From Bacteroidia bacterium (GTDB lineage: Bacteria > Bacteroidota > Bacteroidia > Flavobacteriales_D > Cryomorphaceae), in contig JAUICL010000002.1 of the NCBI GenBank assembly GCA_030427905.1, positions 1-64,000 on the forward strand: a stretch of 64,000 bases of DNA, written 5' to 3'. Numbering within the stretch: position 1 is the stretch's first letter; every line of letters starts with the position of its first letter. The position numbers were made by a program, and so were the translations under genes. Shown piece by piece: positions 1 to 64,000 of this stretch. Under the pieces are notes generated by a model. That model had not been told where the DNA came from and searched no databases. It was given only the letters and a program-made list of their open reading frames with translations.

Positions 1-519
1 GCTAATGCCGTTTCCGAGTTTGGGTAAGGCGCTGAAGTGTTTTCAAGAGTTTCAAGAAATAAAATTACAGCCCTGATCTTTTGTTCCTTTTGCATCAAGG
101 TAAAAGGAAGATGAAAAGTCAAACTTTGGACAATAGGCCTGGTCGTTGTCGATATCTGGGCCATGACCTTTTGGATGGGTTAGGGGAAGGACTTTTATCA
201 ATTTAAATGCAAAAAGGGAGCTGCGAAGCAGTGGTGACCGACCAACGGGAGCTGCGAAGCAGTGCTGACCGATAGCGTCAGTACGTCAGTACGTCATTCT
301 GAGTGCCCCGAAACCTTCGGGGTGTATCGAAGTAAAGCGACAATGGACGATTACAATTATCAATTATCAATCGTAGCGCAGCGGAGACCCCGAAGCCATT
401 TCGGGGCTGTCAATTATCCATTATCAACTGTCCATTATCCATTGTCAATCGCAGCGCCGCGCCGCGCCGACGGCAAGCCTATGGCGTCCGATGGGAGACC
501 CCGATCCCTATCGGGGCTG
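1..519. other. Intergenic region with palindromic and heptamer repeats
   Basis: No gene is supported here. A minus-strand frame is open from an ATG at 164 to the window edge (54 codons, no recognisable motif); it could be the start of a gene lying to the left, but this is weak. From 216 the region is repeat DNA: a 130-bp block that recurs inverted at 21876-21997, then CAATTATCAATTATC-type heptamers (about 345-450), then the hairpin CCCCGAT-CCCT-ATCGGGG at 499-516. That hairpin recurs at 6658-6675 and 16126-16143 and here lies directly after the stop of the glycosyltransferase that ends at 520. Confidence 0.7.
216..345 (-). repeat. Long dispersed repeat, left inverted copy
   Basis: Reverse complement of 21876-21997 with very few mismatches; the length difference (130 against 122) is one extra 8-bp unit GTACTGAC in this copy. 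It contains two copies of a CTGCGAAGCAGT motif and the palindrome CCCCGAAACCTTCGGGG. Shorter relatives of the palindromic half lie at 6877-6926. Confidence 0.85.
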
Positions 520-1815
520 TTAATCTTCCAATAGTTCAAATAATCGATAAAATACATTACGATTCGCCTCCACACTATACCGCTCCCTAACAACCACCTC
601 ACCAGCTTCCCCCAGCGCTCTTCTCAAATCGCCATCAACCAAGAGCTCCTCAAGCCTTTCCTTCCAGCCAGCATATGTTGATTCGTTGCTTTCCATCGCT
701 TCACAGATCAATCCACTCACACCATCTTCCACAATCTCCACATTCACCCCAACACCCGACACCACCGTCGGAATCCCTAACGCCATGTATTGAAGAGCCT
801 TAAAACCGCACTTTCCCTTTTCCCACTCCGTGTCAAACAAAGGCATCACCCCAATATCAATCTCCATCAAGTCAGCAATCTCCGTCTCCTTCCGCCAGGG
901 CCTGAACTCCACAAACGATGGCATCACATCCAACGCCTGATCCGCAATCAACAAAAACCGAAACGGAATCTTTTCATATACCGCCTCCAACGTCGAAAAC
1001 AACGGCTCCAGCTGTTTCAATGTACTATGCGTACCTGTCCAACCAATCGTCGGAAGACGATTGGTTGGACCCTGCACAATTCGTCCAGTGGACGGATTCG
1101 TCAGGGTCGAATGACTCCGTGACTGACCTTCAAAACTTGAATTATCTCTTTCCTTTTCATCCACCGAAGCCTTGGCGTAGGAGGACTCACACTCATTCTC
1201 ACTCTTGTCCGCCGTAGCTTTAGCGTAGGTGGAGCTTTCATCCGCCGAAGCCTTAGCGAAGGTGGGCTTGCTCTTGCTCAAACTCTTGCTCATCGCACCC
1301 AAATCTATCGTCGTCGGTACAATCTCAGTTGAATCACAAAACCGACTTGCATACGCTTCTAGATATCCATTTCCTACAACAACCGTTCTCGCCCAACCAC
1401 AAATCCTCCCAACTTTCCCATGGCTCTTCAAACTCCCAACAATCTTCGCATTCGCATCCGAACTATTCGGCAACCAAATCGCATCGTCAAAATCGTAGAT
1501 AATCGGCTTCCGCCAAACCTTTGCGACACACCACTCAAACCAAGGCGGTCCAATCGGCGTCGCCTCCCGGTGTATAAACACTATGTCGTATCCCCCAACT
1601 CGAAACAACAGAAAGAACCGCCTCAAAAATCCCCTCATTGTACTTAATACTTTGTACAAAATACTACCCCCACGGTATATAGCCGGCCACTCATCATCCC
1701 GCCAAAATCCTTCTTGCCGATACCCAAAATCCAACCCATCCAGGTACTGCTCAAACCGAAACCGCTGACTCGGAGCCTTCTTAGGGGGATAAGGACAAAC
1801 AAACAATACCCTCAT
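520..1815 (-). CDS. Glycosyltransferase (GT4-like, GT-B fold) with a repeat-derived insertion
   Basis: Probable cytoplasmic glycosyltransferase of the group 1/GT4 type, likely acting in surface-polysaccharide assembly. The N-terminal Rossmann-like half starts MRVLFVCPYPP and has YDFDDAIW near residue 107. The C-terminal half starts at LPTIGWTGTHST near 254 and has the donor-side pattern GFKALQYMALGIP near 337-349. Family members usually have a short linker between the IVPT...D strand (near 166) and the TIGW strand. Here about 80 residues intervene, including three copies of an AKA(S/T)(A/V)D(E/K) peptide encoded by palindromes that also occur between genes. I chose the ATG at 1815, which overlaps the upstream stop as TGATG; a GTG one codon earlier is possible. 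Substrate unknown. The frame is intact, so the protein may still fold with the insertion as a disordered loop. Confidence 0.85.
   Translation of the reverse strand: MRVLFVCPYPPKKAPSQRFRFEQYLDGLDFGYRQEGFWRDDEWPAIYRGGSILYKVLSTMRGFLRRFFLLFRVGGYDIVFIHREATPIGPPWFEWCVAKVWRKPIIYDFDDAIWLPNSSDANAKIVGSLKSHGKVGRICGWARTVVVGNGYLEAYASRFCDSTEIVPTTIDLGAMSKSLSKSKPTFAKASADESSTYAKATADKSENECESSYAKASVDEKERDNSSFEGQSRSHSTLTNPSTGRIVQGPTNRLPTIGWTGTHSTLKQLEPLFSTLEAVYEKIPFRFLLIADQALDVMPSFVEFRPWRKETEIADLMEIDIGVMPLFDTEWEKGKCGFKALQYMALGIPTVVSGVGVNVEIVEDGVSGLICEAMESNESTYAGWKERLEELLVDGDLRRALGEAGEVVVRERYSVEANRNVFYRLFELLED
1160..1265 (-). repeat. Three palindromic repeats inside the glycosyltransferase gene
   Basis: Three imperfect palindromes of about 25 bp lie at about 1160-1184, 1208-1232 and 1241-1264, with the form TCCGCCGAAGCCTTAGCGAA followed by GGTGG. 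In the gene's reading frame they encode FAKASADE, YAKATADK and YAKASVDE. Near-identical units occur at 3619-4135 in non-coding DNA. Confidence 0.9.
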
Positions 1816-3182
1816 CACGCAGCCAACTGATGTTTACGAAAATACTTACCCCGCTTACCCATCAAGTGCTTGTGGCGGATAATTAACAAAGCGGCGACAA
1901 AGAAGGGAACTGCGGGTATCTTATACCGCGACAATGCCCCAAAATTATACGAGCTAAACCCAACGGCAAATCCAAAGAAGATGGCGAACACCACACACAT
2001 GAGTAGCAGAGAGTCATTCGATATAAACCGATACACCTTCAGCGGCCCGACGCGTATCAGCGTGAAAACCGTTACGAGCAAGAAGATCAAACTTTCCATC
2101 GCCTGCGCAAGCATCGCTGCATTATTCACTTCCCATAGATAGGGTCGAAAATAAGTCACATTCACCGCTGCAGGGAATATCTTCAACAACCCCCGCCAAT
2201 CACTTCCATCGTACTCACCTAAGGTATAGCTAGATCCTCTTCCGTGATTATCCGCCGAATTAGCACCCTCCACATAATGCCAGTCCTGCATACTCTGAGC
2301 TGTGCTCACAAAACTATCGATCGAATACCTCGAAGAATAAATGGAAATCCAGTTTAAGGTATACACCATCCCAAATATCCCTACTCCAAGAAAAACTGGA
2401 AGGATCGCCCCTCTGATCAACCCACTTTTGATTCGATCCTTCAAATAAAGCGTCCGCCAAAGGATAATAGCTGGTGCCAATGAGATTAATACATAGGCCT
2501 TGACCACAAACATAAAATAACCAGTTACTACTATGATCAGAAGTGATCTTATCTGCCAAAACTTCCCGCTCATCACCTCGTTAATATGATAAAGGAAGAG
2601 CCCTACACAACAAAGAATCAAAGAATCCTTACTAATCCCCGACCCCCAGAATACGACCGACGGCACAAAGAGAATAGCAAAGGCCATTTCTCTCTCCATA
2701 TCAGGGAAAAATTTCACCATCAACTCGTAAAACCGCCATACCCCCCAATAGGTAAATGTTGCAATTAACAAACTCGTACTGAAATAGCTAAACCCTCCTA
2801 GGACCGTAAATATGGAAACAAAGTTCACTACAAAATATTCCCGGGGATCCTTAAAGGCCATTTGGACTACATAACTCAAGGAAGAGTATTCAACATTGAC
2901 AATCTTTCGGTTAAGTACATCGAAAAAGGTTTGTAGCCCATCTGTAATTGATTGAGCTACCAGCATGCTATCTTCGAAATACGAACGACTATCCCCTCCG
3001 TATTCGTAATAAAAAGTGTATACAAAGGCAAATGCCAATCCTCCGAGCAACTTGACGGTGAGCCCCTTAATAAACCACTTTTTATAAAGTGAATTAGATC
3101 TATAGGCCTTCTGTACCTGTATACCAAAAAACAAGCATAGCGGGAAATAGATAATCAGTAAAGCAAAATCGAGGACGCTCAA
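1815..3182 (-). CDS. Multi-pass membrane protein, possible polysaccharide polymerase
   Basis: An integral inner-membrane protein of 455 residues with roughly ten hydrophobic segments spread along its length, for example residues 5-22, around 45-60 and repeated stretches up to about 440. It ends in a short basic tail. No catalytic motif is certain; the large soluble loop in the second half (around SADNHGRGSSYT) and its position directly before a glycosyltransferase resemble Wzy-like polymerases or GT-C enzymes, which is inference. The start is a TTG at 3182 because no ATG is close and the sequence from there begins a good transmembrane segment. The stop overlaps the next start (TGATG), so the two genes are translationally coupled. 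Confidence 0.7.
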   Translation of the reverse strand: MSVLDFALLIIYFPLCLFFGIQVQKAYRSNSLYKKWFIKGLTVKLLGGLAFAFVYTFYYEYGGDSRSYFEDSMLVAQSITDGLQTFFDVLNRKIVNVEYSSLSYVVQMAFKDPREYFVVNFVSIFTVLGGFSYFSTSLLIATFTYWGVWRFYELMVKFFPDMEREMAFAILFVPSVVFWGSGISKDSLILCCVGLFLYHINEVMSGKFWQIRSLLIIVVTGYFMFVVKAYVLISLAPAIILWRTLYLKDRIKSGLIRGAILPVFLGVGIFGMVYTLNWISIYSSRYSIDSFVSTAQSMQDWHYVEGANSADNHGRGSSYTLGEYDGSDWRGLLKIFPAAVNVTYFRPYLWEVNNAAMLAQAMESLIFLLVTVFTLIRVGPLKVYRFISNDSLLLMCVVFAIFFGFAVGFSSYNFGALSRYKIPAVPFFVAALLIIRHKHLMGKRGKYFRKHQLAA

Positions 3183-3221
3183 TGAAATCAGATTACGGCA
3201 ATTGCGAAGATAGTAACCTTC

Positions 3222-3524
3222 TCAATTCAAGGATGGATCCATGTCATTTTTAGACTTCGTTGAGTGTAACACTCGCAACCACCTTCTTACATCTCGTTGT
3301 TTATAGCCGTAGTACTTACAGAATTCTTTGATGGTAACCGGACCCCGGTGCGACCCTTGTCTCATACTCTTAATCTTTTTTAGATCGCGCTGCGCAGTTC
3401 GTGCGCTCACCCTTAGCAAACGCTGCACATCCGAACTATTAATTGTAAAAAATCTCACGTTCTTATTCTTTCGGCTGGTGTATCTGTTTTCAATTACCCA
3501 GCGCCCCTGAGACTGAAATACCAA
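3222..3524 (-). CDS. Small protein with two HTH-like segments
   Basis: A basic protein of about 100 residues. Two stretches look like helix-turn-helix DNA-binding segments: SSDVQRLLRVSARTAQRDLK (about 29-48) and TIKEFCKYYGYKQRDVRRWL (about 64-83). Small double-HTH proteins of this kind are common and poorly characterised in Bacteroidota. No ATG lies near the start: the frame opens at a TTG at 3524 that touches an AGGAGG at 3525-3530, too close for a normal ribosome site, so the true start is uncertain and the gene could be 5'-truncated. It stands alone between the polysaccharide genes and a repeat tract; whether it acts on those repeats is unknown. Confidence 0.5.
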   Translation of the reverse strand: MVFQSQGRWVIENRYTSRKNKNVRFFTINSSDVQRLLRVSARTAQRDLKKIKSMRQGSHRGPVTIKEFCKYYGYKQRDVRRWLRVLHSTKSKNDMDPSLN

Positions 3525-3617
3525 CCTCCTAGAAGCATTTTATCAATATTCTAACGGAATGATCCTTAGTTTAGTATAACACCCTGTTTTCGACCCCTGC
3601 GAAGTAGCTCCCAATTC

Positions 3618-4135
3618 ATCCACCGAAGTTTTAACGTAGGTGGGTTTATCCACCGTAGCCTTGGCGAAGGTGGATTATCCACCGTATCCGCCTCCCCGCG
3701 TGCCGCCGAAGCTTTCCGCGAGCGCCGAAGCTACTCTGCGGAGGCACTAGCGGAGGAGCAGGCGGCGAAGGTGGACTCGCTCTGTCTACCGCTCTTATCC
3801 GCCGAATCCGCCTTAGGCGGAGAAGGAGCAGGCGGAGAAGGTGGACTCACTCTTGCTGTTGCTGTTGCTCTTGCTCTTGCTCTCTTGCTTTCATCCACCG
3901 TAGCCTTGGCGAAGGTGGAGCTCTCACTCTCATTCTCGCTCTTGTCCGCCGAAGTTTTAACGTAGGCGGGCTCACTCTGTCTCCATCCGCCGTAGCCTTC
4001 TCGAAGGCCGAAGTTTTCTCGAAGGCCGAAGTTTTAACGTAGGACTTAACGTAGGCCTTAGCGTAGGCGGAATACCCAATACTCAATACCCTATTCATCC
4101 GCCATATCCGCCTAAGGCGGAGAAGGCGGAATACT
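3618..4135. repeat. Array of palindromic repeats (AKASADE-type)
   Basis: At least eight degenerate copies of the roughly 25-bp palindrome found inside the glycosyltransferase gene, at about 3619, 3648, 3676, 3894, 3946, 3983 and 4037, mixed with the related CCGCCTTAGGCGG hairpin. Nested partial copies around 3983-4060 (TTCTCGAAGGCCGAAG twice) suggest repeated internal insertion or slippage. A CTCTTG/CTGTTG hexamer tract lies at about 3849-3888. Confidence 0.85.
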
Positions 4136-4234
4136 CAATACCCAATACTCAATACCCAATACCCAATACTCAATACTCAATACCCAATACTCAATACTCA
4201 ATACTCAATACTCAATACTCAATACTCAATACCC
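4130..4234. repeat. Heptanucleotide tandem repeat AATACYC
   Basis: About fifteen consecutive 7-bp units, AATACTC or AATACCC. Related 7- or 14-bp tracts are at 16146-16170, 22037-22092 and 24289-24345. Confidence 0.9.
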
Positions 4235-4517
4235 AATCCCCCATTCCCAACTCCGAACTCCGAACTCCCCATTCCCCAATCCCCATTCATCCGCCATATC
4301 CGCCTTAGGCGGAGAAGGCGGAATACTCAATACCCAACTCCCAACTCCCAACTCCGAACTCCGAACTCCGAACTCCCCATTCCCCAATCCCCATTCATCC
4401 GCCGTATCCGCCTTAGGCGGAGTAGGAGGATCCATTGTCCATTGTCAATTGTCCATTATCAATTATCAATTATCAATTCCCATTATTATACCCTTCCAAC
4501 CCCAATTCCTACCAAAC

Positions 4518-4572
4518 ACCAACTAAGGGGCAACTAAGTACCAACTAAATACCAACTAAGTACCAACTAAGG
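4518..4572 (+). repeat. Five 11-bp tandem direct repeats upstream of the cassette
   Basis: Five units in exact 11-bp register: ACCAACTAAGG, GGCAACTAAGT, ACCAACTAAAT, ACCAACTAAGT and ACCAACTAAGG. They lie about 210 bp before the first cassette gene. The period is close to one helical turn, as in protein-binding iterons; a regulatory role is inference. Confidence 0.85.
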
Positions 4573-4785
4573 GCAAGGCTCGGGGTCATTTCTTAACATG
4601 TCTAATAAACTCACCACTCAGCCATAACCGACATATACGACAACGACGATATCAACGTCAATTTGGCCACGATTGCCAACAACGCCATTCGCGTTCGGCC
4701 ATATACCAAAACCGGAATTTACCCAGTTCTATATACAAGCCGACACGGTGTCGGTGGTCAATTAAGAATTAAAAAACAATATATA

Positions 4786-5541
4786 ATGGGAACACAAACA
4801 GGAGTCGTGAGAATCCGCGGAACAGTCGGAAACCTCACATTCTCAAAAACCGAAAATGGCGACGAAGTTCGCCTGAAATCATCCCTGACGGGTGATAAAA
4901 TGAGAACGGACAGTCGCTTTAAGCGAACCCGTGAAAACTGGGCCGAGTTCGCTCGGGCCGGAAAAGCGGCCAAGCTTATTCGCAAAGCCTTCTCTACCGT
5001 GACCAAGGCCATTGTCGATAACCGAGGACACAGCCGCCTCATGGTTCAAACCATGAAAGTGGTGAAGTCCGATTCGACAAATGCGAGAGGGCATCGAACC
5101 TTCCCGCTGGGTGACCTCAACCACCTGGTCAATTACGAATTCAATGCACGTCAAGACATGGAATCATCCTTCAAGTCAATCTTTGACCTGGAGATCGATC
5201 GCGTTGGAGGTCTTGCCACCATTGATATTCCGGAACTCGTGCCCGAAGAGAACATCGCTGAACTCATCGGGGCTACCCACTTCAAACTAGTGGGCGCAGT
5301 CACCGAAATTGATTGGGAAGAGGGGACCTACCTCACGGCCAAATCGGAAACAGCCGAAATCGAGTACAACGCCAGCACCCTTGCCGCGCAGAGTATCGAT
5401 CTCAACTTCACGCCCGACTCGACCAAAACCGTTTTGGTCTCTTTCGGGATCTGGTTCTACCAGGAAGTAAATGGCAACTTCTACCTCCTTCAAGATGGTG
5501 GAAAGAGTGCCATGGCTATTGTTGGAATCGATCATCCATAG
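4786..5541 (+). CDS. DUF6266-like protein, first gene of the three-gene cassette
   Basis: A protein of about 251 residues of unknown function. The N-terminus MGTQTGVVRIRG, followed by TVGNLTFSKTENGDEVR and then a basic helical stretch with RTRENWAEFARAGKAAK, resembles the start of DUF6266-type proteins of Bacteroidota, which open with a glycine-rich GxxGNLxF pattern. The rest looks like mixed beta structure and ends near FYLLQDGGKSAMAI. The frame is open upstream to 4663, but the ATG at 4786 gives the family-type N-terminus and follows an A-rich stretch. The DUF5675 gene starts 2 bp after its stop. No signal peptide or membrane segment is seen. The family assignment is from pattern memory only. 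Confidence 0.65.
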   Translation: MGTQTGVVRIRGTVGNLTFSKTENGDEVRLKSSLTGDKMRTDSRFKRTRENWAEFARAGKAAKLIRKAFSTVTKAIVDNRGHSRLMVQTMKVVKSDSTNARGHRTFPLGDLNHLVNYEFNARQDMESSFKSIFDLEIDRVGGLATIDIPELVPEENIAELIGATHFKLVGAVTEIDWEEGTYLTAKSETAEIEYNASTLAAQSIDLNFTPDSTKTVLVSFGIWFYQEVNGNFYLLQDGGKSAMAIVGIDHP

Positions 5542-5543
5542 CC

Positions 5544-5939
5544 ATGCGTCTCACCCTCATCCGAATATACGGCCACCGGGCCACTAACGGGTATCTGATC
5601 GCAAACAAGCGAGTAATATGCAAGACCATAGAGCTCCCTTGGCGCCAGAACCAACAATCCGTATCGTGTATACCTGAAGGCGAATACAACGTAGTAAGTC
5701 GCCATAGCCCACGATTCGGACGCCATCTCTGGATACAAGGAGTCAGAGGCCGTAGGTACATCCTATTCCATCCCGCAAACGATGCCCTGCGAGAACTCAA
5801 GGGCTGCATCGCCCCGGTTATGGAACTGGTTGGAGAAGGCTTCGGAATCCGATCCAGAGAGGCCATGCGCAAATTGCTTGACCGGGTCTTGCCGGTCCTG
5901 GAAAAAGGTGAAATACTCACATTAAGTATACACGAATGA
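5544..5939 (+). CDS. DUF5675 family protein
   Basis: A 131-residue protein matching the DUF5675 pattern: an N-terminal strand MRLTLIRIYG, TIELPW, then IPEGEYNVV, the segment SPRFGRHLWIQGVRGRRYIL, and FHPANDALRELKGCIAPV. The last motif places a His about a dozen residues before a Gly-Cys-Ile, which recalls the HG...SxGCIRM active site of YkuD L,D-transpeptidases; a peptidoglycan-related activity is an inference. DUF5675 proteins are known from phages and phage-like islands as well as chromosomes. The ATG at 5544 was chosen over the longer open frame because it restores the family N-terminus and follows the previous stop by 2 bp. Its stop overlaps the next start (ATGA). Confidence 0.75.
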   Translation: MRLTLIRIYGHRATNGYLIANKRVICKTIELPWRQNQQSVSCIPEGEYNVVSRHSPRFGRHLWIQGVRGRRYILFHPANDALRELKGCIAPVMELVGEGFGIRSREAMRKLLDRVLPVLEKGEILTLSIHE

Positions 5940-6160
5940 TAAATAAGCAAAAACTGAATTTGGCACAAAGGGCCGCAAGCCCAACACCCAAATTCTTCAG
6001 AATAGTGCGCACCATTGGCCTGTCCTTGACAGCAATCGGCGGCGCCATCCTGACCGCACCAGTCGCAGTCCCTGCGCTGATCACCACCATAGCTGGCTAC
6101 GCCACTGTGATAGGCGGATCACTCGCAGCAGTTGCACAAGTCACTGTCGAAGGTGACTAA
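5936..6160 (+). CDS. Small holin-like membrane protein
   Basis: A 74-residue protein with a basic N-terminus (KQKLNLAQRAASPTPKFFR) and two closely spaced hydrophobic segments, roughly residues 24-46 and 49-68, separated by a few residues. This is the size and layout of many small phage holins, but holins have no diagnostic motif, so the name is descriptive. Its start overlaps the DUF5675 stop as ATGA, so the two are translationally coupled and probably work together. A strong terminator follows 15 bp after the stop. Confidence 0.7.
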   Translation: MINKQKLNLAQRAASPTPKFFRIVRTIGLSLTAIGGAILTAPVAVPALITTIAGYATVIGGSLAAVAQVTVEGD

Positions 6161-6175
6161 CCCGCGGTCTCAAAA

Positions 6176-6208
6176 GCCTCCTCAGATCACTCTGGGGAGG
6201 CGTTTTGT
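6176..6208 (+). terminator. Rho-independent terminator of the cassette
   Basis: An 11-bp stem (GCCTCCTCAGA with TCTGGGGAGGC, one G-T pair), a TCAC loop, then GTTTTGT. It closes the three-gene unit. Confidence 0.85.
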
Positions 6209-6342
6209 ATCCATTACAGTAAACAAGAATCACTCAGTTCCCATTAGATTGTATAATCAGAGATTAAGTCATTTCGAGTGCTCCGAAGGTCTTCGGAGTT
6301 TATCGAGAAAGACGTCAATCGATGTACTAACTTGATCCCGAT

Positions 6343-6398
6343 GCCAAGTAGCTTCGTTCCTTCACTTAAACCTAAACCTGATCAATCTGGTTGCGCGC
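6343..6398 (+). repeat. 56-bp direct repeat, copy 1
   Basis: Identical by eye to 6956-7011. It begins GCCAAGTAGCTTCGTTCC and ends CTGGTTGCGCGC; its last 21 bp recur at 15937. Confidence 0.85.
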
Positions 6399-6462
6399 AG
6401 ACACCCGCCTTAGGCGGGAAGGGGAAAAGCGCGGGCTTCAAGCTAACTGCGCAATCAGACAC
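6378..6462 (+). repeat. Dispersed element with inverted ends, copy 1
   Basis: Shares both ends with 15937-16027 while the centre differs. The left end is CTGATCAATCTGGTTGCGCG, and the right end includes GCGCGGGCTTCAAGCTAACT and then GCGCAATCAGACAC. GCGCAATCAG near the right end is partly the inverse of the left end, so the element can fold. Confidence 0.75.
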
Positions 6463-6780
6463 TTCATCATTGGACAATTTGTCTCATCCACGAAGAATCC
6501 TCCCCCTAACCCCCTTCCGCCTAAGGCGGAGAGAAGAAACCCGTTTGTAAAGATTGTTCTTCCATGGATACCCAATCGTAGCGCAGCGCCGCGCCGACGG
6601 CTAGCCTTGCTCCTCCGCTATAGCTACGGCGACACGCGGATGGCGTCCGATGGGAGACCCCGATCCCTATCGGGGCTACCCTATACCCACTACTTTCCCA
6701 CCGCTGCTCCGTATTTCCGCGATCTCTCTGTGTGCTTTGTGCGCTTTGTGGTGAATCCAAAGAGACAAATCTGCCAACTC

Positions 6781-6926
6781 TATACAATAATGGGTGATCT
6801 TAATACTTTGTACTTAATACTTTGTACTTTTTGCTTGACCCTGATATAGGTTGACCAACGCTAGTTTAACAACATTGTCGCTTTACTTCGATACACCCCG
6901 AAGGTTTCGGGGCACTCAGTATGACG
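6781..6926 (+). repeat. 146-bp dispersed repeat, copy 1
   Basis: Same length and nearly identical to 21784-21929. It includes AATACTTTGTACTTAATACT and the palindromic CCCCGAAGGTTTCGGGG. Confidence 0.85.
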
Positions 6927-6955
6927 CTGAGTTTTTGCATTTCAATTGTCCCGTT

Positions 6956-7011
6956 GCCAAGTAGCTTCGTTCCTTCACTTAAACCTAAACCTGATCAATC
7001 TGGTTGCGCGC
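6956..7011 (+). repeat. 56-bp direct repeat, copy 2
   Basis: Second copy of 6343-6398, 613 bp downstream in the same orientation. Confidence 0.85.
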
Positions 7012-7080
7012 TACTTCGCGCCTAAGGCGGACTAGGGCAGAGCGCTAGCAATTGAACTTACTTTCAGAAAAGAAACACCA

Positions 7081-7103
7081 CGCGATACGCTCCGCTAATC
7101 GCG
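7081..7103. repeat. CGCGAT/ATCGCG hairpin repeat
   Basis: CGCGAT, an 11-nt loop (ACGCTCCGCTA) and ATCGCG. Variants at 15364-15386 and 16030-16052 lie in similar surroundings (preceded by CAC(C/T)A, followed by a CAGCGG- or CAGCCG-type sequence). Confidence 0.75.
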
Positions 7104-7189
7104 CGGCAGCGGTGTTTTGAAATAATTGACAATGGATAATTGACAATGGACAATTTTTGAGATTGTCTTTTTGTTTGTAGCTTGGAGGA

Positions 7190-7564
7190 ATGAGTGATTG
7201 GAAAAAGAAAGAGAACCCAATTAGAGACAAATCATATGCTTTTGCCTTGGAAGTTGTCAAGCTTTCAAAAGTCCTTCAAGATGAGTCAAAGGAATTTGTT
7301 CTGAGTAAACAGATTTTAAGATCTGGTACATCAATAGGTGCGCAGATTCGCGAAGCCGAGCACGCACAGAGTCGCGCTGACTTCATTCACAAAATGTCTA
7401 TTGCTTTGAAAGAAGCGAATGAAACAGAGTATTGGGTGGACATTCTTCACGACTCAGGATTTATGGATGAGTCAATGTATAAGATCTACCATGATCAGAT
7501 ATCCGAGATCTTACGGATGTTGATTTCAATTGTGAAGTCTGCGAAAAGAAGTAATATTAATTGA
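7190..7564 (+). CDS. Four-helix bundle protein (S23/IVP family)
   Basis: A 124-residue, almost wholly helical protein of the family first seen as a protein encoded by 23S rRNA intervening sequences and related to the Avd accessory protein of diversity-generating retroelements. Family signs are the SYAFALEVVKLSK helix near 19-31, LSKQILRSGTSIGAQIREAE (43-62), which holds the conserved S-x-x-A-x-I-x-E-A-type stretch, and KMSIALKEANETEYWVDIL (74-92). The ATG at 7190 lies just after GGAGG, so ribosome spacing is short. The gene stands alone, flanked by heptamer repeats in opposite orientations. Function unknown; no reverse transcriptase or rRNA gene is nearby. Confidence 0.85.
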   Translation: MSDWKKKENPIRDKSYAFALEVVKLSKVLQDESKEFVLSKQILRSGTSIGAQIREAEHAQSRADFIHKMSIALKEANETEYWVDILHDSGFMDESMYKIYHDQISEILRMLISIVKSAKRSNIN

Positions 7565-7627
7565 CAAGTGATAATTGACAATTGACAAGTGTACTTCCCT
7601 GATTAAAGTTGACCTTTTTTGTAAATT

Positions 7628-7690
7628 CCATTATCCATTATCCATTATCCATTATCCATTATCCATTATCCATTATCAATTATCCATTAT
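7628..7690 (-). repeat. Heptamer tandem repeat overlapping the 3' end of a gene
   Basis: Nine 7-bp units, mostly CCATTAT with one CAATTAT, followed by CAATTGACA. The tract covers the stop codon (7680-7682) and the last few codons of the minus-strand glycosyltransferase. Confidence 0.9.
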
Positions 7691-8921
7691 CAATTGACAA
7701 AACCCCCCTCATCAACTCCCCACTTCGCCCTTCAAAATCGGTGTAGAGCGTGTCTTGGTACACTTTGGCGGCGCGGCGGAAGGGTTCGGCAGTGAAAGGT
7801 TTTTCGAGCAGGTCTAAAACTTCGCGCCAGTTGTAGGTTGCGCGTTCGACCACGCCATTCTTCAGGAAGCCGTAGTAATCGAAGATGCGCTGTGAATGAG
7901 AAAGGTAGATGGGGCGCCGATGCAGCAAGATAGCTTCCAGGAGAATATTGCTATCGGCCGAGACGATAGTGTGGCACCGCACAATCAAATCCAGCGCCGA
8001 TTCCGTTTCAGGTTGGGAGATTTCCCATCCATGGGCGGCGTAGCTCTTTCTGATCTCATCACCAACAGCCGGGTGAAAGCGGATGCAAAACGGAGTTTGG
8101 TTTTTGTCCAGCGCGGTGCAAAGAGCTTTGAAGTCGGCGTGATCTACATCCACATGACCGATACAAATGGCCACCTTCTCGCCTAGGACGCTGATCTGGG
8201 GATCGGAAAGGTAGGCGTCGTACTTAGCCGACCCCACCAAGTGTACCTTCGTGTCGGAAGGTCCCGCGGCGGCGTACTTGTCCCTGGCATCTTGCCCGTC
8301 GAGCAAGGCGATGCTGGCGTGTAGGGGAGGGAAGCGGTCGCTCACAGATGCGTGCTGTACATAGACCGTTTCGATACCCCGACGCCTGCCCGCAGTCAGG
8401 GCTATCTGGCTGATTCCAGCGTGGTCGTTCGCCACGATAATTCGCTTCAGATGATCGGTCTGAGCGGCGATCTCTCCATCTATCCACTGGTATAGACCCA
8501 ATATGCGAAACAGGGCATAGTACCGCTTTCGGAAGATGGCCCGATCGGTGGGCTTCATAAAAAACCAAGCCGAAATAAGGTCTTGCTTATGCTTTAAGGC
8601 AAGGCTCTCAAGCTGGGTATGGTCAAGTTTATACTGGGGGGCCTCCCCGCGAAGCGAAACCGTTTGGGCATCGGCCAGTCTCTCGATTAAAGGACGGAGA
8701 CTCGACTCCTGATTGACGGTGTCGTACACGATCCAGGTGGAAGTCTGGGATGTGATCCTGGGCAGCGCCTTTGGAATGTTGGCGTATTTCTTCTCCTTGT
8801 TTTTAAGGTCAGTCAATAGCTCTCGAATACCCACTTGTCGGCCTTCCAATTTTTTCTGGAAGGGGTGCCAGAAGTGTAAGAGATCGACTTCCTTAATAAT
8901 ATGATTGGGGTACCTAGCCAA
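7680..8921 (-). CDS. Glycosyltransferase-like protein (GT-B fold) of the nonulosonate cluster
   Basis: About 413 residues, last gene of the exporter/nonulosonate operon. Visible features are a central RIIVANDHAGISQIAL (about 163-178), ETVYVQHASVSDRFPPL (about 184-200), KVHLVGSAKYD, FCIRFHPAVGDE (about 279) and SADSNILLEAILLHRRPIYL (about 317-336). This order of motifs resembles GT-B enzymes such as capsule or CDP-glycerol-type transferases and polysialyltransferase-like proteins; the exact family is not certain. The start appears to be a TTG at 8921, two bases after the preceding stop, with no ATG near. The C-terminal residues LSIDNG and the stop are encoded by heptamer repeat DNA, so the original C-terminus may have been replaced. 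Confidence 0.65.
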   Translation of the reverse strand: MARYPNHIIKEVDLLHFWHPFQKKLEGRQVGIRELLTDLKNKEKKYANIPKALPRITSQTSTWIVYDTVNQESSLRPLIERLADAQTVSLRGEAPQYKLDHTQLESLALKHKQDLISAWFFMKPTDRAIFRKRYYALFRILGLYQWIDGEIAAQTDHLKRIIVANDHAGISQIALTAGRRRGIETVYVQHASVSDRFPPLHASIALLDGQDARDKYAAAGPSDTKVHLVGSAKYDAYLSDPQISVLGEKVAICIGHVDVDHADFKALCTALDKNQTPFCIRFHPAVGDEIRKSYAAHGWEISQPETESALDLIVRCHTIVSADSNILLEAILLHRRPIYLSHSQRIFDYYGFLKNGVVERATYNWREVLDLLEKPFTAEPFRRAAKVYQDTLYTDFEGRSGELMRGVLSIDNG

Positions 8922-8923
8922 TA

Positions 8924-10585
8924 TTACGCTTCGAGGGTTCTTCGGATCAGAAAGGGCGCTTCCTTCCAGGCCTTTATATAATCCGAAATCCGGATCTTCT
9001 CACCGAGGGGAAGTTTCATTTCAGCATCTTCCACATCGGGAATCAAGCCTTCCACTTGGCGCATCACCTCGCTCAAGCTCATCTCGGCTACCTTGGCTTT
9101 CCCCGAACTGGCGAGCACCTCTCGCGCCCGTTCTATGTCGATGGGGTAGTCTACCGACAAGTTTTTCAGGCTCAGGTCGCTTCCCGAGTAGGCCACGTCG
9201 ATGCAACCCAAGCGGGCCTTATCATCTTTGAGTACGTACCAGGTTAGGTACTCAGAGGTCATCGGGTTTTCGAGCCGTAGGTATAGATCCCAGAGGTAGG
9301 CCGTCGAAAAGGCTTCAGCCGAAACGCCAAACGGCACATTGTTGACCCGAACGTAGTCTAGGTTTTCATCGCGGATCAGATCAATCATTTGATCGATCAG
9401 GACAGGGCTCGTAAAGGGGTTGTCGCCAGTAACGCGAAACACGATGCCCGACTTGGTGTGGCGAGCCAGCTCCAGCAGGCGGTCGATCACCGAGATGGGG
9501 TGTCCCCGAAACACGGGTATATCGTTGGCTTCGCAATAAGTGGCCAGGTCGTTGTCTTCGGGTAGGGTAGAAGTGGCTAGGGTGATATCGCTAGCCTTTT
9601 CAGACTGGCTAATGTTGTCGTAAAGCGATTTGATCAAGGGTTGTCCCCCCAGGTCGGCCAGCACTTTCTTGGGCAAGCGCTGCGATTTGAGACGGGCGAT
9701 GATACCGACAACGGCCCGATCCATTCCGAAGCTTTCGATCTCGTGGGCGATAAATGTCGGCGCCGAGTCGGCCCGCTTGATGGTTCCATCTGGGAGTACC
9801 TTTTTGTAGAGCACGTCGCGATGGGGCAATTCGTTTTTCACGGGGTGTTTTACGCCATTGCCCAGGGCTTTGCGGAAGAGCTTAACCTGGTTGACCATTA
9901 CGGCAAATTCTTCTGGATAGAGAGAAACCTGCCAGTCGAACTTGCGGTTGTTTCGGGTTAAAGTGATGTGTTTCTCCAGGTATGCCGCCCCCTTGGCCAG
10001 GGCCATGATAGGGATTTCGAATGTGGTAGGCGAATGGTCGGCCAAGCCTGTAGCGCATTCATACTCGGTCTTGAGAAAGTCGAGTGAGTTTAGGTTGATG
10101 TCTTCAAACTCGGTGGGGTAATTGCTGTATCCCGTCAGGATGGCCTCCACCTGAGAGCCGATGTAGCTCAGGGCAAAACGGATCTCCAGATTAGTGGCGG
10201 CTTGAGTTTCCAAAATCACACGGGTATCGCCCTTTTGGCTAATGGTCTCTAGCATGGGGGGATTGGTGAGATCGGTGGCGTGTATTTTAATCAAACTCGG
10301 GTTCTTGGCCAATACGTATGCCAGGGCATTGTCGTCGAGCGGACAGGGGATGATGGGCAACCCGATTTCAGTGCTCAGTTCAAAAGCCCGGTCCCATTCG
10401 GCGAATGAAATATTGTAGTCTTTGTAGAGCTGGTGCTTCTGGTAGGCTCGGTCTGAAAAGATTTCGGGATCCATGATTTGCATGGTGAAATAGTCGGCCC
10501 CAGCTTCGCGGGCAGCGCGCATGAGTCGGAGCACTTCTTCCACATCTCCCATGTGGTTGTATGCGCTTTCAGCTATAATTTTCAT
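8924..10585 (-). CDS. Fusion of a divergent NeuB-like synthase and an SpsF-type cytidylyltransferase
   Basis: A 553-residue two-domain protein. Residues 1-250 resemble sialic-acid synthase barrels: IAESAYNHMGD, IKIHATDLTNPPML, GYSNYPTEFEDINL and YLEKHITLTR. Several usual residues are changed: the VKFQ-like stretch reads FTMQ, the STGM loop reads LETQAA, and there is no C-terminal SAF domain. Residues 290-553 match SpsF/NeuA-like nucleotidyltransferases, with VVGIIARLKSQRLPKKVL, FRGHPISVIDRLLELA, FRVTGDNPF and DYPIDIERAREVL. Inference: one polypeptide makes and CMP-activates a nonulosonate or a related sugar acid. The phosphatase gene ends immediately before its start, so the genes are co-transcribed. 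Confidence 0.8.
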   Translation of the reverse strand: MKIIAESAYNHMGDVEEVLRLMRAAREAGADYFTMQIMDPEIFSDRAYQKHQLYKDYNISFAEWDRAFELSTEIGLPIIPCPLDDNALAYVLAKNPSLIKIHATDLTNPPMLETISQKGDTRVILETQAATNLEIRFALSYIGSQVEAILTGYSNYPTEFEDINLNSLDFLKTEYECATGLADHSPTTFEIPIMALAKGAAYLEKHITLTRNNRKFDWQVSLYPEEFAVMVNQVKLFRKALGNGVKHPVKNELPHRDVLYKKVLPDGTIKRADSAPTFIAHEIESFGMDRAVVGIIARLKSQRLPKKVLADLGGQPLIKSLYDNISQSEKASDITLATSTLPEDNDLATYCEANDIPVFRGHPISVIDRLLELARHTKSGIVFRVTGDNPFTSPVLIDQMIDLIRDENLDYVRVNNVPFGVSAEAFSTAYLWDLYLRLENPMTSEYLTWYVLKDDKARLGCIDVAYSGSDLSLKNLSVDYPIDIERAREVLASSGKAKVAEMSLSEVMRQVEGLIPDVEDAEMKLPLGEKIRISDYIKAWKEAPFLIRRTLEA

Positions 10586-11834
<1,249 letters not shown>

Positions 11835-11838
<4 letters not shown>

Positions 11839-12872
11839 ATGTGGCTAGCGTAAATCAATTCGTTTTTTGGAATGTCGGCCTTCAGCGTTTTACCGATGAC
11901 CTGATCGCGGTCTACCCACTTTATCCCATCGCCTGGGCTGAGCAGGTGAATGTCTTTTTCGGTGATGGCTTCACCGGCTTTCATGTCGCGGGTAGTAGCT
12001 ATCGATCGCTCTAGTTTGTGCTTAGCGGTTTCTACTCCGGGTTCGATAAAGATGCCTTCTTCGCCCATCGACATTTCGAGTGCGCGGATATCTCTGACCA
12101 TGCGGTTGAGTCCATCGGGGCCCAGCGAACCGGCCTGATCAGTCCCTTTCATTCGCCGGTCGAGGGTCACGTGCTTTTCTATGATTTCAGCCCCCATCGC
12201 CACAGCGGCTACCGGTACCGAAATGCCAATGGTGTGGTCGCTATAGCCTATAGTAAACTGGCTGTAGTGCTTTTTTAGGTAGGTGATGGTAGCGAGATTG
12301 ACGTGCTCCGGATGGGTGGGGTATTCTGATACGCAGTGCAGAATTGCCAGGTTTTGGTGATGTTTTCCGATCACTTCAATAGCTTCATCCAGTTCTTTTT
12401 TCCCCGCCATACCGGTGGAGACGATCATCGGTATTTGGGTTTCGGCCAATGCTTCGAGTAGGGGCAGGTTTGTCAAATCTCTAGACGCCACTTTGAGCCG
12501 GTCGGGTGAGAAGAGTTTGAGCATAGACAGGCAAGAGGGCGCACAGAGTGTTTCTACAAAATCGAGGCCTTTGCTCTTGGCGTACTGGTAAATGTCGTAG
12601 TGCTGCTCATCGCTTAGCTCTAGAAAGGCCCGGTGTTCACCATAGGTTTTGCCGAAAGAGTTGGGGCTGTTGTACGGGCGATTCATCTGCGAATCGCTGA
12701 GCTCGTATTGCAGGTCGCGCTTAGTCAGCTTTACGGCGTCCATTCCCTTCAGGTGCAGGCCGAAGAGCTCTTCTTCAATCTCTCGAGCTGCGCCATCTAC
12801 TATCAGCTTGGCCAGGTCGACAGACCCATTGTGATTTTGTCCAATTTCTCCTATCAGGTAGGTTGGTTTCAT
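11835..12872 (-). CDS. neuB: N-acetylneuraminate synthase family protein with SAF domain
   Basis: A 345-residue NeuB-type enzyme that would condense phosphoenolpyruvate with a six-carbon amino or hexose sugar to give a nonulosonic acid. Canonical features are IGEIGQNHNGSVDLA (7-21), VASRDLTNLPLLEALA (about 133-148), MIVSTGM (about 154-160), LHCVSEYPT, IGYSDHTIGISVP and EIIEKHVTLDRRMKGTDQAGSL. A C-terminal SAF/antifreeze-like domain starts near RSIATTRDM (about 290). An insert near residues 30-42 and LTKRDL after DAVK set it apart from typical NeuB, so the substrate may differ from ManNAc. No NeuC-type epimerase is in the window. Confidence 0.85.
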
Positions 12873-12922
12873 TTCGGTTTCGGTGTTTTTTCGAAAGATA
12901 AAAGGAATGATGCGATTACCGG

Positions 12923-14164
12923 TTACGATGCGTGGATTTCTCCCGGAAGGTAAACCACGGCTGGAACATAGCCCAAGCCTTTTGATGCCTTCACCCTAAA
13001 TTTTTTCCAGTATCGGTATATGGCCAGTAGGTTCCACTTGCTATTGGCTTCATCGCGCTGCTGGATAAATACGGTCACGGCGTATTCGCCATTGATGAAA
13101 ATGGTATTCGGTATTTTGATCTTGAGCTTGTGGACATCGCCCGTGTTTTGGATGGGCTCGCTAAATTGAAAGCTATCGTAGATGCCCACTATTTTCAAGT
13201 CTTTGTCGGTAATCTGGAGTTTGACGTGAAACCAGGATATTTCCCGATTCACCTTCACATCGAGGTTTACGTTTAAGTCACTCTGGTAGTCTATGATGGG
13301 AAACTCTTCTCTGGCCTCTTTGTAGAGTTCAGAGTTGAAAATAGTCATAGACTCTACCGTAGCTCCTTCGCTAAACTCGACCTTGGGGTCGTCTCCACCG
13401 AAATTGTCGAAGTATCGGTCTATCCCTTCGGCAATGTTTTCACCGTAGTAGTTTTCCACTCCGTTTTCCATCAGGAGTACCTTATTGGTAATGGTAGCAA
13501 TGTGGGGCATGGAGTGGCTGACGAAAATGACCGCGGCATCTCGCATCATTTCATTGACCTTATTGAAGGATTTGATTTTAAAGCCCGAGTCTCCAACGGC
13601 CAGTACTTCGTCGAGTATGAGCACGTCGGGTTTCATGTGCACGGCTACCGAAAAGCCCAGCCTTACCTTCATCCCCGAGCTGTAAAACTGCACCGGCGTA
13701 TCGATAAACTTTCCGATTTCTGAGAAGTCTATTATCTCGTCTAGTACAGCGTCTACTTCCTTTTTCTTCAGGCCTAAGACAGCTCCGTTGTTGTAGATGT
13801 TTTCGCGTCCGGTGAGAATGGGATTGAATCCCGAACCCAATTCGATTAGGGCGCCAACTCTACCGTACATTTCAATCTGGCCTTTGTCGGGTTTGATCAG
13901 GCCGTTGAGCATCTTGAGCAAGGTGCTTTTCCCCGCCCCATTCCTTCCGATCAGACCGAGGCACTCGCCCCGCTTCACTTCGAAAGAAACATCCCTAACG
14001 GCCCAGAACTCTTTGTCGCGGAGTTGTTTCTCGGCTTTGCTTTTGCCCAGAAATTCGGCGCCGAGATCCTGCACCCCGTACCAGAGACTCTTCTTGAGAT
14101 CGCGGCAGAACTTCTTACCAACGTGATCTACTTTTACCAGTGTTTCACCTATGCGTCTTTCCAT
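12923..14164 (-). CDS. wzt: Polysaccharide ABC exporter ATP-binding subunit (Wzt-like)
   Basis: A 413-residue ATPase that powers export of a lipid-linked polysaccharide across the inner membrane. The Walker A motif is GRNGAGKST (about 73-81), the signature is YSSGMKVRLG (about 161-170) and Walker B is VLILDEVLAVGD (about 185-196). After about residue 250 comes a C-terminal beta-rich domain of about 150 residues, as in Wzt proteins that recognise the modified end of their O-antigen. That fits the nearby methyltransferase, since methyl caps are known export signals in some systems. The start lies directly before the permease stop. Confidence 0.9.
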   Translation of the reverse strand: MERRIGETLVKVDHVGKKFCRDLKKSLWYGVQDLGAEFLGKSKAEKQLRDKEFWAVRDVSFEVKRGECLGLIGRNGAGKSTLLKMLNGLIKPDKGQIEMYGRVGALIELGSGFNPILTGRENIYNNGAVLGLKKKEVDAVLDEIIDFSEIGKFIDTPVQFYSSGMKVRLGFSVAVHMKPDVLILDEVLAVGDSGFKIKSFNKVNEMMRDAAVIFVSHSMPHIATITNKVLLMENGVENYYGENIAEGIDRYFDNFGGDDPKVEFSEGATVESMTIFNSELYKEAREEFPIIDYQSDLNVNLDVKVNREISWFHVKLQITDKDLKIVGIYDSFQFSEPIQNTGDVHKLKIKIPNTIFINGEYAVTVFIQQRDEANSKWNLLAIYRYWKKFRVKASKGLGYVPAVVYLPGEIHAS

Positions 14165-15007
14165 CTAGGCATTCATTCGTTCTACGAGTATAGGCATCGA
14201 TACCCGGAATACAATCATCACAAAGAGCAAGATCAAGACGGCGGCAAGGTTTACCAATCCAAATTCCATAAGGTAGGTAGGCGCCTGTCCCGTTATCCAG
14301 TCGCGGCAAGTCATAATGAGCGGCGTGAGCGGGTTCGCTTGAATAATTTTGGCTGTCAGTCCCGTTTCAGGGATGGCGTAGACTACAGGCGTGGTGTACA
14401 TAAAGAACTGCATCACGAGGGGCAGTCCTTTTGAAATATCAGTGTAAAGCGTTCCAATTGGCGTGAGCATAAGTCCTATGGCGGTACCGCAAATAACCAG
14501 TGATATGATGGCAATGGGAGTGAGGAGTACCGAAGTAAAAGAAGCGTATCCCATAAAGGCGAGGACGATCAGCAAGATGGCAGCCTTGATGGCCGCATTA
14601 AACAAAGACTGATATACCGATGACATAATAAGGGCTTCTCGGGGGAAGTTGACCTTGGCAATCATGGCTTTATTGGTGGTGATATTGTTAATCGGCGACT
14701 GGATACTCTCCAGGAAAATGGCCCATATCATGGTGCCTGTGAATACGTATATCGGGTAGGGGATTTCCGTTTCACCCAGGGAGACGATACCACTTCCATT
14801 GAGAAATACCCAAGTGATGGTATTGGCAAAAGGAAGAATAAAAGCCCAGATCAACCCGAGAAAACTCTGTCGATAGAGCGCTTTGATATCCCGAATGGTC
14901 AATCGCTTAGCTAGATCTTGGCCTTCTCTAATGTCCCGAATCATGTCCTTTACCATCACCCAGGGCTTCTGGATGTTGGAATGGGCATTGTATACGCGTT
15001 TATCCAT
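14165..15007 (-). CDS. wzm: Polysaccharide ABC exporter permease (Wzm-like)
   Basis: A 280-residue ABC-2 type permease with six hydrophobic segments, roughly 52-72, 88-108, 131-150, 158-180, 197-215 and 253-272. The cytoplasmic N-terminus contains DIKALYRQSFLGLIWAFILP, typical of this family. It would form the membrane channel for the polysaccharide together with the ATPase encoded just downstream. It is the first gene of the minus-strand operon, with a candidate promoter 24-31 bp upstream. Confidence 0.9.
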   Translation of the reverse strand: MDKRVYNAHSNIQKPWVMVKDMIRDIREGQDLAKRLTIRDIKALYRQSFLGLIWAFILPFANTITWVFLNGSGIVSLGETEIPYPIYVFTGTMIWAIFLESIQSPINNITTNKAMIAKVNFPREALIMSSVYQSLFNAAIKAAILLIVLAFMGYASFTSVLLTPIAIISLVICGTAIGLMLTPIGTLYTDISKGLPLVMQFFMYTTPVVYAIPETGLTAKIIQANPLTPLIMTCRDWITGQAPTYLMEFGLVNLAAVLILLFVMIVFRVSMPILVERMNA

Positions 15008-15030
15008 GCAGGTTGGTTCTTACCCTGCGG

Positions 15031-15038
15031 CAAATGTA
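15031..15038 (-). promoter_or_regulatory. Candidate -7 box (TACATTTG) of the exporter operon
   Basis: TACATTTG on the minus strand fits the Bacteroidota -7 consensus TAnnTTTG and lies 24 bp before the wzm start. No good TTG is seen at the expected -33 distance, so it is only a candidate. Confidence 0.45.
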
Positions 15039-15936
15039 GTAAAATGGTCTGGTCTAGGCGCGTGATTGAAAGTTGGATGTCCGATACTATTGGATGAATT
15101 AGATGTCGGTTAGCTGCCAAGATGCTCGGCATTCCACGGACTTTCCTGTAGGAGTTTGTTTTATTTCCGAGATCCTTCCCTCCGCCTCTCCGCGTGCCGC
15201 CGGAGCTTTAGCGGAGGAGCAGGCGGAAGGGCGCTAGGGGGAGAATAGTTCGTACACTCACTTCTAAAATCGCCAATCGGTGTTCCTTGTTCTGAAATCA
15301 AAGAGACTCGCGGACTAGGTAAAAGCGCTGGCAACTGAACTTTTTTTCAGAAAAGAAACACTACGCGATACACTTCGCTAATCGCGCCACAGCGGAGTAG
15401 GTCAACACTGCTTCGCAGTTCCTAACTAAATCAGTTTGCACGAAGGCGCTGCGCTGAATTTGCAATTCTGCGCCTTACGCAATCTTGAGTTTAAGGAAAA
15501 CCAATATCCCTAGCCCACTTAAACCTTCCGGATCTAATGTCTCGCCCTTACAGGGCTTTAATTTGGTGTAACGTTTAATGCACCCGGTTTCACCGGCTGC
15601 TGGTAAGCCTGGTCCTTTCAGGACTGGATTTAAGTTCAACTCCTTAGAACGACAACACGGTTAGCATAGTTTTCAGCGCTTCCTATATGCCCTCTTCGAC
15701 TCTGCAGTGCCTATCCTGAACCTCATATTCTTTCTATTCTATACAGTAATGGGTCATCTTAATACTTTGTACTTTTCAGTTCCCGGGGTAGAGCGTGGGA
15801 TACTCCGTCATTCATAGGTAGTACCTTACGGCACAAGACCGTGGAGCGCATTTTATTTTACCAATAGCTTGTCCCTACGGGACTGCCCGCCATCCATACT
15901 ACTCTGGTATTTGCACAGCATCCCTTTAGCCAAAAT

Positions 15937-16027
15937 CTGATCAATCTGGTTGCGCGCAGACACCCTGACGTTTGCAGTCAGGGCCGGGGCAGAGCGCGGG
16001 CTTCAAGCTAACTGCGCAATCAGACAC
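15937..16027 (+). repeat. Dispersed element with inverted ends, copy 2
   Basis: Shares its ends with 6378-6462. The centre here is a CCCTGACGTTTGCAGTCAGGG hairpin where the other copy has CCCGCCTTAGGCGGG, so the stem is kept while the bases differ. Confidence 0.75.
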
Positions 16028-16362
16028 CACGCGATACGCTCCGCTAATCGCGCGGCAGCCGTGTAGGTCAACACTATTCAGGGATGGACTTGCATTCCCA
16101 ATTCCCCATCGTAGCGCAGCGCAGACCCCGATCCCTATCGGGGCTACCCAATACCCAATACCCAATGCCCACCACTCATTATCCATTATCAACTGTCAAC
16201 TGAAATTATTATTCATTAATATTGTAGCCACAAAACGTCGGAAACTAATTGACGACGCATTCTGAATAAATCCCTAGAGAAATATTTCGGCACCCAGATA
16301 TGGATTCTTACATTTCTGCCGTTAATAATGTCAAGAGAAGGGATCAGCATTAGACCCACATT

Positions 16363-17019
16363 ATGAAAATCAGTTACAACAGCGCAAGACCCGATTTGAT
16401 CATTCCCGAGTACGGGAGAAGTATTCACAATATGGTGAATCACTGCGTGAGCATAGAAGATAGAGAAGAGCGAAATAGATGTGCTCGAGCGATTATTAGC
16501 ATTATGGGAAACTTGTTTCCCCAACTGCGCGACGTTGAAGACTTCAAGCACAAGCTTTGGGATCACCTTCACGTGATGTCAGACTTCCAGCTCGACGTGG
16601 ATTCTCCATACGAGAAGCCGAAGAAAGAAACCTTCCAAACCAAGCCCAGTAAGGTAAACTACCCGAAGGGCAATATTAAGTTTGGTCACTACGGAAAAAC
16701 CATTGAGCACATTATAGAAGAAGTGGTGAAAGAGCCAGACCTCGAAGCTCGTAAAGAACTGGCCGTGGCTACTGCCAACTTGATGAAGCGCACCTATGTG
16801 GTGTGGAATCAGGGAAGCGTGCGCGATGAAGTGATCGCCAACGACTTGAAACGCATGTCGGGTCGTGTCTTGACCATCGAGAACCCAGAAGAAACACTGG
16901 CTTCAACGAAGTCGGTGATGCAGCAAATGGGTGTTACACAGAATCAAAACAAGAATCAAAATAACAGAGGAAGAAAGCGATCGCCGCGTAAAGGCGGAGG
17001 CCGCAAGAAAAGGAACTAA
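16363..17019 (+). CDS. DUF4290 domain protein
   Basis: A 218-residue protein conserved in Bacteroidota and of unknown function. The N-terminal two thirds (ISYNSARPDLIIPEYGRSIH, CARAIISIMGNLFP, KLWDHLHVMSDF) are typical of DUF4290. The C-terminal 30 residues are a low-complexity basic tail rich in Gln, Asn, Arg, Lys and Gly (NQNKNQNNRGRKRSPRKGGG), which may bind nucleic acid. It precedes murA by 5 bp, an arrangement that suggests co-transcription and perhaps a role linked to the cell envelope. Confidence 0.85.
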   Translation: MKISYNSARPDLIIPEYGRSIHNMVNHCVSIEDREERNRCARAIISIMGNLFPQLRDVEDFKHKLWDHLHVMSDFQLDVDSPYEKPKKETFQTKPSKVNYPKGNIKFGHYGKTIEHIIEEVVKEPDLEARKELAVATANLMKRTYVVWNQGSVRDEVIANDLKRMSGRVLTIENPEETLASTKSVMQQMGVTQNQNKNQNNRGRKRSPRKGGGRKKRN

Positions 17020-17024
17020 ACTAC

Positions 17025-18332
17025 ATGGGAACATTTGAAATCAACGGTGGTAAGCAACTCAAAGGTGAGTTGGTGCCACAAGGGGCAAAAAACGAAGTAC
17101 TCCAAATATTATGTGCTGTTCTACTAACCCCCGAACGCGTCGAAATTGAAAATGTTCCCGACATCGTCGATGTCAATAAGCTGATTGATCTGCTCGGAGA
17201 TCTTGGAGTGGAAATTGAAAAGCTCGGACCTGAGCACTACGCCTTTACCGCCAAGGATGTCGACATTGAGTACCTCCACAGCGATACATTTAAGAAAAAG
17301 GGAAGCGGACTGCGCGGATCGATTATGATTGTAGGGCCGCTTCTTGCGCGTTTTGGAAAGGGTTATATCCCGAAGCCAGGGGGCGATAAGATCGGAAGGA
17401 GAAGACTGGACACCCACTTTATCGGGTTCCAAAAGCTCGGCGCTCAGTTTAACTACCAGGCCAAAGACAATTTTTATCAGGTAGAAGCGAGTCACTTAAA
17501 GGGAACTTACCTTCACCTTGATGAACCATCGGTAACAGGTACAGCCAATATTATCATGGCTGCTGTGATGGCGAAGGGCACAACCACGCTTTACAATGCG
17601 GCATGTGAGCCATATATCCAGCAGCTTTGCGCCATGCTCAATCGCATGGGGGCTAAGATTTCTGGTGCCGGTTCCAACTTGATTACGATAGAAGGAGTAG
17701 AATACCTGGGTGGATGCAAACACCGCGTGCTTCCCGATATGATCGAGATTGGATCTTTCATAGGGCTTGCAGCCATGACCCAATCGGAGATCACCATTAA
17801 AGATGTGGCTTACGAAAAGCTAGGTATCATCCCAGATACCTTTGGTAGACTGGGAATCAAGATGGAGCGCCGCGGCGATGACCTATACATTCCAGCTCAA
17901 GATCACTACGAAATCGAGTCGTATATCGACGGGTCGATTATGACCATTTACGATAATCCATGGCCGGGATTCACGCCCGATTTGCTGAGTATCGTTTTGG
18001 TCGTTGCTACGCAGGCCAAAGGGGCAGTCTTGGTGCACCAGAAGATGTTTGAGAGCCGTTTGTTCTTCGTCGATAAGCTGATCGATATGGGTGCGCAGAT
18101 CATTCTTTGCGATCCGCACCGCGCTACGGTTATCGGTTTGGATCGTCAGGTACAGCTTCGCGGAATTTCCATGACTTCGCCAGATATACGTGCGGGGGTG
18201 TCGCTACTTATTGCGGCCCTTAGCGCTGAAGGCAAAAGTACCATCCACAACATCGAGCAAATTGACCGTGGGTATCAGAATATCGACAAGCGTTTGCAAG
18301 CAATTGGTGCAGATATCACCCGAGTTTCGTAA
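17025..18332 (+). CDS. murA: UDP-N-acetylglucosamine 1-carboxyvinyltransferase
   Basis: A 435-residue cytosolic enzyme that transfers enolpyruvate from PEP to UDP-GlcNAc, the first committed step of peptidoglycan synthesis. GAKNEVLQ (20-27) carries the conserved Lys22 and Asn23. The active-site loop reads PGGDKIGRRRLDTHF, so Asp121 stands where E. coli has Cys115. Enzymes with Asp there, for example from mycobacteria and chlamydiae, are active but insensitive to fosfomycin; resistance here is an inference. Length is close to the usual 420-440. It follows the DUF4290 gene and lies 42 bp before a thioredoxin-like gene. Confidence 0.95.
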   Translation: MGTFEINGGKQLKGELVPQGAKNEVLQILCAVLLTPERVEIENVPDIVDVNKLIDLLGDLGVEIEKLGPEHYAFTAKDVDIEYLHSDTFKKKGSGLRGSIMIVGPLLARFGKGYIPKPGGDKIGRRRLDTHFIGFQKLGAQFNYQAKDNFYQVEASHLKGTYLHLDEPSVTGTANIIMAAVMAKGTTTLYNAACEPYIQQLCAMLNRMGAKISGAGSNLITIEGVEYLGGCKHRVLPDMIEIGSFIGLAAMTQSEITIKDVAYEKLGIIPDTFGRLGIKMERRGDDLYIPAQDHYEIESYIDGSIMTIYDNPWPGFTPDLLSIVLVVATQAKGAVLVHQKMFESRLFFVDKLIDMGAQIILCDPHRATVIGLDRQVQLRGISMTSPDIRAGVSLLIAALSAEGKSTIHNIEQIDRGYQNIDKRLQAIGADITRVS

Positions 18333-18374
18333 CTTGGAATAAATCTTGTAAGACAGATTCAAAATATTCATCAG

Positions 18375-18950
18375 ATGAAGAAACTTATTCAATTTTCTCT
18401 AGCAATCGGAACAGTAGCGCTGGCCACGGCTTTTATTGTTCCTACAGAGCCAGAAGCAAAAGCTGAAATAAACCTCGTATTAGAAAAATCAGGACAGGTT
18501 GGTCTGAATGTGGGCGATACCGCTCCAGATCTCGAGTTTGAGAGTCCAGATGGCAAGATGCTCAAGCTGTCATCCCTTCGCGGGAAGGTGGTTTTGATCG
18601 ATTTCTGGGCTTCGTGGTGTGGGCCTTGCCGCCGGGAAAACCCCAACGTAGTCAATGCCTACAACAAGTACAAGAAGGCTAAGTTTAAAGATGCCAAGGG
18701 CTTTGAAGTATTCAGTGTAAGTCTGGATAAGAGCAAGGACAAGTGGGTAGCAGCCATCGCGCAGGATAAGCTCGACTGGAAGTACCATGTGAGCGACCTA
18801 GGCGGATGGTCGTCGGAACCGGCTAAGATTTACGGCATTCGGTCTATCCCCCACAGCATCTTGATTGACAAGGACGGGACTATCCTAGCGAAGAATCTCA
18901 GAGGGCAAAATCTACATATTGCACTAGATGAGCTGGTAGCTAGCTTCTAA
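18375..18950 (+). CDS. TlpA-like secreted thioredoxin-family protein
   Basis: A 191-residue thiol-disulfide oxidoreductase. A hydrophobic N-terminus (about 3-22) without a clear lipobox suggests a signal peptide or membrane anchor. The mature part has GDTAPDLEFESPDGK, the active-site motif WASWCGPCRRENP with Cys82 and Cys85, and SIPHSILIDKDGTI with the cis-proline of the fold. It probably acts in the periplasm on disulfides. It is the last gene before a strong terminator, probably co-transcribed with murA. Confidence 0.85.
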   Translation: MKKLIQFSLAIGTVALATAFIVPTEPEAKAEINLVLEKSGQVGLNVGDTAPDLEFESPDGKMLKLSSLRGKVVLIDFWASWCGPCRRENPNVVNAYNKYKKAKFKDAKGFEVFSVSLDKSKDKWVAAIAQDKLDWKYHVSDLGGWSSEPAKIYGIRSIPHSILIDKDGTILAKNLRGQNLHIALDELVASF

Positions 18951-18975
18951 TTCAAGCTTTTTTAAGAACTTTGCA

Positions 18976-19008
18976 GAATCAGTCGCCTTGGCGGCTGATT
19001 CTTTTTTT
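18976..19008 (+). terminator. Rho-independent terminator after the thioredoxin-like gene
   Basis: GAATCAGTCGCC, a short loop and GCGGCTGATTC form a stem with one bulge, followed by seven T (19002-19008). Confidence 0.9.
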
Positions 19009-19102
19009 ACGCTGACTTTATGTCAGCAAAAGGCGATTGGTCTGTTATTTGCCAATGGCTGGCTGTTAAATCAGAATGAATAACTGAAACACGAATACGG
19101 AA

Positions 19103-19687
19103 ATGTCTGAAGAGAATAAAAATCAGGTAGAAGAGCAGGAAGAGCAAGTAAGTCAAGCGGAAGCGAATGCTCAGGGCAGTGAGGATGTGAAGGATGAGAA
19201 GAAGGCTGAAGAAAATGCCAAAGATGAGAAGGAAACGGACCCACTGACGGAACTGCAGGAGAAGTATGACAATTTGAACAACAAGTACCTCCGCCTTTAC
19301 AGCGAGTTTGAGAACTTCAGAAGAAGAACCGCTAAAGAGAAGCTAGACGCCTTAAAGAATGCCGGATCGGATGTGGTGAAAGAGCTCCTACCCGTGGTAG
19401 ACGACTTGGATAGAGCTATTGCAGCCAATGAGAACAACGACGATCCCGTGGCTTTGAGAGAAGGTTTTGGTCTAATCAGCCAGAAGTTGCTTCGCATTTT
19501 GGGGCAGCAAGGCCTGAAGCCGATGGATAGTATAGGGAAGGATTTTGATACGGAGTATCACGAGGCGATCACCAATATTCCCGCTCCTTCAGAAGACATG
19601 AAAGGAAAGGTGGTAGATGTAGCCGAGAAGGGGTACTTCTACAACGACAATATTCTACGCTACGCAAAAGTGATCGTAGGGCAGTAA
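19103..19687 (+). CDS. grpE: Nucleotide exchange factor GrpE
   Basis: A 194-residue cofactor that releases ADP from DnaK. A very acidic N-terminal tail (1-60, EEQEEQVSQAEANAQ) precedes a long coiled coil containing LRLYSEFENFRRRTAKEK (about 79-96), and then the beta-domain with DFDTEYHEAITNI and VVDVAEKGYFYNDNILRYAKV. It lies 30 bp before dnaJ; dnaK is not in the window. No clear heat-shock element is seen upstream. Confidence 0.95.
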   Translation: MSEENKNQVEEQEEQVSQAEANAQGSEDVKDEKKAEENAKDEKETDPLTELQEKYDNLNNKYLRLYSEFENFRRRTAKEKLDALKNAGSDVVKELLPVVDDLDRAIAANENNDDPVALREGFGLISQKLLRILGQQGLKPMDSIGKDFDTEYHEAITNIPAPSEDMKGKVVDVAEKGYFYNDNILRYAKVIVGQ

Positions 19688-19717
19688 GCAAGTCCCTTAA
19701 GGGTAAAATAGATTGAA

Positions 19718-20839
19718 ATGGCAAAGAGAGATTACTACGACATATTGGGTGTATCGAAGTCGGCAGAGCAGGCGGAGCTGAAAAAGGCGTACCGCAAGCT
19801 AGCGATCAAGTATCACCCCGATAAGAACCCCGATGATAAGGAAGCTGAAGCGAAGTTTAAGGAAGCGGCTGAGGCTTATGAGGTGTTGAGTGACGCAGAC
19901 AAGCGAGCGCGTTACGACCGTTTTGGTCACGATGGCGTGAAAGGAGCGGCCGGCTTTGGTGGCGGTGGGATGAATATGGACGATATATTCTCTCAGTTTG
20001 GAGATATTTTCGGATCAGCCTTCGGCGGAGGTGGATTCAGCGGTGGCTTTGGTGGCGGTGGACGCCCCCGGCGTCGCAAAGGTTCAAACCTCCGTATCAA
20101 GGTTAAGCTCGACCTAAGTGAGGTAATGAATGGGGCCACAAAGAAGATTAAGGTGAATAAGCTAGTGGCTGCCGATGGGGTGACCTTTAAGCAGTGTAGC
20201 ACTTGCCATGGTACCGGCCAGGTAACGCGGGTTACCAACACCATTCTCGGACAGATGCAAACGTCTTCTACGTGTCCGACTTGCCATGGTTCGGGACAGA
20301 TGATTGACAAAAAGCCGACCGACGCAGATCACAACGGTCTTGTGCGGAAGGAAGAAGTGATCAGTATCGATATTCCAGCCGGAGTAGAAGAGGGGATGCA
20401 GCTCAATGTGAGCGGCAAAGGAAATGCTGCGCCAATGGGTGGAGTTAATGGAGACCTTTTGGTGGTTATCGAAGAAGTGGAGCACCCACATCTCAAGCGC
20501 AACGGAAAAAATCTCCACTACGATTTGTACGTGAGCTTTATTGACGCTGCACTAGGTGGAGAAGCCGAAGTACCCTTGGTAGAAGGAAAGGCTAAGATTA
20601 AGATTGACCCGGGTACACAGAGCGGGAAGCTCGTTAGGCTTCGCGGTAAGGGATTGCCAAGTGTTCAATCGTATGGCAAGGGCGATCTGATGGTCAACAT
20701 CAATATCTGGACTCCAAAGGAACTCACCAAGGAAGAGAAAAAAGCCCTGGAAGGACTCCGCGACAGCATGAATTTCCAGCCTAGTGAAGACCACGGTGAG
20801 AAAAGCTTCTTCCAGAAAGTCAAGGATATGTTTGAGTGA
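19718..20839 (+). CDS. dnaJ: Chaperone DnaJ with a two-motif zinc region
   Basis: A 373-residue Hsp40 co-chaperone of DnaK. The J domain has HPD at 33-35; a Gly/Phe-rich stretch covers about 75-115. The central cysteine region has only two CxxCxGxG motifs (from Cys160 and Cys186) where classical DnaJ has four, so it can bind a single zinc. The intervening segment [15 protein letters not shown] and this reduced form are, from memory, usual in flavobacteria. The C-terminal substrate-binding domains follow ([31 protein letters not shown]). Forms an operon with grpE. Confidence 0.95.
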
Positions 20840-21138
20840 TTGGTCGTGAGTAGTGAATAATGGCTAATTAGTAGCTCGGATAGGTGGCTTGGTTTGCGCA
20901 TTGCTACGATCTAATAATTGATAATGGATAATGGACAATTATCACTTATCCATTTATCCGCCGAACTCCCCACTCCGAATTCCCCACTCCCAACTAAATC
21001 AGTTTGCACAAAAGGGCTGCGCTGGGCATGTCTTATACGCCGAATCAGCCTTGGCTGAGCAGGAGTGCGCCCTGCGCCTTACGCAATTTTGAATTCGACT
21101 AGAATCCGTTGTCCATTGTAATTCCATATGTTTTGTCT

Positions 21139-21454
21139 CGCCCTTACAGGGCTTTAAATTGGTATAATGTTGAATGCACCCGGTTTCACCGGCTGCTAAG
21201 ATCTTTTGCCCTTTCAGGGCTCGCTTTAAGTACAACTTTTAAGAATGACAGAAGTAATAAGAAAGACTTCCACAATTTCTCTGTGAGCTCTGCGCGCTCT
21301 GTGGTGCCAGAACATAACACTGCGGGATACGCTCACTTCTAAAATCGCTATTCGGTGTTCCTTGTACTGAAATCATGGTGACAAATCTGTCAACTCTATA
21401 CTGTTATGGGTCATCTTAATACTTTGTACTTGATACTTTGTACTTTTTAGTACC
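21139..21454 (+). repeat. Tandemly duplicated hairpin-rich unit, copy A
   Basis: The first 233 bp (to 21371) match copy B essentially perfectly; the rest is similar. It contains GCCCTTACAGGGC, CCGGTTTCACCGG and GCCCTTTCAGGGC, three short palindromes in a row, then an AATACTTTGTACTTG stretch. A more diverged relative lies at 15540-15780. Confidence 0.9.
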
Positions 21455-21525
21455 CGCTACATAGCATTTGAAAAGCTTCGCATCAAAACTCCCTTGTTCA
21501 CAGTACCCTCCCGTATCTAATGTCC

Positions 21526-21838
21526 CGCCCTTACAGGGCTTTAAATTGGTATAATGTTGAATGCACCCGGTTTCACCGGCTGCTAAGATCTTTTGCCCTT
21601 TCAGGGCTCGCTTTAAGTACAACTTTTAAGAATGACAGAAGTAATAAGAAAGACTTCCACAATTTCTCTGTGAGCTCTGCGCGCTCTGTGGTGCCAGAAC
21701 ATAACACTGCGGGATACGCTCACTTCTAAAATCGCTATTCGGTGTTCCTTGTACTGAATTCAAAGAGACAAATCTGTCAATTCTATACTGTTATGGGTAA
21801 TCTTAATACTTTGTACTTGATACTTTGTACTTTTTGCT
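21526..21838 (+). repeat. Tandemly duplicated hairpin-rich unit, copy B
   Basis: Second copy, offset by 387 bp. 21526-21758 matches 21139-21371; the downstream part leads directly into the 146-bp repeat that starts at 21784. Confidence 0.9.
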
Positions 21839-21929
21839 TGACCCTGATATAGGTTGACCAACGCTAGTTTAACAACATTGTCGCTTTACTTCGATACACC
21901 CCGAAGGTTTCGGGGCACTCAGTATGACG
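21784..21929 (+). repeat. 146-bp dispersed repeat, copy 2
   Basis: Partner of 6781-6926, in the same orientation, 15 kb away. Confidence 0.85.
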
Positions 21930-21997
21930 TACTGACGCTATCGGTCAGCACTGCTTCGCAGCTCCCGCTGGTCGGTCACCACTGCTTCGCAGCTCCC
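21876..21997 (+). repeat. Long dispersed repeat, right inverted copy
   Basis: Inverted partner of 216-345. The two copies bracket about 21.5 kb of polysaccharide, accessory and housekeeping genes. Confidence 0.85.
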
Positions 21998-22036
21998 CAT
22001 TTATCCGCCGAATCCGCCTTAGGCGGAGAAGGCGGA

Positions 22037-22092
22037 ATACCCACTACTCAATACCCACTACTCAATACCCACTACTCAATACCCTATACCCA
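22037..22092. repeat. 14-bp tandem repeat
   Basis: CCCACTACTCAATA units in tandem, a dimer form of the AATACYC heptamer, ending about 90 bp before nadC. Confidence 0.8.
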
Positions 22093-22179
22093 CAACCACT
22101 ACTATCCACCATCACAATCTCCCCACATTTCATTGCAGCCTCATGAAATATCCCGAGTTTTGTCATAGAAAACCCAATT

Positions 22180-23013
22180 ATGACAATTGACGAGTTTATC
22201 AAGAACGCCATTGCGGAAGACGTTGGAGATGGAGACTTTACATCAGAAGCTTGTGTACCCGACCAGGCAGTAGGGCGAGCCAAGATGTACATCAAGGAAG
22301 ATGGAGTATTAGCAGGTACCGGTATCGGTCAGCAGATATTCTATACCATCGACCCGAATCTCCAGGTACAGTTGTTGAAGAATGATGGCGATCGCGTGGT
22401 GAAAGGAGATGCGGTATTGATTGTGAGCGGATCCGTGAAGAGCATTCTCAAAGCCGAGCGTCTCGCATTGAACTGCATGCAGCGCATGAGCGGTATTGCT
22501 ACCTTGACACGGGCTGTCGTTGATCAATTGGATGGGCTCGAGACCAAAGTGCTCGACACCCGTAAAACAACGCCTGGCCTTCGCTTCTTGGAGAAGTTGG
22601 CCGTGCAGATTGGGGGCGGAATGAACCACCGCTTTGGGCTGTACGATATGATGATGATCAAGGACAATCACATTGACTATGCGGGCAGCATCGAAGCGGC
22701 CATTGAGCGGTGTCATGAGTACCGCATGGAGCACGGCTTAGATATCAAGTTGGAAGTAGAAGCCCGAGACCTGAGCGAGGTAGATCGCATTCTTCGGGTA
22801 GGGCTTGTCGATCGGATTATGCTCGACAATTTCAGCCATGAAGACCTCAGAAAGGCGGTGACTATGATCCCAAGCCAATACGAAACTGAAGCGAGCGGTA
22901 ACATCACGCTGGAAACGGTTCGCGGGTATGCCGAATGCGGAGTAGATTACGTGAGCATGGGTGCTCTCACGCACAGTGCCGTAAGCCTCGATATTAGTTT
23001 AAAAGCCTTTTAA
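22180..23013 (+). CDS. nadC: Nicotinate-nucleotide pyrophosphorylase (carboxylating)
   Basis: A 277-residue enzyme that converts quinolinate and PRPP to nicotinate mononucleotide in NAD synthesis. Family motifs are AEDVGDGDFTSEA (13-25), MQRMSGIATLT (about 106-116), LDTRKTTPGLRFLEK (about 131-145), MMIKDNHIDY (about 163-172), KLEVEARDL and VDYVSMGALTHSA at the end. Usual length. It is followed 51 bp later by a yihY-type gene in the same orientation. No TAnnTTTG box is obvious upstream. Confidence 0.95.
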   Translation: MTIDEFIKNAIAEDVGDGDFTSEACVPDQAVGRAKMYIKEDGVLAGTGIGQQIFYTIDPNLQVQLLKNDGDRVVKGDAVLIVSGSVKSILKAERLALNCMQRMSGIATLTRAVVDQLDGLETKVLDTRKTTPGLRFLEKLAVQIGGGMNHRFGLYDMMMIKDNHIDYAGSIEAAIERCHEYRMEHGLDIKLEVEARDLSEVDRILRVGLVDRIMLDNFSHEDLRKAVTMIPSQYETEASGNITLETVRGYAECGVDYVSMGALTHSAVSLDISLKAF

Positions 23014-23064
23014 GGGAGGTGTTTTCCAATAGTTCTTTATTTTTCGGCGGAATAAAACTCTTGC

Positions 23065-24024
23065 ATGGCCAATTTTATTGAAGCCTGGAAAGCCAAATTC
23101 TTACGATTGCCACTTGTGCGGAAGATGATTCTTCTAGCCAAGCGCATTGAGTTGCCCGGATTTCAAGGGCTGTCGGTTTATCAGCTTCTGGGGTTTATAG
23201 CCGTGGGTCTGCAAAAGGGAAGAATCACCAACCGGGCGGCCGCGGTTTCTTTCAGAATCATGCTCGCCATTCCACCTCTGATTATCGTTTTCCTCTCGCT
23301 CATTCCTTTCGTCCCAGTTGAGAATTTTCAGGAGAATATCATGATTTACATCTCCAAGGCGATGCCCGCATCTGCTTTCGAGCTAGTCGAAAGCACGCTA
23401 AACAACTTGGTTAATAAGAAGCAACAAACGCTGGTGAGTCTTTCTTTTCTCCTGGCTCTTGTTTACGCATCCAATTCGTTTCAAGCTATCCTGGATGGGT
23501 TTAGCTACAGCCACAATATCGAAAAGCCTCAAAGTTTGGTGGTGCAGTACCTGCGTTCGTTTATGCTGATGGCTATGGTCAGTGTCGCCGTTATTCTAGG
23601 GATGGCCCTTATTACCTTTACGGGCCCCATCGTCGATTACTTGATCAGACTGGAGATAATCAATGACAGTATCGTTTTGTTTCTAATTGGGCTCGTACAG
23701 TGGATATTGATTATTCTGGTTTTTGAAATTGGGATTAGCATTCTTTACAGAGCAGGCCATAGCGGCAAGTGGAAGGCTATCAATGCCGGAGCATCTTTTG
23801 CCACCATCGGGTTAATCATCGTCTCATCGATGTTTGCCTACTACGTCAACAATTTTGGGAATTACAACAAACTCTACGGATCCGTGGGAACCCTCCTCGT
23901 TTCCATGCTGTGGATCTATCTGAATTGCATCGTGCTGCTCATCGGGTTTGAGATCAACACAGCGATCGAAAAGGCGAAGAATGTCTCCGTGAAGGATATC
24001 GAGCCGGATGATGTTTTGAAATAG
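23065..24024 (+). CDS. YihY/BrkB family membrane protein
   Basis: A 319-residue inner-membrane protein with about six hydrophobic segments. Family marks are RAAAVSFRIMLAIPPLIIVF (about 58-77), a region near 124-150 with LALVYASNSFQAILDGFSYSHNI, and LYGSVGTLLVSMLWIYLNCIVLLIGFEIN (about 272-300), where the family conserves the Tyr-Gly-Ser and the terminal Gly-x-Glu. Once misnamed RNase BN; the real function is unknown, with proposed roles in transport or the envelope. Confidence 0.85.
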   Translation: MANFIEAWKAKFLRLPLVRKMILLAKRIELPGFQGLSVYQLLGFIAVGLQKGRITNRAAAVSFRIMLAIPPLIIVFLSLIPFVPVENFQENIMIYISKAMPASAFELVESTLNNLVNKKQQTLVSLSFLLALVYASNSFQAILDGFSYSHNIEKPQSLVVQYLRSFMLMAMVSVAVILGMALITFTGPIVDYLIRLEIINDSIVLFLIGLVQWILIILVFEIGISILYRAGHSGKWKAINAGASFATIGLIIVSSMFAYYVNNFGNYNKLYGSVGTLLVSMLWIYLNCIVLLIGFEINTAIEKAKNVSVKDIEPDDVLK

Positions 24025-24350
24025 CTGGGAGTAGCCCGGAAAAGCATATCAGGTGCTAAATGCTAGCTACGAAACATACTTGTCTACTGAAGACTTCAGG
24101 ATTTGGAAATGACTCTATTGAAATTGCCAGGAGCTCTTCGGCCTTCGCCACACTTTCTTGCAGGGGTTTATTTCAATTCCGTTATTCTTCCCCCTTCGGA
24201 GGGGGAGGAACTGGTAAGTGAAGTTTGATCCGCAAAGGTGTAACACTCTCTGCAATAGAATTCACTTTTAATATTTCTGTCAACTCACTACCCAATACCC
24301 ACTACCCAATACTCTATACCCACTACTCAATACCCAATACCCATAACAAT
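24025..24350. other. Intergenic region between convergent genes
   Basis: 326 bp. The first part is unique. A perfect TCCCCC/GGGGGA hairpin near 24187-24204 might terminate transcription from one side, although no T-run follows. From 24289 to 24345 there are heptamer units (CCCAATA/CCCACTA) that stop just before the pcrA stop codon. Confidence 0.65.
24289..24345. repeat. Heptamer tandem repeat next to the pcrA stop
   Basis: Eight or so degenerate units of CCCAATA, CCCACTA and CTCAATA type, ending 5 bp from the end of the minus-strand pcrA gene. Confidence 0.8.
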
Positions 24351-26693
24351 TCAACCAACAACATCTAACTTCGCAAAGCGCAGCAAGAGCTGTTTTTGGC
24401 CGACGGATGGGAAGAAAACGGTTGCTTTTTCATTGGGGTGAACACCTTCCACGTTCAGAACTTTCCCTTTTCCAAACTTCTCGTGCGTGACTTGTACTCC
24501 AGCTACGATCGATCCTGGTTTGGTGGCTGGTGGCTTCGTAGCGGTGTTGGCCTGGCTTACCTTTTTTAGGTTTTTGGGAGCCTTAAATGTTGGCTCAGGT
24601 TGCGATTTGGCGGGTTGTTTCTGCGACTTGTTGCGGTAGTAGCTGTTGCCGGAGTTGCTCGTAGAGCGGTTGGATTTTCCCCACGGGTTTCCACCGAAAT
24701 CACTTGAGCGATCTTCCCAAGGGTTTTCGAGTGTTTCGGGCTTATCCAGAAACTTGGCGTCAACTTCTTCGATAAAACGACTCGGCTCACTGTGGTTTAG
24801 CTGACCAAATCGATAGCGGGTCATGGCGTACGTGAGTGTCGCCTTTTTCTCTGCTCGTGTAAGAGCGACATAAAAGAGCCGGCGCTCTTCTTCCAACTCG
24901 CTCCGATCGGTGAGCGAGAGCTGGGATGGAAATAGGTTTTCTTCCATGCCCACTACGTATACATATGGAAACTCAAGTCCCTTAGAAGCGTGAATGGTCA
25001 TCAGGCTCACTTTGTCGTCGTCCTCGTCATTCTGGTCGGCATCGGTAAGGAGAGCTACATCTAATAGGAATTCACTCAAGAATGGTTTGCGGCCTTCGAA
25101 CTCTGGGTTCTCACTTTCAGAAAACTCCTTGATACCGTTTAAGAGTTCTTGAACGTTTTCATACCGGCTCAGACCTTCGGGTGTTTTATCAGCGTATAGC
25201 TCGCGGAGCAATCCCACCGACTTGGCGATGTGCTCGGCTAATGAAAAGGCATCCGTCGTTTCCAGCTGGACTGCAAAACTCTTCATCATGGTCACGAAGT
25301 CGTTTAGCCGTTGTTTGGTTCCACCGTTTACGGGCAGCTTGTCCAGGTCTTCGCTTATCACACCCCATTGACTTTTGCCTGATGCACCTGCTTGAAGGGT
25401 GATCTTTTCGAGCGTGGTCTTACCAATTCCTCGAGCCGGATAGTTGATGACCCGCTTTAGTGCTTCCTCGTCGTTCGGGTTTGCCGTAAGACGGTAGTAA
25501 GCCAGGATGTCTTTAATCTCCTTTCGCTGGTAGAAAGATGTACCACCGTATATGCGGTAGGGGATATTCAGTTTTCGCAAAGATTCCTCCATCGCCCTAC
25601 TCTGCGAGTTGGTTCGGTAGAGAATAGCGAAATCCTTGTTCTTCAGATGAAGGTTGGCCTTGTCTTGAAAGATGTCGTTGGCTACAAACATACCTTCTTC
25701 ATTGTCCGACATCGACCGATTGACTTTGATCAAATCGCCTTGATCATTGTCGGTCCAGACATTCTTCTCAATCTGGTCTTTGTTCTTACCAATTACGCTA
25801 TTGGCCGCAGCTACAATGTTTTTGGTGGAGCGGTAGTTCTGCTCCAACTTGAAGAGTTTGTAATCGGGGTAGTCCTTCCGGAAGTTGAGAATGTTTTGGA
25901 TGTTGGCTCCGCGGAAGCCGTAGATACTTTGGGCGTCATCACCTACTACACAGAGGTTCTCATTGAGAGCCGCCAGCTTCTTTACAATAAGGTACTGGCT
26001 GAAGTTGGTATCCTGGTACTCATCTACGAGCAAGTACTTGAACTTGTGTTGGTATTTGTGAAGGACATCGGGATGATCGCGAAGTAACACGTTCGTTTTA
26101 TACAAGAGATCATCAAAGTCCATAGCCGATGACTTGAAGAGTCGCTTGTTATACTCGGCGTATATCTCCACCATTTTACCTCGGCCGCTAACTTCATCGT
26201 CAGCCATAATTTCAGCTCGTTCTCGGTATACTTTGGGAGAGATTAGGTTGTTTTTGGCTGCGGAGATGCGGTTTGCTACAACGCTCGGTTTGTAGAGTTT
26301 GTCATCGAGCGCCATTTCCTTGACAATGGCTTTGATCAGGTTTTTGCTATCGGCAGAGTCGTAGATGGTAAAGTTTGAAGGGTAGTGGATGCGATCTGCT
26401 TCCACGCGAAGGATTCGCGCAAAGATGGAGTGGAAGGTACCCATCCAAATGTTACGGGCTTCGCTTTCACCGACCACCTTACCTATACGCTCTTTCATTT
26501 CGCGAGCTGCTTTATTGGTAAAGGTGAGCGAAAGGATATTGAAGGGATCTACACCTTTATTAATAAGGTGGGCGATTCGGTAAGTTAGGACTCTGGTTTT
26601 ACCAGATCCGGCACCTGCAATGACCATACAAGGTCCTTCGGTGTATTCAACGGCGGCTCTTTGGGCCGCATTCAAACTCTTCAAATAATCCAT
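24351..26693 (-). CDS. pcrA: UvrD/PcrA-type DNA helicase
   Basis: A 780-residue superfamily 1A 3'-5' helicase for repair and for clearing replication or transcription conflicts. Motif I is AGAGSGKT (26-33), motif Ia is LTFTNKAAREMKERI, motif II is LLVDEYQDTN, motif III is VVGDDAQSIYGFRGA, and motifs V/VI are VSLMTIHASKGLEFPYVYVVG and EEERRLFYVALTRA. The tail has a low-complexity linker (about 680-715) and then a small domain with VTHEKFGKGKVLNVEG, like the RNA-polymerase-binding Tudor fold of PcrA. I chose the ATG at 26693; an in-frame TTG lies three codons earlier. Confidence 0.95.
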   Translation of the reverse strand: MDYLKSLNAAQRAAVEYTEGPCMVIAGAGSGKTRVLTYRIAHLINKGVDPFNILSLTFTNKAAREMKERIGKVVGESEARNIWMGTFHSIFARILRVEADRIHYPSNFTIYDSADSKNLIKAIVKEMALDDKLYKPSVVANRISAAKNNLISPKVYRERAEIMADDEVSGRGKMVEIYAEYNKRLFKSSAMDFDDLLYKTNVLLRDHPDVLHKYQHKFKYLLVDEYQDTNFSQYLIVKKLAALNENLCVVGDDAQSIYGFRGANIQNILNFRKDYPDYKLFKLEQNYRSTKNIVAAANSVIGKNKDQIEKNVWTDNDQGDLIKVNRSMSDNEEGMFVANDIFQDKANLHLKNKDFAILYRTNSQSRAMEESLRKLNIPYRIYGGTSFYQRKEIKDILAYYRLTANPNDEEALKRVINYPARGIGKTTLEKITLQAGASGKSQWGVISEDLDKLPVNGGTKQRLNDFVTMMKSFAVQLETTDAFSLAEHIAKSVGLLRELYADKTPEGLSRYENVQELLNGIKEFSESENPEFEGRKPFLSEFLLDVALLTDADQNDEDDDKVSLMTIHASKGLEFPYVYVVGMEENLFPSQLSLTDRSELEEERRLFYVALTRAEKKATLTYAMTRYRFGQLNHSEPSRFIEEVDAKFLDKPETLENPWEDRSSDFGGNPWGKSNRSTSNSGNSYYRNKSQKQPAKSQPEPTFKAPKNLKKVSQANTATKPPATKPGSIVAGVQVTHEKFGKGKVLNVEGVHPNEKATVFFPSVGQKQLLLRFAKLDVVG

Positions 26694-26849
26694 ACGAGGC
26701 AAAACTAATGCTTTTAGGAGGGAAGAAATAGGAGAAAATGTTCTAGTTTTCCACCTTCAAAATAGGCGGTCGTTCTGATGCGCCAACCCGTTTGAGTCGA
26801 CATAGTTGGCTATTGCACGAAAGACGTGAAAATTAATTGAAAACGGGTG

Positions 26850-26879
26850 TTGTTTTATTCATTTATTCTCGTACATTTG
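26850..26879 (+). promoter_or_regulatory. Promoter of the ribosomal protein cluster
   Basis: TTG at 26850-26852, a 19-bp spacer, and TACATTTG at 26872-26879, matching the Bacteroidota sigma-ABfr-type consensus (TTG, N17-20, TAnnTTTG). The transcript would start near 26885, giving a leader of about 60 nt before rpsL. A small CCCC...GGGG pairing lies at 26882-26902, at the probable transcript start. Confidence 0.75.
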
Positions 26880-26947
26880 CACCCCCATTTTAGCGGATTG
26901 GGGCTTTTTAACGCGCGAAAAAACTGAATTAGAGCAATATTTAAATT

Positions 26948-27322
26948 ATGCCAACTATACAGCAACTAGTACGCAAAGGAAGGGTATCAAAGGTAAAGAC
27001 GAGCAAGTCTGCCGCCCTTGCATCATGTCCTCAGAGAAGAGGGGTTTGTGTACGTGTATACACTACGACACCAAAGAAACCAAATTCGGCCATGAGAAAA
27101 GTAGCTCGTGTGCGTCTAACGAATGGTAAAGAAGTAAACGCCTACATCGGAGGAGAAGGGCACAACCTACAAGAGCACAGTATTGTATTGGTACGTGGTG
27201 GTAGGGTGAAAGATCTTCCAGGTGTACGTTACCACATTGTACGTGGGGCTCTTGATACAGCAGGAGTTGATGGAAGAACTCAGCGCAGATCTAAATACGG
27301 TACGAAACGACCTAAGAAATAA
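26948..27322 (+). CDS. rpsL: 30S ribosomal protein S12
   Basis: A 124-residue decoding-centre protein. [12 protein letters not shown] opens it, and the [15 protein letters not shown] and [13 protein letters not shown] loops are present with the lysines (near 43 and 88) whose mutation gives streptomycin resistance, so the sequence is of the sensitive type. First gene of the cluster, about 60 nt after the predicted transcript start and 13 bp before rpsG. Confidence 0.98.
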
Positions 27323-27335
27323 GAGGGTTTAAGTC

Positions 27336-27806
27336 ATGAGAAGAAAGACCGCAAAAAAACGCATTACGTTGCCAGATCCTAAGTTTAACGAGGTATTGGT
27401 AACCAAGTTTGTAAACAATATGATGATGGCCGGTAAGAAGAACGTGGCCTACAATATTTTTTACGACGCAATCGAGATTGTTGATAGCAAGAACGAAGAA
27501 GAGTCAGGACTTGATATCTGGAAGAAGGCACTTACGAATGTTACTCCAGCTGTAGAGGTGCGTTCACGCCGAGTAGGTGGTGCTACTTTCCAAATTCCTC
27601 AACCGATCCGTGAAAACCGGAAAATGGCTATGGCCATGCAGTGGTTGATTTCATACTCTCGCAAGCGCAATGAGAAGACGATGAGTCAGCGTTTGGCTAA
27701 TGAGATTATGGCTGCTGCAAGAGAAGAGGGAGCTGCATTTAAGAAAAAAGAAGACACGCATAGAATGGCAGAAGCTAACCGTGCGTTCTCTCACTTCCGT
27801 ATCTAA
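27336..27806 (+). CDS. rpsG: 30S ribosomal protein S7
   Basis: A 156-residue primary 16S rRNA-binding protein of the small-subunit head. It starts [20 protein letters not shown] and has [13 protein letters not shown] and [15 protein letters not shown], all usual. The length is standard. In other bacteria S7 represses its own operon; no leader structure is obvious between rpsL and rpsG here (13 bp). Confidence 0.98.
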
Positions 27807-27834
27807 TTCAACGCATTAGCATAAAGATATCACA

Positions 27835-29943
27835 ATGGCTAAAAGAGACTTAAAATTCACAAGAAACATCGGGATCGCTGCTCACATCGATGCCGGTAAG
27901 ACGACGACTACTGAGCGTATCCTATACTACGGTGGTGTGAGTCACAAGATTGGTGAGGTACACGATGGTGCCGCTACCATGGACTGGATGGAGCAAGAGC
28001 AGGAAAGAGGTATTACCATTACTTCTGCTGCCACTACTTTGAACTGGCCTTACCGTGGGACAGATTACCACGTAAACATTATTGACACCCCAGGTCACGT
28101 TGACTTTACCGTAGAGGTAAACCGTTCACTTCGTGTACTTGATGGATTGGTTTTCTTGTTTAGCGCCGTTGATGGTGTTGAGCCACAGTCAGAGACTAAC
28201 TGGCGTTTGGCAGACAACTACAATGTACCACGTATCGGTTTCGTTAACAAAATGGACCGTCAGGGTGCAGATTTCTTGAACGTGTGTTCACAGGTGAAAG
28301 AAATGCTCGGATCTCACGCACTTCCACTTCAGATTCCAATCGGAGCTGAAGATAGCTTTAAGGGTGTGGTTGACTTGATCAACTTCCGTGGGATCGTTTG
28401 GAATGAAGATGACATGGGTATGACTTTCGAGGAAGTTGAAATCCCAGCTGATATTATGGATGAAGCAACTGAGTACCGCGAGAAATTGCTCGAGGCAGTA
28501 GCTGAATTCAACGATACATTGATGGAGAAGTACTTCGAAGATCCAGAGTCGCTTACTGAGCGCGAGATCCTCGATGCCCTTCGCGAAGCTTGTATCGCCG
28601 GAACAGTTGTTCCAATGATGTGTGGTTCTGCCTTCAAAAACAAAGGAGTGCAGGCTATGCTCGACATGGTTATGGAAATCCTTCCTTCTCCACTAGATGT
28701 AGAAGCGATCGATGGAACAAACCCAAAGACAGATGCAGAAGAGAAGCGTCGTCCTAGCTACGATGAGCCTTTTGCTGCTTTGGCATTTAAGATTGCCACT
28801 GACCCATTCGTAGGTCGTCTTTGCTTTACACGTGTATACTCAGGAGTTCTCGAGTCGGGATCTTACGTATTGAACACGCGTACTGACAAGAAAGAGCGTA
28901 TTTCACGAATCTTCCAGATGCACGCCAACAAGCAGAACCAAGTTCCTGAACTAGGTGCTGGTGATATTGGAGCATTGGTAGGATTTAAGGATATCAAAAC
29001 TGGAGATACACTTTGTGCTGAGAAGTCGCCAATCGTATTGGAATCTATGGACTTCCCAGATCCAGTAATTGGATTGGCTATCGAGCCTAAGACACAAGCT
29101 GACGTTGACAAACTAGGTATTGCACTTAGCAAGTTGGCTGAAGAAGATCCTACGTTCCAGGTTAAGACAGATGAAGATACAGGTCAAACTGTAATCAGTG
29201 GAATGGGTGAGCTTCACCTTGACATTATCTGTGACCGTCTGAAGCGTGAGTTTAAGGTAGAGGTAAACCAAGGTGCACCTCAGGTATCTTACAAGGAAGC
29301 TATCAACGGATCAGTTGATCACCGTGAGACTTACAAGAAGCAGACTGGTGGTCGTGGTAAATTTGCCGATATCGTTGTAACAATCGAGCCAGGTGACAAT
29401 GAGAACCCAGGATTGATTTTCGTTAACGAGATCAAAGGTGGTAACGTACCGAAGGAATTCATTCCATCTGTTGAGAAAGGATTCAAAGAGGCTATGTCAA
29501 ACGGTGTATTGGCCGGTTACCCGCTAGACAGCTTGAAAGTAACATTGAAGGATGGATCTTTCCACGCAGTTGACTCGGATCAATTGTCGTTCGAATTGGC
29601 TGCTAAATTGGCTTACAAGACGGCATTGCCTAAGGCTAAGCCAATCTTGTTGGAGCCGATCATGAAGCTTGAGGTGTTGACACCAGAAGAGAACATGGGA
29701 GACATCGTAGGTGACTTGAACCGTCGTCGTGGAGTAATGGAAGGAATGGGAGACCGTTCTGGATCAAAAGTAATCAAGGCTAAAGTTCCATTATCTGAGA
29801 TGTTCGGGTATGTAACTCAGCTTAGAACGATCTCTTCTGGTCGTGCGACTTCTACCATGGAATTCTCACACTACGAAGAAGCACCTCGTCAGGTAGCTGA
29901 TGAAGTGATTGCAAAAGTTAAAGGAAATAAAGTAGAAGCGTAA
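27835..29943 (+). CDS. fusA: Elongation factor G
   Basis: A 702-residue translocase GTPase. G1 is AHIDAGKT (16-23), G2 lies in the [11 protein letters not shown] region, G3 is DTPGHVDF and G4 is NKMDR. Domains II-V follow, ending with the domain IV/V stretch [19 protein letters not shown] and [20 protein letters not shown]. Full usual length. Unlike the E. coli str operon, no tuf gene follows; rpsJ comes next after 18 bp, so the str and S10 operons are joined. Confidence 0.98.
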
Positions 29944-29961
29944 CAAGAAGTATTCATAACG

Positions 29962-30267
29962 ATGAGTCAAAAAATTCGCATCAAGCTCAAGTCATACGAC
30001 CACAACTTAGTTGACAAGTCAGCTGAGAAGATCGTAAAGACAGTAAAGACCACTGGAGCTGTGGTAAGTGGTCCAATTCCGTTACCTACGCACAAGCGTA
30101 TTTACACGGTATTGCGTTCACCACACGTAAATAAGAAGTCGCGTGAGCAGTTTGAGCTTTGTGCCTATAAGCGTCTTTTAGATATCTATAGCTCATCTTC
30201 AAAAACAGTTGATGCTCTAATGAGATTGGAGCTTCCAAGTGGAGTTGAGGTAGAGATTAAAGTTTGA
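29962..30267 (+). CDS. rpsJ: 30S ribosomal protein S10
   Basis: A 101-residue small-subunit protein, in other bacteria also the NusE antitermination factor. [20 protein letters not shown] and [20 protein letters not shown] are family hallmarks. It opens the S10 part of the cluster, 18 bp after fusA and 18 bp before rplC. Confidence 0.98.
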
Positions 30268-30285
30268 TAGTAATAAACCCAGAAA

Positions 30286-30903
30286 ATGCCAGGATTAATA
30301 GGTAAAAAAATCGGAATGACTAGCACGTTCAATGCAGACGGCAAGAATGTCGCATGTACGATCGTACAGGCTGGTCCTTGTGTAGTAACACAAGTGAAGA
30401 CCGAAGAGAAGGACGGCTACAGTGCTGTTCAGCTTGGCTTCGGCGAAAGGAAGGAGAAAAACACTCCCGCTCCAATGAAAGGGCATTTCAAGAAAGCTAA
30501 AACATCACCGAAACAACGGTTGGTTGAGTTTTCTGACGAAAGCGGATTGAAGTTGGGAGATACAGTTGGTGTAAACATCTTCGAAGAGGGTGAGTTCATC
30601 TCTGTAGCAGGAAAGTCAAAAGGAAAAGGATTCCAAGGTGTTGTAAAGCGCCACGGTTTCGGTGGAGTTGGGCAGGCCACTCACGGTCAGCACAACAGAA
30701 TGCGTGCGCCAGGATCAATTGGTGCGGCATCTTACCCAGCGAGAGTATTCAAAGGAATGCGCATGGCTGGACAAACAGGAAATAGTAGAGTAACCATGGA
30801 GAACATCCAGGTGGTTAAGGTAATGGAGGAGCAAGGGCTTCTTATCCTTAAAGGATCAGTACCAGGACCAAAAGGATCGTTTCTAATATTGGAGAAGAAC
30901 TAA
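30286..30903 (+). CDS. rplC: 50S ribosomal protein L3
   Basis: A 205-residue assembly-initiator protein. [15 protein letters not shown] opens it; [15 protein letters not shown] and [15 protein letters not shown] form the loop that reaches the peptidyl-transferase centre. Its TAA stop shares a base with the rplD start (TAATG), so the two are coupled. Confidence 0.98.
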
Positions 30904-31538
30904 TGGAAATTGCAGTTTTAAATATCGAGGGTAAAGAGACCAAGAAGGTTAAGCTCAACGATGAGATCTACGGTATTGAGCCAAACGATCACGCAATTTA
31001 CTTGGACGTAAAACAGTACGGAGCAAACAACCGTCAGGGAACGCACAAGGCAAAAGAGCGTAGTGAAGTAAAAGGTAGTACACGCAAGATCAAGAAGCAA
31101 AAAGGAACTGGTACAGCACGTGCTGGTGATATCAAGAATCCATTGTTCCGAGGTGGAGGTCGCATCTTCGGCCCACGTCCAAGAAACTATGGTTTCAAAT
31201 TGAACAAGAAAGTAAAGGTGTTGGCACGTAAGTCTGCCTTGAGTTACAAAGCTCAAAACAACGAGATTACAGTTGTTGAAGACTTCAAAATGGACGCACC
31301 AAAGACCAAGCAATACCTATCAATCATGAACGCTTTGAAGGTGGCAGATCAAAAACCACTTTTGGTGTTGAGTGAGAAGGATAATGTATTATCTTTGTCG
31401 TCCCGAAATTGCCAGGGGCATAAAGTAGTGTCAGCCAGCGATTTGTGCACATACGATATTCTTCGTCACAAGTCATTGGTTATCTCTGAGAGTGCTATAC
31501 CGGTGATTGAGAACACTTTAAATCGATTTAAGCGATGA
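30903..31538 (+). CDS. rplD: 50S ribosomal protein L4
   Basis: A 211-residue protein with a long loop lining the exit tunnel ([40 protein letters not shown]). In E. coli L4 also represses the S10 operon; no equivalent leader can be named here. It overlaps rplC by 1 base and rplW by 4 bases (ATGA). Confidence 0.98.
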
Positions 31539-31828
31539 GCCAGATTGTAATCAAGCCGGTAATTACCGAGAAGATGACCGCCGTATCAGAAGACATGAAC
31601 CGCTTTGGTTTCATCGTTAAATACGACGCGAACAAGATCCAGATCAAAGAAGAAATCGAGAAACTGTACGATGTTAAGGTCGACAAAATTTGGACGATGC
31701 GATACGCAGGAAAGTCAAAGAGTCGATTCACACGTACTGGTTTGATCACGGGAAAAACGAAAGCCTTCAAAAAAGCGATCGTATCGCTAGAAGAGGGAAG
31801 CACTATTGACCTTTATAGCAACATCTAA
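31535..31828 (+). CDS. rplW: 50S ribosomal protein L23
   Basis: A 97-residue exit-site protein that docks trigger factor and [13 protein letters not shown] at the start and [19 protein letters not shown] are typical. The start ATG is inside the rplD stop overlap. Confidence 0.97.
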
Positions 31829-31840
31829 TAGCGAATAGAG

Positions 31841-32665
31841 ATGCCAGTAAGAAAATTTCGTCCTAGCACACCAGGACAACGACATAAGGTTTTAAGTACG
31901 TTCTCTGAAGTGACAACTGACAAGCCAGAGAAGAGCCTACTCGCACCGATTAGCAAATCTGGTGGTCGTAACAACCAAGGTCGTATGACTATGCGATACA
32001 TTGGTGGTGGTCACAAGAGACGCTACCGTATTGTAGACTTCAAGCGTAATAAGCACGGAGTAGACGGTACAGTAAAATCAGTAGAGTACGATCCAAACCG
32101 TACGGCGCGTATTGCTCTAATTGAGTACACAGATGGAGAAAAGCGATACATCATCGCACCAGAAGGGATTCAAGTAGGTCAGACCGTAAAGAGTGGTAAG
32201 GATGCTACGCCAGATGTAGGAAACGCCATGTTCCTAGCTGATATTCCATTAGGTACCGTAATCCACAATGTGGAGATGCGCCCAGGACAAGGTGGAGTTA
32301 TTGCTCGAGGAGCTGGATCTTACGCTCAGTTGAATGCGAGAGATGGTAAGTATGCCATTTTGAAAATGCCTTCAGGAGAGACTCGTATGATTTTGACTAC
32401 TTGTCTTGCTACGATCGGTACCGTATCAAACGGAGAGCACATGCTCGAGCGTTCTGGTAAAGCAGGTCGTTCAAGATGGAAAGGACGTCGTCCACGTGTA
32501 CGTGGAGTAGTTATGAACCCAGTAGATCACCCAATGGGTGGTGGTGAAGGCCGTAATGCCGGTGGTCACCCAAGATCACGTAATGGTGTTCCAGCGAAAG
32601 GATACAAAACTCGTAATAAGAAAAAGGCTTCGAATAAGTACATCATCGAACGCAGAAAGAAATAA
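31841..32665 (+). CDS. rplB: 50S ribosomal protein L2
   Basis: A 274-residue protein needed for the peptidyl-transferase centre and subunit joining. [17 protein letters not shown] opens it; [20 protein letters not shown] and the C-terminal [17 protein letters not shown], with its conserved histidine near 230, are present. Standard length; 7 bp before rpsS. Confidence 0.98.
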
Positions 32666-32672
32666 TTGAGAT

Positions 32673-32951
32673 ATGAGCAGATCACTCAAAAAACCACCGT
32701 TCGTACATTATAAGCTTATGCAGCGTGTTGAAGATACGCAGTCGAGCGGAAAGAAGTCAGTAATCAAGACATGGTCAAGAGCCAGCACGATTACACCAGA
32801 GTTTGTTGGACTGACGATTGCGGTTCACAATGGAAACAAGTTTATTCCAGTTTACGTGACGGAGAACATGGTAGGACACAAGTTGGGAGAGTTTTCTCCA
32901 ACGCGTAACTTCCGAGGTCACGCTGGTAACAAAAAAGATAAAAAACGGTAA
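32673..32951 (+). CDS. rpsS: 30S ribosomal protein S19
   Basis: A 92-residue head protein. [34 protein letters not shown] and [15 protein letters not shown] are diagnostic. It is followed 33 bp later by rplV. Confidence 0.98.
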
Positions 32952-32984
32952 TTCGCCCGCTGAGGCCCGATAACTAGAACGACT

Positions 32985-33380
32985 ATGGGTTCAAGAAAGA
33001 AACTAGCAGCCGATAAGAGAAAAGAGGAGCGCAAGCAGTTGGCTATCGCCAAGCTTAACAATGTTCCTACTTCACCGCGCAAGATGCGTCTGGTAGCAGA
33101 TGTAATCCGCGGAGAAGAAGTCCTAAAGGCTTTGAACATGTTGAAGTTTATGCCACAGGATGCTGCAAGAAGATTAGAAAAGCTTCTTTTGTCAGCGATC
33201 GCAAACTGGCAGGCGAAGAACGAAGGAAAGGATGCAAACGAAGAAGGATTGATCGTTAAGGAGATCTTTGTAGACTCTGCACGCATTCTAAAGCGATTGA
33301 GACCAGCTCCACAGGGGCGAGCTCACCGCATACGCAAGAGATCAAATCACGTAACCATCATTTTAGATAGCGCGAAGTAA
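32985..33380 (+). CDS. rplV: 50S ribosomal protein L22
   Basis: A 131-residue exit-tunnel protein. Compared with the usual 110 residues it has a basic N-terminal extension of about 20 residues ([17 protein letters not shown]) before the conserved [20 protein letters not shown]. The tunnel hairpin is near [19 protein letters not shown]. Only 2 bp separate it from rpsC. Confidence 0.97.
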
Positions 33381-33382
33381 TT

Positions 33383-34102
33383 ATGGGACAAAAGACTAAT
33401 CCAATAGGAAACAGGTTAGGTTTTATCCGCGGTTGGGATTCAAACTGGTACGGTGGGAGAAACTACACGGATAAAATCGTAGAAGACGACAAGATTCGTC
33501 AATACCTAAAAGTGCGTCTCGCGAAAGCAAGCGTTGCTCGAGTAATCATCGAGCGTACACTAAAATTGGTTACAGTAACGATAAAGACTGCACGCCCGGG
33601 AATTATCATCGGACGTGGAGGACAAGAGGTCGACAAGCTTAAGGAAGAGTTGAAAAAGCTTACTGGAAAGGAAGTTCAGATCAACATTTTCGAGATCAAG
33701 CGACCAGAGTTGGATGCGCGTCTTGTAGCAGACAGCATTGCACGTCAGATCGAAGGAAGAATTTCATTCCGTCGTGCAGTGAAGATGGCTATTGCTTCTA
33801 CGATGCGTATGGGAGCTGAAGGAATCAAGGTGGTTGTTTCAGGTCGATTGAATGGTGCAGAGATGGCACGTACCGAAGCCTATAAAGATGGACGTACACC
33901 ACTTCACACATTCAGAGCTGATATAGACTACGCTCTTTCAGAAGCTCACACTAAGATGGGTCGTATTGGAGTAAAGGTATGGATCTGTAATGGTGAAGTA
34001 TACGGTAAGCGCGACTTGAGCCCAAACATTGAGACTGGAAAGACTCAGGGTGGAGCAAAAGGCGGATCACGTAAGCCACGCGGCGGCGGACGCAGAAGGT
34101 AA
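33383..34102 (+). CDS. rpsC: 30S ribosomal protein S3
   Basis: A 239-residue protein with a KH domain ([20 protein letters not shown], around 72-91) at the mRNA entry channel. [20 protein letters not shown] opens it. The C-terminus is a Gly/Arg/Lys-rich tail ([17 protein letters not shown]). Confidence 0.98.
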
Positions 34103-34129
34103 TTGTAGAATTAGATTAACTAGAGAGCG

Positions 34130-34552
34130 ATGTTACAACCAAAAAGAACGAAGTTCAGAAAGATGCAGAAGGGCCGCATCAAGGGTAATGCCCAACGAGG
34201 AGCTCAGATTGCATTTGGATCTTTTGGAATCAAAACACTCGATGAGGGATTCATTACCTCTCGTCAGATAGAAGCTGCCCGTATTGCGGTTACTCGTTAC
34301 ATGAAGCGTGAAGGAAAAGTGTGGATTCGCATTTTCCCAGACAAGCCAATGACGTCGAAGCCAGCAGAGGTACGTATGGGTAAGGGTAAAGGGGCACCTA
34401 GTCACTGGGTAGCACCTGTAAAGCCAGGACGCATGATGTTTGAGTGCGATGGAGTACCGATGGAAGTAGCCCAAGAAGCGATGCGTCTAGCCGCTCAGAA
34501 GCTACCGGTAAGAACAAAATTTGTAGTACGAAGAGATTACGTTGAATCTTAA
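34130..34552 (+). CDS. rplP: 50S ribosomal protein L16
   Basis: A 140-residue protein of the A-site region. [16 protein letters not shown] opens it, and [19 protein letters not shown] is the conserved loop. Standard length. rpmC starts 4 bp after the stop. Confidence 0.98.
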
Positions 34553-34556
34553 TCTT

Positions 34557-34754
34557 ATGAAGGCAAAAGAAATAGCAGATCTCACTACTGATGAGATTAA
34601 GGAGAAGATCGGAATCGAATCTGAAGCGTTTAACAAGATGCGCTTGAACCACGCGGTGGCAGCTTTTGAAAACCCGATTCAGTTGCGCCACAAGCGCAGA
34701 GAAATCGCACGTTTGAAAACCGAACTGCGCAAACGCGAACTATCAGCGAAATAA
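34557..34754 (+). CDS. rpmC: 50S ribosomal protein L29
   Basis: A 65-residue helical-hairpin protein at the tunnel exit. The start MKAKEIADLTTDEIKEK is the family N-terminus, so the ATG at 34557 is chosen over a nearer-upstream in-frame ATG at 34542 that overlaps rplP. NPIQLRHKRREIARLKTELR is the conserved second helix. Confidence 0.96.
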   Translation: MKAKEIADLTTDEIKEKIGIESEAFNKMRLNHAVAAFENPIQLRHKRREIARLKTELRKRELSAK

Positions 34755-34772
34755 CGATTTTACTTTAGGATC

Positions 34773-35030
34773 ATGTCTGAAAGAAATTTAAGAAAGCAGC
34801 GTACCGGAGTGGTAGCAAGCAACAAAATGGATAAGTCCATTACAGTGGTTGTAGAGCGAAGAGTAAAGCACCCACTTTATGGAAAATTCATGAAGAGTAC
34901 AACCAAGTTTGTCGCTCACGACGAGAAGAATGATTGCAATATCGGAGATACGGTACGCATCATGGAGACTCGACCATTGAGTAAGCGTAAGAACTGGAGA
35001 TTGGTTGAGATTTTAGAAAGAGCAAAATAA
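34773..35030 (+). CDS. rpsQ: 30S ribosomal protein S17
   Basis: An 85-residue OB-fold protein. [20 protein letters not shown] and the C-terminal [20 protein letters not shown] are diagnostic. rplN starts 9 bp later. Confidence 0.98.
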
Positions 35031-35039
35031 GACTGAAAA

Positions 35040-35408
35040 ATGATACAACAGGAAAGTAGGCTAAAGGTAGCTGACAATAGTGGAGCGAAGGAAGTTCTTT
35101 GTATCCGTGTGTTGGGAGGTACTGGCCGTCGTTATGCTTCGATTGGAGACAAGATTGTTGTTTCGGTAAAAGCCGCCATGCCTTCCGGAAACGTGAAGAA
35201 AGGAGTGGTATCGAAAGCCGTAGTAGTGCGTACCAAGAAGGAAGTTCGCCGTCCAGATGGATCTTACATCCGTTTTGATGACAACGCCGTGGTATTGCTA
35301 AACAATACAGGTGAAATGAGAGGTACACGTATTTTCGGCCCTGTAGCCAGAGAATTGCGTGAAAAGGATTTTATGAAGATTGTTTCACTTGCTCCTGAAG
35401 TACTATAA
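35040..35408 (+). CDS. rplN: 50S ribosomal protein L14
   Basis: A 122-residue protein at the subunit interface. [20 protein letters not shown] and the C-terminal [18 protein letters not shown] are the invariant ends. First gene of the spc-like section. Confidence 0.98.
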
Positions 35409-35427
35409 ACCTGGAAAGCCTAAAGCG

Positions 35428-35742
35428 ATGAAAATTCACATCAAAAAAGACGATACAGTAGAGGTAATGGCCGGTGAGAGCAGAGGAACCCAAGGAAGGG
35501 TAGTATCTGTAGACCGCGACAAATACCGCGCTATTGTGGAAGGCGTAAACATCGTGTCGAAACACACGAAGCCGAGTGCTGCAAACCCACAAGGAGGAAT
35601 CTCTAAAGTGGAGGCGCCAGTGCATATCTCAAACTTGCTAGTGGTTGACCCAAAGTCAGGTAAAGGTGCACGCGTAGGGTTCAAGAAGGACTCTGAAGGA
35701 AAATCAGTTAGATATTTTAAAAAATCTGGTGAGGAGGTTTAA
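35428..35742 (+). CDS. rplX: 50S ribosomal protein L24
   Basis: A 104-residue KOW-domain assembly initiator. The ATG at 35428 gives the family start [20 protein letters not shown]; a longer frame back to 35380 overlaps rplN and is rejected. [20 protein letters not shown] is conserved. Confidence 0.97.
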
Positions 35743-35745
35743 GTC

Positions 35746-36294
35746 ATGTATACACCGAGATTAAAGACAAAGTATAAAGAAGAAGTTGTTCCAGCTCTAC
35801 AGAAAGAGTTTGGTTACAAGTCGCCAATGCAGGTTCCAGTTCTCAAGAAGATCTGTTTGAACCAAGGTCTTGGAGATGCTGTAGCTGACAAGAAGCTCGT
35901 AGATGCTGCTGTAACTGAAATGACAGCGATCGCTGGTCAGAAAGCAGTTCCAACAATTTCGAGAAAAGACATCTCTAACTTCAAATTGAGAAAAGGGATG
36001 CCGATTGGAGCGCGCGTAACGCTTCGCGGTGATCAGATGTATGAATTTCTAGATCGTTTGATCTCGGTTTCACTACCTCGTACACGTGACTTCCGCGGTG
36101 TTAAGGCTGCAGGTTTTGATGGACGTGGAAACTTCACCATGGGTGTGAAGGAGCAGATCGTTTTTCCAGAGATCGATATTGAGAAAGTAAACAAAATTAA
36201 TGGTATGGATATCACTTTCGTGACTTCAGCAGATAGCGACGAAGAAGCGAAGGCACTCTTGAAAGAGTTTGGATTTCCATTCACTAAAAAATAA
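35746..36294 (+). CDS. rplE: 50S ribosomal protein L5
   Basis: A 182-residue 5S-rRNA-binding protein of the central protuberance. It shows [40 protein letters not shown] and [20 protein letters not shown]. It starts 3 bp after rplX; the preceding gene ends in a G-rich stretch (GGTGAGGAGG) that is a good ribosome site. Confidence 0.98.
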
Positions 36295-36302
36295 GTAGTA
36301 CG

Positions 36303-36572
36303 ATGGCAAAAGAATCAATGAAAGCCCGTGAGCGCAAGCGCGAAAGAATGGTTGCGAAATTTGAAGAGAAGCGTCGTGCGCTTAAAGAAGCAGGCGATTG
36401 GGATGCTCTACAGAAGCTTCCAAAGAACTCTTCAAAAGTACGTTTGCACAATCGTTGTCAGCTAACTGGACGTCCACGTGGATACATGAGACAATTCGGA
36501 ATTTCTCGTGTAACGTTTCGTGAGATGGCACTTGATGGGAAGATCCCAGGTGTAAAAAAGGCCAGCTGGTAA
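36303..36572 (+). CDS. rpsN: 30S ribosomal protein S14, zinc-free form
   Basis: An 89-residue long-form S14. The positions that carry CxxC pairs in the short zinc form are absent; only one Cys remains, in [20 protein letters not shown]. This is the zinc-independent class. [20 protein letters not shown] opens it. Confidence 0.97.
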
Positions 36573-36602
36573 ATATAGAATTAGGATAAAAGAAGATCGA
36601 TT

Positions 36603-37001
36603 ATGTACTCAGATCCGATAGCAGATTATTTGACCCGATTGCGCAATGGTATGATGGCGCGAAAGCGTGTCGTTGAAATTCCATCTTCAAAGATGAAAGT
36701 GGCTATTTCAAAAATTTTGATGGAAAAAGGATATATCCTGAATTACAAAGTAGAAGAGAACGACGTTCAAGATACGATCAAGGTCGCGCTAAAGTATCAC
36801 CCTGTAACAAAGGTGCCAGCGATCAAGAAGATTGAAAGAGCATCGAGCCCAGGATTGCGTTACTACGCTGGAGCAAAAGAGTTGCCACGTGTATTGAACG
36901 GGTTGGGAGTTGCTATTATTTCTACTTCTCAAGGGCTAATGACTGACAAAGAAGCCCGAGTGCAAAACATAGGTGGCGAGGTAGTTTGCCACGTATACTA
37001 A
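36603..37001 (+). CDS. rpsH: 30S ribosomal protein S8
   Basis: A 132-residue central-domain protein, the classical spc repressor in E. coli. DPIADYLTRLRNGMMARKRV near the start and ISTSQGLMTDKEARVQNIGG near the end are diagnostic. Confidence 0.98.
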   Translation: MYSDPIADYLTRLRNGMMARKRVVEIPSSKMKVAISKILMEKGYILNYKVEENDVQDTIKVALKYHPVTKVPAIKKIERASSPGLRYYAGAKELPRVLNGLGVAIISTSQGLMTDKEARVQNIGGEVVCHVY

Positions 37002-37019
37002 TAAGATAATAAAGAAGAG

Positions 37020-37571
37020 ATGTCACGAATAGGAAAAGCCCCTGTGAATATTCCCGCCGGAGTTACCGTAGATGTAGCTGAGGGAGTGGTAACAGTAAAA
37101 GGACCCAAAGGTGAAATTACTCAAGAAGTAAAGGAAGGGGTTACTGTAAAGCTTGAAGAAGGGCAGGTTATTTTGGAGCGTGCCAATGAGGCAAAGCAGA
37201 CAAAATCTTTGCACGGATTGTACCGCGCTTTGATCAACAACATGGTTGAAGGCGTAAGCAACGGTTACAAGATAGAGCAAGAGTTAGTAGGTGTAGGTTA
37301 CCGTGCCAAGGTTTCTGGACAGATTTTGGAGCTCGCGCTCGGGTTTTCACACCCGATTGTAATGGAGCTACCAACAGAGGTAAAAGTATCTGCTGAAACA
37401 GCCAAAGGAAAGAACCCAATTATTACCCTTGAGTCACACGATAAGCAACTTATCGGACAAGTAGCGGCTAAAATTCGGTCATTCAGAAAACCAGAGCCAT
37501 ACAAAGGGAAAGGTATTCGTTTTGTTGGTGAGCAAATCCGTAGAAAAGCTGGTAAGGCAGCTGGTAAATAA
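37020..37571 (+). CDS. rplF: 50S ribosomal protein L6
   Basis: A 183-residue duplicated-domain protein near the sarcin-ricin loop. MSRIGKAPVNIPAGVTV and the C-terminal RKPEPYKGKGIRFVGEQIRR are conserved. Confidence 0.98.
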   Translation: MSRIGKAPVNIPAGVTVDVAEGVVTVKGPKGEITQEVKEGVTVKLEEGQVILERANEAKQTKSLHGLYRALINNMVEGVSNGYKIEQELVGVGYRAKVSGQILELALGFSHPIVMELPTEVKVSAETAKGKNPIITLESHDKQLIGQVAAKIRSFRKPEPYKGKGIRFVGEQIRRKAGKAAGK

Positions 37572-37580
37572 GACTAGATC

Positions 37581-37934
37581 ATGGCAAATAAGAAAGAACT
37601 ACGCAGAGAGCGAATTAAGAGAAGCATTCGCAAGAATGTATTCGGTACTGCAGAGCGTCCTCGTCTATCGGTATTCCGTAGCAATGCTCAGATCTACGCT
37701 CAGTTGATCGACGACAATGCTGGTCGTACTTTGGTTTCTTGCGGATCATTGAAGAATGATGCTGCACAAAAGGTAAACAAAGTGGAGCAAGCGCAATTGG
37801 TAGGTAAAGAGATTGCCGAGAAAGCCCTAGCCGCTGGAATTAGCGAAGTGGTTTTCGACCGTAACGGTTACCTATACCACGGAAGAGTTAAATCATTAGC
37901 AGACGCGGCACGCGAAGGCGGCCTAAAACTATAA
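37581..37934 (+). CDS. rplR: 50S ribosomal protein L18
   Basis: A 117-residue 5S-rRNA-binding protein. [20 protein letters not shown] and the C-terminal [20 protein letters not shown] are family motifs. It precedes rpsE by 5 bp. Confidence 0.98.
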
Positions 37935-37939
37935 GGATC

Positions 37940-38455
37940 ATGTCTAAGAAAGAGAAGCAAGTAAGATCTACAGACATCGAGCTAAAAGACAAGCTCGTAG
38001 CGATAAACCGAGTAACGAAGGTTACGAAGGGTGGTCGTACATTCAGTTTTTCAGCTATCGTAGTGGTAGGTGATGAGAATGGTGTTGTTGGACATGGTTT
38101 GGGTAAAGCAAAAGAGGTAACCACGGCTATCGCTAAGGGAATCGATGATGCAAAGAAGAGCTTGGTACGCGTACCAGTAGTAAACGGTACAGTTCCTCAC
38201 AAGCAGTACGGTAAGTACGCCGGAGCTAAGGTTTTGTTGAAGCCAGCTTCACACGGTACCGGAGTTATTGCTGGTGGTGCGATGCGTGCTGTATTGGAGA
38301 GCGTTGGTATCACTGACGTACTTGCCAAGTCGCAAGGATCTTCAAACCCACACAACGTAGTAAAAGCTACCCTTGATGCATTGGCCAACTTGCGCGATGC
38401 AAGAGAAGTAGCTCAGCACAGAGGTGTTTCACTAGATCGTGTATTTAACGGTTAA
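37940..38455 (+). CDS. rpsE: 30S ribosomal protein S5
   Basis: A 171-residue decoding-fidelity protein with a dsRNA-binding-like N-terminal domain. [20 protein letters not shown] and [19 protein letters not shown] are diagnostic, as is [19 protein letters not shown]. Confidence 0.98.
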
Positions 38456-38474
38456 TTTCTAAAGGACCTGAATC

Positions 38475-38657
38475 ATGGCAAACAAAATTGTAGTAACACA
38501 AGTAAGAAGCGCGATTAACAAGCCGAAGGACCAGAAGGCCACTTTGGTAGCGCTAGGGTGCAAGAAATTGAATCGCCCAGTAGAGAAGACTGCTACACCA
38601 CAGGTGATGGGAATGATCGCTAAGGTGAAGCACCTTGTTAAAGTAGAAGAAAAGTAA
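38475..38657 (+). CDS. rpmD: 50S ribosomal protein L30
   Basis: A 60-residue protein. The pattern VTQVRSAINKPKDQKATLVA and LGCKKLNRPVEK is typical of the bacterial short form. It lies between rpsE and rplO as usual. Confidence 0.96.
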   Translation: MANKIVVTQVRSAINKPKDQKATLVALGCKKLNRPVEKTATPQVMGMIAKVKHLVKVEEK

Positions 38658-38680
38658 ACTAGATAAAACGCATTTTCAAG

Positions 38681-39127
38681 ATGGATCTCGGTAAATTGAA
38701 GCCTGCTAAAGGTTCAACCAAAAACAAGAAGCGACTAGGTCGTGGAGAAGGTTCCGGATTTGGTGATACTGCTGGACGTGGGCACAAAGGTGCTAAGTCG
38801 CGAAGTGGTTACAGCAAGAAGCGCGGATTCGAAGGTGGTCAGATGCCACTTCAGCGTCGCGTACCGAAGTTTGGATTCACAAATCCTAACCGCGTAGAAT
38901 ACAAGGGAATCAATCTAGATATTATCTCTAAGCTTGCCGAAGAGAAAAAGATTGATACTTTCACGCCCGAAGTATTTGCTGCGAATGGATTGGCGAGCAA
39001 AAAAGAATTGATCAAAATCCTAGGTCGCGGAGAGCTTAATGCCAAGGTAGAAGTTACGGCACATGCTTTCTCTGCAACTGCAAAAGCGGCAATAGAAGCA
39101 AAAGGTGGCACAGCCACAGAACTGTAA
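38681..39127 (+). CDS. rplO: 50S ribosomal protein L15
   Basis: A 148-residue late-assembly protein. The Gly/Lys-rich N-terminus ([40 protein letters not shown]) threads into the rRNA. It precedes secY by 26 bp, the normal spc order. Confidence 0.98.
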
Positions 39128-39153
39128 CTTAAACGCTAAAGGAACCTTTCGGT

Positions 39154-40485
39154 ATGAACAACTTTTTCCAAACTTTAAAAAACATCTGGAGCATCGAAGA
39201 GCTCCGATCGCGAATTTTAACGACGCTAGCATTGCTACTCGTATTTCGAATCGGATCTTATATCGTATTGCCCGGAATTGATTCTCAAGCTCTAGCCGCG
39301 GCCAATGCCGATGACGGTGGTCTTGCTGGTCTGTTAAACCTATTTACTGGTGGAGCATTCAACAGAGCTTCAATCTTCAGTTTGGGAATTATGCCTTATA
39401 TCTCTGCATCGATTATCATGCAGTTGATGGGGATCGCCGTACCGAGTATCCAAAAGATGCAAAAGGAAGGTGAGAGTGGTCGTAAAAAGATCAATCAGTA
39501 CACCCGATTTTTGACGATCGTTATTACTGGATTTCAAGCTCCAGGGTATATCGCAGCATCAGTACCAGAGAGTGCTCGTCTTTACGACACGCCATTCTGG
39601 TGGTTAACTACGATTGTTATCCTTACTTCAGGAACACTATTTGTAATGTGGCTTGGAGAGCGCATCACTGATCGCGGAGTAGGAAATGGTATTTCGTTGC
39701 TTATCATGATTGGAATTATTGCTGGACTTCCAGCTGCATTCTTCCAGGAGATCATCGCTGCAACTGGACCAGAAGGAAGTGGATTTGTGATGCTTCTTTT
39801 GGAAGTCGTAGCCCTTCTCGTTGTAATTGCAGCCACGGTTGCGCTCGTTCAAGCGGTGCGAAGAGTACCTATTCAGTTTCCAAAACGACAAGTAGGAAAC
39901 AGCCGTCAGTACAGCGAAGGAGCGCGACAGTATATTCCATTGAAAGTGAACAGTGCAGGGGTAATGCCGATCATTTTTGCTCAGGCCATTATGTTCGTTC
40001 CATTGTACGTTGCTGAATATACTCAGTCAGAGAGTGGTATATTCGTAGAATTAGCTAACTTTGCCGGCCTTTGGTACAACGTGATCTTTTTCATCATGGT
40101 TGTGGCCTTTACATATTTCTATACCGCCATTACAGTCAATCCAAATCAGATGGCTGATGATTTGAAAAGAAATGGAGGTTTCATTCCTGGTGTTAAGCCA
40201 GGGCGCTCTACGGCAGAATTTCTAGATACAGTGTTATCGAGAATCACATTGCCAGGAGCGATATTTTTAGGTCTGATCGCAATCTTGCCTGTGTTTGCGC
40301 TTCAAGCCGGAGTAAAACAGGCGTTTTCGATCTTCTTTGGAGGAACATCACTCCTTATTATGGTAGGGGTTATTTTGGATACTCTTCAGCAGATTGAAAG
40401 TTACTTATTAATGCGTCACTACGACGGTTTGATGAAGACTGGTAAACTAGCCGGTCGCGCATCAACTTTCGGAATGGCGGGATAA
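39154..40485 (+). CDS. secY: Protein translocase subunit SecY
   Basis: A 443-residue channel protein with ten predicted membrane segments. It shows the SIFSLGIMPYISASIIMQL plug-proximal stretch, QKEGESGRKKINQYTRFLT in the first cytosolic loops and NPNQMADDLKRNGGFIPGVK PGRST in the conserved C4-C5 region. It forms the SecYEG pore; secE is elsewhere. Last membrane protein of the cluster, 21 bp before infA. Confidence 0.98.
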   Translation: MNNFFQTLKNIWSIEELRSRILTTLALLLVFRIGSYIVLPGIDSQALAAANADDGGLAGLLNLFTGGAFNRASIFSLGIMPYISASIIMQLMGIAVPSIQKMQKEGESGRKKINQYTRFLTIVITGFQAPGYIAASVPESARLYDTPFWWLTTIVILTSGTLFVMWLGERITDRGVGNGISLLIMIGIIAGLPAAFFQEIIAATGPEGSGFVMLLLEVVALLVVIAATVALVQAVRRVPIQFPKRQVGNSRQYSEGARQYIPLKVNSAGVMPIIFAQAIMFVPLYVAEYTQSESGIFVELANFAGLWYNVIFFIMVVAFTYFYTAITVNPNQMADDLKRNGGFIPGVKPGRSTAEFLDTVLSRITLPGAIFLGLIAILPVFALQAGVKQAFSIFFGGTSLLIMVGVILDTLQQIESYLLMRHYDGLMKTGKLAGRASTFGMAG

Positions 40486-40506
40486 CTGTAGAAGGAATAA
40501 AACTAT

Positions 40507-40725
40507 ATGGCGAAACAAGCTTCGATAGAACAGGATGGTACGATTGTAGAGGCCTTATCAAACGCAATGTTTAAGGTAGAGCTAGAAAACGGTCATGTCA
40601 TCGTGGCACACATATCGGGAAAGATGCGGATGCACTACATCAAGATCTTACCCGGAGATCGAGTAAAAGTGGAAATGTCGCCATACGATTTAACAAAAGG
40701 TAGAATTACATTCAGATACAAATAA
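40507..40725 (+). CDS. infA: Translation initiation factor IF-1
   Basis: A 72-residue OB-fold factor that occupies the A site during initiation. [20 protein letters not shown] and [20 protein letters not shown] are diagnostic. It sits between secY and rpmJ as in many bacteria. Confidence 0.98.
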
Positions 40726-40736
40726 AGTCTGGAACG

Positions 40737-40853
40737 ATGAAAACAAGAGCTAGTGTCAAGAAGCGTTCGGCTGAATGCAAGATAGTGCGACGAAAAGGTC
40801 GCTTGTATGTGATTAACAAGAAGAACCCTAAGTTCAAGCAACGTCAAGGATAA
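40737..40853 (+). CDS. rpmJ: 50S ribosomal protein L36
   Basis: A 38-residue protein starting [20 protein letters not shown] and ending FKQRQG. The zinc-ribbon ligands (C-x2-C-x12-C-x4-H in the classical form) are largely lost: only Cys14 remains, and the other positions are Ser, Asn and Lys. This is therefore a C-minus type L36 that cannot hold zinc in the usual way. It starts 11 bp after infA and ends 12 bp before rpsM. Confidence 0.95.
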
Positions 40854-40865
40854 TAAATTAGAATT

Positions 40866-41243
40866 ATGGCTAGGATAGCTGGTATCGATTTACCTAAAAA
40901 CAAGCGTGGGATCATTGGTCTTACTTACATTTTCGGAATAGGACCGTCACGCGCAGAGCAGATTTTGGACAGCGCAGGGGTTGATCACAACACCAAAGTT
41001 CAAGATTGGAATGATGACGAATTGGCAAAGATCCGTGAGATTTTGAACAGTGAGTTCAAAGTGGAGGGAGCTTTGCGTTCTGAGATTCAGACCAACATAA
41101 AGAGATTGATGGATATCGGGTGTTACCGTGGTATTCGTCACCGTACAGGGTTGCCGTTGAGAGGTCAGCGCACAAAGAACAACTCGCGTACGAGAAAAGG
41201 GAAACGTAAAACTGTAGCTAACAAGAAGAAGGCTACTAAATAA
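40866..41243 (+). CDS. rpsM: 30S ribosomal protein S13
   Basis: A 125-residue head protein that contacts the P-site t[43 protein letters not shown] and the basic tail are typical. First gene of the alpha section. Confidence 0.98.
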
Positions 41244-41276
41244 TCGTAGAGTCGGTTAGAATAAAAATTGTCAAGA

Positions 41277-41663
41277 ATGGCCAAATCGAATGCTAAAAAG
41301 AAGCGTAATGTAAAGGTTGATGCAGTTGGTGAAGCGCACATCCGAGCTTCTTTCAACAACATCATTATTAGCCTTACAAACGCTAGCGGACAAGTGATTA
41401 GCTGGTCTACTGCGGGTAAGCAAGGATTTCGTGGATCAAAGAAGAACACGCCTTACGCTGCTCAGGTAGCTGCAGAAGATTGTGCAAAGGTGGCTTACGA
41501 AGCTGGATTGCGCAAAGTGAAAGTTTACGTAAAAGGACCTGGATCGGGAAGAGAGTCTGCTATCCGTTCTATTCACAATTCAGGGATTGAAGTGACAGAG
41601 ATCGTTGATGTTACTCCGGTACCACACAATGGATGTCGCCCACCAAAGAGAAGAAGAGTTTAA
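41277..41663 (+). CDS. rpsK: 30S ribosomal protein S11
   Basis: A 128-residue platform protein. [40 protein letters not shown] and [17 protein letters not shown] are diagnostic. The ATG at 41277 is chosen; an upstream in-frame TTG at 41268 would add only three residues. Confidence 0.97.
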
Positions 41664-41702
41664 TCACCTTGTCATTAGTTAAGACAAAACGGAAGGAAAG
41701 TT

Positions 41703-42308
41703 ATGGCACGATATAGAGGCCCAAAATCAAAAGTAGCACGACGATTCAAAGAGCCAATCTTTGGCCCTGATAAAGCATTGGAGCGTAAGAATTACCCTCC
41801 TGGATTTCACGGTCCAAACCGACGTCGTCAGAAGCAGTCTGAATACGCTATCCAGCTTGCTGAGAAGCAAAAGGCAAAATACACTTACGGTATTTTAGAG
41901 CGTCAGTTTGCTAAAATGTTCGACAAAGCGTCGCGCAAGATGGGTATTACAGGTGAGTTGTTGTTGGTATTCTGCGAAGCTCGTCTAGACAACGTAGTAT
42001 ACCGTATGGGTATTTCAAATACTCGTCGCGGAGCACGTCAGCTAGTAAACCACCGCCACATTACTGTAAACGGTGAGCTCGTAAACATTCCATCTTACTC
42101 ATTGAAGCCAGGTGATGTTGTAGGTGTTCGTGAACGCTCAAAATCATTGGAGGTTATTTCTAATTCATTGGCATCATCAACGTCTAAAATGGATTGGATT
42201 GAGTTTGATAAGAACGCTATGACTGGAACTTACATCCAGCACCCAACGCGTGAGCAGATCCCTGAGAACATCAAGGAGCAGCTTATCGTCGAACTATACT
42301 CGAAGTAA
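41703..42308 (+). CDS. rpsD: 30S ribosomal protein S4
   Basis: A 201-residue primary 16S-binding protein with an S4 domain ([39 protein letters not shown]). [20 protein letters not shown] opens it with no zinc-binding cysteines near the N-terminus. Confidence 0.98.
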
Positions 42309-42332
42309 TTAACTTTTTTAAGGATAATTTAA

Positions 42333-43325
42333 ATGGCCATATTAGATTTTCAGAAGCCGGACAAGGTCGTAATGATCGACTCTGATAGTAATCAGGGAAA
42401 ATTCGAGTTTCGACCACTTGAGCCAGGATACGGTATTACAATTGGAAATGCACTTCGTCGTATTCTTCTTTCATCTCTTGAAGGATTTGCGATCACATCT
42501 GTGAAGATTGACGGTGTAGACCATGAGTTCTCAGCTATCGAAGGTGTTGTTCAGGATGTTACTGAAATCATTTTGAACTTGAAGCAAGTACGTTTCAAGC
42601 GTCAAATCGAAGGAACTGACAATGAGAAGGTGACCCTTACTCTTGGTGGTAGCGAGCAGTTTACTGCTGGTGATATCGGGAAGTTCACATCTGCTTTTCA
42701 AGTTCTTAACCCAGACCTTCTCATCTGTACGATGGAGAAGAATGTGAACCTCGAAATCGAGCTTAGCATTGGAAAGGGTAGAGGATACCGTCCTTCAGAA
42801 GAAAACAAAGTTTCGAACGCTCCAATTGGAACCATTTTTATCGATTCGATCTTTACACCAATCAGAAAGGTGAACTACACGATTGAAAACTACCGTGTAG
42901 AGCAAAAGACGGATTACGAGAAATTGGTAATGGACGTGACGACTGATGGGTCAATTTCGCCAAAGGATTCACTTCAAGAGGCTGCTAAGATTTTGATTCA
43001 CCACTTCATGTTGTTCTCAGATGAGCGCATCACACTTGATAGTGAAGAGAAATCAGAAACTGAAGAGTTTGATGAAACTTCATTGCACATGCGTCAGCTT
43101 CTCAAAACGAAGTTGGTAGATATGGATCTTTCAGTACGTGCATTGAACTGTTTGAAAGCTGCGGATATCGAGTCATTAGGTGATTTGGTTTCATTTAACA
43201 AGAATGATCTTTTGAAATTCAGAAACTTCGGTAAGAAGTCTTTGACAGAGTTGGAAGATTTGATTGAGTCGAAAGGGTTGTCATTCGGTATGAATGTAGC
43301 CAAGTATAAATTGGATAAAGAGTAA
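42333..43325 (+). CDS. rpoA: DNA-directed RNA polymerase subunit alpha
   Basis: A 330-residue alpha subunit. The N-terminal dimerisation domain has [20 protein letters not shown] and [22 protein letters not shown]; the C-terminal domain, with [19 protein letters not shown] and [20 protein letters not shown], contacts UP elements and regulators. Usual length; 37 bp before rplQ. Confidence 0.98.
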
Positions 43326-43362
43326 TTTCACTGTTTCAAGACAGTGTTGAAAATAGATCATC

Positions 43363-43974
43363 ATGAGACACGGGAAACGCAATAACGCACTGAGTCGTAC
43401 AGCTAGCCACCGTAAAGCGATGCTTTCGAATATGGCTTGCTCATTGATTGAACACAAGCGAATTAACACGACCCTAGCTAAAGCTAAAGAGCTTAGAAAG
43501 TTCGTAGAGCCTTTGATCACAAAGTCAAAGACTGATTCTACTCACTCTCGTCGTGTTGTTTTTAGCAACCTAAATAACAAGCACGCGGTAACTGAGCTTT
43601 TCAGAGAAGTGGCGCCTAAGGTTGCTAACCGCGAAGGAGGGTACACTCGAATCATCAAATTGGGTACGCGTCTTGGTGATGCTGCTGAAATGTGTATGAT
43701 CGAGTTGGTTGACTTCAATGAGCTCATGCTCGAAGAAAGCAAATCAAAGACTCGCCGTTCACGTCGTGGTAAGAAGAAAGCGACTACTGAAGCTGCTCCT
43801 AAGGCAGAAGCTAAAGTAGAAGAGACAGCAGAAGCTGTTGAAGAGAAAGTTGATACTCCTGAAGGAGAAGCTAAAGCTGAAGCTAAGGCTGAAACGAAGG
43901 AAGCTCCAAAAGCTGAAGCGCCTAAAGAAGACAAGGCTGAAGGAGAGAACAATGAAGAAGAGAAGAAAGACTAA
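43363..43974 (+). CDS. rplQ: 50S ribosomal protein L17 with C-terminal extension
   Basis: A 203-residue L17. The first 120 residues ([40 protein letters not shown]) are the conserved domain; usual bacterial L17 stops near 120-130. After a basic [11 protein letters not shown] stretch there is a tail of about 70 residues made of Ala, Lys and Glu with some Pro and Thr ([20 protein letters not shown]). Longer L17 tails are known in Bacteroidota. Last gene of the 32-gene cluster, followed by a terminator. Confidence 0.96.
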
Positions 43975-44002
43975 TTCATTGATAATTAAAAAATACCATA
44001 AG

Positions 44003-44037
44003 AAAGGGATGATGTTTCGGCATTATCCCTTTTTTTT
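44003..44037 (+). terminator. Terminator of the ribosomal protein cluster
   Basis: A 12-bp stem AAAGGGATGATG/CATTATCCCTTT with a TTTCGG loop, running into TTTTTTT. It separates rplQ from carA. Confidence 0.9.
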
Positions 44038-44052
44038 GAACTAAATATTCGG

Positions 44053-46466
<2,414 letters not shown>

Positions 46467-46492
46467 ATTTTCTGAAATAATATGAATCCAAG

Positions 46493-46522
46493 AATACCCC
46501 TGCTAACAGGGGTATTTTTTTT
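46493..46522 (+). terminator. Terminator after eno
   Basis: A perfect 10-bp stem AATACCCCTG/CAGGGGTATT, a CTAA loop, then six T. Confidence 0.92.
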
Positions 46523-46637
46523 GTTTCAGGGTATACCATTCGGCTTGTGTACCCCTTGGATTGCTATTTTTTGTGAAATGGTAGGGATTTGTTGAACATC
46601 TTTGTAAGTAGGTTATGTCAGTACGTTTCAAGTCCAT

Positions 46638-46645
46638 TATATTTG
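46638..46645 (+). promoter_or_regulatory. Candidate -7 box (TATATTTG) before the TPR-like gene
   Basis: Fits TAnnTTTG, with a TG 20 bp upstream. It ends only 7 bp before the ATG, so the transcript would be nearly leaderless; a CATCTTTG about 40 bp further up is an alternative. Confidence 0.3.
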
Positions 46646-46652
46646 AAATCCT

Positions 46653-48194
46653 ATGAAGCCATCTACCGAGTTATTTGAACTTATTAAGTCGCTCTCGAAG
46701 TCTGAGAAGAGATTCTTTAAACTATCGTCGTCTCTCCAATCTGGGGAGAAGAATTACCTGAAAATCTTTGATGCCATTGACAAGCAGAAGGCTTATGATG
46801 AAGAGGCAATCAAGAACCAGTTTGAGGGAGAAACCTTTATCAAGCATTTTCCTTCAGAGAAGAATCACTTATATAAGCTGATTCTGAAAAGTCTACGGTC
46901 ATATCATTCAGACAATTCGATTAGCAGCATCTTGAAGCAGGAAATCAAGAACATTGAGATTCTATACAAAAAGGCGCTTTACAAAGAGTGCAACAAGTTT
47001 TTGACACGCGCCAAAAAGATGGCTATCGAGCATGAGAAATTTTACTTTTTGTTTGAATTATTGAGTTGGGAGAAGCTCCTGTTGGAAGAGGCCTATGAAG
47101 CAGGTGAGTTTACAAAGGATTTGGATGCGCTGATTAAGGAAGAACAAGAGGTAATCGAGAAGTTGAGAAACTTGGCTGCTTACCATGTACTTTACTCAAA
47201 AATCAATTATGTTTTTAGAAGTGGGGGATATGTGCGTAGCGAGGCTGATAGGGCTCTGGTTGAAGAGATTTCGCACCATCCGCTCATCATCGGTAAGAAC
47301 ACGGCATTGAGCCGAAGAGCAGCGACAATCTGCTATTATATTCAAGGATTTTGTGCCACGGCAAATGTGAAGAAAAACGTTGCCTTTATTAAGTTTCTGC
47401 GTGTGAAGGAGATTCTCGATGCCAATCCACAAATCAGGAAAGATCTACCTAACCGATATATACGAACGCTGAGCAACTTGCTAGCTATTCTCGTAGATCA
47501 AGGGAAGGTGGAAGGAGCATTAGAAATGATTTCTGAAATGAGATCGTTTTCGAAGAAGGCACATTTTGCGACGGAAGATATTGAATTGATGATTTTCAAA
47601 TCGACGTATCTAGCGGAGCTCAGGATATACGAGAAGCAAGGTGAGTATGAGAAGGCACTCGGTATTGTCGATAATCTAATTGAAGGTTTAGATGCCAATA
47701 CAGGAAAGATCAACAAAGAGCAGGAGCTCTTGTTTTTGAATGCTATTGCATCGGTGTATTTTGGCGCCGGACGCTATAAGGAGTCTCTTCACTGGCTCAA
47801 TCGTATTCTGAACGACAATGAGCCAAATCTTCGTCAGGATATCTATAGTTACGCCAGGCTATTCAACTTAGTGGTGCACTATGAGCTCGGTAACTTCGAC
47901 TTATTGGAATACGTTATTAAATCCACTTATCGGTACCTGAGCAAACGACAGAGAGATCATGAGCTCGAAGTGATGATCTTGAACTATATGAAGAAATTGG
48001 CCCGTCTGGGTGGCAACGGTGACGAGACCGAAGTGTTTGCTGAATTTAAAGAGAAACTCGACGAGCTTCTCACGAATCACACCGATCAGATTATCTTGGA
48101 GTACTTTAACTTTCCGATGTGGATTGAGTCTAAACTGAAGGGAAGAACCTTTAAAGAAATGGCGAAGATGGAATTTGAATCATTAGCAGATTGA
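46653..48194 (+). CDS. Conserved helical (TPR-like) protein of unknown function
   Basis: A 513-residue soluble, almost wholly helical protein. The N-terminal LFELIKSLSKSEKRFFKLSS (about 7-26) and YLKIFDAIDKQKAYDEEAI look like a conserved capping region. Later stretches with regular Ala/Leu/Tyr spacing, such as EYEKALGIVDNLIEGLDANT, LFLNAIASVYFGAGRYKESL and HWLNRILNDNEPNLRQDIYS (about 325-405), resemble TPR repeats. No signal peptide or membrane segment. It is a single-gene unit between two terminators; I recognise it only as a type seen in Flavobacteriales and cannot assign a role. Confidence 0.75.
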   Translation: MKPSTELFELIKSLSKSEKRFFKLSSSLQSGEKNYLKIFDAIDKQKAYDEEAIKNQFEGETFIKHFPSEKNHLYKLILKSLRSYHSDNSISSILKQEIKNIEILYKKALYKECNKFLTRAKKMAIEHEKFYFLFELLSWEKLLLEEAYEAGEFTKDLDALIKEEQEVIEKLRNLAAYHVLYSKINYVFRSGGYVRSEADRALVEEISHHPLIIGKNTALSRRAATICYYIQGFCATANVKKNVAFIKFLRVKEILDANPQIRKDLPNRYIRTLSNLLAILVDQGKVEGALEMISEMRSFSKKAHFATEDIELMIFKSTYLAELRIYEKQGEYEKALGIVDNLIEGLDANTGKINKEQELLFLNAIASVYFGAGRYKESLHWLNRILNDNEPNLRQDIYSYARLFNLVVHYELGNFDLLEYVIKSTYRYLSKRQRDHELEVMILNYMKKLARLGGNGDETEVFAEFKEKLDELLTNHTDQIILEYFNFPMWIESKLKGRTFKEMAKMEFESLAD

Positions 48195-48210
48195 TCGAAC
48201 ATAGTGGATA

Positions 48211-48245
48211 AAAAAATCCCCGCTGAATTTCAGCGGGGATTTTTT
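48211..48245. terminator. Bidirectional terminator between convergent genes
   Basis: AAAAAATCCCCGCTG, loop AATTT, then CAGCGGGGATTTTTT. The A-run on one side and T-run on the other allow it to stop both the plus-strand TPR-like gene and the minus-strand adhesin operon. Confidence 0.93.
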
Positions 48246-48268
48246 ATTGGTTTCAAGTTAAAGCGCTC

Positions 48269-50209
48269 TTATTTCTTAAGAACGATAAATTCGGTTCTTC
48301 TATTTTCTTGATGTTGAGCTTCTGTACATTCCACTCCATCTTTACAACCATTCACCGGTCTTGATTCGCCAAATCCTTTAGACTTTAGTCTCGATTTAGC
48401 GATTCCTTTTGAAGCTAAATAGTTTACAACAGAAGCTGCACGTCTGTTTGACAAGCGCATGTTGTAATCATCTGGTCCGCGGCTGTCGCAGTGTGATTGC
48501 ACCTCAATTGATATTGAAGGGTTGTCTTTCAACATCTGCACCAACTTGTCCAGAGTAGGCTTCGCGTCGTTTCTAATTTCGGCTTTATCGTAATCGTAAA
48601 ATACATTGCCTACATCATAGGTTTTATTCGCTCCAACACCTGCTCCAACACCAGAGCCTGTTCCGCTTTCGCTAGTTACGATCTCATCGATATTGAACAC
48701 GAGATTCACGTTCTTTTCCATGGACTTATTACCTGTCTCAAAAGACTCAGAAACGGTGAAATATCCTTCTTTCTCACCTCTTAACACATATTGCTTGGAA
48801 GGGAGTAGGTTGAACGAAAAACGGCCGTTTGCTTTGGTTGAATACGTAGCAGAGTCACCATCTGTTTTGTTGACCACGGTTACAAGAACTCCTTCGAGTG
48901 GTTGGTTTGTGTCTTTGAGCTTGGCTACACCTTCTACCGTAAAGATCGGTGGTACTTTGGTGTACTCATATATCATGTCAACGCCAGATCTGTTTGATGA
49001 AACCAAACCAGTTGTGTCATTTTCGTTAATGATCAAGGCAAAATCGTCTTGGCTTGAATTGAGCGGGTAGGCCAAGTTGATCGGGTTTGTCCATACGCCA
49101 GCTCTTTCTTCAGCTACAAATACATCCAGACCACCTAGTGTTTGGTGACCTTCGGACGAGAAGTATAGCTTTCCGTCTTTGGCTGTGTAAGGAAATACTT
49201 CATTTCCTTCTGTGTTGATTGTCTTTCCGAGGTTTACAGGTTCAGACCAGCTCGTGCCATCGAATGTTGATTTGTAAAGGTCAGAACCACCATATCCACC
49301 CGGCTTATCGCTAGAGAAGTAAAGCGTCTTTCCATCTGGCGTTAGAGAAGGGTGTCCTACGCTGTATGACATACTGTTGAATGGTAATTCTTCTGGTTCT
49401 GTCCATTCACCGTTTACCTTCTTACTGGTGTATAGGTAAAATTGGTTTTCATTTTTCTCGTTCACCAATTGCTTTTTCTCATTACGCATGGCCGAGCGAG
49501 TATAGATGATCATGTCTTGTGCTTCATTGAATGTCGCAGGTCCATCGTGGAATTTACCATTCAGGTTTTCTGTGAATTTTTCAGCTATATCCCAGGTGCC
49601 ATCGCTTTTCTTTTCCATGTAAAACATGTCGAGGTACGAATATCCCGTCCAAGGGTTAGTCGAAGCTGCACTTTGAATTTCAGTTTCTCCGGCAAAAACG
49701 ATTCCGTTCTTGTAATGAGAAGGGCCGAACATCGAAACGGTGAAGTCAAGAGGTAGTTCAGTCAGGATGTAGGCTGAGGTATCTTCTTTAAGCTCATTTA
49801 CCGATGTGGTGGATGCGAGCATATCCTTCGCCAATTGGTCATCTGGGTTGGCGGCAATGTATTGTTCAAGGTATGGTCTCGCTTCGTCGTACTTATTGTT
49901 TTTCATAAGTACTTGGGCGAAATGCCTCTTTTGCTCTGTGGGAAATGGTATTGAGTCGGCTACTTCGCTATAGTACTTCTCAGCTTGTTCAGACTGATTC
50001 ATTTGACGATGTGAATCGGCCAATTTCAACTTTAAGTCCAAATTGTCAGGCTGACCTTTTAGAGCTTTTTCGTACTTGGTAATGGCTTTTGAGTAGCTCA
50101 GGTTTTCATATTCCTTATCACCAGATTTGATGTACCCGTTGGAGCACGAAGCCAAAAAGGCGATGGTGAGGATAAAAAACAGGTGTTGAAGTGATAGTTT
50201 TACGTTCAT
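48269..50209 (-). CDS. OmpA-family lipoprotein with TPR and PD40 repeats
   Basis: A 646-residue outer-membrane-associated protein. The signal sequence ends in a lipobox (AFLASCSNG, about 17-25), so it is a likely lipoprotein. TPR units follow (about 30-120), then WD40-like PD40 beta-propeller repeats (GHPSLTPDGKTLYFSSDKPG near 290), a carboxypeptidase-regulatory-type domain (VEGVAKLKDTNQPLEGVLVT near 430) and an OmpA peptidoglycan-binding domain (about 535-646, NRRAASVVNYLASKGI). PorE-like proteins of this type link type IX secretion or gliding parts to peptidoglycan. The ATG at 50209 is chosen over a TTG at 50215. Last gene of the adhesin operon. Confidence 0.88.
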   Translation of the reverse strand: MNVKLSLQHLFFILTIAFLASCSNGYIKSGDKEYENLSYSKAITKYEKALKGQPDNLDLKLKLADSHRQMNQSEQAEKYYSEVADSIPFPTEQKRHFAQVLMKNNKYDEARPYLEQYIAANPDDQLAKDMLASTTSVNELKEDTSAYILTELPLDFTVSMFGPSHYKNGIVFAGETEIQSAASTNPWTGYSYLDMFYMEKKSDGTWDIAEKFTENLNGKFHDGPATFNEAQDMIIYTRSAMRNEKKQLVNEKNENQFYLYTSKKVNGEWTEPEELPFNSMSYSVGHPSLTPDGKTLYFSSDKPGGYGGSDLYKSTFDGTSWSEPVNLGKTINTEGNEVFPYTAKDGKLYFSSEGHQTLGGLDVFVAEERAGVWTNPINLAYPLNSSQDDFALIINENDTTGLVSSNRSGVDMIYEYTKVPPIFTVEGVAKLKDTNQPLEGVLVTVVNKTDGDSATYSTKANGRFSFNLLPSKQYVLRGEKEGYFTVSESFETGNKSMEKNVNLVFNIDEIVTSESGTGSGVGAGVGANKTYDVGNVFYDYDKAEIRNDAKPTLDKLVQMLKDNPSISIEVQSHCDSRGPDDYNMRLSNRRAASVVNYLASKGIAKSRLKSKGFGESRPVNGCKDGVECTEAQHQENRRTEFIVLKK

Positions 50210-50223
50210 GATCAAGGGGTTGA

Positions 50224-51147
50224 TTAGAAGTATCGGGGAGTTTTGGTTTTAATTGGATCTTTTCCAAACTTATAGCTCAGCATAATTTCGTGAGATCCGT
50301 TGTTATAATCATTTAATTCTGATGTTGTAAAGTCGTAAGAGTACCCAAATCTAAATTGTGGATTTATGTTGTACTCGAAAATACCTACTACAGCATCGCC
50401 AGTTCTGTACGATGCACCTATCCAAAACGTATTTTTGATTAATAGGTTACAATTAATATCAGCTTGGAAAGGAGCGTCGGTTAAATATTTGAACAATACA
50501 GATGGCTTCAGCTTTAAATCGGGGTTTAGGTCAAAGACGTACCCCGCCGTAAAATAGGAGTGGGGTCTGAAGTATCGCTCGTCATTTACAATGTTAAATC
50601 GCACATTTTTATCGGCTGCATAGATAGTTGGAACGCTCAAGCCAGCATACCACTTTTTGTGATAGACGTAGATACCTGCTCCAAATTTTGGAACGAATTC
50701 AGAAATGTTTTGAGAAAACACTGGATCAGCTTCATCAAAGACTTTGGTTTCTGAGAGTTTGGATGAGTAATCTGCAAACCCTGCTTTGATACCAAAGCTA
50801 AGCCTGGTTTTACCATCGGCATCTAGAAATAGATGATAGCTCCAATTGGCATACACTTCGGTTTGTCTGGTGTCACCGATCTGATCGTTTACCACAGTCA
50901 TACCCAGCCCCATGAGCTCGTTGGCCAGGGGACCATCTATTGCGAATGATTGGGTAGTTGGGGCTCCATCCAATCCCGTCCATTGATCTCTATACAAAAT
51001 AGAAGCTTCGGCGAAGGGATGTGTTCCCGAATAGGCTGGGTTTAGGAACAAGCCGTTGAACATATATTGACTCAGCATGACATCTTGTTGGGCTGAAATC
51101 TGCCAACTGATGAGCAAGCTAAAGCAAATTAATATCTGTTTTTTCAT
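50224..51147 (-). CDS. PorP/SprF family type IX secretion membrane protein
   Basis: A 307-residue outer-membrane beta-barrel protein with a signal peptide (MKKQILICFSLLISWQISAQ, 1-20). The mature N-terminus QDVMLSQYMFNGLFLNPAYS, followed by GTHPFAEASILYRDQWTGLD and GAPTTQSFAIDGPL, is the family signature. Such proteins are encoded beside giant T9SS substrates; SprF is needed to secrete SprB in Flavobacterium johnsoniae. The same role for the neighbouring adhesin is inferred. The ATG at 51147 is preferred to a GTG at 51153. Confidence 0.92.
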   Translation of the reverse strand: MKKQILICFSLLISWQISAQQDVMLSQYMFNGLFLNPAYSGTHPFAEASILYRDQWTGLDGAPTTQSFAIDGPLANELMGLGMTVVNDQIGDTRQTEVYANWSYHLFLDADGKTRLSFGIKAGFADYSSKLSETKVFDEADPVFSQNISEFVPKFGAGIYVYHKKWYAGLSVPTIYAADKNVRFNIVNDERYFRPHSYFTAGYVFDLNPDLKLKPSVLFKYLTDAPFQADINCNLLIKNTFWIGASYRTGDAVVGIFEYNINPQFRFGYSYDFTTSELNDYNNGSHEIMLSYKFGKDPIKTKTPRYF

Positions 51148-51155
51148 GGGCACGA

Positions 51156-54100
51156 TTATCTTCTAAGTTCTAAGTATCCTCTTAAGTTATCTGGACCATT
51201 CACTTCGACTACTACGAAGTAGGTACCTTCAGCAAGTTCTTCACCGTCTTGGTTCGTTCCTTTCCACGGAACGCTATTGCTGTAGTTTGATTCTTCATAA
51301 ACCATATTCCCCCATCTATTAAACACGAGTAATTTGTTGACCGGGTAGGCTTCAAGTCCACGAACAATCAGGCCGTCATTGAACCCATCACCGTTTGGAG
51401 AAATACCATTCGGAATTTCAAACGGAATCGGTTCAATCAATGTTACTCCTGTTGAGTCTGTACATCCATTGGCATCAGTAACTATAAGGGAGTAAGTTCC
51501 GGCATCCAAGTTTAGTTGGTTTAGTCCGTCGGTAGATGTATATCCGTTGTCGGAGGTCCAGAGGAATGAATACTCTTCTGTACCACCGTTTACTTCAGGC
51601 TGGTTAATAATTCCATCACCGCTTTGGAAGCCAGTCAGGTTGAAACCATTGCTGTAAACGAATGCGTCGAGCTCTTGAATGATTAATTGATCGGGTTGGC
51701 CAACGCTGTAAGTCGATGTGAAGGTACAGCCGTTCAAGTCCGTAGCCGTCACTTCAAAGCTACCGGCCACCAAGTCTTCGATCGGGTTTTCTACTGAGCT
51801 GTATCCGTCTGGTCCTGACCACTGATAAGAAACAGGCTCCGTTCCTTGCTCGATTGAAAGTTCAATGGCCCCAGTAGAATCATCAAAACAATTTAGGTTT
51901 TGTACGTCAGCTTTTACCACGAGTGAGTTGAATGTGCTTACAGTATAAGTTTCAGTCGCTGTACATCCGAGATCATCGGTAACGATGACTGTGTAATCTC
52001 CTGCTGCCACACCGTCAAGGTCTTCAGTAATTTCATCGTTATCCCATTCAAATTCGTAAGGAGATGTTCCACCTGTCACAGAAAGATCAATGGCTCCCGT
52101 GGGAGTTTCACATTCGGCATCTGTAATCTCTGCTTCAAGGTTGATTGGAGCAGGTTGAGAAAGGTCTATTTGGGCTATGAATTCGCATCCGTTTACATCC
52201 GTCACGATGTACGTGTATATACCTGATGAAAGATTTGAGATCGTAAAGTCAGATGAAGAGAATCCGTCTGGGCCGTCCCATTCAATTTCATAGGATCCAG
52301 ATCCACCGCTTGGAGAAACGGTTATTTCTCCGTCGTTTCCTCCATTACAAGAGACATCAGAGGTAATTTCTGACGTCGCCGTTAATTCTTCTGCCGGCTC
52401 CGTGAGTGTGATGATTTGAGTATATACGCAGCTATTCGCATCTTCTACTACCAGTGTGTATTCACCAGGTTCCAAGTCGGAGATGTTTTGGTCATCGCTG
52501 GTGTATCCATCAGGTCCATTCCAATTGAACGAGTAAGGCGGTGTACCACCATTCACTTCGGTACCAATCAATCCATCGTCAGCACCAAGACAGCTAATCT
52601 CATCGCCAGATGGGTATTCGAATGCTTGAATAATAGCTGTTAGCGGTTGGGCAGGCTCATTCAAATCGATCGTTTCCGTGGCCGTACAACCTGATTCATC
52701 TTCGACTGTAATGGTATAGGTACCTGCAAATAGATTCCCTAAGTCTTCTTGATCTGAGATGAAACCATTCGGCCCAGACCACGCGATGTCAAACTCACCA
52801 ATACCACCTTCTATGGTAGTCAGGATAGTACCGGTATTTTCACCAAAACAAGCGACTTCCAGGCCACCTTGAAAAACAGGGCTGTCAAGGTCAATTTGGA
52901 TAGGTTCAGGTTCCGAAACAATTATCGTTGCAGACTGCTCACATCCATCGCCATCAAGTGTGGTAATGGTGTAAGCACCAGCACAAAGGCCGGTTAGGTC
53001 TAGTTGGTCTGAAGTAAATCCGTTGGGGCCATCCCACGTAATGGTGACTGGTGGCTCTCCACCTGTGAGCGTGGTTGTTAATGAACCGTCGCATGCATCA
53101 CCACAAGATGTGTTGAATCCATTCGGATACTCAAAGATGTCGATGTCAATATCGATACCTGGGTTTTCGGTTAAGGTTATGCAAGCCGTTTCTGTACATC
53201 CATTTTCATCGGTCACTGTTAAACAGTATTCACCAGCGAAAAGATTAAAGATGTTTTGACTGCTTGAGCTGTATCCATTTGGTCCGGACCAAGTAAACGA
53301 ATATGGCGATGTTCCACCTGCGATTGCGGCGTCGATAGAACCAGAATTATCTCCGAAACATAGAATATTCACTCCATCAACTTCTGGGCTGGTAAGCGTG
53401 ATGCTGATCGGCGAAGGTTCAATTACATCGATGCACTCTACGATTTGACATCCGTTTTGGTCAGTGACAGTTACGCAGTAGTTTCCGGCTATTAAGCCCG
53501 AAATATCTGATCCCATTGCGGTAAAGCCAGCAGGTCCTGTCCACTCGTAGGTGTATGTAGGAACCCCACCACTTGCCGCAGCAGAGATTGAACCATCCAC
53601 ACCCATAGAACATGATACCGGGTTGGCATTAAGTGCAGCCGTCAAGGTATCTGGTTGGGTTAGCGTAATGCAGGCCGTGCCAGTACATCCTAAGTCATCT
53701 GTCACAGTCACGCAGTACTCACCGGCTTCGAGGTTCGCAATGTTTCCATCGGTGCTTGAGTAGCCATTTGGACCAGTCCAAGCTGATGTTAAATTTCCAA
53801 CTCCACCGAAAACATTCATCGAGATGGAGCCTGAGAAATCGTTAAAGCACGATAGGTTGAATCCACCATCGAAAGTTGGGCTAATCAGAATGACAGCAAT
53901 TGAGTCAGGCAACGTAATATTGAAGTCATCATTGATTTGACAACCATTTGCATCAGTAACAATCACCGAATAAGATCCATTACCAACTTCTACTACTTCA
54001 GTGTCATCAAAGGTGCTCCAATTGAACGAGTATGGCGCAACCCCACCAGAAACTTGCAGGTCAATGGTAGCAGGGGTTCCGTCCCCACAGGTTGGGAGAG

Positions 54101-57100
54101 TAACCAAAGGATTCGTTTCAAGAGGAGTAGGTTCAAGCAAATCAATGCATGTATTGGCCATGCAGCCGTTTTGATCTTCAATTTCCACACAATAGGTTCC
54201 TGCCACCAAATTCTGGATAGAACTTTGGTCGGAGATGAATCCATTGGGGCCGGTCCAAGAATAGCTGTATGGTGAAGTTCCACCAAGACCTTGTACATCA
54301 ATGCTACCTGTGGCCGAACCAGCGCATTGAATGGCGAATCCGTTGAAGTCTGAAGTGGTTAGAGCGTAATCTAACTCTGAAGGTGCATCGATTGTGAAGC
54401 ACGCTTCTGAAGTACATCCTTCCGAATCAGTTACGGCTAGACAGTACGTGCCTGATTCTAGTCCCGAGATATCTTCGTCAGTTGAAATGAAGCCGTTTGG
54501 TCCAGTCCAAGAATAGCCAAAAGGGGCCGTTCCGTTTGTGATTGATACTTCGATGGATCCATCAAAAGTATCACTACATCCAGGAGACACCACATTGTCA
54601 TCTTCAATCAGAATCGGTAGAGGAGCAACGAGATCAATACATGTTTCTATTTCGCAGCCATTATTATCGGTAACTAGAAGACAGTACGTACCTGCTTCGA
54701 GGCCTGTAATGTTTGGGTCACTGGAAGTAAAGTTGTTTGGCCCAACCCAGAATGTGGTGTAACCCGATGTTCCCCCAGAGATATTCGATGTGATTTCACC
54801 ATCGAAAGAGTCATCGCAGGTAACATTGAATCCATTGGGGTAAACCAGTGGTGTCAGATCAACTAGGATTGGATTGGGTTCGGTGAGCGTGATACACTCG
54901 GTTTGAACACAATCGTTGGCATCAGTCACTACCACGCAGTACTGTCCAGCGGCAAGGTCAAACAAATCTTGATCCGTTGAAACAAATCCATTTGGCCCAG
55001 TCCAAGCCGCTGTATATGGGCCTGTGTTTCCATTAATGATGAGGTTAATGGTTCCATCACTACCGCCATTACAGCTGATGTTTTCACTTCCTATCACTCC
55101 AGCTTCCAGGTTGATTGTAAACTCTTCAGGCGAAGTCAGTACTACTGACTCAGCAAAGAAACAACCGTTGGCATCGGTCACCAATACGTTATACTCCCCA
55201 GGACCCAAGTTGGTAATTGGGTTGCTCGATGTAGGGCCAAAGCCACCTGGTCCTACCCATGTGTAAGTGTAGTCTGGTGTTCCACCAGAGGGGAGAGCTT
55301 CAACACTTCCATCGGCCGCACCGAAACAGCTAATGTTGAATCCATTTGGAAAGAGGCTCAAGTCAAACTGGACATCGATTGTATCGGGGCCAACAACTTC
55401 AATTATTTCATTTTGTACACAGCCATTATCATCCGTGACAACGGCTTCGTAGAATCCTGGTTCTAGTCCGGTTACATCTTCGTCGTTCGAAAAGTTTGGG
55501 TTCCCGCTGGTGTTCCATTGGTAGGTATATGGGGTACTTCCGCCAGAAGGAGTGATGTAAATTTCACCATCTGCGCTATCCCAGCATGTTGTGTTGAGAC
55601 CATTGTAGTCAGACAAAGAGTCTACCGTTATGATAATATCATCGGGCTGGGCTACTGTAGCGGCAGTTTGGAATGTACAGCCATTTGCATCAGTCAAATT
55701 CAGCGTATAGACACCACCTTCGAGATTGTCAAGGTCTTCATCGGAGCTGGTAAAACCATTGGGCCCCGTCCAAGAGATGGTATACGGTTCTACTCCACCT
55801 TCAAGAGTGGTTGTGATGGTACCGGTTGGGATTCCGAAGCATAAGCTCGGAGTAGTTACGAATGATGCATCAATTGGTTCTGGCGCTGTCAGCGTTATGG
55901 ACTCTTCATAGGTACAACCGTTATCGTCAGTAATGAGTACGCTGTAATCGCCCGCTTCTAAATCAGCTAAGTTTTGATCTGTACTAGTTCCCACACCTGG
56001 TAGATTCCATAAAATGTCATATGGAGGGGTACCACCAGCAATCACTAAATCGATCGTTGCATTATCATCATCAGCACAGGCTAGGTTGAAGCCTCCACCA
56101 AAGGTGGAAGGAGTCAGAGTACCGGTCAAAGCTTGGGTTGGCCCAAAGATTTCGACTTGTACTACCACTGTGGTGGCACAACCGTTATTGTCAGATACCG
56201 TCACATTGTAAATACCTGGATCTAGATCGGTAGCAGTTGCAGTTTGCTGCATATCGGGGTCATCCCATACGTATGAGTACGATCCACTACCACCTGTAGC
56301 TGTAACAGTAGCCGAACCGGTCTGATCGCCAAAACATGCTACATCTTGGCTGGCCGTAATTGTTGCAGCAAGCGGTAGGGCTGGTTCGTTTATAGTGATC
56401 GTGATCATCTCAGTACATCCGTTGTCGTCTACAGCTGTGGCGGTGTAGGTACCTGCTTCAAGGTTCGTTGCCGTTAGACCTGTTTGACTAAGTGGGTCAT
56501 CCCAAGTGATGTTTATCGTTGGCGTACCACCAACTGCGGCAAGGGTGACTTCACCTGTGGCATCACCGTTACAAAGCACATGGGTTATCGACTCAATAGA
56601 TAGTTGAATAGGATCTGGTGCTGTGAGCGTTTGAGAACCCATAATTTCACAGCCGTTGTCATCTACGACTGTCACTGAATAAGCTCCGCTTTCCAAGTTT
56701 TCCAGAAGAGACCCGTCAGATGGTGGAGTGGTATTCCATGTGTAGGTGTATGGCTCTGTTCCACCCGAAGCTACGGCAGTGATACTCCCATCGGCTGCAT
56801 CAAAACAGGTAGGGTCGGTCACGTTGTCAAAGGCAAGTGTAAGGGCGTCTGGCTCTTCGAGAATATAGGTTTGGGCTTGTTGACACCCATTTCCGTCTAC
56901 TAGTGTGACGGTGTAGGTTCCAGCAGGAGCTACAAGTGTAGGTCCTGTTGTGTTGTTGGGGTCATTCCATGTGAAGGAATAATTGAGGGTTCCGCCGATT
57001 CCTGCGACCGTAATCGTACCTGTTTCGCCATTGCATAGTGGGGCTTGTTCCACCAATGTCGCGATTTGAAGCTGAGCAGGCTCTGAGATGTTAAATGGAA

Positions 57101-59432
57101 TCACCAATTCACATCCATTTCCATCAATTACTGTGAGCGAGTGCGATCCAGCTGGCAGGCCCGTAATATTGGGGCTATCCAGGCCGGGGTTAGGACTCCA
57201 GATGTATGTGTAGGGTATGGTACCACCATCGATTACGGCTGAAGCGATTCCAGCAGCATCGCCGTTGCACCCTGGGTCTACCGTGTTTACTACTCCTGTT
57301 AAAGGGGCATCTGGCTCTTGAATTTCAACAATGATGGATCCTTGACATCCATTCACATCAGTAATCAATGCCGTATGAAATCCTGCTGATAAGTTTGAAG
57401 CTGTTGGACCAAATTGAGGGGGAACGGTATTCCATGCGTAGGTGTAGGGGCCGTGTCCGCCATCACCTTCTACAGTAATAGACCCTGTATTGTCACCAAA
57501 ACAGAGTACATCAACACGGTTTACCAGCGAGCCGACTACAACATCCGGTTCGGTAAGGGTAATTGAAATGGTATTGGTACACAAGTTGGCATCAGTAACA
57601 GTCACATTGTATGTTCCCGCAGCGAGCATCACTGCCGTTTGCGAAGTTTGTGCCAAGGGGTCATCCCACAAGAAGGAGTATGGTGATGTACCACCGATTG
57701 GTGTTACGGTAGCTTGGCCATCTTCTGCCTGGAAGCATGACACGTTATCGCCTCCATTAAATGTTGGGCTCGAAATGGTAAGCTCAAGTGGAGGGTTTTC
57801 AGAAATGGTTGCATTATAAGTAGCTGTACATCCATCTCTATCGGTAACGAGCACAGAATAGACTCCGGGCTCTAAACCAGAAATATCTTCGGTATCGGCT
57901 GTGAATCCGTTCGGGCCAACCCATGCATACTCAATCGGACTTTGACCGTCGACAACGGTAAGGTCAATCGCTCCATCATCAGCGCCGCCACAAGCTATGT
58001 TTGTGATGGACCCAGACAAGGCAATGTCCGTGACAAAGATTTCAGCGATAGCTGTGGCTTCACAACTCGCCACAGTTGAGGTAAGTGTGTACGTCACATC
58101 TCCTGTAGGCGTTGTGGTAGGTTCTTTGATGTTCGGATTGTTTAGGAAGTCGGCAGGTGACCAGACAAAGTCGCTTCCTTCGCCTTCTACAGAGAAAGTC
58201 AGGCTATCACCAAGGCAGACGTATGCCAATGGCGGATCTATTGACAAAGGCAATTCATCCATAATGAGGAATGACAGACTATCTTGAATAGTCCCTTCAC
58301 AATTCGGGTTCCCTACATAGATTTGAACCGTTTCATCTCCTTCTGGTATGCCGTCATCAAAAGGAGCAAAATCTATTGTGGCGGTAGCTTGGTTTGCTGG
58401 AATGGTGATGAATTTTGGTGCGTCTGGGTCTGGATCACCACCAATTAGCGGATAGTCCACTCCATTTTCGGCTGTTCCCTGCAAGAAGTAAGTTACGATT
58501 ACGGCTTCATCAGTTACTGGCTCTCTGGTGAATGTGACTGTACCATCATTACAACCTTCCACCAGGTTGTCAATTCCACCAACGGTAACGAGAGAAAGGG
58601 ATGTGTTGGTGCTGACAATTTCTTCAATCATAACGGCACTATCCCATTCTCTGTCTCCCACATCGGCTATCACTAGCTTTAGATGGAAAGTGTCACAGGG
58701 AGTTACTTCCCTCTGAGCCACCAGGTTTTGAGTCCAACCGTCGTACTGAATGATATTCGTAAAGCCCAGTGGGTTGTCCCAGAAGTACGCTTCATTTACT
58801 GGTGCAAAGCCAATGTCAGGGTTTCCACCATTTACGGAGTTTATTTCTACAAAATCTGAAGTACCGGGAATCACGGCAATGTTTTCGTAGTCATCCAGAG
58901 CTGGATCACCAGGTATACCAGGGCCTTTTATAAAGAAACCGAATGCATCGTTGAATGGGGTACCAACGTATTCGCTATACTCTTCACTGGCGAAGGTGAA
59001 GTTGAATTTAATTGAATCGCCGACGGGAACTACATCAAACTCAAGAGCACATCCATCAAAGCTAGATTGCCCAGCGATGGTGGTTAGCAAAGGGTCTCCA
59101 GGAGTGTCCCACTCAGTCGTTTTACTTTCGGTTAGGTTTGGGCCTCTGATGTCTCCGATATCTCCCGTAGACAAGATTACACCAGGCGTACTTGGAAAAC
59201 CGTCAATCCCAGAAATGATGTAGACTCCACTCGCACTGTCAGCACAAGTCAGAACTGGGTTAATAATTTGCACACCATTCCCAGCTATTTCGCTTGCCAG
59301 CTCTAAGGGGTCTGTTTGATACTCGACGTTTAAGATTTGGCCATGAGCAGTACTCACAGTCAAGCCGAAAAACGAAAATAGACTAAGTACTTTTATGCTC
59401 GCTCCAATAAGATTTTTCATTCTGAAGTTCAT
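51156..59432 (-). CDS. Giant SprB-repeat adhesin with gliding-motility-type C-terminal domain
   Basis: About 2758 residues, secreted to the cell surface. A signal peptide (ending near STAHGQ) is followed by a choice-of-anchor-L-like domain (about 30-275: DPLELASEIAGNGVQIINP, FTFASEEYSEYVGTPFNDAF), a Calx-beta-like domain (about 290-390) and an Ig/PKD-like domain (about 395-465). Then come 27 SprB-type repeats of about 75-85 residues (C-x-G-x(2-3)-G-x-I ... GGTxPYxYxW ... NLxxGxYxVxVTDxNGC ... EP). The last 90 residues are a T9SS type B sorting domain (IPNGISPNGDGFNDG, LLVFNRWGNMVYE). The start at 59432 overlaps the previous stop (ATGA); an ATG at 59420 is an alternative. Probable role: adhesion or gliding. 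Confidence 0.92.
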   Translation of the reverse strand: MNFRMKNLIGASIKVLSLFSFFGLTVSTAHGQILNVEYQTDPLELASEIAGNGVQIINPVLTCADSASGVYIISGIDGFPSTPGVILSTGDIGDIRGPNLTESKTTEWDTPGDPLLTTIAGQSSFDGCALEFDVVPVGDSIKFNFTFASEEYSEYVGTPFNDAFGFFIKGPGIPGDPALDDYENIAVIPGTSDFVEINSVNGGNPDIGFAPVNEAYFWDNPLGFTNIIQYDGWTQNLVAQREVTPCDTFHLKLVIADVGDREWDSAVMIEEIVSTNTSLSLVTVGGIDNLVEGCNDGTVTFTREPVTDEAVIVTYFLQGTAENGVDYPLIGGDPDPDAPKFITIPANQATATIDFAPFDDGIPEGDETVQIYVGNPNCEGTIQDSLSFLIMDELPLSIDPPLAYVCLGDSLTFSVEGEGSDFVWSPADFLNNPNIKEPTTTPTGDVTYTLTSTVASCEATAIAEIFVTDIALSGSITNIACGGADDGAIDLTVVDGQSPIEYAWVGPNGFTADTEDISGLEPGVYSVLVTDRDGCTATYNATISENPPLELTISSPTFNGGDNVSCFQAEDGQATVTPIGGTSPYSFLWDDPLAQTSQTAVMLAAGTYNVTVTDANLCTNTISITLTEPDVVVGSLVNRVDVLCFGDNTGSITVEGDGGHGPYTYAWNTVPPQFGPTASNLSAGFHTALITDVNGCQGSIIVEIQEPDAPLTGVVNTVDPGCNGDAAGIASAVIDGGTIPYTYIWSPNPGLDSPNITGLPAGSHSLTVIDGNGCELVIPFNISEPAQLQIATLVEQAPLCNGETGTITVAGIGGTLNYSFTWNDPNNTTGPTLVAPAGTYTVTLVDGNGCQQAQTYILEEPDALTLAFDNVTDPTCFDAADGSITAVASGGTEPYTYTWNTTPPSDGSLLENLESGAYSVTVVDDNGCEIMGSQTLTAPDPIQLSIESITHVLCNGDATGEVTLAAVGGTPTINITWDDPLSQTGLTATNLEAGTYTATAVDDNGCTEMITITINEPALPLAATITASQDVACFGDQTGSATVTATGGSGSYSYVWDDPDMQQTATATDLDPGIYNVTVSDNNGCATTVVVQVEIFGPTQALTGTLTPSTFGGGFNLACADDDNATIDLVIAGGTPPYDILWNLPGVGTSTDQNLADLEAGDYSVLITDDNGCTYEESITLTAPEPIDASFVTTPSLCFGIPTGTITTTLEGGVEPYTISWTGPNGFTSSDEDLDNLEGGVYTLNLTDANGCTFQTAATVAQPDDIIITVDSLSDYNGLNTTCWDSADGEIYITPSGGSTPYTYQWNTSGNPNFSNDEDVTGLEPGFYEAVVTDDNGCVQNEIIEVVGPDTIDVQFDLSLFPNGFNISCFGAADGSVEALPSGGTPDYTYTWVGPGGFGPTSSNPITNLGPGEYNVLVTDANGCFFAESVVLTSPEEFTINLEAGVIGSENISCNGGSDGTINLIINGNTGPYTAAWTGPNGFVSTDQDLFDLAAGQYCVVVTDANDCVQTECITLTEPNPILVDLTPLVYPNGFNVTCDDSFDGEITSNISGGTSGYTTFWVGPNNFTSSDPNITGLEAGTYCLLVTDNNGCEIETCIDLVAPLPILIEDDNVVSPGCSDTFDGSIEVSITNGTAPFGYSWTGPNGFISTDEDISGLESGTYCLAVTDSEGCTSEACFTIDAPSELDYALTTSDFNGFAIQCAGSATGSIDVQGLGGTSPYSYSWTGPNGFISDQSSIQNLVAGTYCVEIEDQNGCMANTCIDLLEPTPLETNPLVTLPTCGDGTPATIDLQVSGGVAPYSFNWSTFDDTEVVEVGNGSYSVIVTDANGCQINDDFNITLPDSIAVILISPTFDGGFNLSCFNDFSGSISMNVFGGVGNLTSAWTGPNGYSSTDGNIANLEAGEYCVTVTDDLGCTGTACITLTQPDTLTAALNANPVSCSMGVDGSISAAASGGVPTYTYEWTGPAGFTAMGSDISGLIAGNYCVTVTDQNGCQIVECIDVIEPSPISITLTSPEVDGVNILCFGDNSGSIDAAIAGGTSPYSFTWSGPNGYSSSSQNIFNLFAGEYCLTVTDENGCTETACITLTENPGIDIDIDIFEYPNGFNTSCGDACDGSLTTTLTGGEPPVTITWDGPNGFTSDQLDLTGLCAGAYTITTLDGDGCEQSATIIVSEPEPIQIDLDSPVFQGGLEVACFGENTGTILTTIEGGIGEFDIAWSGPNGFISDQEDLGNLFAGTYTITVEDESGCTATETIDLNEPAQPLTAIIQAFEYPSGDEISCLGADDGLIGTEVNGGTPPYSFNWNGPDGYTSDDQNISDLEPGEYTLVVEDANSCVYTQIITLTEPAEELTATSEITSDVSCNGGNDGEITVSPSGGSGSYEIEWDGPDGFSSSDFTISNLSSGIYTYIVTDVNGCEFIAQIDLSQPAPINLEAEITDAECETPTGAIDLSVTGGTSPYEFEWDNDEITEDLDGVAAGDYTVIVTDDLGCTATETYTVSTFNSLVVKADVQNLNCFDDSTGAIELSIEQGTEPVSYQWSGPDGYSSVENPIEDLVAGSFEVTATDLNGCTFTSTYSVGQPDQLIIQELDAFVYSNGFNLTGFQSGDGIINQPEVNGGTEEYSFLWTSDNGYTSTDGLNQLNLDAGTYSLIVTDANGCTDSTGVTLIEPIPFEIPNGISPNGDGFNDGLIVRGLEAYPVNKLLVFNRWGNMVYEESNYSNSVPWKGTNQDGEELAEGTYFVVVEVNGPDNLRGYLELRR

Positions 59433-59788
59433 TTGCAAATGGTGGATTTATCCTGAACTGAGATTAGATCAACTGATCCGATCCGTCTCTGCGGGATAAT
59501 TTCGGCCGATATATTCTTGATTTCCGCTTTAGTCTCATCAATTCTCTTGAGGTAATCAGCATTCACCTTGATGAGTATAGAGTTGTTTTGTTGACAATAC
59601 ATGTCAACTTCGATGGCCTGATTTTTATCAAAGCGGCGTGCGAGACTTTCTGATTCTTCAGCGCTTAAGTTTTTTACTTGAAGCGTGTAGTAGCGGAAGT
59701 AATTGTCTGGCTGGGAGTTGTGCTCTTGTGCTTGTGCTGAAAATACAGAAGTGAGCACCAATATGCATATTGATAAGCAATGCTTCAT
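59429..59788 (-). CDS. Small secreted protein, first gene of the adhesin operon
   Basis: A 119-residue protein with a signal peptide (MKHCLSICILVLTSVFSAQAQ, cut near residue 21 by eye). The mature part has strand-helix-strand character: YFRYYTLQVKNLSAEESESL, NQAIEVDMYCQQNNSILIKV, then YLKRIDETKAEIKNISAEII, which could fold as a small ferredoxin-like domain. No family recognised. Its stop overlaps the start of the giant adhesin, so translation is coupled and it may help secrete or stabilise that protein (inference). Confidence 0.7.
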   Translation of the reverse strand: MKHCLSICILVLTSVFSAQAQEHNSQPDNYFRYYTLQVKNLSAEESESLARRFDKNQAIEVDMYCQQNNSILIKVNADYLKRIDETKAEIKNISAEIIPQRRIGSVDLISVQDKSTICK

Positions 59789-59932
59789 AAGTCGTTCTTT
59801 TGGGTGCGCAATTCACCCAGAATAAATGGATGTCAACAAGCTAAAGTTAAGCTTTGACTTATGAGGTAAACTCGCCTTTTAAACAAGTTTTTAAGATTGG
59901 ACTATCAATAACTAGGCTGCTCTATCTTCGTT

Positions 59933-60676
59933 TTAAAGCAAACTTCGTTGACGTACACCTTCAAAGAGGATGACAGCAGTGGCCACTGAGACGTTTAGTG
60001 ATTCTGTAGACCCTTTCATGGGAATACTTATGCTTTTGGAAGAAGATTCTAATGCCGATCGGCCTATTCCGTCTTCTTCAGAACCCATGATCAGAGCGCA
60101 GGGTTGTGTGAGATCTGCTTCGAAGTAGGTCTCCTTCCCGCCTTCATGACAGGCTAAGGTAGTGAGTCCGCTTTCGTTCAAAAAGTCGATCGTTTGATGA
60201 ATGGATGTGGTGCGACAAATAGGCATCCTGAGAATGGAGCCCGTTGAAGTCTTGATTGCGTCTTCGTTGATTTGGGCGGCTCCCTTTGCGGGGATCACGA
60301 TGGCGTGTACGCCAGCGCCTTCAGCTGTTCGGCAAATCGCTCCAAAATTTCTAACATCCGAAATTCGATCTAACACCAAGATAAATGGTGTCTCACCTTG
60401 CTCGTAGAGGGTAGGGAGGAGCCACTCGATATTTTGAAATTCGATTGGAGACATCAAACCAATAAGCCCTTGGTGGTTCTTGGAAGTGATGCGATCCAGT
60501 TTTATTTTCGGAACAAACTGAAATGGGATATCGTTTCTTTTAAGAAGGGGTAGCACTTTGTGCATAGTTTCCGGATGGAGTCCTTTTTGGACGAAAACTT
60601 TGTCAAAGGTTTTACCTTCATTTATCGCTTCGAGAATCGGATGAATCCCGTATATCTTTTGCTCTTTCTTGGTCAT
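59933..60676 (-). CDS. rlmB: 23S rRNA (guanosine-2'-O-)-methyltransferase, TrmH/SpoU family
   Basis: A 247-residue SPOUT-class enzyme expected to 2'-O-methylate G2251 in the P loop of 23S rRNA. An N-terminal substrate-binding domain (KIYGIHPILEAINEGKTFDK) is followed by the knotted catalytic domain with LVLDRISDVRNFGAICRTAE, IMGSEEDGIG and IPMKGSTESLNVSVATAVIL, the three SpoU motifs. Length fits RlmB. It follows the GWxTD gene directly (1 bp). Confidence 0.9.
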   Translation of the reverse strand: MTKKEQKIYGIHPILEAINEGKTFDKVFVQKGLHPETMHKVLPLLKRNDIPFQFVPKIKLDRITSKNHQGLIGLMSPIEFQNIEWLLPTLYEQGETPFILVLDRISDVRNFGAICRTAEGAGVHAIVIPAKGAAQINEDAIKTSTGSILRMPICRTTSIHQTIDFLNESGLTTLACHEGGKETYFEADLTQPCALIMGSEEDGIGRSALESSSKSISIPMKGSTESLNVSVATAVILFEGVRQRSLL

Positions 60677-60677
60677 T

Positions 60678-61949
60678 TTATTGAATTTTGCCTTCTCGGC
60701 AAGCTTTTAGACTGTGGTACCAGCTCGGCTTAAAGACCTCGCTTCTCACCATTCTGTAGTCGTTGCTGGTGAATGGGTTGATGACTTGAACGAAGGTAAA
60801 TGTAACAGAAAGTGGGTTTCCTTCTTCACCGTAAATCCAAGTCTCTACATCTTTTTTGTAGTAAACCTTGTTAGGCTTGCCGTAGACGCAGAAAATGATG
60901 CCGCGATCAGACTTCCACCCTTCCACATAGCTACTAAAAAGCCTGTTGGCTTCTTCTACACGGCTGTAGTAATTTTTGATTGCCTTTCGGGCAGATTCTT
61001 TCGATCCCGACCATTGTATCCAAAACTCTTCTAAGGCTGTTCGCGAACTAATGCTTTCGTCAACCGTTTGGTAGTCCTTCCTTCCAACCAAATAGCGAAA
61101 TGGGTCAACCATATTTTCTATTTTGGTGACGTAGGGAAATTCGGCAGACGATACAAATAGGGTATAGCCAAGTGTGGAGCCGTTTGTGGTGTCAGATTGA
61201 AAATGATAGAACCCAGAAGGTGCTGCGGTAAAGCTAAACATTCCTGTACTATCGCCTTTGAGTACGAAAGCGGAGTCGGCCTGATAGTCGAAGGGCTGGT
61301 GGGTGTAATCGACAAATGGCGGGGGTGGTAGTGGGAAATCTCTATTGTAATACCGAACGAAAATTGAGTCTAAGTCTTGACCTGATTGGATTTGATAGTT
61401 TGCTCCAGCTACGATTCGGTCTTTGAATAGGGGCGCCTTGGCTCCCTGTTCTTGTCCGAGAAAGTTTAATCGAGAATGGGAGTCTTTCTTCGAACAGAAG
61501 AATCGATTGGTCTGCGATTTCTTTCTGTTCTCATCGGTAATGGTGATGGTCATTTCATAGTCGAAGCCACCCTTTAGCGGAATGGTGGTTGATGCTAGTA
61601 GAATCTTTCCATTGCCATCTTCGCTAATATCTTCTACTCTCACAATTTTCGAATCTACGCTGTGCGACTCTTCGTGAACGGGATGCGGTGAGAAGTGTAT
61701 GGTACAGGATGCTTTCCATGTCCCGTCGCGCATCTTTGAATACAGAAGACGGTCGGTTTCGAGTTTCATGTAGACTGTGCTGGAGTCCTTACTGGTGTGA
61801 AAAATGCGGTATTGGATACCCAGTTCGGTAGCTCCTTTTGTGTACGATTCTACAAGGGGTTGCTCTCCAAGTTCTTTGGATCCACCACATCCCCACAAGA
61901 TGACGGCAATAATGCCTAAATATGCCCAATTCAGGAATCTACTCATCAT
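60678..61949 (-). CDS. GWxTD-domain lipoprotein
   Basis: A 423-residue probable lipoprotein: the hydrophobic start MMSRFLNWAYLGIIAVILWG is followed by Cys21 in a lipobox-like setting. Beta-rich middle. Toward the end come LEEFWIQWSGSKESARKAIK and the GWxTD-type motif YVEGWKSDRGIIFCVYGKPN, then VETWIYGEEGNPLSVTFTFV. GWxTD proteins are widespread in Bacteroidota and of unknown function. The start overlaps the rmuC stop by about 10 bases. Confidence 0.85.
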   Translation of the reverse strand: MMSRFLNWAYLGIIAVILWGCGGSKELGEQPLVESYTKGATELGIQYRIFHTSKDSSTVYMKLETDRLLYSKMRDGTWKASCTIHFSPHPVHEESHSVDSKIVRVEDISEDGNGKILLASTTIPLKGGFDYEMTITITDENRKKSQTNRFFCSKKDSHSRLNFLGQEQGAKAPLFKDRIVAGANYQIQSGQDLDSIFVRYYNRDFPLPPPPFVDYTHQPFDYQADSAFVLKGDSTGMFSFTAAPSGFYHFQSDTTNGSTLGYTLFVSSAEFPYVTKIENMVDPFRYLVGRKDYQTVDESISSRTALEEFWIQWSGSKESARKAIKNYYSRVEEANRLFSSYVEGWKSDRGIIFCVYGKPNKVYYKKDVETWIYGEEGNPLSVTFTFVQVINPFTSNDYRMVRSEVFKPSWYHSLKACREGKIQ

Positions 61950-63258
61950 CGAGAAGCTCGTCGCTCAACTTTTTGTTTGACTTGATACCCAATTCTTCCA
62001 ATTGTTTCGCTTGTGTGGTGAGACTGCCTCGTCCCGATTTTAGTTTTTTGAAAGCGTCTTCGTACGATTGATCTGCACGCTTTATTTGATCGCCTACTTT
62101 CTGAAATTCATCTGCAAAACCTATAAATTTTTCGTAGAGTAGCTTTCCTCTTTGAGCAATATCCTGGGCATTTTTGTTTTGGTACTCGTGTTTCCAGGTT
62201 GATGCGATTATTTTCAATGAAGCTATCAAGGTGGAAGGGCTCACCATCACCACGCCTTTATCGTAGGCTTCATTAAAGAGTGATTGGTTGGCGTTGAGTG
62301 CGGTTAAGTATGCCGGTTCTACGGGAACAAACATCAAGATGAAGTCGAGTTTGCTTCCCGGTGGAAGGTCTTGGTACTTCTTTTCTGCCAAAGCTTTGAA
62401 GTGGGTTGACAATGACAAGATGTGGTTTTTTAGCGCTTCCTTCTTAAGTAACTCATCCGATTCATTGACGTATCTCTCGTAGGCGGTTAGTGATACTTTA
62501 CTATCAACAATGACAGATTTGTTATCAGGGAGTTTGATAACCACATCTGGCTGGAGTCTTCTGCCTTCAGATTGATAGCTCTGCTGGGTGAAGTACTCCC
62601 GGTCTTTCACAAGTCCCGATGCTTCGAGAATATTCTCGAGAATCATTTCACCCCAATTTCCCTGTGCTTTGCTATCGTTCTTTAAAGCGTTGGTCAAGTT
62701 TTCGGCTCGCTGACTCATCAACTCACTCATGTCCTTGAGATTTTTGAGTTCTTGCCTGAGTGTGGTCGTTTCTTTAATTCGATCTGTATTGGTCTCTTCC
62801 ACTTTCTTCTGAAACTCGATGATGCGCTCCTTCAAAGGGGTCAAAATCTGGTCAAGCGATTGCTTGTTTCGCAAGTTGAACTTTTCCGATTTTTCTTCGA
62901 AAATCTTATTAGCCAAGTTTTCAAACTCAATCTGGAAGCCCTTTTTCATCTCTTGCAAGTTCTTGACTTGTTCGTCATTCTTTTCAAGGAGGCTTCTATT
63001 CTCACTTTTGAGTCTTTCCAATTCTCCCGAAAGCGCAATTTCTCTGTGCCTTAAAGATTCGATTTGCGATTGAAGACTTTGGTTTTGAGCTTCGAGTATT
63101 TCGTTGTGTTTTCGGTCGGATGAACTGGAGGTTTTTAGCTCTTCAAGTTCTTGAGCAAGTGGTGAGTTGGTTTTAATCCTTAGCCAAATGTATGTGGCCA
63201 AAACGCCAATAGCAGTACCAGCAATAAAAAGGATGACGGATAAGCCAGATGAAATCAT
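61939..63258 (-). CDS. rmuC: DNA recombination protein RmuC
   Basis: A 439-residue protein with an N-terminal membrane segment (residues 5-24), a coiled coil (about 35-190) and the RmuC nuclease-like domain: KAQGNWGEMILENILEASGL, REYFTQQSYQSEGRRLQPDV, VIKLPDNKSVIVDSKVSLTA and LDFILMFVPVEPAYLTAL. It belongs to the PD-(D/E)xK-like group; RmuC limits inversions at short inverted repeats in E. coli, which is notable in a genome so rich in them (the link is speculative). Confidence 0.93.
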   Translation of the reverse strand: MISSGLSVILFIAGTAIGVLATYIWLRIKTNSPLAQELEELKTSSSSDRKHNEILEAQNQSLQSQIESLRHREIALSGELERLKSENRSLLEKNDEQVKNLQEMKKGFQIEFENLANKIFEEKSEKFNLRNKQSLDQILTPLKERIIEFQKKVEETNTDRIKETTTLRQELKNLKDMSELMSQRAENLTNALKNDSKAQGNWGEMILENILEASGLVKDREYFTQQSYQSEGRRLQPDVVIKLPDNKSVIVDSKVSLTAYERYVNESDELLKKEALKNHILSLSTHFKALAEKKYQDLPPGSKLDFILMFVPVEPAYLTALNANQSLFNEAYDKGVVMVSPSTLIASLKIIASTWKHEYQNKNAQDIAQRGKLLYEKFIGFADEFQKVGDQIKRADQSYEDAFKKLKSGRGSLTTQAKQLEELGIKSNKKLSDELLDDE

Positions 63259-63274
63259 AAAGGCCTTGTGGTTC

Positions 63275-63883
63275 TCAATTGTTCAAGATCACCACAAATG
63301 TACCAACTTCAATTTGATCGAATAGTTCGACTACGTCTTTATTGCTCATTCTAATGCACCCTTTGCTAGCAGGGGTGCCGAGTAGTCCTTCTTCGTGGGT
63401 GCCGTGAATGAAAATGCCTCGACTATAAGAGTCAACCCCATCGCCGCTATTGACTCCTTCTTCTAAACCGCGAAGGTGCATGACTCTGGTTGTGATTAGA
63501 TCCAGATTTGTAGAGCTGGCATCCGAAATAATCTCCGCTTTTTCAGAGGTTGGTTGCTTTGATTTGATGATGATGTTGAGTTCTTCACCATCTCCTATTT
63601 TGTCGGCTATCTTGTGAAGTCCTTCAGGAGTTTGGAAACTGCCGTGTGTGCTACCGACACCTTCTTTTGCCGTGGAAATACGATAGGTGGAGATGATTTC
63701 GCTACCTTCTACTAAGTATAGTTTTTGCTGCTTTGCTGCTACATAAATAAACCGTTGAAACTCGACACCGGTGTATTTTATCTCTAAGTATTCTTGGAGG
63801 AATGCGATCATTGGGCTGGTTGCAAAACCAGTGGTCAGTGCCATCAAGACAATCGCCAGTATGATATGAGTTTTGTACCGCAT
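63275..63883 (-). CDS. L,D-transpeptidase (YkuD domain)
   Basis: A 202-residue periplasmic enzyme with an N-terminal signal anchor (MRYKTHIILAIVLMALTTGF). The YkuD domain begins near RFIYVAAKQQKLYLVEGSEI and has the catalytic motif IFIHGTHEEGLLGTPASKGC followed by IRMSN, giving the His, Ser-Lys-Gly-Cys nucleophile. It would form 3-3 peptidoglycan cross-links or attach proteins. The ATG at 63883 is chosen over a TTG at 63892 that overlaps the upstream gene. Confidence 0.9.
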   Translation of the reverse strand: MRYKTHIILAIVLMALTTGFATSPMIAFLQEYLEIKYTGVEFQRFIYVAAKQQKLYLVEGSEIISTYRISTAKEGVGSTHGSFQTPEGLHKIADKIGDGEELNIIIKSKQPTSEKAEIISDASSTNLDLITTRVMHLRGLEEGVNSGDGVDSYSRGIFIHGTHEEGLLGTPASKGCIRMSNKDVVELFDQIEVGTFVVILNN

Positions 63884-63888
63884 ATTGA

Positions 63889-63999
63889 TCAAAAGAAGCT
63901 GATAAATCCGAAGTGAATCTTACCGCTTCTTATTTCAATTGGGTTGTCAAATTGTTTACCCAAGGCGTATGTTAACGAAAAGATTCCAGCTTTCGTTTC
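63889..63999 (-). CDS. 3' end of an unidentified gene (partial)
   Basis: An open frame enters from the right edge and stops at 63889, giving 36 residues that end KQFDNPIEIRSGKIHFGFIS then FF. The alternating hydrophobic pattern and terminal Phe fit the last strands of an outer-membrane beta-barrel, but the piece is too short to name. It lies 5 bp before the L,D-transpeptidase start, so the two are probably co-transcribed. Confidence 0.6.
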   Translation of the reverse strand, partial: ETKAGIFSLTYALGKQFDNPIEIRSGKIHFGFISFF

Positions 64000-64000
64000 A

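Follow-up and report, generated by a model that had tools for sequence, protein, structure and literature searches.

A REP-like hairpin in the linker of a Bacteroidia glycosyltransferase gene and in genes of other bacterial phyla

Inside a GT-B glycosyltransferase (GT) gene of a Bacteroidia bacterium (Cryomorphaceae) lie three short palindromes of a kind that also fills the space between genes a few kilobases away. This raises the questions of whether intergenic repeats were inserted into a protein in frame, what exactly was inserted and what moved it. The best-known palindromes inside genes are those of Rickettsia, which have been read as an oddity of degrading genomes. Here we examine the locus within its window, that is, the whole stretch of 64,000 nucleotides that was analysed (contig JAUICL010000002.1), and in other bacterial genomes. 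The original prediction, that an intergenic palindrome had been inserted in frame, is supported.

The glycosyltransferase gene and the neighbouring array

The gene (520–1818, minus strand, 432 amino acids) is real, since Pfam Glyco_trans_1_4 and Glycos_transf_1 match its C-terminal half and 105 of 150 relatives encode a homologue. Scanning the window with the pattern CCRCCGWAGYYTTRRCGWAGGYGG, allowing up to 3 mismatches, gave eight matches where none was expected (100 shuffles), three of them in the gene and five at 3620–4010. On the plus strand the in-gene copies occupy 1161–1184 (CCACCGAAGCCTTGGCGTAGGAGG), 1209–1232 (CCGCCGTAGCTTTAGCGTAGGTGG, with a CTTGT tag in front) and 1242–1265 (CCGCCGAAGCCTTAGCGAAGGTGG); on the minus strand, in the single frame of the gene and exactly as predicted, they encode YAKASVDE (1156–1179), YAKATADK (1204–1227) and FAKASADE (1237–1260; residues 186–193).

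Alignment with 29 homologues confirms that the palindromes lie in the linker of the two GT-B halves, in extra sequence that follows PTTID (ending at residue ~172) and precedes TIGWTG (residue 256 onward). The extra linker covers approximately residues 173–250 (1066–1299, minus strand), the aligned segments breaking at query residues ~172 and ~250. The stretch compared, residues 150–275, is 126 residues long in the window protein, against 56–62 in most of the 29 and 59–93 in the closest GT family, an excess of ~68 residues over the usual homologues and of 33–67 over same-family relatives; the extra linker had thus been foreseen correctly, while its predicted size, about 80 residues, was slightly too large. 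Most homologues lack the insert and none of the 29 carries the palindrome peptides, insertion here being judged from homologues at about 50% identity and not from a strain-level empty site. This linker appears to be permissive to added sequence. A single-sequence AlphaFold model of the protein reached a pLDDT of 34 and was discarded.

Two further features of this linker can be recorded. In a homologue of family f4 (L018) the same linker holds TLRQAQGDLRYFDKLSTQGD, which we take to be the product of another dispersed repeat. Inspection of the window sequence also revealed, at the end of the linker, a perfect inverted repeat whose 15-bp arms flank a 4-nt loop (1037–1070, unstranded), in which one arm consists of the conserved TIGWTG codons (1033–1050) and the other is their inverted copy within the linker; it looks like the product of a template switch.

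The intergenic array (3620–4043, plus strand) contains copies at 3620, 3650, 3895, 3946 and 3987, together with two degenerate cores (4010 and 4028). Using blastn, the in-gene composite of palindromes and ctc-rich spacers (1145–1262, plus strand) was found to be colinear with an intergenic paralogue at 3881–4007 (plus strand), with 101 of 130 positions identical (78%, E 2e-25) across three palindromes and their spacers, the two arrays lying on the same strand 2.7 kb apart. Because the match is colinear over this length, what was copied into the gene was a composite piece of array and not one palindrome; the predicted in-frame insertion into this gene holds, with a different unit from the one proposed. 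The insert also holds hexamer and heptamer spacers. Its palindromes are spaced by 48 and 33 bp, each divisible by three, and the matching intergenic copies (starting at 3895, 3946 and 3987) by 51 and 41, which is consistent with selection for frame within the gene.

Genome-wide figures, here and below, derive from pattern searches. The genome of the window has 14 copies at two or fewer mismatches and 21 at three or fewer, in small clusters, chiefly on contigs C1, C5, C7 and C13, and short hexamer or heptamer arrays accompany the clusters on C1, C7 and C13; among the copies inspected, only those in the GT gene fall within a recognisable gene. As separate observations, degenerate heptamer arrays (ACTCAAT/ACCCAAT, CCCCATT, CAATTAT) resembling cyanobacterial STRR sequences occupy 4130–4500 of the window, and a shorter perfect palindrome, CCGCCTTAGGCGG or CCGCCTAAGGCGG, is repeated at 3808, 4108, 4300, 4408, 6405, 6517 and 22014, for the most part in intergenic positions.

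Anatomy and distribution of the hairpin

When 191 exact contexts from all loci were compared, conservation outside the 24-mer was limited to CTTGT on one side, at 59–85% per base, and A on the other, and the unit is therefore ~30 nt long and oriented, CTTGT-CCGCCGAAGCCTTGGCGAAGGCGGA. Its consensus, CTTGT-CCRCC-GWA-GC-YTTR-GC-GWA-GGYGG-A, describes an imperfect palindrome with an outer 5-bp stem (CCRCC/GGYGG), a 3x3 internal loop (GWA/GWA) and an inner GC/GC stem, and the predicted fold is likewise a hairpin, in which a 3x3 internal loop follows a CCGCC/GGCGG stem. Copies from Bradyrhizobium and from PVC/Omnitrophota show the tag clearly, while in the genome of the window CTTGT precedes only 2 of 14 copies and CAT 7 of 14. 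No Rfam model matched within window positions 1–6600.

Stem positions 11 and 14 pair in 209 of 217 contexts, where 114 would be expected if they varied independently and the kinship of copies is ignored; on the same footing positions 10 and 15 pair in 215 (196 expected) and positions 3 and 22 in 171 (130 expected). The pattern used to search genome contigs fixed positions 10 and 15 and left 11, 14, 3 and 22 free independently, so that the covariation at 11/14 and 3/22 was not built in there. The stem changes are compensatory.

As the original prediction required, the palindrome recurs in related genomes (11 of 150 within the order, 19 of 395 sampled across the phylum), counts that may include the genome of the window itself. 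The exact 25-mer was found in at least 118 genome-contig stretches, with fewer than 0.1 expected by arithmetic, and a reversed-pattern control gave no match in any of 50 genomes that jointly carry hundreds of copies. Chance origin is excluded. Record titles place the exact copies in nine or more phyla, with Bacteroidota, Pseudomonadota, Patescibacteria, Planctomycetota, Verrucomicrobiota and allies, Omnitrophota, Elusimicrobiota, Desulfobacterota, Marinimicrobia and Kryptoniota among the matches listed, and the palindrome is also present on 32 viral-contig stretches. Contamination of metagenome-assembled genomes is an inadequate source for the cross-phylum copies, because isolates are among the carriers listed (Niastella soli, Agaribacillus, Geomonas and many Bradyrhizobium). 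The highest copy numbers were 70 in Niastella soli, 55 in Tantalella, 49 in a member of the Saprospiraceae and 46 in a planctomycete.

In-frame copies in other genes

The 242 distinct copies yield 58 copy-frame combinations that fall well within long open reading frames, in all six frames; some such frames on GC-rich contigs are not proven genes, and those lacking Pfam support (e.g., L122, L133 and L225) were left out of the gene count. Comparison with Pfam and PDB entries identified carriers in four frames: TGT, PheT, ValRS, RsmH, a DUF255 protein, a histidine kinase and PriA in the frame encoding AEALAKA; RecG, GltX and CarA in that encoding FAKASAD; RarA in that encoding RLRQGFGGQ; and LptC and a GT4 enzyme in that encoding VRRSLGEGG. 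PDB homologues show gaps at or beside the motif for TGT, RecG, RarA, RsmH, CarA and GltX, and PheT, ValRS, PriA, the histidine kinase, LptC and the GT4 enzyme were identified through Pfam. The verified coding copies mostly encode two hydrophilic A/K-rich peptides. Among them four or more of the six frames are used, and the idea that coding copies share one reading frame has to be abandoned.

The clearest cases come from close orthologues. The TGT of a Doudnabacteria member (L347) has 18 extra residues (54 nt) at a clean gap in two orthologues of 82% identity, and one RarA (L335) shows a net gain of 21 nt over its relative L339 (84 and 77% identity, in two pieces), while a further RarA (L336) has two other inserts in the same gene. 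Since sister orthologues 77–84% identical have empty sites, the copies in tgt and rarA are, by these alignments, true insertions. In a third gene family a variable loop holds the palindrome together with heptamer or hexamer repeats in two members (L039 and L056), and in two others (L327 and L328) the loop is shorter and the palindrome absent. The net insert in genes ranges from 21 to ~200 nt, with no fixed 30 nt. In-frame insertion is thus general and not peculiar to the GT gene of the window. Of the suggestion that a mobile palindrome tolerates coding insertion in Bacteroidota, this generality is retained and the restriction to one phylum, given at least nine, is lost.

Several repeat families seem to share the same permissive gene sites. 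Orthologues of RarA (L336) and TGT (L348) carry repeat-like inserts, SAFVEASADRQ, HPGPLPKGEG and PSPSGRGVRGEGN, in the same or neighbouring loops. In the PheT proteins of two Patescibacteria (L132:233-2584 and L157:5509-7866) the B3/4 and B5 domains are separated by an NlpC/P60 domain, and that of L132 also has NGPSTRSGQ and DLPAGRQ, two short peptides that L157 lacks and that are probably other repeats.

Insertion, mobility and relation to known repeats

Some copies sit within other hairpins. At six Bradyrhizobium loci the 30-nt unit interrupts a known CGTC REP, as GCGNAGCGA-[CTTGTCCGCCGAAGCCTTGGCGAAGGCGGA]-AGCAATCCA, and among the Bradyrhizobium loci compared four have the REP sequence uninterrupted; the junctions can be read as 30 nt without duplication or as 29 nt with a 1-nt duplication of A, where a MITE would show terminal inverted repeats and duplicate its target site at a fixed length. 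At two loci (L109 and L176) the unit is nested inside itself. In 4.7% of 234 contexts the flanks can form 7 bp or more within 8 nt of the insert, whereas permuted flanks do so in 0.7%; for 6 bp or more the figures are 9.0% and 2.6%. In the strongest cases the insert lies 0–3 nt from the stem. The majority of copies lie outside any detectable hairpin, and the data suggest that hairpin tips are targets for a minority. Such nesting has a precedent, as some REPs are reported to lie within palindromes (PMC3733652).

Our preferred explanation, to which we assign a probability of about 0.7, is that a REP-like hairpin of ~30 nt exists in many bacteria and that a segment of a local array of it was copied into the GT gene with the frame kept. 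The element would insert mostly between genes, often within other hairpins and sometimes in coding sequence, where copies would survive only if in frame and in permissive loops. In the window, a segment of three palindromes and short spacers would have been copied into the linker joining the GT-B halves, and we propose that it was retained because it preserved the frame and added a hydrophilic loop rich in A, K, S, D and E, the added peptide being presumably neutral. The element may have spread by horizontal transfer. Mobility may be transposase-driven, and it most likely involves single-strand insertion at hairpins, effected in trans by an HUH enzyme or arising when cut tips are repaired; the DNA could move as a single strand through an HUH/Y1 enzyme of RAYT type, or hairpin tips could be processed during replication.

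It is also conceivable that we are dealing with a true REP/REPIN of one RAYT family, spread horizontally and mobilised in trans by its cognate Y1 transposase, and its anatomy, a mismatch-interrupted stem with a one-sided tag, is that of a REP. All 13 copy-bearing genomes tested carry Y1 transposases, and in Planctomycetota the terminal repeats of one RAYT clade (L302, L317 and L318, in G551 and G561) are inverted, 49–62 bp long and contain the palindrome on both sides. However, these two are the only genomes of the 13 with the motif in RAYT terminal repeats; the copies there bear another tag in place of CTTGT and look nested in a pre-existing terminal repeat, since L309 and L318 have a common outer sequence. 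None of the RAYTs examined in the genome of the window or the other 11 is flanked by the element, and a Y1 gene accompanies just one of 233 motif loci, at 3.4 kb. The two Y1 transposases of the window's genome (L068 and L069) are instead flanked by other palindromes, of the GACCCTGAAGGGGTC type and CCGCAGCATTTGCAATGCTGCGG. We therefore consider a single RAYT family doubtful, noting that CGTC REPs are likewise without a dedicated transposase (PMC3733652).

Local replication slippage, template switching or gene conversion in a repeat-rich region, with no transposition at all, would suit the colinearity over 130 bp on one strand 2.7 kb apart, the hexamer and heptamer arrays beside the palindromes, the perfect inverted copy of the TIGWTG codons and the self-nested expansions; yet alone it leaves unexplained both the single copies in tgt, recG and rarA of other phyla with empty orthologous sites and the same 30-nt sequence in many phyla, and we think it unlikely. 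Far less credible is an ancestral, functional, low-complexity linker in which the palindrome merely reflects a chance choice of codons for A/K/S-rich peptides. Same-family relatives do have somewhat longer linkers (73–93), of unrelated sequence, but the peptide is missing from all 29 homologues, the same DNA gives four different peptides in different genes, paired stem positions covary, and the DNA-level match to a non-coding array, across palindromes and spacers alike, refutes the idea. A bolder reading can be put forward only tentatively, namely that the element is a distinct mobile class, a 30-nt hairpin with conserved tag, stem and loop in at least nine phyla, which would enter hairpin tips by a mechanism outside the known transposases and essential genes in any tolerated frame, continually making protein loops.

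The predicted parallel with the Rickettsia palindromic elements (RPE-1, RPE-4 and RPE-6) is apt: these too are palindromes lying in frame within protein genes, those for translation and DNA repair among them, and in the GT, TGT, RarA, RecG and other proteins the in-frame palindrome is absent from orthologues, with empty sites in the sister orthologues of TGT and RarA. In contrast to them, the element is ~30 nt long, is spread over at least nine phyla and is read in several frames, and it differs in sequence and tag as judged through the CGTC consensus described in PMC3733652, where intragenic R. conorii repeats are equated with RPE-4 and RPE-6. With the intragenic GTAG- and CGTC-tagged REPs (Di Nocera et al., 2013; PMC3733652) it has in common a hairpin of 20–40 nt with an unpaired tag on one side, and occurrence as singletons or clusters, mostly intergenic, with some in genes (intragenic REP clusters encode 43–82 amino acids) and some within other palindromes. 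It also agrees with REPs generally as a 30-nt imperfect palindrome with a one-sided tag and up to about 70 copies per genome, the genome of the window being low-copy. CGTC REPs have a CGTC (or TGTC/CCTC) tag, a stem of 8–9 bp opening with A-T pairs and a loop of 4–5 nt, a definition that includes RPE-4 and RPE-6 (PMC3733652), whereas the element has CTTGT as its tag, an outer stem (CCRCC/GGYGG) starting with C-G pairs and a 3x3 internal loop, and lies as a separate unit inside Bradyrhizobium CGTC REPs. Nor is there a GTAG tag at the hairpin foot, CTTGT standing before the stem and A after it in the 191 contexts. By tag, the element fits neither known REP superfamily. It resembles RAYT systems in its mismatched stem and in the terminal repeats of the planctomycete clade, and departs from them in that no RAYT is flanked by the tagged element in the window's genome or the other copy-bearing genomes tested. 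Among open-licence papers we found no description of this family, its peptides or cross-phylum coding palindromes.

RAYT-REP pairs usually diverge together, and the element raises the question of what moves a 30-nt core that is nearly unchanged across phyla, unlike such pairs. It explains the recurring peptides FAKASADK, AEALAKA, RLRQGFGGQ and VRRSLGEGG, which could mislead annotation and homology searches. The same tagged hairpin interrupts genes for tRNA modification, aminoacyl-tRNA synthetases, DNA repair and metabolism in free-living and reduced bacteria of many phyla, and its gene copies provide a test set for selfish hairpins turning into protein loops.
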